Position numbers and translations under genes: made by a program. A model generated the notes under the pieces. The model was not told where the DNA came from, did not search any database, and worked only from the letters and a program-made list of their open reading frames with translations. Shown piece by piece: positions 1 to 33,691 of a stretch of DNA of 33,691 nt. Source of the DNA: Rhizobium sp. Q54 (GTDB lineage Bacteria > Pseudomonadota > Alphaproteobacteria > SMXS01); assembly GCA_945907245.1 (NCBI GenBank), contig CAMDTB010000035.1:1-33691 (forward strand). Direction: 5' to 3'. Positions within the stretch are counted from its first letter, which is position 1. Every line of letters begins with the position of its first letter.

Positions 1-1
1 C

Positions 2-154
2 ATCGCCGACCAGGTCGCCGCCGCCGCCAACCTGGTCATGGGCGAGGCGACCGAGGCCACGCCCGTCGCCATCGTCCGCGGCCTCACCACGCCGCGCAAC
101 GAGCGCCCGGCGACGGTGCTGATCCGGCCGAAGGAAATGGACATGTTCCGGTGA
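2..154 (+). CDS. cofE: Coenzyme F420:L-glutamate ligase, C-terminal end (partial)
   Basis: The window opens inside an ORF whose last 50 residues are readable (reading from base 2, stop TGA at 152-154). The segment has the alanine-rich helix and the 'NLVMGEATEATPVAIVRGL' stretch typical of the end of CofE/FbiB N-domain proteins, which add glutamate to F420-0 using GTP. It ends in RPKEMDMFR, and similar endings are usual in the family. It overlaps the next gene, cofD, by four bases (GTGA), which is strong support for an F420 operon. The N-terminal catalytic part lies outside the window, so completeness and any fusion to an FbiB-like domain cannot be judged. Confidence 0.78.
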   Translation: MADQVAAAANLVMGEATEATPVAIVRGLTTPRNERPATVLIRPKEMDMFR

Positions 155-1101
155 CCGGGCCAAAGACCGGCAACGTCCTCGCCCTCTGCGGCGGCGTCGG
201 CGGCGCCAAGCTGGCGCTCGGCCTGTCGCTGATTCTGCCGCCGGAAAAGCTGACCGTCATCATCAATACCGGCGACGACTTCACCCATCTGGGCGTGCGC
301 ATCTGCCCGGACATCGATACCGTCACCTACACCCTGGGCGGCCTGTCCAACACCGAGCTGGGCTGGGGCCGGATGGGCGAGACCTGGGAGTTCATGGAGA
401 ACCTGCGGACCCTCGGCGGCCCGACATGGTTCAACCTGGGCGACAAGGACATGGCGACCCATGTGGAGCGCACCCGCCGGCTGATGGATGGCCAGAGCCT
501 CAGCCAGGTCACTGCCGACTTCGCCCGCAGCCACGGCATCGGCCCGCTGCTCGCGCCAATAACGGATGACGAGGTCGCCACGGTGATCGAGACCGACGAC
601 GGCGACCTCGCCTTCCAGCACTATTTCGTCCGCGACAAATGCCAGCCCGAGGTGCGCGGCATCCGTTTCGAGGGCGCCGAGAGCGCCATGCCAAGCCCGG
701 CCTTCATTGCCGCGCTGCGCGGCGACCTGGACGCCATCGTCATCTGCCCATCGAATCCATACCTCAGCGTCGATCCACTGCTCGCGATCCCGGGCGTTCG
801 GCAAGCGCTGGCGGCCAATGCCGCGCCGGTGATCGCCGTCTCGCCCATCGTCGGCGGCAAGGCGATCAAGGGGCCGACCGCCAAGCTGATGGCCGAGCTG
901 GGCCTCGACGTGACGCAGCACACCATCGCGCATCACTACCGCGACCTGATCGACGGCCTGGTGCTCGACACCGAGGACGCGGAGATGGCGGACACGCTGG
1001 GCGTCTCCACCTACGTCACCAACACGGTGATGAAGACCATCGACGATCGCACGGGCCTCGCCCGCGCGGTGCTCGACTTCGCCACCGCACTGAGGCGCTG
1101 A
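151..1101 (+). CDS. cofD: 2-phospho-L-lactate transferase family protein (F420 side-chain transferase)
   Basis: A 316-residue protein of normal CofD/FbiA length. It would transfer the phospho-acid moiety from the guanosine-diphospho donor to Fo, giving F420-0 or its dehydro or 3-phosphoglycerate variant, in the cytoplasm. Visible family signatures are the GGVGGAK nucleotide loop at 14-20, NTGDDF at 39-44, PDIDTVTY at 53-60, FNLGDKD near 94-100, and CPSNPYLSVDPLL in the second half. The GTG start at 151 overlaps the cofE stop, so the two are translationally coupled. Proteobacterial F420 producers are known to use alternative donors such as 3-phosphoglycerate, and the sequence alone does not say which is used here. 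A strong bidirectional hairpin follows 18 bases after the stop. Confidence 0.93.
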   Translation: MTGPKTGNVLALCGGVGGAKLALGLSLILPPEKLTVIINTGDDFTHLGVRICPDIDTVTYTLGGLSNTELGWGRMGETWEFMENLRTLGGPTWFNLGDKDMATHVERTRRLMDGQSLSQVTADFARSHGIGPLLAPITDDEVATVIETDDGDLAFQHYFVRDKCQPEVRGIRFEGAESAMPSPAFIAALRGDLDAIVICPSNPYLSVDPLLAIPGVRQALAANAAPVIAVSPIVGGKAIKGPTAKLMAELGLDVTQHTIAHHYRDLIDGLVLDTEDAEMADTLGVSTYVTNTVMKTIDDRTGLARAVLDFATALRR

Positions 1102-1119
1102 CACGTTTCCCGAAACGCG

Positions 1120-1149
1120 AAGGGCCGCGCGATCGCTCGCGCGGCCCTT
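1120..1149. terminator. Bidirectional hairpin terminator between cofD and the SnoaL-like gene
   Basis: A perfect 12-bp stem (1120-1131 with 1138-1149) and a 6-nt loop (atcgct) lie between two convergent genes. The stem ends in AA/TT pairs, giving only short U runs on each side, so termination in both directions is likely but not certain. Confidence 0.75.
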
Positions 1150-1170
1150 GCTAGTCGATTGGCCGAAACC

Positions 1171-1623
1171 TCAGACGTGCTCGCCCGCCTTGTAGGGGGC
1201 GAAGTTGCCGGTCAGGTCGGTCGGCCCGCGATACAGCACGTTGAAGTCGCGCTTGGCGAACTTCCACTTGCCGTTCTCGCGCACCAGCTTGTCGTCATAG
1301 ACGCCGGCCACGCGCACCTGGTCGCCCTTGGCGTCCTTGATGTTTTCCTGGACGTAGAACCGGGCGGTCGCCGTGTCGCCGTTCACCGTGATCAGGCCCG
1401 GCTGCACCCAGTGCAGCACATGGGGGTAGCCCTCCATGACCTTCGACCAGAACGGCTTCAGGGTCTCGCGGCCCTTCATCGGCGCGGGCATGCCGGGCAG
1501 CGCCCATTCACCCTGCTCGGCCCAGGTCGAGCCCCAGATGTCCACGTCGCGCTGCATCACGCCGTCGGCGTAGGTCTGGGCGAGTTGCTGGATCTCCAGC
1601 TTGTCTTCCACTTCACTTGGCAT
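1171..1623 (-). CDS. SnoaL-like / NTF2-fold protein
   Basis: A 150-residue protein with the layout of the SnoaL-like (NTF2 superfamily) domain. It has an N-terminal helix 'EIQQLAQTYADGVMQRDVD', an early 'WAEQGEWALPG' strand, and a C-terminal set of strands ending in 'KWKFAKRDFNVLYRG'. Members include small ketosteroid isomerase-like enzymes and dehydratases, and also non-catalytic binding proteins. No specific substrate can be read from the sequence. It sits 28 bases downstream of the PPOX-fold gene on the same strand, so the two probably form one transcript. Being next to cofD suggests, but does not show, a role in the same redox chemistry. Confidence 0.8.
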   Translation of the reverse strand: MPSEVEDKLEIQQLAQTYADGVMQRDVDIWGSTWAEQGEWALPGMPAPMKGRETLKPFWSKVMEGYPHVLHWVQPGLITVNGDTATARFYVQENIKDAKGDQVRVAGVYDDKLVRENGKWKFAKRDFNVLYRGPTDLTGNFAPYKAGEHV

Positions 1624-1651
1624 TGTCAGTTCCCCATTTGGATTGCGGTTT

Positions 1652-2176
1652 TCAGCGTGAGACGACGCCCTTCACGATTGGCGTAGCGCGGGCCATCTTG
1701 TCGCCGTCATAGACGATCTTCTTGGTCGGGATGAATTCCATGACCACGCGGGCGGGCGAATCCAGGAATTTCACGAACTGTTCGACCTTCTCCTCGCTGA
1801 CGTGGCCATACAGCTTGCGGGCGAAGGCCGGATAGAACCAGTCCTTGATCTGCCGGTTGGCCTTGTCGTGGATGACCGAGATGCCCTTGTAGGTCACGGT
1901 CTTGCCCGCGCCCCATTCGGTGCCGGCGCTGGTGATCACCACGCAGCTGCGTGGGTCGCGCTTGATCGCCGGGAACCGGGCACGCTGCTCGGCGCCGGTC
2001 AGCCAGATCCGGCCGTCTTCGGTGTCGAGATACGACATGATGACGCCTACCGGCTCACCTTCCTTGTTGGTCCAGATGAAGGTGCATTCACGCTGCATCT
2101 TGCGCAGCTGCGCCTCGCGGTCCGGATCCAGCGGATACTGGGTCACGTCCTCGTAGTCTTCCGCGTATTTCGTCAT
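1652..2176 (-). CDS. Pyridoxamine 5'-phosphate oxidase-fold protein (PPOX/FDOR superfamily)
   Basis: A 174-residue single-domain split beta-barrel protein of PPOX type. The order of strands is visible: 'CTFIWTNKEGEPVGVIMSYL', then 'GRIWLTGAEQRARFPAIKRDPRSCVVIT', then 'GKTVTYKGISVIHD'. This is the usual PPOX pattern in which the phosphate of FMN or F420 is held by residues near the RxRxxxIxRDPR segment. Members use FMN, F420, biliverdin or heme. Because cofE/cofD lie about 0.6 kb away and converge on this unit, F420 is a reasonable guess for the cofactor, but this is inference. It is the first gene of a two-gene minus-strand unit with the SnoaL-like gene and is divergent from the thioesterase gene. 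Confidence 0.82.
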   Translation of the reverse strand: MTKYAEDYEDVTQYPLDPDREAQLRKMQRECTFIWTNKEGEPVGVIMSYLDTEDGRIWLTGAEQRARFPAIKRDPRSCVVITSAGTEWGAGKTVTYKGISVIHDKANRQIKDWFYPAFARKLYGHVSEEKVEQFVKFLDSPARVVMEFIPTKKIVYDGDKMARATPIVKGVVSR

Positions 2177-2342
2177 TTCCCACCTCGTTTCGAAGGAAAG
2201 TCATTGATGTCGATTCGGTTTGCGAGGGTAGGCGGTCGGCACGCCGCTCGCAAGCGGCGCCGCTGATTTGTTCCTCACCGGTTTACTTGTCCCATGGCCC
2301 GCGATAACCCTTGGGCCAACAGTTCAAATGGCGGGGAATGCG

Positions 2343-3275
2343 ATGATCGACGTCTTCAAGGGCATGGCCAACACCTGGGAATGCGACGAAAACGGTCACC
2401 TCAACGTGCGCTTTTACGCGTCCAAGGTGGGCGAGGGGCTGGCTACGCTCTGGCATCACCTGGGGATGTCGCGCACCGCTCGGCGGGTGTCCGGGCTCGA
2501 CATGGTCGTGGCCGACCAGCATCTGCGCTTCCTGCGCGAAATGCATCCCGGCTGGGGCCTTGCCGGCCGGGCCGGCATCCTGGAGGTCGGCGTGGACCGG
2601 CTGCGGGTCTATGTGGAGCTGGTCAACGGCCATACCGACGCGGTTTCGGCCACCTTCAACATGCTGATCGTCTCCCGCGACCGCGGGACAGGCCAGCCCA
2701 TGCCGCTCGCCGAACCGGTGCGCGCCCGCGCCGAGGAACTGCTGATGGACCTGCCCGCCCACGGCGCGCCGCGCAGCATCGCGCTCGACGATCCGGGCAT
2801 ATTCGTCAAAGGCGCGCCGACGCTCGCCCAGACCGAAGGCATGGGCCTGATCGAGATCACCCGCGGCGTCGTCCAGCCCATCGAGTGCGACGACGCCGGG
2901 CAGATGCTGCCGGAGTTCTATATCGGCCGCATCTCCGACGGCGTCGTCCACCTGGCGCGGCACTACCGCCCGGTCGACACCGGCAAGGAGCGCTCGACCA
3001 CCAAATATGGCGGCGCCGTGCTCGAATACCGGCTGCGTTTCAACAAGCCGCTGCACCAGGGCAACATCGTCGTGGTGCGTTCGGGCCTCAAGCATGTGGG
3101 CGAGAAGGCCAACCACATCATCCACTGGACCTTCAACGGCGAGACCGGCGAGCTGGTCTCGGCCTCGGAAGCCATCGGCATCACCCTCGACCTGGAAGCC
3201 CGCAAGGTCGTGCCGCCGCCGGAGGACCGGAAGGCGCATCTGCAGAAGCTGGTGATTCCGGGCCTGGCGGCTTAA
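2343..3275 (+). CDS. Double hotdog-fold acyl-CoA thioesterase-like protein
   Basis: About 310 residues with two hotdog units. The first opens with 'ECDENGHLNVRFY' (residues 13-25), which matches the 4HBT-type active-site helix consensus DxxGHxNxxxY. The second unit begins around residue 190 and contains 'HLARHYRPVDTGKE' and 'YRLRFNKPLHQG'. The family hydrolyses acyl-CoA thioesters, and the substrate is unknown. I prefer the ATG at 2343 because a GGCGGGGA ribosome-binding site lies just upstream and the hotdog homology begins at once. The reading frame stays open upstream to 2268, but the extra 25 residues look non-coding. It has its own intergenic region and no obvious operon partner. Confidence 0.8.
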   Translation: MIDVFKGMANTWECDENGHLNVRFYASKVGEGLATLWHHLGMSRTARRVSGLDMVVADQHLRFLREMHPGWGLAGRAGILEVGVDRLRVYVELVNGHTDAVSATFNMLIVSRDRGTGQPMPLAEPVRARAEELLMDLPAHGAPRSIALDDPGIFVKGAPTLAQTEGMGLIEITRGVVQPIECDDAGQMLPEFYIGRISDGVVHLARHYRPVDTGKERSTTKYGGAVLEYRLRFNKPLHQGNIVVVRSGLKHVGEKANHIIHWTFNGETGELVSASEAIGITLDLEARKVVPPPEDRKAHLQKLVIPGLAA

Positions 3276-3323
3276 GGCGCGGAACGTCAGTGGAAAATCG
3301 TCGGTAACCTTCCAGCCATCTTT

Positions 3324-3338
3324 TGATAGTGACACTCA
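3324..3338 (+). promoter_or_regulatory. Candidate iron-rhodo box (TGA-N9-TCA)
   Basis: The sequence tgatagtgacactca has exactly the TGA-N9-TCA form known as the binding site of RirA, the Fe-S iron-sensing repressor of alphaproteobacteria. It lies about 40 bases before the start of an Fe(3+) importer operon, which is where such a site would be expected. The motif has only six fixed bases, so a chance match is possible. Confidence 0.4.
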
Positions 3339-3342
3339 GGAG

Positions 3343-3370
3343 CGTTTGCGGCAGAGATATGCCGCAAACG
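3343..3370 (+). promoter_or_regulatory. Inverted repeat next to the ribosome-binding site of the Fe(3+)-binding protein gene
   Basis: A perfect 10-bp inverted repeat (cgtttgcggc at 3343-3352, gccgcaaacg at 3361-3370) with an 8-nt loop. Its right arm ends at the first base of the GGAG ribosome-binding site (3370-3373) of the gene starting at 3380. As RNA it would form a 5'-leader hairpin touching the Shine-Dalgarno sequence; as DNA it could be an operator. No T tract follows, so it is not a terminator. Confidence 0.55.
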
Positions 3371-3379
3371 GAGAGCATC

Positions 3380-4408
3380 ATGATTCACTGGCGTATTCTG
3401 AAACTGGCCGCCATGGCGGCGGTCGGCGTGGCCATCTCCCTGCCAGCGATGGCGGCGGGCGAGGTGAACGTCTATTCCTACCGCCAGCCCGAGCTGATCA
3501 AGCCCCTGTTCGACGCGTTCACGAATCAGACCGGCGTCAAGGTGAACATGGTCTACGCCCAGGCGGGCCTGCTGGAGCGGCTGAAGGCGGAAGGCGCCAA
3601 TTCGCCGGCCGACATGGTGCTCTCGTCCGACATGTCGCGGCTGCTCGAGGTGCAGGAGGCAGGACTGGCCGCATCGGTCACCTCGCCGGCGCTGACCGCC
3701 AACATCCCGGCCCAGTACCGCGATCCGGCGGGCCACTGGTACGGCCTCACCATGCGGGCGCGCGTCGTCTATGCCTCGAAGGAACGGGTGCCGGCCGGCA
3801 AGGTCGTGTCCTATCTCGACCTGGCCAGGCCTGAATGGAAGGGCCGCATCTGCACCCGGCCGGGCGACCATCCCTACAATCTCGGCCTGATCGCCGGCCT
3901 GATCCACCGCCACGGCGCCGACAAGACCCGCGCGTGGCTGCTGGGTGTCAAGGCGAACCTGGCGCAAAAGCCGCAGGGCAACGACCGCAGCCAGGTGAAG
4001 GGCATCAACGAAGGCCTGTGCGACGTATCGCTGGGCAACACTTACTACATGGGCCGCATGCTGGCCGATCCGAAGGAGAAGGCCTGGGCGGACTCCGTGT
4101 ACCTGGTGTTCCCGGACCAGAAGGCCGGCGGCACCCATGTGAACGTCTCCGGCGCCAATGTGCTCAAGGCGGCGCCGAATCCGGCGAACGCGCTGAAGCT
4201 GCTGGAATTCCTCAGCGGCGCCGAGGCGCAGAAGATCTATGCCGAGGTGAACTCGGAATATCCGGTGAAGCCGGGTGTGCCGGCCTCGGCGGTGGTCGCG
4301 GGCTGGGGCGCGTTCGAGGCCGACACGGCGTCGCTGGCCGAGATCGCCGGACTGCAGGGAGAGGCGCTGCTGCTGGTCAACGAAACCCGCTTCAACGACG
4401 GGCCGTGA
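3380..4408 (+). CDS. Fe(3+) ABC transporter, periplasmic iron-binding protein (FbpA/FutA type)
   Basis: A 342-residue precursor with a signal peptide (hydrophobic core at about 6-22, likely cleavage after AMA near residue 25). The mature part starts 'GEVNVYSYRQPELIKPLFDA', the usual beginning of class II ferric-binding proteins. The tyrosine pair in GNTYYMG (residues 222-223) and the tyrosine in VYSYRQ fit the Fe(3+) ligand set of FbpA/FutA. It captures iron in the periplasm and hands it to the permease encoded next. ATG 3380 is chosen because GGAG lies six bases upstream and the signal peptide begins there; an in-frame TTG at 3323 has no such support. A candidate iron box and a hairpin precede it. 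Confidence 0.92.
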   Translation: MIHWRILKLAAMAAVGVAISLPAMAAGEVNVYSYRQPELIKPLFDAFTNQTGVKVNMVYAQAGLLERLKAEGANSPADMVLSSDMSRLLEVQEAGLAASVTSPALTANIPAQYRDPAGHWYGLTMRARVVYASKERVPAGKVVSYLDLARPEWKGRICTRPGDHPYNLGLIAGLIHRHGADKTRAWLLGVKANLAQKPQGNDRSQVKGINEGLCDVSLGNTYYMGRMLADPKEKAWADSVYLVFPDQKAGGTHVNVSGANVLKAAPNPANALKLLEFLSGAEAQKIYAEVNSEYPVKPGVPASAVVAGWGAFEADTASLAEIAGLQGEALLLVNETRFNDGP

Positions 4409-4430
4409 CGGCCCGGCGCCGGTTTCTCCG

Positions 4431-6080
4431 TTGACCGCCGCCCCGCGCCGGATCGCCTCCGCCGCCACGCTGGCCGTGGCCGCGCTGGTCGCGCTGCCGA
4501 TCCTGTCGGTGGCATGGACGGCGCTTTCCGCCGGCCTGGGTCCGCAATGGGTCCACCTCTGGGCGACGGTCCTGCCCGACTACGTGATCAACACGCTGCT
4601 GCTCTCGGTCTGGGTCTCGCTGGGCGTCGCGGTCATCGGCGTGTCGACCGCGTGGCTGGTCACCATGTGCCGCTTTCCCGGCAGCGCCGTGCTGCGCTGG
4701 GCGCTGGTGCTGCCGCTGGCGCTGCCGGCCTATGTGGTGGCCTTCCTCTATACCGACCTGCTGGAATATGCGGGCCCGGTGCAGGCCGCGCTGCGCGACG
4801 CGTTCGAATGGCGCACACGCCGCGACTACTGGTTCCCCGAGATCAGGTCGCTCGGCGGCGCGGCCTTCGTGATGTCCATGGCGTTCTATCCCTATGTTTT
4901 CCTGCTGGCCCGGTCGGCCTTCCTCGAACAGTCCCATGACGCCTGGGAGGTTTCGCGCACTCTGGGCGACAGCCCGCTGCGCGCGTTTCGCCGGGTGGCG
5001 CTGCCGCTTGCGTGGCCTTCGGTGGTCGTGGGCATCGCCCTGGCGGTGATGGAGACGGTCAGCGACTACGGCGTGGTCAGCTTCTTCTCGGTGCCGACCC
5101 TGACCAACGGCCTGTTCAATGTCTGGCTGGTGATGGGCGACCGGGCGGCCGGCGCGCAGATCGCCCTGCTGCTGCTGCTGTTCGTCATGGCGCTGGTCAT
5201 GGTGGAACGCCGGGCGCGGGCGCGCCGGGCATATTTCGCGCTGTCCACACGGTCGCGCTCGGCCGCGCCGGTGACACTGCGCGGCTGGCAGGCTGCCGCG
5301 GCGCTGGCGGTTTGCGCGGTGCCGGTGCTGCTGGGCTTTGTATGGCCGGTCTGGCGGCTGGCGGGCCTGGCGGTGGGCTATGACGGCGCGGCCGGGCCGG
5401 ATTTCGCCGCCGTGGTCGCGCGCAGCCTCGGGCTGGCGGGCGCGGCCGCCGCGCTCACCCTGGTCGTAGGCCTGGGCCTTGCCTATGCGGCCCGCCTCGG
5501 GCTGTCCCGGTCCGCCCGGTTCGCCGCGCGGATCGCATCGTTCGGCTATGCCTTGCCGGGCGCCGTGCTGGCGATCGGGGTGATGATCCCGTTCGGCGCC
5601 TTCGACCGTGTGGTCGGCGGTACGCTGCGCGACCAGTGGGGCATTACCACCGGCCTGCTGCTGTCCGGCACCGTCTTCGCGCTGCTGTCGGCCTATCTGG
5701 TCCGCTTCCTCACCTTGTCCCATGGTTCCCTCGAAGCAGGCCTGCAGCGCATCCGCCCCTCGTTGGACATGGCGGCGCGGACCCTCGGCCGGGGCGCGGC
5801 CGCGACGCTGGGCCGGGTCCATCTGCCGCTGCTGCGGGGCGCGCTGGTGACCGCCGGATTGCTGGTGTTCGTCGACGTGCTCAAGGAGCTTCCCGCCACC
5901 CTGGTATTGCGGCCCTTCGACTTCGAGACCCTGGCGACCTCGGTCTACACCCTGGCGTCCGACGAACGCTATGGCGAGGCTGCGGCGCCGGCGCTGGTCC
6001 TCACCCTCGCGGGCCTCATTCCGGCGGTGCTCCTCAGCGGGCTGCTGGGGCGCCGCGCCGGCGTGGCGGAGCCGCCATGA
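4431..6080 (+). CDS. Fe(3+) ABC transporter permease (FbpB type)
   Basis: About 549 residues, a fused double permease with roughly 12 membrane segments as in FbpB/SfuB. Both halves carry the cytoplasmic EAA-type loop that docks to the ATPase: 'EVSRTLGDSPLRAFRRVALP' (about 173-192) and 'AARTLGRGAAATLGRVHLPL' in the second half. I place the start at TTG 4431 because the first membrane helix begins just after it and the upstream in-frame residues are arginine-rich and overlap the binding-protein gene in another frame. No good ribosome-binding site is visible, so translation may be coupled to the preceding gene. It ends in ATGA, overlapping the ATPase start. Confidence 0.9.
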   Translation: MTAAPRRIASAATLAVAALVALPILSVAWTALSAGLGPQWVHLWATVLPDYVINTLLLSVWVSLGVAVIGVSTAWLVTMCRFPGSAVLRWALVLPLALPAYVVAFLYTDLLEYAGPVQAALRDAFEWRTRRDYWFPEIRSLGGAAFVMSMAFYPYVFLLARSAFLEQSHDAWEVSRTLGDSPLRAFRRVALPLAWPSVVVGIALAVMETVSDYGVVSFFSVPTLTNGLFNVWLVMGDRAAGAQIALLLLLFVMALVMVERRARARRAYFALSTRSRSAAPVTLRGWQAAAALAVCAVPVLLGFVWPVWRLAGLAVGYDGAAGPDFAAVVARSLGLAGAAAALTLVVGLGLAYAARLGLSRSARFAARIASFGYALPGAVLAIGVMIPFGAFDRVVGGTLRDQWGITTGLLLSGTVFALLSAYLVRFLTLSHGSLEAGLQRIRPSLDMAARTLGRGAAATLGRVHLPLLRGALVTAGLLVFVDVLKELPATLVLRPFDFETLATSVYTLASDERYGEAAAPALVLTLAGLIPAVLLSGLLGRRAGVAEPP

Positions 6081-7099
6081 GCGCCGCCCTCGACTTCATC
6101 GACGTGCGGCACGGCTATGACCGGCAGATCGTGCTCGACAGCCTGTCGCTGCTCGTTCCCGAGGGCCGCGTCACCTGCCTGCTCGGGCCATCCGGCTGCG
6201 GCAAGACCACCCTGCTGCGGATCGCCGCGGGACTCGAGCGGCCGTGGTCCGGACGCGTCCGCCTGGGCGGCCGCGAGGTCGACGGCGATAATGTTCACCT
6301 GCCGCCCGAGCAACGAGGCGTCGGCTTCGTGTTCCAGGACTTCGCCCTGTTCCCGCATCTCGACGTACTGGAAAACGTGGCGTTCGGCATCCGCTCGGGT
6401 CGGCGTTCGGACCGTCATGCCCGCGCCCGGGCGTTGCTGGAGCGACTCGGAATCGGCGACAAGGCGGACGTGCATCCGCACCTGCTGTCGGGCGGCCAGC
6501 AGCAGCGGGTCGCGCTCGCCCGCGCGCTGGCGCCCGATCCCGCCGTGCTGCTGCTCGACGAGCCGTTCTCCGGCCTCGATACGGTGCTGCGGCGAGGCGT
6601 CTATGAGGATCTGCGCAATCTGCTGGGCCAGACCGGCGTCACCGCCGTGGTCGTCACCCACGATCCGGTCGAGGCCATGATCCTCGGAGACAGCATTGTC
6701 CTGATGAACAAGGGCCGCATCGAGCAGCAGGGCGCGCCCGAGGCGCTCTACCGGCGTCCCGAGAATCCCTTCGTCATGCGCTTCCTCGGCGAGGCCAACA
6801 CCCTGTCCGCCCACCGCGACGGAACCGATGCCGTCACGCCGCTGGGGCGTTACCCCGCGCCTGCTGGAGACGGTCCTCTCTGCGCCATGGTCCGGCCCGA
6901 ACGCATTGCCGTGTCACCGGCCGGCGGACTGCCGGCCCGCGTTCAGGCGAGCGTGTTCCTGGGGCGGGCGGTTCGCCTGCATCTAGAACTGGACGGCCTG
7001 CCGCTGACGGCCGAGGTGCCCGCGGACAGGCTCTATGTTGATGGCGAAACCGTCTCGGTGGCAGTCGATCCCGCCGACCTGCACCTGTTCCCGGTCTGA
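6077..7099 (+). CDS. Fe(3+) ABC transporter ATP-binding protein (FbpC type)
   Basis: A 340-residue ATPase with all canonical parts: Walker A GPSGCGKTT (37-45), Q-loop at Q87, signature LSGGQQQR (137-144), Walker B VLLLDE (157-162) and the switch histidine H195. After about residue 240 there is a C-terminal TOBE-like domain ('MVRPERIAV...LGRAVRLHLELDG'), as in FbpC/PotA-type importers, which often senses substrate or regulates. It powers iron uptake with the two preceding gene products. ATG 6077 overlaps the permease stop by four bases, and an AT-rich hairpin with a T run begins at its stop codon. Confidence 0.92.
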   Translation: MSAALDFIDVRHGYDRQIVLDSLSLLVPEGRVTCLLGPSGCGKTTLLRIAAGLERPWSGRVRLGGREVDGDNVHLPPEQRGVGFVFQDFALFPHLDVLENVAFGIRSGRRSDRHARARALLERLGIGDKADVHPHLLSGGQQQRVALARALAPDPAVLLLDEPFSGLDTVLRRGVYEDLRNLLGQTGVTAVVVTHDPVEAMILGDSIVLMNKGRIEQQGAPEALYRRPENPFVMRFLGEANTLSAHRDGTDAVTPLGRYPAPAGDGPLCAMVRPERIAVSPAGGLPARVQASVFLGRAVRLHLELDGLPLTAEVPADRLYVDGETVSVAVDPADLHLFPV

Positions 7100-7124
7100 A
7101 TCACTGAGCGATTGATTCAGTTTT
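7096..7124 (+). terminator. Terminator-like hairpin after the iron transporter operon
   Basis: An 8-bp stem (ctgaatca 7096-7103 with tgattcag 7113-7120), a 9-nt loop, then TTTT. It overlaps the stop codon of the ATPase gene. The stem is AT-rich, so strength is uncertain, but position and T run fit an intrinsic terminator. Confidence 0.55.
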
Positions 7125-7170
7125 CCGGCTCGCCCATGCTCTCGGCTCATGCCAGGGAAAGGGGAGTCCG

Positions 7171-8148
7171 ATGGCCGTCAATTTTCCGGAACCGAAATTC
7201 GCCGAGACCAACGGCATCCGCATCGCCTATTACGAGATGGGCGAGGGCGTGCCGGTGCTGCTGTGTCACGGCTTTCCCGAGCTGGCGTTCTCATGGCACC
7301 GGGTGATGCCGCGCCTTGCCGAGGCGGGCTTCCGCGCCATCGCCGCCGACCAGCGCGGCTATGGCCGCAGCGACTGTCCGCCGCGCACCGAGGACTACGC
7401 CGTGACCGAGCTGGCCGCCGACATGGCCGGTCTGCTCGATGCGCTGGGGCTGAACAAGGCGGTCTATGTCGGCCATGACTGGGGCGGACCCGTGGTCTGG
7501 TCGTCGGCGCTGCTGCAGCGGGATCATGTGGCCGGCGTCGTCGGCGTCAACACGCCCTACCGGCCGGCGCCGCTGATCCCGCGCGATCCGCTGGTGGCGC
7601 TGCGCGAGGAGTGGGGCGACGACCAGTATGTGGTGAACTTCCACAACAAGGGACCGGACAACCCGGAGTCTTCGGACGCGAAGTTCAACGCCCATCTCGA
7701 CAAGCTGTTCACCGGTCTCTACCGCAAGGCGCTGTTCAGGATGTCGGACTTCCAGGCGCTGCCGAAGGAGAAGCGCATTCTCACCATGGAGAACCTGGTG
7801 TTCGCCGAAAAGCCGCGCGGCGAGTTCGTGCTGACCCAGGACGAGCTGGATTATTTCCTCGCGGCGTTCCGCCGCACCGGCATCACGCCGGGGCTCAACT
7901 GGTACCGCAACATCTCGGCCAACTGGCGCGCTGTGAAGGACCTGGACCCGAACATTTACGTGCCGTGCATGATGATCGAGGCGACGGACGATCCGTCGGG
8001 CCCGCCCGGCTGCTCCGAGCCCATGAAGCCCTATGTGGCGGATCTGGAGGTCGCCGTGCTCGAGGATTGCGGCCACTGGACCGGCCACGAACGTCCGGAC
8101 GAGCTGTGCGACATGATGATCCCGTGGCTGAAACGCAAGTTCGGTTAG
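7171..8148 (+). CDS. Alpha/beta hydrolase, epoxide hydrolase-like
   Basis: A 325-residue alpha/beta hydrolase with the features of soluble epoxide hydrolases. It has the oxyanion motif HGFPE (33-37), the nucleophile aspartate in GHDWGG (D103), a lid tyrosine in GLNWYRN (Y245), a likely acid near D273-D274 and the catalytic histidine in DCGHW (H302). An aspartate nucleophile with a lid tyrosine points to epoxide opening rather than ester hydrolysis; haloalkane dehalogenase chemistry is the main alternative, and the GLNWYRN lid motif argues against it. A good ribosome-binding site (aaggggag) precedes ATG 7171. It stands alone and converges on the nitroreductase gene. Confidence 0.88.
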   Translation: MAVNFPEPKFAETNGIRIAYYEMGEGVPVLLCHGFPELAFSWHRVMPRLAEAGFRAIAADQRGYGRSDCPPRTEDYAVTELAADMAGLLDALGLNKAVYVGHDWGGPVVWSSALLQRDHVAGVVGVNTPYRPAPLIPRDPLVALREEWGDDQYVVNFHNKGPDNPESSDAKFNAHLDKLFTGLYRKALFRMSDFQALPKEKRILTMENLVFAEKPRGEFVLTQDELDYFLAAFRRTGITPGLNWYRNISANWRAVKDLDPNIYVPCMMIEATDDPSGPPGCSEPMKPYVADLEVAVLEDCGHWTGHERPDELCDMMIPWLKRKFG

Positions 8149-8159
8149 CAAACAAATAG

Positions 8160-8246
8160 TTGTCATCCCGGCGAAGGCCGGGACCCAGAACGGGGACGGG
8201 TCACAGCCCTGTGATCACTGGGTCCCGGCCTTCGCCGGGATGACAA
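8160..8246. repeat. Intergenic palindromic repeat, copy 1
   Basis: A perfect 29-bp inverted repeat (8160-8188 with 8218-8246) built on tcatcccggcgaaggccggg. The central 29 nt contain a smaller hairpin (tcacag / ctgtga at 8201-8214). It fills the gap between two convergent genes. A second copy with the same arm sequence except one position lies at 13309-13395. I recall short palindromic repeats of this kind from many alphaproteobacterial genomes; here it could also act as a bidirectional terminator. Confidence 0.9.
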
Positions 8247-8264
8247 GTTTAGGGGTAAACGAGC

Positions 8265-8897
8265 CTACCCCCGCAAATCCCCCTGCCACCCGTTCCGGTG
8301 GACGAAGTCGCTCACCGGCCGCCTTGCCAGCGGGCCGAAATTGATTGCCGGCCAGCCCACGGGAATGAATGCCGCGATGTACACGTCCGACGGGATGTCG
8401 AGCAGCTCGCGCAGCTCCTTCTCGCAGGTGTTCTGGTAGGTGGTGAAGCAGGTGCCCAGCCCCAGTGCGCGCGCGGCCACGGTGATGTTCTGCGCCGCCG
8501 GGTAAAGCGCCGACCAGACGAACTGCTCGGTGGGCGCCTGGGGCGGATAGACCTTCTTGCCGCAGACCAGGATGATCACCGGGATGTCTCCCAGGGTGCG
8601 CGCCATGTTCTGCGTGCCCTGGAGCATGCGGCGGTTGACGTCGTCGAGGGCGTCGAGGCCGCCCATGCTTTTCTGGATGCCTTCCACCGTGGCGTCGATC
8701 ACCTCGGTGATCTTTTCCGACAGCTTCTGCTTGATCGCCCGGTCGGTGATCACGATGAAGTCCCAGCCCTGCGAGTTGCCCGGGCTGGGCGCGCGCGTCG
8801 CGGCGTACAGGATCTTGTCGACCAGTTCGTCGGGCACCGGGTCCTTCTTGAAGAACCGCACCGCCCGGCAGGTTTCCATCGCCTCAAAAACGTCCAA
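8265..8897 (-). CDS. Nitroreductase family protein
   Basis: About 210 residues of FMN-dependent nitroreductase type. The start 'DVFEAMETCRAVRFF' includes the usual arginine-x-x-arginine FMN phosphate contact, followed by 'ATRAPSPGNSQGWDFIVI' and, near the C-terminal third, 'ARALGLGTCF'. Members reduce nitro groups, quinones or enones with NAD(P)H, and the substrate is unknown here. I place the start at TTG 8897 because GGAGG lies five bases upstream; the frame opens four codons earlier at another TTG that lies inside this ribosome-binding site, and an internal ATG six codons downstream lacks one. Confidence 0.87.
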   Translation of the reverse strand: MDVFEAMETCRAVRFFKKDPVPDELVDKILYAATRAPSPGNSQGWDFIVITDRAIKQKLSEKITEVIDATVEGIQKSMGGLDALDDVNRRMLQGTQNMARTLGDIPVIILVCGKKVYPPQAPTEQFVWSALYPAAQNITVAARALGLGTCFTTYQNTCEKELRELLDIPSDVYIAAFIPVGWPAINFGPLARRPVSDFVHRNGWQGDLRG

Positions 8898-9046
8898 TTT
8901 CGCCTCCAATTCCTCGTTTGCGGCACCACTCTAGCCTGAATTTTTCGTGAAGGAGAGCCGATGCCGCGATACCGCCGCTGATCGGCGGTTCATTTGCCCC
9001 GTTTTCGGGGTTGAGGTCCAAGAAGCAACAATCTGGAGGGCAGATC

Positions 9047-9196
9047 ATGAAGACCGAAACCATCAAGAAGCTTGCCGTCGTCGCGCTGGTTACCCTGGTC
9101 GCCGCCTGCAATACGGTCCAGGGCGCCGGCAAGGACGTCGAGAGCATCGGCAAGGCCGGCGAGCGGACTTTGGACAAGGCCAAGGAAGGCATGTAA
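9047..9196 (+). CDS. Entericidin-like small lipoprotein, copy 1
   Basis: A 49-residue lipoprotein precursor: lysine-rich N-terminus (MKTETIKK), hydrophobic core, lipobox LVAAC with C21 as the lipidated residue, then 'NTVQGAGKDVESIGKAGER', the hallmark of the entericidin A/B family. These are small membrane lipoproteins linked in enterobacteria to an antidote/toxin pair and cell lysis in stationary phase; function in alphaproteobacteria is not settled. A strong GGAGGG ribosome-binding site is eight bases upstream of ATG 9047. It is followed by its own terminator and then a second copy, showing that the pair arose by tandem duplication. Confidence 0.9.
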   Translation: MKTETIKKLAVVALVTLVAACNTVQGAGKDVESIGKAGERTLDKAKEGM

Positions 9197-9221
9197 GCCC
9201 TGCCATCAGCCACGCTACCGG

Positions 9222-9256
9222 GCCGCGCGCGCCGCTGGGCGAGCGCGGCTTTTTCC
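9222..9256 (+). terminator. Intrinsic terminator after entericidin-like copy 1
   Basis: Stem gccgcgc (9222-9228) with gcgcggc (9243-9249), then TTTTTCC. A classic stem plus T run, 25 bases after the stop codon. Confidence 0.8.
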
Positions 9257-9386
9257 TTGGTGTCGTGGTACCGCCATATTTTCACCGGCCTCGAACTTTT
9301 TGCCGCCTCGCGGCGTTATCGCTTCATGCTGCCTCCCAGAAGGGACGTGGCGGCGAAGCTACCGTTGCATCCCAGGAGGTTTGAAC

Positions 9387-9548
9387 ATGAAGTCGGATAC
9401 CATCAAGAAGCTGATGATCGTGGCCGTCGTCGCGGCGCTGGGCGCCTGCAACACGGTGCAGGGCGCGGGCAAGGACGTCGAGAGCGTCGGCAAGGCCGGC
9501 GAGCGCGAGATGGACAAGGCCCAGGACAAGCCGCTCGATCCCAAGTAG
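9387..9548 (+). CDS. Entericidin-like small lipoprotein, copy 2
   Basis: A 53-residue paralogue of the preceding gene. It has the same plan: MKSDTIKK, a hydrophobic core, the lipobox ALGAC (C21), then 'NTVQGAGKDVESVGKAGER'. It differs in the tail, which is longer and more charged (EMDKAQDKPLDPK). AGGAGG precedes ATG 9387 at normal spacing. Because copy 1 has its own terminator, this gene probably has its own promoter in the 190-bp gap, allowing separate expression of the two lipoproteins, as expected if they act as an antagonistic pair. That role is inferred from enterobacterial entericidins, not shown here. Confidence 0.9.
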   Translation: MKSDTIKKLMIVAVVAALGACNTVQGAGKDVESVGKAGEREMDKAQDKPLDPK

Positions 9549-9572
9549 TAAGCCCGAGCATCGACACGTTCA

Positions 9573-9596
9573 GGGGAGCCTCCGGGCTCCCCTTTT
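9573..9596 (+). terminator. Intrinsic terminator after entericidin-like copy 2
   Basis: An 8-bp perfect stem (ggggagcc 9573-9580 with ggctcccc 9585-9592), tetraloop tccg, then TTTT. Confidence 0.88.
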
Positions 9597-9690
9597 CGTC
9601 CAGGCGGGCGGCTTCCGTGCCTGCGACTCATGGGCGCCAAAGAAAAGGACGCGGAAATCCGCGCCCTCTTCCGATCGGATAAGCCGATGC

Positions 9691-10494
9691 CTACGCGTCG
9701 TAGCCGGGGTTCTCGCGGTCCAGCTTGCGCAGTAGGGCCGGCCAGCTCAGCTTGCCCGTGCCGCCGTCGAACGCCCACTGGACCAGCCCGGCGGTGTGCT
9801 CGGGCATGCCCTGGTTCGGCAGGTTGAGGTTCTCGATGCCGGCGGACAGCGCCTTCACCTGATAGGTGCAGGCGCGCTCGAGATAATAGAGCCGCATGAA
9901 GGCGTCGGCGCAGTTCTTGCCGACGGTCAGCAGGCCGTGGTTGCGCAGCACCATGCAGTGCTTGTCGCCCATGTCGGCCAGCAGACGCTCGCGCTCGTCC
10001 AGGTCCAGCGCCACGCCCTCGTAATCGTGATAGGCGATGTCGCCCCACAGGGTCATGGCGGTCTGGGAGATCGGCAGGAGGCCGTGCTTCTGCGCCGCCA
10101 CCGCCACGCCGTCATCCGAATGGGTATGGATGACGCAGTTGGCGGTCTCGCTGTGCATGTGCATGGCGCTGTGGATGGTGAAGCCCGCGGCGTTGACATA
10201 GTGCGGCGTCGAGTGCTGCGGCTTGCCCGACAGATCGATCTTCACCAGGCTCGACGCGGTGATCTCCTCGAAGGTCAGGCCGTAGGGATTGATCAGGAAG
10301 TGGTGCTCCGGCCCCGGAACGCGCGCCGAGATGTGGGTGAACACCAGATCGTCCCAGCCATGCAGCGCCACCAGGCGGTAGGTCGCGGCCAGGTCGAGGC
10401 GGACCTGCCATTCAGCCGCCGAGATGGCGTTACGGTCGAAAGGCGGCAAGGTGGCGCGGTCCACCTTGATCGCCACGGATTGCTGCTGTGCCAT
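9691..10494 (-). CDS. Class II aldolase/adducin-family protein
   Basis: A 267-residue protein with the zinc-dependent class II aldolase/adducin fold. Zinc ligands are visible as HTH (H123, H125) and the histidine in LRNHGLL (H186). The segment 'GWDDLVFTHISARVP' (46-60) and 'INPYGLTFEEI' (68-78) are the usual phosphate/substrate loop and acid region. Enzymes of this type cleave or epimerise small sugar phosphates or decarboxylate acids; many longer (about 260 aa) bacterial members have no assigned substrate. It is a single gene on the minus strand, 94 bases downstream of the D-2-hydroxyacid dehydrogenase, and may share its transcript. Confidence 0.88.
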   Translation of the reverse strand: MAQQQSVAIKVDRATLPPFDRNAISAAEWQVRLDLAATYRLVALHGWDDLVFTHISARVPGPEHHFLINPYGLTFEEITASSLVKIDLSGKPQHSTPHYVNAAGFTIHSAMHMHSETANCVIHTHSDDGVAVAAQKHGLLPISQTAMTLWGDIAYHDYEGVALDLDERERLLADMGDKHCMVLRNHGLLTVGKNCADAFMRLYYLERACTYQVKALSAGIENLNLPNQGMPEHTAGLVQWAFDGGTGKLSWPALLRKLDRENPGYDA

Positions 10495-10588
10495 GTGTTC
10501 CGTCTCCAGAGTCGCTGAGTTGTCCCATTGTGGTCCTGACCGGTAACACCGTCAACCGATGCTCCCGGCGGTCTCGGTTGCGTGCCGG

Positions 10589-11560
10589 TCAGCCGTTGAT
10601 GTCGTCCACCACCAGCCGCAACGTCTCGCCCTTCAGATAGCGCGTCAGGTTTCCAAGGAAAACCTCGTCGCCGCGGGCGATGTTCATGGGGCTGTCGGCG
10701 GCGCAGTGCGCGCTCAGCATGACGCGGGGATGATCCCAGAACGGACTGTCGGTCGGCAGCGGCTCCTTCTCGAACACATCCAGGATCGCCATGGACGGCT
10801 TGCCCCTGTCGAGGCCCGCGAGCAGCGCATCCTCGTCGACCAGCCGGCCGCGGGCGATGTTGACGAACAGCGATTCGTCCTTCATGGCGGCGATGAACTC
10901 GGCGTTCACCAGCTTGTCGGTGTCGTCCGAATGGGGCGCCGCCAGCACGACGACGTCGGCGCGCGGCACTGCCGTGAGGACTTGGTCCGGCGTGATCATC
11001 TCGTCGGCCGGATCATTGCCCGACGGCGTGCGGCGGACGCCGATCACACTGGCGCCGAAGGCGCGGGCGCGGACGCCGATCTCGCGGCCGATGGCGCCGT
11101 AGCCGATCACCAGCCAGGTGGTGCCCGAGATGTCGCGGAACGGATGCCGGCGCCATTCGTGCGCCCGCTGCTTGGCAACGCGGCCGGCGGCGTCCTGGAA
11201 GGCTTCCAGGGTCCGCGCCAGAACAAATTCGGAAATGGCGATGCCCTGGGCATCGCTGCGGGTCATGATCGCGCCCGTGGCGGCGACCTTGGCGAAGATC
11301 GGATGGTCGAACCCGGCGGCGCCGGACTGGAACCATTTGAGACCCCTGGCCGCCGTCAGCAGGGCGAAGTTGGCGCGGCTGGGCCCGGTCACGTAAAGGT
11401 CCGTCGACGCCCAGGCGATGTCGAACCGGGCGTCTTCCGCCGCCACGGGTTTTCCGTTCACCGTCAGGCTGCCGTCCGGGTGAATCAGCAGCGGGGTGAC
11501 GCCTTGCGGCATCCTGTCGCGGATGCGGTCGTAAGCTGGCGCGTAGATCAGCAGATTCAT
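10589..11560 (-). CDS. D-2-hydroxyacid dehydrogenase (NAD(P)-dependent)
   Basis: A 323-residue member of the D-isomer-specific 2-hydroxyacid dehydrogenase family. Its NAD(P)-binding loop GYGAIG is at 153-158, catalytic arginine R237 in NIARGRLVDEDAL, glutamate E266 in EKEP and the proton-donor histidine H285 in SAHCA. It would interconvert a 2-oxoacid and a D-2-hydroxyacid; hydroxypyruvate/glyoxylate-type substrates are common in the family but not determinable here. ATG 11560 is chosen because GGGAGAAA lies just upstream; the frame stays open upstream to 11716 without support. It is divergent from the acyl-CoA ligase gene. Confidence 0.9.
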   Translation of the reverse strand: MNLLIYAPAYDRIRDRMPQGVTPLLIHPDGSLTVNGKPVAAEDARFDIAWASTDLYVTGPSRANFALLTAARGLKWFQSGAAGFDHPIFAKVAATGAIMTRSDAQGIAISEFVLARTLEAFQDAAGRVAKQRAHEWRRHPFRDISGTTWLVIGYGAIGREIGVRARAFGASVIGVRRTPSGNDPADEMITPDQVLTAVPRADVVVLAAPHSDDTDKLVNAEFIAAMKDESLFVNIARGRLVDEDALLAGLDRGKPSMAILDVFEKEPLPTDSPFWDHPRVMLSAHCAADSPMNIARGDEVFLGNLTRYLKGETLRLVVDDING

Positions 11561-11684
11561 GGTATTTCTCCCTCGACTCGCTACATAACAGGGCGAACGG
11601 GAACATGCGAGGTTGCTGGTTGCCAGCTTCTCGCTAAAATCCCGCCCCATGGGAAGACGGATCTGAACGGGAGCAGCGGCAGTC

Positions 11685-13283
11685 ATGCCTGAATATAAAT
11701 TGAAAGAAGCATTCAACGTCGGCGACAGCGCGCGCTATCACGCCGAGCGTACGCCGGACAAGATCGCGACCATCTACGAGGATCGCGTCACCACGTTCGC
11801 GCAGCTCGACCGCTACGGCAACCAGGTCGCCAACGGCCTGATCAAGCTCGGCGTGAAGCCGCAGGAGCGCGTCGGCTATTACGGCAAGAACACCGATTTC
11901 CACCCGCAGATCCTGTCGGGCGTCAGCAAGGCCAACGCCGTGCTGGTGCCGGTCAACTGGCGCCTGGCGCCGCCCGAGGTGCAGTTCGTCCTCGACGACG
12001 CCGACGTGAAGGTGCTGTTCGTCAGCAGCGAGTTCGCGCCGCTCGTGGCGCAGCTTAAGGACCAGCTGCCGGCGCTGCAGCACGTCTACGTGCTCGAGGG
12101 CGCCTACAAGGACTGGAGCGACTTCGCGCAGTGGCGTGACTCGCAGGACGACAAGGACACCGCCATCCATTCTGCGCCGCGCGACGTCTATGTGCAGCTC
12201 TACACCAGCGGCACCACCGGCCGTCCCAAGGGTGTGCAGATCCCCAACGACGCGGCCTATCTCGGCTGGACCGGCGAGCCGCCGGACCCCACGCTGCTGG
12301 AGGGCACCTGGAAGGCGTACAACCCGGACGAGGTGTCGCTGTGCATCGCGCCGAACTTCCACCTGTCCGGCAATGGCTCGATCCTGGGCAATCTGCGCAT
12401 GGGCACCACCGTGGTGATCCACCCGGACTTCGACGCCCAGCGCATGGTCGACGCCGTGCTGCAGTACCGGGTCGCCAAGATCTTCATGGTGCCGGCGGTG
12501 CTGAAGATCCTGCTCGACAAGGCCCGCCAGGGCGCCGACCTCAGCTCGATCAAGCTGATCAGCTACGGTGCCTCGCCGATCCCGCCCGAGCTGATGCGCG
12601 AGGCGGTCGAGGTGATCGGCTGCGGCTTCGTGCAGATGTACGGCATGACCGAGATCGCCGGCACGGCCACGTTCCTTGAGCCGGCCGACCACACCCTGAC
12701 GCCGACCGAGAAGATGAAGAGCTGCGGCAAGCCCAGCGAACTGCATGAACTGCGAATCGTCGATCCGGTCACCCGCCAGGACCTTCCGGTGCGCACGCCC
12801 GGCGAGATCGCCATCCGCACCGCCGCGCCGATGGTCGGCTATTACAAGCGGGACGAGGACACGGCCAAGGTGCTGGACAGCGAAGGCTGGTACTACACCG
12901 GCGACGTCGGCATGGTGGACGAGGAAGGCTACCTCTATATCCAGGACCGCCTGAAGGACATGATCGTCACCGGCGGCGAGAACGTCTACTCGGCCGAGGT
13001 CGAGGCCGCGCTCTACGAGCACCCCGCGGTCAAGGAAGCCGCCGTCATCGGCATCCCCAGCGAGCGCTGGGGCGAGGAGGTCAAGGCCATCGTGGCGCTG
13101 GAGCCCGGCAAGACCCTGACCGCTGACGAGCTGATCAGCTTCGCGCGCAGCCATATCGCCGGCTACAAGGTGCCGAAGTCGGTCGACTTCGTCCCCGAGC
13201 TCCCGCGCAACGGCACCGGCAAGCTGATGAAGCACGTCCTGCGCGAGCCCTACTGGGCCGGCCGCGAGCGTCAGGTGAGCTGA
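11685..13283 (+). CDS. Acyl-CoA synthetase (AMP-forming, fatty-acid-CoA ligase type)
   Basis: A 532-residue adenylate-forming enzyme. The ATP loop YTSGTTGRPKG is at 173-183, the MYGMTEIAG motif follows in the middle, then 'GWYYTGDVG', the hinge 'DRLKDMIVTGGENVYSAEVE', and the catalytic lysine near the C-terminus in NGTGKLMK. It activates a carboxylic acid through an acyl-AMP and then forms the CoA thioester. The chain length or aromatic nature of the acid cannot be read. A GGGAG ribosome-binding site sits rather far (about 11 bases) upstream of ATG 11685. A palindromic repeat follows, between this gene and the convergent scaffold gene. Confidence 0.93.
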   Translation: MPEYKLKEAFNVGDSARYHAERTPDKIATIYEDRVTTFAQLDRYGNQVANGLIKLGVKPQERVGYYGKNTDFHPQILSGVSKANAVLVPVNWRLAPPEVQFVLDDADVKVLFVSSEFAPLVAQLKDQLPALQHVYVLEGAYKDWSDFAQWRDSQDDKDTAIHSAPRDVYVQLYTSGTTGRPKGVQIPNDAAYLGWTGEPPDPTLLEGTWKAYNPDEVSLCIAPNFHLSGNGSILGNLRMGTTVVIHPDFDAQRMVDAVLQYRVAKIFMVPAVLKILLDKARQGADLSSIKLISYGASPIPPELMREAVEVIGCGFVQMYGMTEIAGTATFLEPADHTLTPTEKMKSCGKPSELHELRIVDPVTRQDLPVRTPGEIAIRTAAPMVGYYKRDEDTAKVLDSEGWYYTGDVGMVDEEGYLYIQDRLKDMIVTGGENVYSAEVEAALYEHPAVKEAAVIGIPSERWGEEVKAIVALEPGKTLTADELISFARSHIAGYKVPKSVDFVPELPRNGTGKLMKHVLREPYWAGRERQVS

Positions 13284-13308
13284 ACCGCTCGAGCGCAACA
13301 ACAAAGGT

Positions 13309-13395
13309 TGTCATCCCGGCGAAAGCCGGGACCCAGCCCTTTCTTGCAATATCAATATCTTACGAGACTGGGTCCCGGCTTTCGCCGGGATGACA
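13309..13395. repeat. Intergenic palindromic repeat, copy 2
   Basis: A perfect 28-bp inverted repeat (13309-13336 with 13368-13395), the same arms as copy 1 at 8160-8246 except for one base (gaaagcc in place of gaaggcc). The compensating change is present in the other arm. The central loop is unrelated and AT-rich. Like copy 1 it separates two convergent genes. Confidence 0.9.
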
Positions 13396-13414
13396 GTCTT
13401 GTTTATGGGACGAG

Positions 13415-13882
13415 TTACGACCGTTTGGTGAGCTGTTCGCCAGCAGCAACCCCGTCCTCGCCCGTCACTGCCGCGATCGCGTCGATCACCGCCTCGAACG
13501 CCAGCATGACCGCGCCGTGGCGGGTCTTGTGCCCGTGCACGGGTGCGAGAATTCCGAGGCCCGCCCAGTCGCCGTGCGGCGGCGGCGCACCGTCGACCAG
13601 CATGGCGCGCAGAATGCCGGCGACCTCGCGCAATTCCACCATGTTCCGTCCCACGACCTTCTCGGCGAGCACGGCGGCCGACGACTGGCCGAGCGCGCAG
13701 GCCTGGATGTCCTGGGCATAGTCGCTCACCACACCGTCCTTCACCATCACGTCCACCGTGATCCGGCTGCCGCACACCGGCGAGACGCGGGTGACGCTGG
13801 CGTCGGGCGCGGCGAGGCGTCCGGTCCGGCCGATGGTGGCGGCGCGACGCAGCACGTCCTTGTTGTAGAGGGCATCGAGCAT
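13415..13882 (-). CDS. IscU/NifU-like iron-sulfur scaffold-type protein lacking the third cysteine
   Basis: A 155-residue protein of the IscU/SufU/NifU N-domain fold. It has C37 in 'SPVCGSR' and C62 in 'QACALGQSSAA', which match the first two cluster ligands. At the expected third-cysteine position, in 'TRHGAVMLAFEAV', there is glycine G123 (preceded by H122). Canonical scaffolds need the third cysteine, so this may be a specialised or non-assembling relative. It lies 32 bases downstream of mobB on the same strand, so a link with molybdenum enzyme maturation is possible but unproven. Confidence 0.8.
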   Translation of the reverse strand: MLDALYNKDVLRRAATIGRTGRLAAPDASVTRVSPVCGSRITVDVMVKDGVVSDYAQDIQACALGQSSAAVLAEKVVGRNMVELREVAGILRAMLVDGAPPPHGDWAGLGILAPVHGHKTRHGAVMLAFEAVIDAIAAVTGEDGVAAGEQLTKRS

Positions 13883-13914
13883 GGCCGGTTGATATAGGCG
13901 CCGGTCCCCGGCCG

Positions 13915-14424
13915 TCAAACGGTTCCGAGGCCCAGGTGCCGCAGGATGAACGCCGCCACCTGCGCGGGATCGGACCGGCGCAGCACCGGCACGGCGACCG
14001 GCGGCAGGTCGGGTGCGTCGCTGGCGAGAGCGATCACATACGGGTCGTCGAGCGTCAGCAGGCGGCCGTCGAAATCGGGCGGCACCACCTCGATCTTGTC
14101 GTGCGGGTCGCGCTTGAAGCCTTCCACCAGCACGATGTCGGTATCGGGCGAGATCCGCGGCAGCAGGTCCGCCAGCTCCGGCTCGGCGCCGCCGCGCAGC
14201 TCGTGGACCTGCGCCCAGCGTGCGCCCGAGGCGACGATCACGTCGCTGGCGCCCGCCTCGCGGTGCCGGTAGCTGTCCTTGCCCGGCTGGTCGATGTCGA
14301 AGCTGTGATGGGCGTGCTTGATGGTGCCGACCTTCAGGCCGCGGCCGGTGAGCAGTCGGACGAGCTCGACGACCAGCGTCGTCTTGCCGCTGTTCTTCCA
14401 GCCGACGATACCGATCACGTGCAT
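13915..14424 (-). CDS. mobB: Molybdopterin-guanine dinucleotide biosynthesis adaptor protein MobB
   Basis: A 169-residue GTP-binding protein with the P-loop GWKNSGKTT at 8-16 and a typical MobB opening (MHVIGIVG). The segments 'GLKVGTIKHAHHSFDIDQPGKDS' (readable at 30-52) and 'DIVLVEGFKRDPHDKIEV' are diagnostic for the family. It helps MobA attach GMP to molybdopterin, giving the bis-MGD cofactor of DMSO-reductase-type enzymes such as the one at 19234. It is divergent from mobA across a 103-bp gap and precedes the scaffold-like gene on the same strand. Confidence 0.94.
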   Translation of the reverse strand: MHVIGIVGWKNSGKTTLVVELVRLLTGRGLKVGTIKHAHHSFDIDQPGKDSYRHREAGASDVIVASGARWAQVHELRGGAEPELADLLPRISPDTDIVLVEGFKRDPHDKIEVVPPDFDGRLLTLDDPYVIALASDAPDLPPVAVPVLRRSDPAQVAAFILRHLGLGTV

Positions 14425-14464
14425 CAGGGCCGCTCCCCGCTATAGTTGGGGCGTATCCTAGAGC

Positions 14465-14503
14465 GCTTTCAGGCAAGGCGGAATCGCCTTGGCGCCCGAA
14501 AGC
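14465..14503. repeat. Imperfect inverted repeat in the mobB-mobA intergenic region
   Basis: Left arm gctttcaggcaaggcg (14465-14480), 4-nt loop gaat, and right arm extending to 14503 (cgccttggcgcccgaaagc). The arms pair with one mismatch and a two-base bulge. It could be an operator between the divergent genes or a dispersed repeat; only one copy is visible in this window. Confidence 0.5.
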
Positions 14504-14527
14504 CGCGACGAACGGGTTTTACGGCTC

Positions 14528-15142
14528 ATGGAAAATACAGCCACAAGCGGCGTGCTCGGCGTCATCCTGGCGGGCGGTCTGTCGCGCCGCATGGGCGGCG
14601 GCGACAAGGCGTTGCTGCCGCTCGCCGGCAAGCCGGTGCTGCGCCATGTGATCGACCGCCTTGCGCCGCAGGTGGAGCGGCTGATGCTGAACGCCAATGG
14701 TGACCCGAACCGCTGGAAGCGCTTCGCGCTGCCGGTGATCGGCGACACGGTCGATGCCTATCCCGGACCGCTCGCTGGCCTGCTCGCCGCCATGGACTGG
14801 GCGGCTGCCCATGCGCCGTCGTTCGGCTGGGTGGTGACAGCGCCGTGCGATTCGCCCTTCCTGCCGCGCGACCTGGTGGCGCGGCTGCACGCCGCCGTGG
14901 CCGATGCGCCGGCGGCGGTGGCGTCGTCGGGCGGCAGGCTGCACCCGGTCGCGGGCCTTTTCCACATGCGGCTGCGCGACGGCCTGTCGCACTTCCTGGC
15001 GGGCGGCGGGCGCAGGGCCGGGGAGTGGGCCGAACGGATCGGCGCGCGGGCGGCGGATTTCCCGGTGTCGCCGATCGATCCGTTTTTCAACATCAATACG
15101 CCCGAAGAACTGGCCGAGGCCGAGCGGCTGGGCGTAGAGTGA
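14528..15142 (+). CDS. mobA: Molybdenum cofactor guanylyltransferase MobA
   Basis: A 204-residue nucleotidyltransferase with the MobA signature LAGGLSRRMGGGDK at 14-27 (GTP binding). 'YPGPLAGLLAAMDWA' and 'VTAPCDSPFLPRDL' follow, the latter holding the metal-binding aspartate. It transfers GMP from GTP to molybdopterin. Start ATG 14528 is preferred because the LAGG strand begins about 14 residues later; an in-frame TTG at 14489 lies inside an inverted repeat and is unlikely. It is divergent from mobB. The only clear client in the window is the Mo oxidoreductase at 19234. Confidence 0.93.
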   Translation: MENTATSGVLGVILAGGLSRRMGGGDKALLPLAGKPVLRHVIDRLAPQVERLMLNANGDPNRWKRFALPVIGDTVDAYPGPLAGLLAAMDWAAAHAPSFGWVVTAPCDSPFLPRDLVARLHAAVADAPAAVASSGGRLHPVAGLFHMRLRDGLSHFLAGGGRRAGEWAERIGARAADFPVSPIDPFFNINTPEELAEAERLGVE

Positions 15143-15163
15143 GGAAAGAAGGGGAGACGTTCC

Positions 15164-15700
15164 ATGATTGACCTGCCGCTTGGACTGAAGGTGTTCCAGA
15201 ATTCCTACGTGGTGCCGGATATCGACGCGGCGCTGCAGCGCTGGACCGGGAAGCTGGGCGTCGGACCCTTCTATATCTACCGACATCTGGACGCGGGCGA
15301 GATCACCTATCGCGGCAAGCCGGCACGGCTGGATGCGTCGTTCGCGCTGGCGCAGGCCGGCGATATCGAGATCGAGCTGATCCAGCAGCACGACGACAGC
15401 CCCAGCGCCTACCGCGACGTGTTCGGCCCGGACAAGGGCGGGTTTCACCATGTCGGCGTCTGGGTCGACGACTTCGACGCGGTGAAGCTGAAATACGAGC
15501 TGCTCGGCTATCCGGCGGTGACCACGGGCGGGGCGCCCGACATCGGCGGCCGCTTCGCCTACATGGACACCCGCGCCGATCTGGGCGTGATGGTCGAGCT
15601 GGTCGAGAAGCGCCAGGATCTGGTCGATTTCCAGACCATGCTGATCAACGCGGCGAAGGGCTGGGACGGTTCGGACCCGGTGCGTGAGGTGAAGCTCTAG
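15164..15700 (+). CDS. VOC-superfamily (glyoxalase/bleomycin resistance fold) protein
   Basis: A 178-residue vicinal-oxygen-chelate protein. The N-terminal half begins 'LKVFQNSYVVPDIDAALQRW', the usual first strand and helix. The second half has 'GGFHHVGVWVDDFDA' with a metal-ligand histidine and 'LGVMVELVE' with the C-terminal glutamate ligand. Members include lactoylglutathione lyases, dioxygenases and methylmalonyl-CoA epimerase relatives, and no specific reaction is indicated. It begins 21 bases after mobA on the same strand, so it may be co-transcribed. Its stop codon abuts the stop of the convergent small gene with no gap. Confidence 0.85.
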   Translation: MIDLPLGLKVFQNSYVVPDIDAALQRWTGKLGVGPFYIYRHLDAGEITYRGKPARLDASFALAQAGDIEIELIQQHDDSPSAYRDVFGPDKGGFHHVGVWVDDFDAVKLKYELLGYPAVTTGGAPDIGGRFAYMDTRADLGVMVELVEKRQDLVDFQTMLINAAKGWDGSDPVREVKL

Positions 15701-16060
15701 TTATCCTTCGCTTTCGGCCCGGAGCTTCGCATACAGGTCACGCTGGGACTGGTTGATTGCACGCCAGTCGAGATCGATTTCTCGTCGGGATGCTGGAAAC
15801 CAAGCGCGGTATTCTTCATCGTCATACTCGTAATACAGCGTTCCATGGATGCCGTTTGCATCACGTTTATGGACGGGACGGTCCCATAGAGGAGCAAGGA
15901 TAAGATTGGCGGCTTCCTCACCGACCCGGGAAACGAAATCCTCTACGATCTCCATGTCTTGACCGGGCATAGGAAAAATCTTCGCGAATTCCTCGTCCGT
16001 CGCTTGGAAGATGCTGAATGTGGCGTTTACGGCGCCGTCGATAATCTGAATGTTTTTCAC
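15701..16060 (-). CDS. Hypothetical protein, 119 aa
   Basis: I do not recognise this family. The GTG start at 16060 has a clear GGGAG six bases upstream. The frame stays open much further, to 16717, but that region overlaps the next gene antisense and is not supported. The protein is acidic and soluble-looking: no signal peptide or membrane helix, with aromatic/acidic runs such as 'GTLYYEYDDEEYRAWF'. Its base composition is visibly more AT-rich than its neighbours, and codons such as aaa, att and ttt are common. This suggests recent acquisition. It stands alone on the minus strand, stop-to-stop with the VOC gene. Confidence 0.72.
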   Translation of the reverse strand: MKNIQIIDGAVNATFSIFQATDEEFAKIFPMPGQDMEIVEDFVSRVGEEAANLILAPLWDRPVHKRDANGIHGTLYYEYDDEEYRAWFPASRREIDLDWRAINQSQRDLYAKLRAESEG

Positions 16061-16177
16061 GCATTGCTCCCGAAAAATCGCATTTTCATATGGTGTAGTT
16101 GCCCCTTGCTTGTCAAACCGCCGGCGCTCGCCTACGCTCCCGCAACCTTCACTCATGAATGAAATCGGGAGACGACA

Positions 16178-16516
16178 ATGGGCAAGCTGGTACTGATCGG
16201 CGTGGTTGACGCCAAGACCGAGGACCATGTGCAGGCGTTCCGGGACTGGTATCTGGGGAACCACGTGGAAGACACGTTCAATTGCCCGAACGTCACCGGC
16301 GTGCGCTGCTTCAAGGCCGAGCAGCCGTTCAAGGGCGACATGCCCGGCGGCTACATCACCATCTATGAATTCGAGGGCGAAGACGCCACCGCTGCCCAGA
16401 AGATCCTCGACGCCTATCAGGCCGACCCGAAGGGCTGGGACAAGCGCCTGCCCAACAACAACTCGATGAAGATCATCGGCTCGGGCTGGTACAAGGAACA
16501 GATCAGGTTCGGCTGA
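16178..16516 (+). CDS. Small ferredoxin-fold-like protein (EthD/Dabb-like), 112 aa
   Basis: A 112-residue protein beginning 'GKLVLIGVVDAKTEDHVQAFRDWYLGNHVEDT'. This strand followed by a histidine-containing helix is typical of dimeric alpha/beta-barrel proteins such as EthD and Dabb domains, and 'GYITIYEFEGEDATAAQKILDAY' would be the next strand and helix. Such proteins act as small enzymes or ring-cleavage or cyclase accessory factors; the role here is unknown. It lies 28 bases upstream of the SMP-30-like gene and probably shares its transcript. Assignment to the fold is from pattern only. Confidence 0.72.
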   Translation: MGKLVLIGVVDAKTEDHVQAFRDWYLGNHVEDTFNCPNVTGVRCFKAEQPFKGDMPGGYITIYEFEGEDATAAQKILDAYQADPKGWDKRLPNNNSMKIIGSGWYKEQIRFG

Positions 16517-16544
16517 ACGGCCGTTTGTCACTGGGGAGGGCGTC

Positions 16545-17462
16545 ATGAAGATCACCGAAATTACCTCCGGGCTGCGGTTTCCGGAAGGCCCGATCGCCAT
16601 GCCGGACGGCTCGGTCATCCTGGTGGAGATCGAGGCCGGCGCGCTGACCCGGGTCACGCCCGACGGCAAGATCGAGCGCATCGCCACGGTCGGCGGCGGC
16701 CCCAACGGCGCGGCCATGGGGCCCGACGGCTGGATCTACATCTGCAACAATGGCGGATTCGCCTGGCACAATCTGCCGGACGGCGGCCTGATGCCGGGCA
16801 ACCAGTCCGAAGACTACAAGGGCGGGCGCATCGAGAAGGTCAACCCGGACACCGGCGAGATCAAGGTGCTCTACACCCAATGCGACGGCCAGAAGCTGAA
16901 GGGCCCCAACGACCTGGTGTTCGACAAGTCGGGCGGATTCTATTTCACCGACCTGGGCAAGCGCCGGCAGTGGGACATGGACCTGAGCTCGGTCTATTAC
17001 GCAAAGCCCGACGGCAGTTCGATCACGAGGATCGTCCACGGCGTCATTACCGCCAATGGCTGCGCCCTATCGCCCGACGAGAACACCCTGTACTTCGCCG
17101 AGACGACCACCGGCCGCCTGTGGGCGGTCGATCTCGACGGACCGGGCAAGGCCAGGAAGCAACCGGGCGGCCAGCCGCACCGGCTGGTGCATGGCCTGCC
17201 GGGCCATCAGCTGCTCGATTCCATGGCGGTCGACGCCGAAGGCAATGTCTGCGTGGCGACGCTGATCAATGGCGGCATCACCAGCTTCAAGGCGGACGGC
17301 TCGGGCACCGAGTTCTTCCCGTTCCCCGACATCCTCACCACCAATATCTGCTTCGGCGGCCAGGATATGAGGACGGCGTTCGTCACCCTGTCGACGACCG
17401 GCAAGCTGGTGCGTTGCGAGTGGCCGCGTCCGGGCCTGCCGCTCAACTTCCTCAACAAATAG
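16545..17462 (+). CDS. SMP-30/gluconolactonase/LRE-family protein
   Basis: A 305-residue six-bladed beta-propeller hydrolase. The opening 'GLRFPEGPIAMPDGSVILVE' carries the first metal-ligand glutamate, 'KGPNDLVFDKSGGFYFTD' the asparagine, and 'LLDSMAVDAEGNVCVATL' the aspartate. The repeated PDG/D-x-x-G blade turns are visible. Family members open lactones of sugars or other small rings, often in catabolic operons. It is preceded by the small EthD/Dabb-like protein in the same orientation, which could work on the same substrate. GGGGAGG precedes ATG 16545 at good spacing. Confidence 0.88.
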   Translation: MKITEITSGLRFPEGPIAMPDGSVILVEIEAGALTRVTPDGKIERIATVGGGPNGAAMGPDGWIYICNNGGFAWHNLPDGGLMPGNQSEDYKGGRIEKVNPDTGEIKVLYTQCDGQKLKGPNDLVFDKSGGFYFTDLGKRRQWDMDLSSVYYAKPDGSSITRIVHGVITANGCALSPDENTLYFAETTTGRLWAVDLDGPGKARKQPGGQPHRLVHGLPGHQLLDSMAVDAEGNVCVATLINGGITSFKADGSGTEFFPFPDILTTNICFGGQDMRTAFVTLSTTGKLVRCEWPRPGLPLNFLNK

Positions 17463-17478
17463 GGACCGGCCGCCTGGA

Positions 17479-18012
17479 TCAGCCTGTGTGGCGGGTTTCC
17501 GCCACATAGGCGACCAGCGTGTGCAGGGGACCGGGCGTCGTGCCGATCCTGACGAATCCGGCGCGCTCCACCATCCGGTGCGAGCGCATGTTGGGCGCGT
17601 CGACCAGCGCGGCGAGGCGCTGGCGGCCCAGCGCGCGGGCATGGGCCATGATCACGGACAGGGCTTGCAGGGCGTAGCCGCGCCCCCAGACTTCAGGCGC
17701 CAGCGCGATTGTCGGTTCGATGTCGCCGGTGAACTCCGGGAATGTTTCGACGGCGCCCGCGAAGACCGGCATCAGGCCCGCCAGCCCGATGAATGCGCCG
17801 GCCTTGGTCAGGAGCATCCAGAATCCCAGGCCATCATCGGCCAGCGCCAAGGCTTCGGCCAGCAGTCCCGAGACCTCGTCCGCGCCAAGGACGCGGTCGT
17901 CGCATAGGAACCGACGCACCTCGGGAATGGCGAGCAACACATGCAGGCGGCCGGCGTCGCCGGGCACGGCGGGAGTCAGAACCACCCGCAATGTTTCGAT
18001 GGTCGGCTGCAT
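17479..18012 (-). CDS. GNAT-family N-acetyltransferase (RimJ/RimL type)
   Basis: A 177-residue acetyltransferase. The opening 'TIETLRVVLTPAVPGDAGRL' is the usual RimJ/RimL start; motif A is 'PEVWGRGYALQAL' (acetyl-CoA pyrophosphate binding) and 'ALVDAPNMRSHRMVERAGFVRIG' is the following conserved helix. Members acetylate ribosomal proteins, other N-termini or small amines. The start ATG 18012 has GGAGCG upstream; an in-frame ATG at 18054 falls inside the OmpA gene's terminator and is rejected. Since that terminator is directly upstream, expression depends on read-through or a very short promoter. Confidence 0.87.
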   Translation of the reverse strand: MQPTIETLRVVLTPAVPGDAGRLHVLLAIPEVRRFLCDDRVLGADEVSGLLAEALALADDGLGFWMLLTKAGAFIGLAGLMPVFAGAVETFPEFTGDIEPTIALAPEVWGRGYALQALSVIMAHARALGRQRLAALVDAPNMRSHRMVERAGFVRIGTTPGPLHTLVAYVAETRHTG

Positions 18013-18031
18013 TGTCGCGCTCCGGACAAAG

Positions 18032-18060
18032 AAAAAGGGCGCGTGCCGAAGCACGCGCCC
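18032..18060 (-). terminator. Intrinsic terminator of the OmpA-family gene
   Basis: Perfect 10-bp stem (18037-18046 with 18051-18060). On the minus strand the loop reads TTCG closed by C-G, a very stable UUCG tetraloop, and the stem is followed by TTTTT (18032-18036). It lies 25 bases after the stop of the OmpA-family gene. Confidence 0.93.
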
Positions 18061-18085
18061 TCGATCTTGGCGTCAGCTCTGGATA

Positions 18086-19030
18086 CTAGCGATAGATCCA
18101 GATGCCTTCCGCACGCCGGTTCTGCGGCTCGCGCACACCGTCGGCGGTCGGGACGAGAGGATCGGCTTCGCCGCGGCCTTCGACCGTGATGGTCGACGCG
18201 TCGATACCGTTCTTCGCCAGCTCAGCCTTCACCGCGTTGGCGCGGCGCATGGAGAGCCTGTCGTTGTAGGCAGGCGGGCCAGACCGGTCAGTGTGACCGA
18301 TGACCTGGATCGCGACCGCACCGGTGTCCTTGGCCTTCGCGGCGGCCTGGGAGATGACCTGAGCCGATTCCGGCGTGATGTTCGACTTGTCGAAGTCGAA
18401 GAACACGAGGAACGGTTCCGGCTTGCCCGCTTCCGGTTCAGCAACCGGCGGCGGCATCAGAGCCTTTTCAAGCTCGGCCAACGCATCCAGGAAACCCTGG
18501 CGGCAGCGCGCGATGTCCTGCGGCTGATAGTTCTCTTCCAGCTGCTCCAGCCAGCAATCGAACTGGGTCTGGGCACGAGCGGCCGGATCGGGCGCCTTTT
18601 CACGGCCACCGGCGTCGAACGCCGCCATCAGGCGGGCACGGCCATCGGTAACCTCGGCGATCGCCTCACCCGGGATCGGGCGGCTATCGGGCACCGCGAC
18701 GCAAGGCGCGGCTTCCTGATCGGCACCGCAACCTTCCGGCGGCAGCGGACCGGCGACGTTCGACGGCAGCGGTGTCTGGCCGGCGCCAGCGGCGATGGCC
18801 TTCGTCGCGTAGTAGTCACGGTCGCGGGGATCAATGACGTAAGGCTCGTACGGAGTCTGTTCCTCCGTGGCGAGTTGACTGTAGCCGTTACACAAGGCCG
18901 CATTGAACGCCGATCCGGCCGTGCACGCGCCCTTGGCTTTATTGTAGGTATCCAAGTTGTCCGTCGTGGCGCAGGCACCGAGCGTCAAAACGCCCAGTCC
19001 GAGCACGACATATTTTCCAATTCGGTTCAT
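18086..19030 (-). CDS. OmpA-family outer-membrane lipoprotein
   Basis: A 314-residue lipoprotein: signal with lipobox LGAC (lipidated C20 of 'GVLTLGACATTDN'), a roughly 190-residue linker/N-domain containing three further cysteines pairs-worth of residues (for example in PEGCGADQEAAPC), then a C-terminal OmpA-like peptidoglycan-binding domain. The latter has 'FFDFDKSNITPESAQV', 'VIGHTDRSGPPAYNDRLSMRRA' and ends 'EPQNRRAEGIWIYR'. It anchors the outer membrane to peptidoglycan. ATG 19030 is chosen because AAGGAGG lies nine bases upstream; a GTG two codons earlier is too close to it. It has its own strong terminator. Confidence 0.92.
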   Translation of the reverse strand: MNRIGKYVVLGLGVLTLGACATTDNLDTYNKAKGACTAGSAFNAALCNGYSQLATEEQTPYEPYVIDPRDRDYYATKAIAAGAGQTPLPSNVAGPLPPEGCGADQEAAPCVAVPDSRPIPGEAIAEVTDGRARLMAAFDAGGREKAPDPAARAQTQFDCWLEQLEENYQPQDIARCRQGFLDALAELEKALMPPPVAEPEAGKPEPFLVFFDFDKSNITPESAQVISQAAAKAKDTGAVAIQVIGHTDRSGPPAYNDRLSMRRANAVKAELAKNGIDASTITVEGRGEADPLVPTADGVREPQNRRAEGIWIYR

Positions 19031-19233
19031 ACGCACAACCCTCCTTGCGTTTCACCCATAGACCAGCTCCGTTGATATATATCGCATATGTGCGACGAAA
19101 GATGAAAGTTTATTCGCAGCTTGCGGCGAGTAGCGTCTTGGTTTCCTTCGGCCCTTGTCAAGGCCGGAATGGCGTCGTAGGCTCCACCTTCAAGCATGCA
19201 TGTTAGCGCGCGGCCTGAAGCGGGGAGACGATC
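19031..19233. promoter_or_regulatory. Divergent intergenic region with overlapping palindromes
   Basis: This 203-bp gap lies between the OmpA-family gene and the Mo oxidoreductase gene and is AT-rich around 19070-19115. It holds a 10-bp palindrome gatatatatc (19074-19083) that overlaps an inverted repeat tcgca-tatg-tgcga (19082-19095). These may be operator or promoter elements. I cannot assign -35/-10 boxes with confidence. Confidence 0.4.
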
Positions 19234-21405
19234 ATGGCTGAGACGCAAACGGCGATCTGCCGTTTTTGCCACTCTTTCTGTGGCATAAAGGTAACAGTCG
19301 AGGATGGCAAGGCCATTAAAGTCGTCGGAGACAAGGAAAATCCGATGTACTTCGGGTATACCTGCGTCAAAGGTCGGCAACTTCCGCAACAACATTACAA
19401 TCCGGAAAGGGTTCTTCGGCCCCAGCGCAAGGTTTCCGGCACTCACGAAACTGTGACTTCGGGTGCCGCGCTCGACGATATCGCCGCCCGGCTGACCGAC
19501 CTGATCGCCCAACACGGCCCTCGTTCGGTGGCCCTTTACACGGCGACCTACTCGTTCCCGTATCCGGCGGGTTCCGCCATGGCGGGCGCGTTCATGCAGG
19601 CCATCGGCTCGCCGATGAAGTTTTCCTCGGGCAGCATCGACCAGCCCGGCAAGCCCATGGCGATCGCGTTCCACGGTCGCTGGAGCGCCGGGCCGCAGCC
19701 GTTCTCCGATTCGGATACCTGGATGCTGGTCGGTGCGAACCCGGTGGTTTCCAAATGGGGCGGCATCCCGCAGTACAATCCCGCCAAACGGCTGCACGAC
19801 GCCCTGCGCCGCGGCATGAAGCTGATTGTGATCGATCCGCGAAAGACCGAATGTGCCGAGAAGGCTCATATCCACCTGCAGTGCAAGCCGGGTGAGGATC
19901 CCACGATCCTGGCCGGCCTCGCCCATATCATCATCGAAGAAGGCCTCTACGACCAAGAGTTCCTCGAAAGCGACGTCGAAGGGTTCGAGGCGCTGAAGCA
20001 GGCTGTCGCACCCTTCACACCCACATACGTTTCGAAGCGGGCAGATGTTCCCGAGGAATTGCTGATTCAGGCGGCAAGAGTGTATGCGTCGGGCAAAAGG
20101 GGCATGACCACGGCAGGAACGGGCCCGAACATGGCGCCGCGCGGCACGCTGACCGAATACATGGTGCTGGTGATCAACACCTTGTGCGGAAGGTGGCTGC
20201 GCGAGGGCGAGAAGATGCCCAATCCGTTCGTGCTGATCCCGGAACGCCGCGGCAAGGCGCAGGCCGAGAGCAAGCCGAAACAGGCCTGGGGCTATGGCGA
20301 AAAGCTACGCGTCCGCGACCTGGGCGACAACGTCAGCGGGCTCACCGCGGCCGCCCTCGCCGACGAGATCCTGCTCGACGGCGAAGGCCAGGTGAAGGCG
20401 CTGATCAGCGTCGGTGGCAACCCCATGGCAGCGTGGCCCGATCAATTGAAGACCTATGAGGCGATGAAGAAGCTCGACCTCAATGTCACCCTCGACATCA
20501 AGATGTCGGCCACGGCGAAGATGGCCGATTACGTGATCCCGCCGCGCCTCGGCCTCGAGGCGCCGGCGATTTCCCAGCCGAACGAGTTCATCTGGTTCTA
20601 CGGCTTCTCGACCGGCTATCCCGAACCCTACGCCATGTACCAGCCCAAGATCACCGACGATCCGGCCGGCGCGGACCTGGTCGAGGAGTGGGAATTCTTC
20701 TATGGCCTGGCGCAGCGGATGGGCCTGCAGCTGCGGGTCAACGGCCAGGACCTGGACATGGCCGTCAAGCCGACGACCGACGACATCTACGAGATGTTGT
20801 GCAAGGGATCGCGGATACCGCTGTCCGAGGTGAAGAAGTACCCGCACGGCCACATTTTCGACGACCCGACCATCCTGGTGCTGCCGAAGGACGAGGACTG
20901 CGAGGAGAAGCTCGACATCGGCAACGCCGACATGATGGCGGAACTGGCCCAGGTCATGACCGAGCCGGTCACCGACCATGCGGGCTACACCGCCATGCGT
21001 TTCAGTCACCGGCTGGTCAGCCGCCGCATGAACGACGTCTACAATTCGTCCGGCCGCGACATTCCGGCGCTGGTGCGCAACCACAGCTACAACCCGGCCT
21101 TCATGAACCCGGGCGACATCGCGGCGCTGGGCCTGAACCCGGGCGACGTGGTGAAGATCTCGTCGGACCATGCGTCGATCCTGGGGATCATCGAGGAGGC
21201 GCCGGATGTGCGCCCCGGCGTGATTTCCATGGCGCATTCGTTCGGCGACGCGCCCGAGTTCGACAAGCAAGTGTTCTTCATCGGCTCGAACACGGGCCGC
21301 CTGACGAATGTGGAGAAGGACTACGATCCGCGCACCGGGATGCCGCGCATGAGCGCCATTCCGGTCAACCTCACGCGGCTCGATCAGAACATCGCAGCCC
21401 AATAA
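19234..21405 (+). CDS. Molybdopterin-dependent oxidoreductase (DMSO reductase family, FdhF/NapA-like)
   Basis: A 723-residue catalytic subunit. The N-terminal 4Fe-4S site is C9-x2-C12-x3-C16-x27-C44 (CRFCHSFCG ... YTCVKG). A bis-MGD binding body follows, with 'MLVGANPVVSKWGG', 'LIVIDPRKTE', 'GTGPNMAPRG' and 'ALISVGGNPMAAW', and a C-terminal cap domain with 'GDIAALGLNPGDVVKISS'. There is no twin-arginine signal, so it acts in the cytoplasm. At the position of the Mo-ligating Cys/SeCys of formate dehydrogenases, 'SGSIDQPGKP' offers Asp136 (or Ser134) instead. The substrate is unknown. It heads a run of four SDR genes, 16 bases before the first, so they form one operon. mobA/mobB, 5 kb upstream, could supply its cofactor. 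Confidence 0.92.
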   Translation: MAETQTAICRFCHSFCGIKVTVEDGKAIKVVGDKENPMYFGYTCVKGRQLPQQHYNPERVLRPQRKVSGTHETVTSGAALDDIAARLTDLIAQHGPRSVALYTATYSFPYPAGSAMAGAFMQAIGSPMKFSSGSIDQPGKPMAIAFHGRWSAGPQPFSDSDTWMLVGANPVVSKWGGIPQYNPAKRLHDALRRGMKLIVIDPRKTECAEKAHIHLQCKPGEDPTILAGLAHIIIEEGLYDQEFLESDVEGFEALKQAVAPFTPTYVSKRADVPEELLIQAARVYASGKRGMTTAGTGPNMAPRGTLTEYMVLVINTLCGRWLREGEKMPNPFVLIPERRGKAQAESKPKQAWGYGEKLRVRDLGDNVSGLTAAALADEILLDGEGQVKALISVGGNPMAAWPDQLKTYEAMKKLDLNVTLDIKMSATAKMADYVIPPRLGLEAPAISQPNEFIWFYGFSTGYPEPYAMYQPKITDDPAGADLVEEWEFFYGLAQRMGLQLRVNGQDLDMAVKPTTDDIYEMLCKGSRIPLSEVKKYPHGHIFDDPTILVLPKDEDCEEKLDIGNADMMAELAQVMTEPVTDHAGYTAMRFSHRLVSRRMNDVYNSSGRDIPALVRNHSYNPAFMNPGDIAALGLNPGDVVKISSDHASILGIIEEAPDVRPGVISMAHSFGDAPEFDKQVFFIGSNTGRLTNVEKDYDPRTGMPRMSAIPVNLTRLDQNIAAQ

Positions 21406-21421
21406 TACAGGGGAGACATTG

Positions 21422-22189
21422 ATGGGAATGCACGAGCGGTTCCGCTTGGACGGCAAGGTCGCGGTCGTCACCGGCGGCGGCAGAGGTATCGGCAAGGGGA
21501 TCGCCATCGCGTTCGCCGAGTGCGGTGCGGACGTGGCGGTGATCGCCCGCCGCCAGGCGGACGTGGACGAGGTGGCGAATGAAATCAGGGCGCTGGGCCG
21601 CAAGAGCCTGGCGATCTCGGCGGACGTGATGGACTGGACCGCGATCCCGAAGGCGCTCGACCGGGTGGTCGCCGAGCTCGGCGGCCTCGACATCATGGTG
21701 AACAATGCCGGCGGCAATCTCGACCGCAAGATGTATCCGCTGCCGGAAATCCCGCTCGAGAAGTGGGACGAGCAGATCGATCTCAACATGAAGACCAAGT
21801 TCTGGGGCTCGCAGCAGGCCGCCAAGCGGATGCAGAACGGCGGCCGCATCATCAACATCATCTCGATCGCGGCGCACAACGCGTCGCTGGGCTTTGGCGC
21901 CTATTCGTCGGCGAACAACGGCATGATCGCGTTCACCCGCACCATGGCTGTCGAGCTGGCACCCAAGAAGATCACCGTGAACTGCATCGCGCCCGGCATT
22001 GTCGTCACCGACATGTTCAAGGAGACCCTGAACATCTCGAACGACCAGGCGATGAAGATGGCCGCCGACGCGACGCCGCTGGGCCGCACCGGCTATCCGG
22101 AAGACGTCGCCGCCGCGGCCGTCTTCTTCGCATCGCCTGCCGCCGAATGGACGACGGGCCAATTCCTAGACGTCGCAGGAGGACGCTGA
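21422..22189 (+). CDS. SDR-family protein 1, catalytic lysine replaced by asparagine
   Basis: A 255-residue short-chain dehydrogenase-fold protein. The dinucleotide loop TGGGRGIG is at 17-24, NNAG at 94-97, the catalytic-type serine S148 in 'NIISIAA' and tyrosine Y161 in AYSSANNG. The lysine expected four residues after the tyrosine (YxxxK) is asparagine N165, codon aac. That residue normally binds the nicotinamide ribose and lowers the tyrosine pKa, so the protein may be inactive, a lyase- or enoyl-reductase-like variant, or a partner subunit. GGGGAG precedes ATG 21422. It overlaps the next SDR start by one base (TGATG). Confidence 0.9.
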   Translation: MGMHERFRLDGKVAVVTGGGRGIGKGIAIAFAECGADVAVIARRQADVDEVANEIRALGRKSLAISADVMDWTAIPKALDRVVAELGGLDIMVNNAGGNLDRKMYPLPEIPLEKWDEQIDLNMKTKFWGSQQAAKRMQNGGRIINIISIAAHNASLGFGAYSSANNGMIAFTRTMAVELAPKKITVNCIAPGIVVTDMFKETLNISNDQAMKMAADATPLGRTGYPEDVAAAAVFFASPAAEWTTGQFLDVAGGR

Positions 22190-23082
22190 TGAGTGTTTCG
22201 CTGAAGGGCCGGACAGCCATCGTAACCGGGGCCGCAGTCGGCATCGGCAATGCCTATGCCAAGGCCATGGCCAAGGAAGGCTGCAACGTGGCGGTGATCG
22301 ACCTCCGGGCCGAGATCACCAGTCTGGCCGGGGAACTGGAGAAGCACGGGGTCAAGGCCTATGCCGTGCAGGGTGACGTGTCGCAGCCGGCGACCGTGCG
22401 CAAGTTCGTCGACGACGTGATTGGCAGATTCGGCGGCGTCGACATCCTGATCAACAATGCGGGCCAGTGTTCGGTCAGCCTGATCGATGACGATCTGGAC
22501 AAGACCGAAGCCGACTATGAAAGCATGGTGGGCACCAATCTGCGTGGCGAATACCTGATGGGCCGGGCGGTTATCGCCCAGTTGCTGAAGCAGGGCCGTG
22601 GCGGGGAGATCGTCAACATCGGCACCGACCATGGCGTCACCTGCGGATCGCCGCGCGAACTGTGCCCGCACCTGGAGAGTTGCCCGTGGGGAGATTCGCC
22701 CCGGCCGACCGGCGGCGGTACCGTCATGGACATCTATGACGCCAGCAAATACGGCACCTATGCGCTGACCTTCGCCTGGGCGAAGGCGTTGAAGCCGCAG
22801 AATATCCGCGTCAACTGCATGTGCATGGGCGCGACGGACTCATGGATGATCCGCAACTTTTTCGGCGAGCGCGCCACGCCCGAGGAAGTCGCCACCTGGA
22901 TGACCGCCGAAAACTCGGCCCAGGTCGTCGTCGACATCCTGAAGGAAGGTCCCCAGGGTCGCACCGGTGAAACCATCAATCTTTGCGTCGGCCGGCCTAC
23001 CGTGCTCGAGCCGGAGCGCAAGCCCATCTATGTGACGCCCGAGAGCGTCGGCTACAATGCGAGGGAGACCGTCGATGCTTAA
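22189..23082 (+). CDS. SDR-family oxidoreductase 2 with a three-cysteine active-site loop
   Basis: A 297-residue classical SDR, longer than the usual 250. It has TGAAVGIG at 13-20, NNAG at 89-92, and YDASK with Y183 and K187 intact. Between the catalytic-serine strand (here 'VNIGTDHG', with Thr146 in place of Ser) and the tyrosine there is an insert of about 20 residues containing C152, C159 and C165 in C-x6-C-x5-C, then PRPTGG. The insert sits at the mouth of the active site and could bind a metal or an Fe-S cluster, or form disulfides. The C-terminal extension 'EPERKPIYVTPESVGY' is shared with SDR 4. ATG overlaps the preceding stop, and its end overlaps SDR 3. Confidence 0.92.
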   Translation: MSVSLKGRTAIVTGAAVGIGNAYAKAMAKEGCNVAVIDLRAEITSLAGELEKHGVKAYAVQGDVSQPATVRKFVDDVIGRFGGVDILINNAGQCSVSLIDDDLDKTEADYESMVGTNLRGEYLMGRAVIAQLLKQGRGGEIVNIGTDHGVTCGSPRELCPHLESCPWGDSPRPTGGGTVMDIYDASKYGTYALTFAWAKALKPQNIRVNCMCMGATDSWMIRNFFGERATPEEVATWMTAENSAQVVVDILKEGPQGRTGETINLCVGRPTVLEPERKPIYVTPESVGYNARETVDA

Positions 23083-23866
23083 GGGAAAGATCGCCATCGT
23101 CAGCGGCGCGGCGCAGGGACTGGGCGAGGCGTTCGCCCGCCGGCTGGCGCAGGAAGGCGCGACCGTCCTCGCCTTCGACGTCCAGGACAAGATCGAGACC
23201 GTGGCGCAGAAGATCGCCGACGAGACCGGATCGACGGTGGTCGGCATGAAGGCTGACATCTCGAAGCGCGCCGATGTGGAGAAGGTTGTCGCCAAGGCCG
23301 CCGAACTGGGCGGGATCGACATCCTGGTCAACAACGCCGGCACCTGGAAGAAAACCCCTGTCGATTCGTCCTGGGAGCAGGCCGTCGCCGACTGGGACTT
23401 CATCATGGACACCAACTTCAAGGGCCTGCTGATGCTGACCCGCGCCAGCGTGCCGCACATGAAGACCCGCGGGCAGGGCGACATCGTCAACATCAGCACC
23501 TATTACGTGCTGCCGGCCCGCAGCGATGGCACCAACCAGCCTGACACGGACCTGTACAACGCCTCCAAGTGGGCGCTGAACGGCTTCACCGATTCGTGGG
23601 CGAAAGCGCTCGCCGAGTTCAACATCCGGGTCAACGCCCTGTGCATGGGCGCCACCGACACGCCCATGCTGCGCGGACTGTTCCCGGACAAGCAGCTGCC
23701 GCCGGACATGGCCAAGCAGGTGATGAAGCCCGAGCAGATCGCCCAGCAGATGATCGACCTGTTCAAGGACGGCCGCACCGGCGAGAACATCGGCGCCTGG
23801 GTCGGCTATCCGGTCGAGCTGGGTCCGCGCAAGGTCGCGCACAAGACCATCTCGGGCGTGGCCTGA
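23075..23866 (+). CDS. SDR-family oxidoreductase 3
   Basis: A 263-residue SDR with SGAAQGLG at 10-17, NNAG at 86-89, and YNASK (Y161, K165). As in SDR 2 and 4, the catalytic serine is replaced by threonine (Thr142 in 'VNISTYYV'), and a shorter insert 'LPARSDGTNQPDTDL' precedes the tyrosine. There are no cysteines in it. The motif 'CMGATDTPML' after the active site is shared with its neighbours, showing common ancestry. ATG 23075 lies within the end of SDR 2 (8-bp overlap), so they are translationally coupled. Substrate unknown. Confidence 0.9.
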   Translation: MLKGKIAIVSGAAQGLGEAFARRLAQEGATVLAFDVQDKIETVAQKIADETGSTVVGMKADISKRADVEKVVAKAAELGGIDILVNNAGTWKKTPVDSSWEQAVADWDFIMDTNFKGLLMLTRASVPHMKTRGQGDIVNISTYYVLPARSDGTNQPDTDLYNASKWALNGFTDSWAKALAEFNIRVNALCMGATDTPMLRGLFPDKQLPPDMAKQVMKPEQIAQQMIDLFKDGRTGENIGAWVGYPVELGPRKVAHKTISGVA

Positions 23867-23884
23867 GAGATCAGTTGGAAGGCC

Positions 23885-23912
23885 GCCGGCGCGATGGGGA
23901 TGTCGCGCCGGC
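23885..23912 (+). other. Hairpin in the gap between SDR genes 3 and 4
   Basis: A perfect 10-bp stem (gccggcgcga 23885-23894 with tcgcgccggc 23903-23912) and an 8-nt loop. No T run follows, so it is more likely to affect RNA processing or partial termination inside the operon than to end it. Confidence 0.6.
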
Positions 23913-23945
23913 GCCGCTCCGCTTCAAAGCTCACGGGGAATCGAC

Positions 23946-24830
23946 ATGACTGAACTGCTGATCGGGAAGACCGCCATCGTCACAGGCGCGGCCATCGGCA
24001 TCGGCCGGGCCTATGCCAAGGCCATGGCGCGCGAGGGCTGCAACGTGGCGGTCATCGACCTCATGCCTGAGATCATGGACCTGCCGAAGGAACTGGAGCG
24101 GCGCGGCGTCAAGGCTTTCGCCGTCACCGGCGACGTGTCCGATCCGGCCACCGCGCGCAAGTTCGTCGATGACACCATCGCCCGGTTCGGCGGCATCGAC
24201 ATCCTGATCAACAACGCCGGCAAGTGCTGGCTCAGCTCGTCCCATGACGATCTGGACAAGACCCTTGCCGACTATGACGGCATGGTCGGCACCAACCTGA
24301 AGGGCGAGTACCTGATGGGCCGGGCGGTGATGCCCAGCATGATCGCGCGGGGTGGCGGCAACATCGTCAACATCGGCACCGACCATGGCGTTACCTGCGG
24401 CTCGCCGCGCGAGCTGTGCCCGCATCTCGACACCTGCCCATGGGCGGCTTCGCCCCGGCCGACCGGCGGCAGCCTCGTGTTCGACGTCTACGACTCCAGC
24501 AAATACGGCACCTATGCGCTGACCTACGCCTGGGCGAAGGCACTGCGGCCGAAGAACATCCGGGTCAACGGCATGGCCATGGGCGCGACGGACACCTCCA
24601 TGCTGCGCAACTTCCTCGGCGACGCGGTTACGCCGGAACTCGCCGCTACCTGGATGCGGCCAGAGGATTCGGCCCAGGTCGTCGTCGATATCATCAAGGA
24701 AGGCCCGAACGGCCGCACCGGCGAGATGATCAATCTCTGTCACGGCCGCCCGACGGTGCTGGAGCCCGAACGTCCGCCGATCTACGTCACGCCCGAAAGC
24801 ATCGGCTACGACAAGCGGGAGAGGACCTGA
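23946..24830 (+). CDS. SDR-family oxidoreductase 4 with a three-cysteine active-site loop
   Basis: A 294-residue paralogue of SDR 2, clearly from duplication. It has TGAAIGIG at 13-20, NNAG at 89-92, YDSSK with Y182 and K186, Thr145 in 'NIGTDHG', and the same insert with C151, C158 and C164 (C-x6-C-x5-C), followed by PRPTGG. The C-terminal 'EPERPPIYVTPESIGY' is also shared. The two genes keep nearly the same DNA over the cysteine-loop region. ATG 23946 has GGGGA upstream. Because SDR 3 lies between the two copies, the arrangement may have arisen by duplication of a segment followed by loss, or they may form different heteromeric partners. Confidence 0.92.
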   Translation: MTELLIGKTAIVTGAAIGIGRAYAKAMAREGCNVAVIDLMPEIMDLPKELERRGVKAFAVTGDVSDPATARKFVDDTIARFGGIDILINNAGKCWLSSSHDDLDKTLADYDGMVGTNLKGEYLMGRAVMPSMIARGGGNIVNIGTDHGVTCGSPRELCPHLDTCPWAASPRPTGGSLVFDVYDSSKYGTYALTYAWAKALRPKNIRVNGMAMGATDTSMLRNFLGDAVTPELAATWMRPEDSAQVVVDIIKEGPNGRTGEMINLCHGRPTVLEPERPPIYVTPESIGYDKRERT

Positions 24831-25026
24831 GTTCGGCAACCTGCCCGTTACCTTTTGGCATCCTATTGAAATATAATACCAAAATATCCGGATAATCTGT
24901 CGTTCACGGTAACGGCCGGGTCTGCGGCGCGTTGACAGCTTCAGTACCCGCGATACTTCTAGAGCGTTCGCGTGCACTGGCCGCCGGTCTTCGGCAGGCC
25001 TCGCGCGGCTGGCAAAGGTCGTCACC
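24831..25026 (+). other. AT-rich intergenic region before the type III PKS gene
   Basis: A 196-bp region; the stretch at about 24845-24900 is AT-rich and is the likely promoter region for the polyketide unit. No hairpin terminator for the SDR operon is apparent, and no small gene is supported. Confidence 0.4.
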
Positions 25027-26118
25027 ATGCAGAGATCGACCGACGCGAGTGAGGGAGTGCACGCGAGCCTGCTGTCGCTCGCGACGGCGGTCCCGCCCCA
25101 CCTTCTGACCCAGGCAGAGGCCGCGCGCATCGCCCGCGATGTCTTTTCACCCCGCTTTCCCGATTTCGGTCGGCTGGAGAAGGTGTTCGCCACCACCGGC
25201 ATCAGCACGCGGCACCTGATCCGCCCGGTCGACTGGTATCTCGAGCCGCGTGGCTGGAGTGAAAGGACCGAATCCTACCTGGACGGCGCGGGGGACCTGT
25301 TCGTCGACGCGGCGCGCAAGGCGCTGGCGGCGGCGAACTGCACCGCGGCCGACGTGGACACCGTCATCAGCATTTCCTCCACCGGTATCGCCACGCCCAG
25401 CCTGGAAGCGCGGGTGCATGGCCGCATGGGCTTCCGGCCGGACGTGGAGCGGGTGCCGGTGTTCGGCCTCGGCTGCGCCGGCGGCGTGCAGGGCCTCGCC
25501 ATCGCCGGACGGCTGGCCCGCGCGCAACCCGGCTCGACCGTATTGCTGGTCGCCGTGGAAGTCTGCTCGGCGGCCTTCCGGCTCGACACGCTGACCAAGG
25601 CCAATATCATCGCCACCGCCCTGTTCGGCGATGGCGCCGCCGCCGCCGTGGTGCGTACTGGAGACCTCGGATTCGCGCGTATCGAAGGCGCGGGCGAGCA
25701 TCTGTGGGCGGGCACGCTCGGGATCATGGGCTGGAACATCGACGAGGTCGGCTTTGGCGTCGTCTTCGACCGCGAGATACCGCCCTTCGCCCGCGACAAC
25801 GTAGGCCCGGCCATCGACGGCATCCTGGCGCGGATCGGCGTCGACCGCGACAGCGTCGATCGCTTCATCTGCCATCCGGGCGGCGCCAAGGTGGTGACCG
25901 CGCTGGAGCAGACCCTGCATCTCGACCAGGGCGCGCTCGACCATGAGCGTGCGGTGCTGCGCGACCATGGCAATATGTCGGCGCCCACGGTGCTGTTCGT
26001 CCTCGACCGGGTGCTCAGGGAAAGTCTGCCGGAGCGCTCGGTGCTGACGGCGCTCGGACCCGGCTTCAGCTGCGGCTGCGTTTCGCTGGTAAAGTCGGCG
26101 CCGCCGAGGGCCGCGTGA
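25027..26118 (+). CDS. Type III polyketide synthase (chalcone/stilbene synthase family)
   Basis: A 363-residue thiolase-fold synthase with the full catalytic triad: C150 in FGLGCAGG, H283 in CHPGG and N316 in HGNMSAPT. It extends an acyl-CoA starter with malonyl-CoA and cyclises it to a pyrone or phenol. The pairing with an ICMT-like methyltransferase matches the Bacillus bpsA-bpsB and Streptomyces srsA-srsB type clusters that make alkylpyrones and phenolic lipids, so the starter is probably a fatty acyl-CoA. Its stop overlaps the GTG start of the methyltransferase (GTGA), making the unit translationally coupled. Confidence 0.93.
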   Translation: MQRSTDASEGVHASLLSLATAVPPHLLTQAEAARIARDVFSPRFPDFGRLEKVFATTGISTRHLIRPVDWYLEPRGWSERTESYLDGAGDLFVDAARKALAAANCTAADVDTVISISSTGIATPSLEARVHGRMGFRPDVERVPVFGLGCAGGVQGLAIAGRLARAQPGSTVLLVAVEVCSAAFRLDTLTKANIIATALFGDGAAAAVVRTGDLGFARIEGAGEHLWAGTLGIMGWNIDEVGFGVVFDREIPPFARDNVGPAIDGILARIGVDRDSVDRFICHPGGAKVVTALEQTLHLDQGALDHERAVLRDHGNMSAPTVLFVLDRVLRESLPERSVLTALGPGFSCGCVSLVKSAPPRAA

Positions 26119-26600
26119 GCCTGGCGCTCGCGGTCCTGGTGTTCGTCTCGCTGCAGCGGCTGGGCGAACTGGCGCTCGCCCGCCGCAACACCGCGCGGCT
26201 GCTTGCGCAGGGCGGGATCGAAGTCGCGCCAGGACATTACCCGTTGATCGTGCTGCTGCATGGCGCCTGGCTCGCCGGCCTGTGGTGGCTGGCCTGGTCC
26301 GCGCCGGTCGACCTGGCCTGGCTCGCGGTCTTCGCGGTGCTTCAGCTGCTGCGCGTCTGGGTTCTTGCCACCCTGGGGCCGCGCTGGACGACGCGGATCA
26401 TCGTGCTGCCCGGCGCACCGCTCGTGCGGGAAGGGCCGTACCGGTTCCTCAATCACCCCAACTATTGGGTCGTCGCCGGCGAGATCATGGTGCTGCCGCT
26501 GGTGTTCGGCCTGGTCTGGTACGGCGTGGTCTTCAGCCTGCTGAATGCCGCTCTGTTGATGGTCCGCATCCGCGCCGAAAACCGGGCGCTGGCCCGGTGA
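26115..26600 (+). CDS. ICMT-family (isoprenylcysteine carboxyl methyltransferase-like) protein
   Basis: A 161-residue integral membrane protein with about four to five hydrophobic segments. The conserved C-terminal SAM region reads 'GPYRFLNHPNYWVVAGEIMVLPL' (motif R-x-x-x-HPNY), ending in a glutamate-containing tail 'RIRAENRAL'. In type III PKS clusters such proteins (for example BpsB, SrsB) O-methylate the polyketide product. GTG start at 26115 overlaps the PKS stop by four bases, and its own stop overlaps the GTG of the transporter, so the three are one tight unit. Confidence 0.87.
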   Translation: MSLALAVLVFVSLQRLGELALARRNTARLLAQGGIEVAPGHYPLIVLLHGAWLAGLWWLAWSAPVDLAWLAVFAVLQLLRVWVLATLGPRWTTRIIVLPGAPLVREGPYRFLNHPNYWVVAGEIMVLPLVFGLVWYGVVFSLLNAALLMVRIRAENRALAR

Positions 26601-28147
26601 TCCGGCAATCACCCGACGACGACCGCGCTGTGCCGTTCACGGTGTGGGCGGGTTTCGCCGCCATGTGCCTTGGCATGTTCATGGCGATCCTCGACGTGCA
26701 GGTGGTCGTCACCTCCATGCCCGCCATCCAGAGCGCGCTCGCAATTCCGCCCGAGCGCATGAGCTGGATCCAGACCGCCTATCTGATCGCCGAAGTCATC
26801 GCCATTCCGCTCACCGGCTTGCTGACGCGGGCCCTGACCATGCGCGGCCTGTTTTTTGCCGCCATCCTCCTGTTCAGCGCCGCGTCGCTCGGCTGCGCAT
26901 TGAGCGTCGGATTCGCCGACCTGATCGCCTGGCGTGTCGTGCAGGGGTTCGCCGGCGGCGTGCTGATCCCGCTGGTGTTCGCCGCCGTGTTCCTGCTGTT
27001 CCCGGCCCGGCTGCAGGGCATCGCGACCACCATCGGCGGCGTGCTGGCGGTGCTGGCGCCCACGGTCGGACCGCTTGTCGGCGGCTGGATCACCGAGACC
27101 TGGTCCTGGCACTGGCTGTTCCTGATCAACATCGGGCCGGGATTGCTGGCCGCTGCCGCGGCGCTGGTGTGCCTGCCGCGCGAACGACCCGACCCTGGCC
27201 ACCTGCGAACCGTCGACACCATCGCCCTGGTGCTGATGGCCATCGCACTCGCGGCGATGGAGATCGGGCTCAAGGAGGCCCCCAAGCGGGGATGGCTGTC
27301 CGGGCTCGTGCTGGCGCTGCTGGTGCTCAGCGTGGCGAGCGGCGCGGCATTCGTGCGCCGGACACTGGCGCGCTCCCGGCCCTTCGTCGACCTTGGCGAG
27401 TTCCGCGACCGGGCGTTCGCCGTCGGCTGCTGCCTCAGTTTCCTGCTGGGCGTAGGACTTTACGGCTCGGTCTACCTGATGCCGGTATTCCTCGGCTATG
27501 TGCGCGGTTATGGACCCCTGGATATCGGGCAGGTCATGCTGGTCACTGGCCTTGCCCAGCTTGTGACGGCGCCAATCGTGGTTCAGCTCGAGCGGCGATT
27601 CGACGCCCGGTGGCTCACGGCGTCCGGCTTCGCCCTCTTCGGAGTCGGCCTGGCCATGAGCACGTTTCAGACCCCGCAAACCGGCTTCGACGAGATGCTG
27701 TGGCCGCAGATCGTCCGCGGTTCGGCGATCATGCTGTGTCTGCTGCCGCCGACCCGGCTCGCGTTGGGGCATCTGCCACCCGATCGGGTGACCAACGCCA
27801 GCGGATTGTTCAACCTCATGCGTAACCTGGGCGGCGCCATCGGCATCGCCCTGATCGACACTGTGATCCACGGCAGGGCCGAAGACCATGGCAGGCGCCT
27901 CGCCGAAGAACTGATGGCAGGCAGCCGCGAGGCCGCCGCGTTCGTCGGCCTGCCGCTCAAGTTCTTCAAGGGCGTGCCGCTGGAGAACCTGGAGGCGTCG
28001 GCCGTCGATTTCGCCCGCCCGCTGGTCGAGAAAGCCGGCATGGTGCTCGCCATCAACGAGGCGTGGGCCATGCTGTCCGGTTTCATGATCGTGGGTCTGC
28101 TGGTCCTGCCGCTGATTTCCTCATCTGCGTACCGGCGCGTGGCCTGA
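26597..28147 (+). CDS. MFS transporter, DHA2 family (14 membrane segments, EmrB/QacA type)
   Basis: A 516-residue drug:proton antiporter-like exporter. It has the DHA2 hallmark motifs: 'MAILDVQVVVTSMPAIQSAL' in the first helix, the loop 'WRVVQGFAGGVLIPL', and motif C 'LAPTVGPLVGGWI' followed by 'WHWLFLINIGPG'. Many members export hydrophobic molecules. Translationally coupled to the PKS and methyltransferase (GTGA overlap), so it probably exports, or protects against, the lipid product, although a drug-export role is possible. GTG 26597 is chosen because of the overlap and because the first helix begins about 20 residues later. Confidence 0.9.
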   Translation: MIRQSPDDDRAVPFTVWAGFAAMCLGMFMAILDVQVVVTSMPAIQSALAIPPERMSWIQTAYLIAEVIAIPLTGLLTRALTMRGLFFAAILLFSAASLGCALSVGFADLIAWRVVQGFAGGVLIPLVFAAVFLLFPARLQGIATTIGGVLAVLAPTVGPLVGGWITETWSWHWLFLINIGPGLLAAAAALVCLPRERPDPGHLRTVDTIALVLMAIALAAMEIGLKEAPKRGWLSGLVLALLVLSVASGAAFVRRTLARSRPFVDLGEFRDRAFAVGCCLSFLLGVGLYGSVYLMPVFLGYVRGYGPLDIGQVMLVTGLAQLVTAPIVVQLERRFDARWLTASGFALFGVGLAMSTFQTPQTGFDEMLWPQIVRGSAIMLCLLPPTRLALGHLPPDRVTNASGLFNLMRNLGGAIGIALIDTVIHGRAEDHGRRLAEELMAGSREAAAFVGLPLKFFKGVPLENLEASAVDFARPLVEKAGMVLAINEAWAMLSGFMIVGLLVLPLISSSAYRRVA

Positions 28148-28220
28148 GGAAATCCGCAAGACAGCCCGCCAATTCTGCGCAATTGCGTTTGCCTGGCGGC
28201 GGGCGTAGGGTCCGCCCCGA

Positions 28221-28383
28221 TGGTGCCCGCAAGGGCTTCAAAGGGAACACGGAAGAGCAATGTGCGCTCCAGCCGTGGCTGTCCCCGCAACTGTAAGCGG
28301 CGAGTTCCGATACGAAGAGCCACTGGGATCCGTCCTGGGAAGGCGTATCGGGGCGATGACCCGCCAGCCAGGAGACCTGCCAT
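28221..28383 (+). ncRNA. Cobalamin riboswitch (AdoCbl/MeCbl, btuB leader)
   Basis: The conserved B12-box core is present: 'aagggaacacgg' (28241-28252), 'gccgtggctgtccccgcaac' (28272-28291) followed by ctgtaagcgg, 'gccactggga' (28319-28328) and 'gccagccaggagacctgcc' (28363-28381). The order and spacing match the class. It lies about 180 bases before btuB, with an intergenic region of 418 bp overall (28148-28565); the 60-70 bp before the riboswitch should hold the promoter. It would repress the downstream transport operon when cobalamin is abundant. In the expression platform, ggtttcc (28423-28429) is complementary to ggaaacc (28558-28564) at the btuB ribosome-binding site. Confidence 0.95.
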
Positions 28384-28565
28384 CGCGTCGTCCTTCCAGC
28401 TACCGGGGTAGTGGGTGGTGCGGGTTTCCGCTGTGGCGACACCTGTGAACGGGTTGGACGCCGCGGATGGGACGATACGCGCCCTCGCAAGCAATGACCG
28501 GCAGCGCCCTGGCGCGGCGGCATCCCGTGCGTCCAGCCTCTTACCAAGTGGCTGTGAGGAAACCG

Positions 28566-30533
28566 ATGCCCGCCAATCGATCTAACCGACGAAAAACGTC
28601 ACTGTTTGTCACCACCGCGCTGGCCGGCCTGGCCGGCGCGCCCGCCTTCGCCGCCGACGGCGTATTGCCCGGCGATACGGTGTTCGTCACGGCGAGCATG
28701 ATACCCGCCGAGGCCTACACCATCGGCAACGCCATCTCGGTACTCGACGAGGAATATATCGAGCGGCGGCAGAACCCGGTCGTCTCCGACCTGCTGCGCA
28801 GCGTGCCCAGCGTCGCCGTCAGCCGCTCGGGCGGACCGGGCCAGCTGACCCAGATCCGCATGCGCGGCGCCGAGGGCAATCACACGCTGGTGCTGATCGA
28901 CGGCGTCGAGGCCAACGAGTTGAACTTCAACGGCGAGTTCGACTATGCCGGCCTAATGGCCGTCGGCATCGAGCGCATCGAGGTGCTGCGCGGCGCCCAG
29001 AGCGCACTTTACGGGTCGGATGCGCTGGGCGGCGTCATCAACATCATCACCAAGAGCGGTCACCCCGGATTCCGCTTCGAGGGCTCGGCCGAGGGCGGCT
29101 CGTTCGCCGAACGGCAGGCGACGGCGCTCGTCTCCGGCGGCACCGACCGGGTGAACGGCGTGTTCTCGGCCGGCTATTTCGGTACCGACGGCATCAACCT
29201 CTCGCGCTTCGGCACCGAGAAGGACGGCGCCCGCACCTTCACCTTCAGCGGCAAGGGCATGGCCCAGGTCACCGACAATTTTCGCATCGACGCGGTCGGC
29301 CGCTACGTGACCAGCAAGAACGACACCGACGCCCAGGACTTCAACTGGCCACCGACCCCGACCGAGGGTCTGGTCATCGATACCCTGGACGTGCAGAAGA
29401 ACCGCCAGTTCTATGGCCGCGTGCAGGGCGAGCTGTCGCTGTTCGACGATCACTGGGTGCACCAGGCATTAGTGCAATACGCCGACACCAAGCGCGAATA
29501 CATCAATCCCAGCAATGACCTGACCGGCAACCACGGCCAGCGGCTCAAGTTTGCCTACCAGAACACGGTGAATTTCCAGACACCCTCGTTTCTCGACGCC
29601 GACCACCACGTGACCATGGCGTTCCAGCGGGAGGAACAGGACTTCGTCAACCGCGGCGCCGTGCCCGACGCGCTGGAGAACCAGGAACAGTCGGAGCCGC
29701 AGAACAGCTATATCGGCGAGTACCGCGTCGGTTTCGCCGACCAGCTATTCCTGTCGGCCGGCGTGCGCCACGACGACAACCGCATGTTCAAGAACGCCAC
29801 CACCTACCGGCTTTCGGCCGCCTGGCAGTTCAAGGAGATCGGCACCCGGCTCCATGCCAGCCACGGCACCGCCGTCACCAACCCGGGCTTCTTCGAGATG
29901 TTCGGCTTCTTTCCGGCCTTTTTCCTCGGCAATCCGGACCTGAAGCCCGAGGAATCCCGCAGCTTCGACGTCGGCATCGAGCAAAAGCTGTTCGACGACA
30001 AGCTGGTCCTCGACGTGACCTATTTTCACGCCAACCTGGAAAACGAGATCGTCACCGTCTTCGACTTCAACACGTTCCTGACGATGGTCGACAACCTGGT
30101 CGGCACCAGCCAGCGCGAGGGCATCGAGGTGATGATGTCGGCACAACTCACCGACAACCTGTCGGTCGGCGGCAGCTACACCTACACCAGGTCCCGCCAG
30201 CCCGACGGCTCGCCGGAAGTCCGTCGGCCCAGGCACATGGGCAGTCTCAACGCCAACTACGCGTTCGCGGCGGGGCGCGGCAACGTCAACCTGGACGTGT
30301 CGTACAATGGCAAGCAGCTCGACAACGAGTTCGCGAGTTCCACGCCGGAATCCGTCGTCACGCTGAACGACTACGTGCTGGTGACGCTTGCGGCCAGTTA
30401 CAGGCTCACCGACAGCCTCGAGGTCTATGGCCGGGTCGAGAATCTGGTCGACCAGAACTACGAGGAAGTGTTCTCCTACCGTTCGCCCGGCCTCGGCGCC
30501 TTCGCCGGCCTGCGGGTGAAACTGGGAGACTGA
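28566..30533 (+). CDS. btuB: TonB-dependent outer-membrane vitamin B12 receptor
   Basis: A 655-residue receptor precursor. The signal peptide ends at about AFA, and the mature protein starts with the TonB box DTVFVTAS, very close to E. coli BtuB's DTLVVTA. A plug domain follows ('RSVPSVAVSRSGGPGQLTQIRMRGAEGNHTLVLIDGVEAN', readable in the genes as RMRGAEGNHTLVLIDGVE and GAQSALYGSDALGGVINI), then a beta-barrel ending in an aromatic-rich C-terminal strand. The cobalamin riboswitch upstream and btuF/C/D downstream make B12 the substrate. ATG 28566 is preceded by gagga at good spacing; an upstream in-frame ATG at 28467 adds residues unlike a signal peptide. Confidence 0.94.
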   Translation: MPANRSNRRKTSLFVTTALAGLAGAPAFAADGVLPGDTVFVTASMIPAEAYTIGNAISVLDEEYIERRQNPVVSDLLRSVPSVAVSRSGGPGQLTQIRMRGAEGNHTLVLIDGVEANELNFNGEFDYAGLMAVGIERIEVLRGAQSALYGSDALGGVINIITKSGHPGFRFEGSAEGGSFAERQATALVSGGTDRVNGVFSAGYFGTDGINLSRFGTEKDGARTFTFSGKGMAQVTDNFRIDAVGRYVTSKNDTDAQDFNWPPTPTEGLVIDTLDVQKNRQFYGRVQGELSLFDDHWVHQALVQYADTKREYINPSNDLTGNHGQRLKFAYQNTVNFQTPSFLDADHHVTMAFQREEQDFVNRGAVPDALENQEQSEPQNSYIGEYRVGFADQLFLSAGVRHDDNRMFKNATTYRLSAAWQFKEIGTRLHASHGTAVTNPGFFEMFGFFPAFFLGNPDLKPEESRSFDVGIEQKLFDDKLVLDVTYFHANLENEIVTVFDFNTFLTMVDNLVGTSQREGIEVMMSAQLTDNLSVGGSYTYTRSRQPDGSPEVRRPRHMGSLNANYAFAAGRGNVNLDVSYNGKQLDNEFASSTPESVVTLNDYVLVTLAASYRLTDSLEVYGRVENLVDQNYEEVFSYRSPGLGAFAGLRVKLGD

Positions 30534-30537
30534 CGGC

Positions 30538-31380
30538 ATGAAGGCGGCGGGCTGGTACATCCTGTTCGGCCTGCTCGCCGCCGTTTCAGCCGTGCCCGCC
30601 CATGCCGCGCCGGAGCGCATTGTCTCGATGGGCCTGTGCACCGACCAGATCGTCATGCTGCTCGCCGATCCCGACACCATCCTGTCCGTGCACTGGGTCA
30701 CCCAGGATGCGGAGGATTCCGCCATGTGGAAGCAGGCGGCGCGCTATGTGCCCAACCACGGGCTGGCGGAGGAGGTGCTGCGGCTGCGGCCCGACATGGT
30801 GTTCGCCGACGGCAGCAACTCGCCGCTCGCGGTCGCCATGCTGAAACGACAGGGTATCGCGGTGTTTACCGTGCCGGTCGCCGATACCTTCGGCGGCGTC
30901 CGCGCCAATATCCGCCGGATCGCCGCCGCACTGGGCGAAACCGAGCGGGGCGAGGCATTGGTGACGTCCTTCGATGCGGCGCTGGCGCAGACGAGAGGCT
31001 CCCTGTCCGATCTTCATTACCGGTCGCTGGTCTACGGCGCCAACGGCTTCTCGGCGGGAGTCCCCAGCCTGTTCGATGACGTGCTCACCCATCTGGGTCT
31101 GGTCAACATCGCCGCCAAGCCGGGCCTGTCCGGCTGGGTCAGCATGACGGTCGAGGATGTGCTGCGCGCCGAGCCGCAGCTGCTGATCCTCGGCGAGTAC
31201 CGCATGGGTTCGCCGTCCATGGCCAATCTCGTGCTCGAGCATCCGGCGCTCGCCACCCTGCGGCGCGACCGGCCGGTGGTGAGCGTACCGACCGCCCTGT
31301 GGAATTGCGGCACGCCCTATCTGGCGCAGGCGGCGCAGACCCTGCGCGACCAGGTCCGGCCGCTGGCGAGGCGCCCATGA
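30538..31380 (+). CDS. btuF: Periplasmic cobalamin-binding protein of an ABC importer
   Basis: A 280-residue precursor with signal peptide 'YILFGLLAAVSAVPAHA' and a mature start 'ERIVSMGLCTDQIVMLLADPD', the standard beginning of cobalamin/siderophore-binding proteins (class III). The conserved 'AEEVLRLRPDMVFADG' and the C-terminal 'EPQLLILGEYR' also match. It would carry B12 from BtuB to the permease. It begins four bases after btuB, and its stop overlaps the btuC start (ATGA). In F420-containing actinobacteria a similar trio is proposed to transport F420-0, but the riboswitch here argues for B12. Confidence 0.88.
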   Translation: MKAAGWYILFGLLAAVSAVPAHAAPERIVSMGLCTDQIVMLLADPDTILSVHWVTQDAEDSAMWKQAARYVPNHGLAEEVLRLRPDMVFADGSNSPLAVAMLKRQGIAVFTVPVADTFGGVRANIRRIAAALGETERGEALVTSFDAALAQTRGSLSDLHYRSLVYGANGFSAGVPSLFDDVLTHLGLVNIAAKPGLSGWVSMTVEDVLRAEPQLLILGEYRMGSPSMANLVLEHPALATLRRDRPVVSVPTALWNCGTPYLAQAAQTLRDQVRPLARRP

Positions 31381-32369
31381 ACCCGGCGAGCCACACCCGC
31401 ATCGCTCTGGTCTGCGCCAGTCTCGCGGCCGCGGTGGCGGTGCTGTTCGCGCTGTCCATCTTCGTCGGCCGCGGCGGCGAGTGGCTGCCGGCGACCCGCG
31501 ACCTCGATCCGGGCGTGACCGAGATCATTCTCTACCAGGTGCGCCTGCCGCGCGCCCTGCTGGGCCTGATGGCGGGCGCGGCGCTGGGGCTGTGCGGTGC
31601 TGCGCTCCAGGGGCTGCTGCGCAACCCGCTGGCCGAGCCCGGACTGGTCGGCGCGTCGGGAGGCGCGGCGCTGGGCGCCGTCGTCGTGTTCTATTTCGGC
31701 CTGTTCGGCGGCGCGCTCGCCGTGCCGGTGGGCGGCTTCTTGGGTGCCATGGTGGCGCTGGCGCTGCTCTATGCGCTGGCCGGCCGCGGCGTCGATGTCA
31801 TGACCCTCATCCTGGCGGGCGTGGCGGTGAACGCCTTCGCCGGGGCGCTGACCTCGCTCGCCCTCAACCTGGCGCCCAGCCCGTGGGCGGCGCTGGAGAT
31901 CGTGTTCTGGATGCTGGGCTCGCTGGCGGACCGCAGCATGAGCCACGTGATCTTCGCCGCGCCCTTCGCCATTGCCGGCATGGCGCTGGTGCTGACGTCG
32001 GGCAGGGCGCTCGACGCCCTCAGCCTGGGCCAGGACACCGCCCGCAGCCTGGGATTCAGCCCGCGCGCCGCCACCGTGAAGGTGATCCTGGGCACCGGCC
32101 TCGCGGTCGGCGCCGTGGTCTCGGTCACCGGCATGATCGGCTTCGTCGGGCTGGTGGTGCCACACCTGCTGCGGCCGGTGATCGGCCATCATCCCAGCCG
32201 CCTGTTGCTGCCCAGCGCGCTGGCCGGCGCGGCGGTGCTGCTCGCCGCCGACATCCTGGTGCGCGTGCCCATGCGTGGACCCGAGCTGAAGCTGGGCGTG
32301 GTGACGGCGCTGATCGGCGCGCCGTTCTTCCTGCACCTGATCCTCAAGACCAGGCGGAGCGGCGCATGA
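31377..32369 (+). CDS. btuC: FecCD/BtuC-type ABC permease
   Basis: A 330-residue permease with about ten membrane segments. Typical FecCD motifs are 'RLPRALLGLMAGAALGLCGAALQGLLRNPLAEPGLVGASGG' (split here as RLPRALLGLMAG, GAALQGLLRNPLAEP and GLVGASGG), 'FWMLGSLADRS' and 'GMIGFVGLVVPHLLRPVIG'. The protein moves cobalamin across the inner membrane. Translationally coupled on both sides by ATGA overlaps to btuF and btuD. Confidence 0.92.
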   Translation: MNPASHTRIALVCASLAAAVAVLFALSIFVGRGGEWLPATRDLDPGVTEIILYQVRLPRALLGLMAGAALGLCGAALQGLLRNPLAEPGLVGASGGAALGAVVVFYFGLFGGALAVPVGGFLGAMVALALLYALAGRGVDVMTLILAGVAVNAFAGALTSLALNLAPSPWAALEIVFWMLGSLADRSMSHVIFAAPFAIAGMALVLTSGRALDALSLGQDTARSLGFSPRAATVKVILGTGLAVGAVVSVTGMIGFVGLVVPHLLRPVIGHHPSRLLLPSALAGAAVLLAADILVRVPMRGPELKLGVVTALIGAPFFLHLILKTRRSGA

Positions 32370-33151
32370 CGTCGATCCGCGCACGGGACCTGACTGTCTC
32401 GTTCGGCGACCTGCCCGCCGTCGCCGGCGTCAGCTTCGTGGCCGGACCCGGCGCGCTCGTCGGCCTCATCGGCCCGAACGGCGCCGGCAAGACCAGCCTG
32501 ATCCGCGCGCTCGCCGACCTGGTGCCGTTTGGCGGCGCGGTCGAGCTGGATGGCCGGCCGGTACAGCAGATCGGCCGCCGGGCTTTCTCCCGCATGGTTG
32601 CCTATCTGGCGCAGAGCCAGCCGGTGCACTGGCCGTTCAGCGTCCGCGACCTGGCGGCGCTGGGACGCCTGCCGCACCGGGCCCCGTTCCAGGGTCTGTC
32701 GGACGCGGACAAGGCGGCCATTGACGAGGCGCTGGCGCTGGCGGCGATGACCGGATTCGCGTCGCGGCCGGTCGACACCCTGTCCGGCGGCGAGCGGGCG
32801 CGGGCGCTGCTGGCGCGGGCGCTGGCGGTGAAGGCGCCGGTTCTGCTGGTCGACGAGCCCATCGCCGCGCTCGATCCCTACCACCAGATCGGGATCATGG
32901 AGGTGCTGCGCGCCTATGCCGAGGCCGGCGCGCTGGTGATCGCCGTGCTGCACGACCTGACCCTGGCCGAGCGGTTCTGCCACCGCTTGCTGCTGCTGCG
33001 CGAGGGCCGGTTGCTGGCCGACGGCCCGCCCGCCGAGGTGCTGGTCGACGAGAACGTCCGCGCCGCCTACCGGGTGGCGGTGATCCATCACATCCACGAC
33101 GGCCAGCGGGTCACCGTGCCGTGGGAACGCGTCGATCCGGGCGTTCGTTAG
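32366..33151 (+). CDS. btuD: Cobalamin ABC transporter ATP-binding protein
   Basis: A 261-residue ATPase: Walker A GPNGAGKTS (36-44), Q-loop in AYLAQS, signature LSGGERAR, Walker B VLLVDEP, and switch histidine in AVLHDLTLA. The C-terminal 'AVIHHIHDGQRVTVPW' is a typical end for FecE/BtuD relatives. It completes the B12 importer. ATG 32366 overlaps the btuC stop. It converges on the methyltransferase gene with a 17-bp gap and no visible terminator. Confidence 0.92.
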   Translation: MTSIRARDLTVSFGDLPAVAGVSFVAGPGALVGLIGPNGAGKTSLIRALADLVPFGGAVELDGRPVQQIGRRAFSRMVAYLAQSQPVHWPFSVRDLAALGRLPHRAPFQGLSDADKAAIDEALALAAMTGFASRPVDTLSGGERARALLARALAVKAPVLLVDEPIAALDPYHQIGIMEVLRAYAEAGALVIAVLHDLTLAERFCHRLLLLREGRLLADGPPAEVLVDENVRAAYRVAVIHHIHDGQRVTVPWERVDPGVR

Positions 33152-33168
33152 CGCGCCCGAGGCCCGCC

Positions 33169-33691
33169 TCAACGCTTCACGAGAATCGCGTGCTTGTTGA
33201 GATTGTAGAAGTATTGCCAGTGGCCGTCCGTGCGGAGCTCATCGACGAGCCGGGTGATGCCCTTGCAGCTTGAGAAGCCATAGTCGTCGAACACGATCAT
33301 CGCCCCGCGCTCCATCCGGGGAAGTACCCAGGTGACAATGTCGGCGGCCGAACGGTAGACGTCCACGTCGATATGGCAGAGCGCGATTCGATCTGAATTT
33401 ACAAGGCTTCCGGTTTCGTCGGGAAAGATGCCCGCGAGTATCTCAACGTTATCGAGATTTAGCCGGTTGATGAGGCTTTTGACGGCTTGCGGCGATGTGT
33501 CCGCATGTTCGCCGCCAACATAGGAAGGGTCGAGACTGCCGGCCTTCACGACGCCGGAGAATGTGTCGCAGAGCCATATCCTGGCGGTCGGTTTCCAGGT
33601 TGACGCCGCGGCGGCAAGCACGGCTCCGGTTCCTCCGCGCCACACGCCCACCTCCAAGATGTCGCCGGGTATATGCGCCACCTCCCTCACC
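33169..33691 (-). CDS. TylF/MycF-type class I SAM-dependent methyltransferase (partial, 5' end cut)
   Basis: The first visible residues are 'REVAHIPGDILEVGVWRGGT' and the last are 'LNKHAILVKR', 173 or more residues before the window edge. The SAM-binding 'EVGVWRGGTGAVLAA' and the metal-binding 'CHIDVDVYRSAADI' and 'IVFDDYGFSSCKG' are typical of TylF (macrocin O-methyltransferase)-type proteins, which act on sugars of macrolides or on surface glycans. The in-frame GTG near 33690 is not necessarily the start. GC content is lower than in btuD, suggesting a different origin. Confidence 0.82.
   Translation of the reverse strand, partial: VREVAHIPGDILEVGVWRGGTGAVLAAAASTWKPTARIWLCDTFSGVVKAGSLDPSYVGGEHADTSPQAVKSLINRLNLDNVEILAGIFPDETGSLVNSDRIALCHIDVDVYRSAADIVTWVLPRMERGAMIVFDDYGFSSCKGITRLVDELRTDGHWQYFYNLNKHAILVKR

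Follow-up and report, generated by a model that had tools for sequence, protein, structure and literature searches.

A type III polyketide synthase, an ICMT-family methyltransferase and a DHA2 pump encoded by overlapping genes: a probable polyketide-lipid biosynthesis-and-export operon recurrent in Alphaproteobacteria

Some of the closest described systems join a type III polyketide synthase (PKS) to a methyltransferase. The bpsA-bpsB pair of Bacillus consists, like the first two genes of the locus described here, of a PKS gene and a methyltransferase gene; parts of PMC5686519 report alkylpyrones, one of them methylated, from B. subtilis. Unlike the present locus, the pair comes with no mention of an exporter in the main text of that paper, in which the words 'transporter' and 'MFS' occur 0 times. 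RpsA of Rhodospirillum centenum is described in parts of PMC6274091 as a type III PKS that uses C6-C20 acyl-CoAs with methylmalonyl- and malonyl-CoA, and it shares with the synthase studied here an alphaproteobacterial origin. Three-gene type III PKS operons with a methyltransferase are represented by hidABC of cyanobacteria and by a planctomycetal operon (parts of PMC10896814); in these, in contrast to the present locus, the order is methyltransferase-oxidoreductase-PKS and an oxidoreductase replaces the exporter. A hidABC-type operon was rejected, as the order here is PKS-ICMT-MFS. No description of this trio was found in searches of an open-access collection, outside which most subscription papers lie. 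The PKS-methyltransferase kind is already known; for the recurrent exporter joined to it these searches gave no description.

The window is the whole stretch of DNA analysed, 33,691 nucleotides of a contig of Rhizobium sp. Q54 (CAMDTB010000035.1). Three genes follow one another on its plus strand between 25027 and 28147, coordinates that the initial annotation had given correctly: a type III PKS (25027-26118, 363 aa), an ICMT-family methyltransferase (26115-26600, 161 aa), and a DHA2 (EmrB-type) MFS pump of a PKS-associated clade (26597-28147, 516 aa). A PKS gene followed by a methyltransferase gene of the ICMT family is an arrangement of the BpsA-BpsB type, BpsB presumably being an ICMT-family protein. 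The PKS frame ends in GCC GCG TGA, with the stop at 26116-26118, and the GTG of the ICMT frame is at 26115. The ICMT frame ends in CGG TGA, with the stop at 26598-26600, and the GTG of the MFS frame, which ends at 28147, is at 26597. The initial claim that both junctions are 4-base GTGA overlaps with GTG starts is borne out at 26115-26118 and 26597-26600, both on the plus strand.

The right-hand boundary of the trio is the cobalamin riboswitch of the next operon (28204-28398, plus strand; RF00174, 113.4 bits), and the downstream cobalamin operon was rejected as part of the trio because this element intervenes. The TonB receptor after the riboswitch has TIGR01779 as its best NCBIfam match, at 264.4 bits, below the cut-off of 599.7. 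The four upstream SDR genes were rejected as operon members because a 196-base gap and a genus-conserved candidate promoter lie between, and because the SDR cluster is found at trio loci in the genus only; within the genus their membership may hold. The candidate promoter (TTGACA at 24932-24937, 15 nt, ATACTT at 24953-24958, plus strand) is the same in five of the six genus members, the surrounding gap being otherwise diverged, and the sixth has CGTTGA only. It is graded weak because 24932-24958 is absent from the predictions of the promoter/terminator scan.

The PKS contains the N- and C-terminal domains of the chalcone/stilbene synthases (PF00195, 77 bits; PF02797, 62.5 bits; both above the curated cut-off), and no other protein of the genome matches PF00195 at E <= 0.001. 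Cys150 (25474-25476), His283 (25873-25875), and Asn316 (25972-25974), which we take from family knowledge to be the type III PKS catalytic triad, do not vary in an alignment of 16 sequences. Cys150 aligns with the Cys of M. tuberculosis PKS11, a methyl-branched alkylpyrone synthase that at about 30% identity is the best PDB match by sequence; it is also the best fold match (4jap, TM 0.89/0.91) of the predicted model (pLDDT 88.8). DpgA (3,5-dihydroxyphenylacetyl-CoA synthase) was rejected, as the NF042429 equivalog scores 160.4 bits against a cut-off of 425. Tetrahydroxynaphthalene synthase (1u0m) and plant 2-pyrone synthase also rank high in the fold search, and sequence alone does not fix the starter. 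Both points would suit a PKS with a short or aromatic starter, whose product (a pyrone, phloroglucinol, or naphthol) would be small and soluble and would be secreted by the exporter. With PKS11 the best match in sequence and in fold, and with a partner methyltransferase whose family is one of membrane proteins, in keeping with a membrane-bound substrate, we regard such a product as quite improbable. The methyltransferase itself matches PF04140 (90.2 bits, cut-off 24) and its relatives within the genus can be aligned starting at residue 1 or 2. An NCBIfam search with it gave no match, and a PDB search found a single, weak ICMT match (E 0.017) besides three unrelated ones.

The pump scores above cut-off with PF07690 and reaches 376.7 bits with TIGR00711 (cut-off 230.2). 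Where 14 transmembrane helices are expected of a DHA2/EmrB exporter, a crude hydropathy scan shows 15 peaks, some of which overlap. It shares TIGR00711 with the EmrB (DHA2) multidrug exporters, and an EmrB chain (8zal) is its best PDB sequence match; NCBIfam and the plasmid records name it only as a DHA2 efflux protein. Unlike the generic EmrB-like pumps, those of the trio type form a separate clade, with a support of 100 in a quick tree (as for every tree here, the only support values are SH-aLRT and the method was a quick one). A scan of six neighbouring genes, the four SDR genes upstream and, downstream, those of the TonB receptor and of a binding protein, gave no HlyD/EmrA match. On its own, a DHA2 pump that lacks an adjacent EmrA/TolC partner would carry its substrate no further than the periplasm or the outer leaflet of the inner membrane. 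Lys226, Arg387, and Asp421 are near-fixed in the PKS-associated pumps; in 12 generic relatives these positions are Glu/Asp, variable, and Asn, respectively. This clade signature separates the PKS-associated pumps from a generic drug-efflux annotation. The trio MFS of five named trio genomes is 57-64% identical, and other matches in these genomes reach 44% at most.

Membership of the EmrB subfamily is also what a general drug pump would show, one that is in the operon by history and shares transcripts with the PKS and the ICMT without handling their product. Solitary relatives favour such a history. Close relatives also stand alone in several genomes, pumps of 62-63% identity lie alone among unrelated neighbours on Rhizobium plasmids (113 records at 60-80%, three examined), and two PKS-unlinked pumps (L103 and L104) branch at the base of the PKS-associated clade, so that the clade need not have started as a PKS partner. 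As a separate observation, Rhizobium sp. Pop5, N324, and BT03 are in both the MFS and the PKS plasmid lists.

A single GTGA overlap means little, because a TGA stop without a preceding C gives a -4 start codon in one frame and because such overlaps are common; in an annotated 41-kb plasmid stretch, 4-base overlaps occur in 3 of 23 co-directional neighbour pairs (counted by hand from an incomplete gene table), two of the three being those of the trio. Conservation of the overlaps means more. All six PKS loci found in the genus have the trio and both 4-base overlaps, with GTG at -4 as the ICMT-to-MFS start. With scripts that chose the -4 start wherever present, so that the real start may differ at some loci, the PKS-to-ICMT start is at -4 in 57 of 77 rows of a class sample and in 58 of the 68 named loci with an ICMT (named loci being from the best 80 of 574 relatives). 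Among the other class-sample rows, the ICMT is absent in three, one at a contig edge, and on the other strand in one. The ICMT-to-MFS start is at -4 in 22 of 39 testable named loci from the same best 80 of 574 relatives, with two more at -1, and in two of the eight trios of a further order sample. In an independently annotated record, that of Phyllobacterium sp. 628, each of the two junctions is a 4-base overlap. The overlaps are real and recur across loci, and the one between ICMT and MFS is not universal.

Five of the best 80 of 574 relatives repeated already sampled genomes and were dropped, which leaves 75 named loci; their proportions hold for near relatives. The ICMT lies beside the PKS in 68 of these 75, and PKS-ICMT is a widespread alphaproteobacterial pair. 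The initial annotation had proposed to look for conservation of the MFS with this pair in other Alphaproteobacteria; it is there in many and missing in many others. Among the 75 loci from the best 80 of 574 relatives, the MFS is downstream in 41 (in L138 and L148 split in two pieces, in L129 and L149 cut by contig ends) and divergent in one; the stretch fetched has no MFS in 29, and four end too soon to tell. The pair can, from the loci without MFS, exist without the pump. A downstream MFS was found in Bradyrhizobium, Reyranella, Magnetospirillum, and others, in differing gene surroundings; Bradyrhizobium viridifuturi and Magnetospirillum molischianum are among the named species with the trio. 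A second arrangement, with the MFS divergently upstream, is seen in Sphingomonas sp. R1, in Caulobacter (L171), and in G193 (some 1.9 kb apart). In one genome (L201), ICMT and MFS keep their GTGA overlap and the two PKS copies are elsewhere. An MFS of 28% identity about 6 kb away in the class sample (L030) was not scored as linked. The class sample first pointed to a trio near-peculiar to the genus, which was rejected when the named-locus scan showed otherwise.

For co-occurrence, scoring in each genome was confined to the first 3 to 7 first-look candidates, which makes a recorded absence less certain than a presence. In the class sample, the PKS is present in 11 of 11 genomes with the clade MFS versus 72 of 385 (Fisher p 5e-9) when a 47% identity line, drawn after seeing the matches, is applied, and in 15 of 25 genomes at E 1e-120 when it is not. 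In one order, searched with an E limit chosen after the class result, the numbers are 19 of 20 versus 61 of 279 (Fisher p 4e-13). The clade MFS is not next to the PKS in 8 of the 20 clade-bearing genomes of the order sample and in 3 of the 11 of the class sample. PKS and MFS distances are correlated (Mantel r 0.862, with 0 of 2000 permutations as high), and neither the Fisher nor the Mantel tests remove shared ancestry. The PKS tree requires 15 changes of MFS linkage. An MFS exclusive to PKS genomes or PKS loci is contradicted by one genome (G658) and by the Rhizobium plasmids.

The occurrence in many genera, the differing surroundings, the distance correlation (r = 0.86), and the co-occurrence support that PKS, ICMT, and MFS behave as an evolutionary unit; to this extent the earlier interpretation of the trio holds, and it is weakened by the many PKS-ICMT loci from which the MFS is missing. 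Those loci also suit a drug pump that entered the operon by history. Set against them are the recurrent linkage in two arrangements and differing surroundings, the clade of its own, and the co-occurrence with the PKS even when unlinked, and we assign such a history a low probability. The MFS does not seem to be a mere chance neighbour, and an MFS unrelated to the PKS is unlikely.

Our preferred reading, at a probability of roughly 0.6, is that the locus is a three-gene polyketide-lipid biosynthesis-and-export operon. Retention of the trio in many Alphaproteobacteria suggests export of the product by the pump. Genes, domains, catalytic residues, overlaps, and co-inheritance are the observed layer, from which we infer an O-methylated alkylpyrone or phenolic lipid that is moved outward by a dedicated antiporter. 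The PKS would load a medium- or long-chain acyl starter and elongate it by malonyl (perhaps methylmalonyl) units, giving a lipid of the alkylpyrone or alkylresorcinol type. The ICMT, of a membrane-protein family, would O-methylate a ring hydroxyl. In two genomes, a FA_desaturase-family gene lies between ICMT and MFS, placed as a tailoring step would be. The MFS, a putative proton antiporter of the pathway-associated clade, would take the methylated amphiphile out of the inner leaflet into the periplasmic leaflet or the periplasm, possibly further via an unlinked partner. The overlapping stop and start codons may couple translation, by which the three proteins would be made together.

The pump could instead protect the producer, clearing only toxic precursors or surplus of a product that acts in the membrane. 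In parts of PMC12224551, type III PKS products from elsewhere, alkylresorcinols and their relatives, are described as constituents of membranes or as electron carriers, and many loci lack the pump. Both the tight ICMT-MFS overlap and L201, where ICMT and MFS stay together with no PKS next to them, speak for the methylated product as the substrate, and protection seems to us an unlikely role.

Beyond the biosynthesis-and-export reading, we suggest only tentatively that Alphaproteobacteria have a clade of exporters dedicated to type III polyketide lipids and that the trio product is a secreted or outer-leaflet O-methylated alkylpyrone or resorcinol, active outside the cytoplasm. If true, the product might serve, for instance, as a signal or as a lipid of the envelope in bacteria as distant from one another as Bradyrhizobium, Magnetospirillum, and Reyranella. 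Within the literature searched, no account was found of the route by which type III polyketide lipids exit the cytoplasmic leaflet in these bacteria. PKS-ICMT-MFS provides a compact marker for a pathway spread over many genera. In two genomes, a FA_desaturase-family gene lies between ICMT and MFS, placed as a tailoring step would be.

Three forward-strand genes encode a type III polyketide synthase (PKS; 25027–26118), an ICMT-family methyltransferase (26115–26600) and a DHA2 MFS transporter (26597–28147), each with a family match above the curated cut-off. The GTGA overlaps with GTG starts claimed by the initial annotation are present in the sequence at both junctions, where the upstream gene's TGA stop and the downstream gene's GTG start overlap. 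The synthase is the sole match to PF00195 (E ≤ 0.001) in its genome (3.34 Mb, 136 contigs, completeness 98.3%, relatives alphaproteobacterial), of which the window is one contig of 33,691 bases. It retains Cys150, His283 and Asn316, which are invariant across 16 aligned sequences, and its structure model (pLDDT 88.8) best matches M. tuberculosis PKS11 (30% identity, TM 0.89/0.91). The PKS is present in five of the six other genus genomes searched, the sixth being 84% complete. At all six genus PKS loci (window counted), the ICMT and MFS genes adjoin it, with a 4-base PKS-to-ICMT overlap (start GTG in five, TTG in one) and a GTGA ICMT-to-MFS overlap. Three genus genomes recur in the scan of named genomes under three discordant MAG titles, and such titles were therefore not used as taxonomy.

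A 196-base gap separates the PKS from four tandem short-chain dehydrogenase genes (21425–24830, +). It contains a candidate promoter pair, TTGACA/ATACTT, kept in five of six genus members, at a spacing of 15; the promoter scan accepts only longer spacing. A cobalamin riboswitch begins 56 bases past the MFS stop and opens what is apparently a B12 uptake operon (28204–33151, +) of TonB receptor and ABC-transporter genes: TonB receptor, binding protein, BtuC-like permease (each under the equivalog cut-off) and an ATPase-like ORF read by eye. Given the upstream gap with its candidate promoter and the downstream riboswitch, the trio is probably a separate, single transcription unit. Short-chain dehydrogenase genes also lie upstream of the PKS at the five other genus loci; the window-type cluster is absent from the trio loci of other genera examined.

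On the best-supported reading, the trio would make, methylate and move its product. The PKS would form an alkylpyrone or alkylresorcinol, the ICMT would convert it to an O-methyl ether at the membrane, and the MFS protein would carry the product across the inner membrane. The case for a lipid product is built on a fold like that of PKS11, a methyltransferase family that is membrane-bound, and what related systems make: alkylpyrones are given as the products of bpsA-bpsB (PMC5686519), and RpsA of R. centenum is described as accepting C6–C20 acyl-CoAs (PMC6274091). Outward transport is assumed from the family of the pump. A DHA2 pump by itself would reach the periplasm only. Type III PKS genes paired with a methyltransferase gene are already known. 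The three-gene type III PKS cluster described in cyanobacteria and planctomycetes (PMC10896814) contains an oxidoreductase where the trio here has an MFS gene. No description of PKS-ICMT-MFS was found in the open-access literature searched, most subscription papers falling outside its scope.

The PKS (E ≤ 1e-40) is present in 72 of 385 genomes drawn evenly from the class. The 76 loci fetched (L021–L096) comprise the class-draw loci and five from an earlier search for relatives. With the window included (77 rows), the ICMT start overlaps the PKS stop by four bases in 57 rows, by one base in three and by neither in 12; the ICMT is 0.6 kb away in one, on the opposite strand in one and not found in three, including one at a contig edge. 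Overlapping PKS-ICMT is thus a widespread pair. A second scan, with the PKS alignment as query, gave 75 named loci (the best 80 of 574 relatives, less five already-fetched genomes); 68 have an ICMT, with the 4-base overlap in 58. Seven of eight further trios from an order sample share this overlap. Plasmid records of Phyllobacterium zundukense, Nitrobacter hamburgensis X14 and Alloyangia pacifica carry PKS-ICMT without MFS, and Rhizobium etli p42d carries the PKS with neither gene beside it. Clusters with a DUF502 member (in the fetched sequence of 26 of 77 class-sample loci; e.g. L057, 6117–6929, −) and with an Mfd-type helicase (23 of 77; e.g. L083, 11701–15000, +), one member of each checked by Pfam, perhaps mark an ancestral chromosomal site of the pair.

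In the class sample, an adjacent MFS occurs only in the window genus and in one family represented by three genomes (G013, G246, G326); in G193 the MFS is divergent, some 1.9 kb away. Two of the family's loci have an FA_desaturase-family gene (PF00487) between ICMT and MFS (L070, 5446–6498, −; L080, 5436–6455, −), so the operon also has a four-gene form; in the third (L077), the ICMT/MFS overlap reads ATGA. Of the 75 named loci (from the best 80 of 574), 41 have the MFS downstream and one (Caulobacter) has it divergent; none was found in 29, and a contig end prevents a decision in four. By title, the 41 include Bradyrhizobium (12), Reyranella (4), Magnetospirillum (2), Rhizobium (2) and one each of Telmatospirillum, Mycoplana, Mesorhizobium, Microvirga, Phyllobacterium, Methylovirgula, Rhizomicrobium, Cypionkella and Pseudorhodobacter, the rest having titles without a genus. 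The genes flanking the trio vary from genus to genus. ICMT and MFS overlap by four bases in 22 of the 39 testable named loci and by one base in two; the 4-base overlap occurs in two of the eight order-sample trios. Annotated plasmid records are consistent with this: the trio has 4-base overlaps at both junctions in Phyllobacterium sp. 628, where IS6 transposases adjoin, and overlaps of 4 and 11 bases in Rhizobium sp. BG4; in Sphingomonas sp. R1 the MFS is divergent, upstream of the PKS. Seven Bradyrhizobium loci have an HlyD-cluster gene and a second, distant MFS 5′ of the trio, together an EmrAB-like pair; L194 (3063–5763, +) is the one locus examined by Pfam.

The linked pumps form a clade (support 100) apart from EmrB-like proteins of 41–44% identity, and five trio genomes each have a single pump at 57–64% identity, with further matches at ≤ 44%. 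All 11 class-draw genomes with a pump at ≥ 47% identity have the PKS, near the pump in eight (background 72/385, p 5e-9, shared ancestry not removed). In the order of Bradyrhizobium viridifuturi, 19 of 20 genomes with a pump (E ≤ 1e-132) have the PKS, adjacent in 12 (background 61/279, p 4e-13, shared ancestry not removed). Pairwise distances across 48 loci correlate (PKS-MFS r 0.862, PKS-ICMT 0.779, ICMT-MFS 0.768; no r as high in 2000 permutations of any pair, shared ancestry not removed). Two observations speak against a pump dedicated to the PKS product: a pump of 60–80% identity occurs in 113 plasmid records, beside unrelated genes in each of the three examined, and G658 has the pump with no PKS found at E ≤ 1e-40. 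Plasmid records with a pump match number 154, of which 114 are Rhizobium. In an enlarged tree (82 rows), 59 linked and 19 unlinked rows fall in the clade; the unlinked pumps are mostly nested within it, as expected under loss of linkage. Two of them (L103, L104), however, are basal (supports 84 and 87), which may mean that the pumps gained their linkage early within the clade. On the PKS tree, 15 changes of MFS linkage are required.

In one genome (G626), ICMT and MFS form a pair that overlaps by GTGA and has no adjoining PKS (L201, 5020–7103, −), and two ICMT-less PKS copies lie on other contigs; this arrangement suggests that the pump substrate is the methylated product. The genes divergent to this pair resemble an RND efflux pair, as read by eye. 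Charge differences at Lys226, Arg387 and Asp421 of the window pump set the clade pumps, unlinked ones included, apart from 12 generic EmrB-like relatives; these residues are possible substrate or coupling determinants. A gene for a class II, B12-dependent ribonucleotide reductase (L208, 7357–11055, +, the one locus examined by Pfam) adjoins one group of unlinked pump paralogues, with similar ORFs in L205, L206 and L211.

Elsewhere in the window, this alphaproteobacterial genome encodes CofD (2-phospho-L-lactate transferase, F420 synthesis; 151–1098, +), which scores 300.6 with TIGR01819 against an NCBIfam cut-off of 257.45. The FbiB C-terminal model matches a nitroreductase/BluB-like gene (8265–8909, −) below its cut-off.
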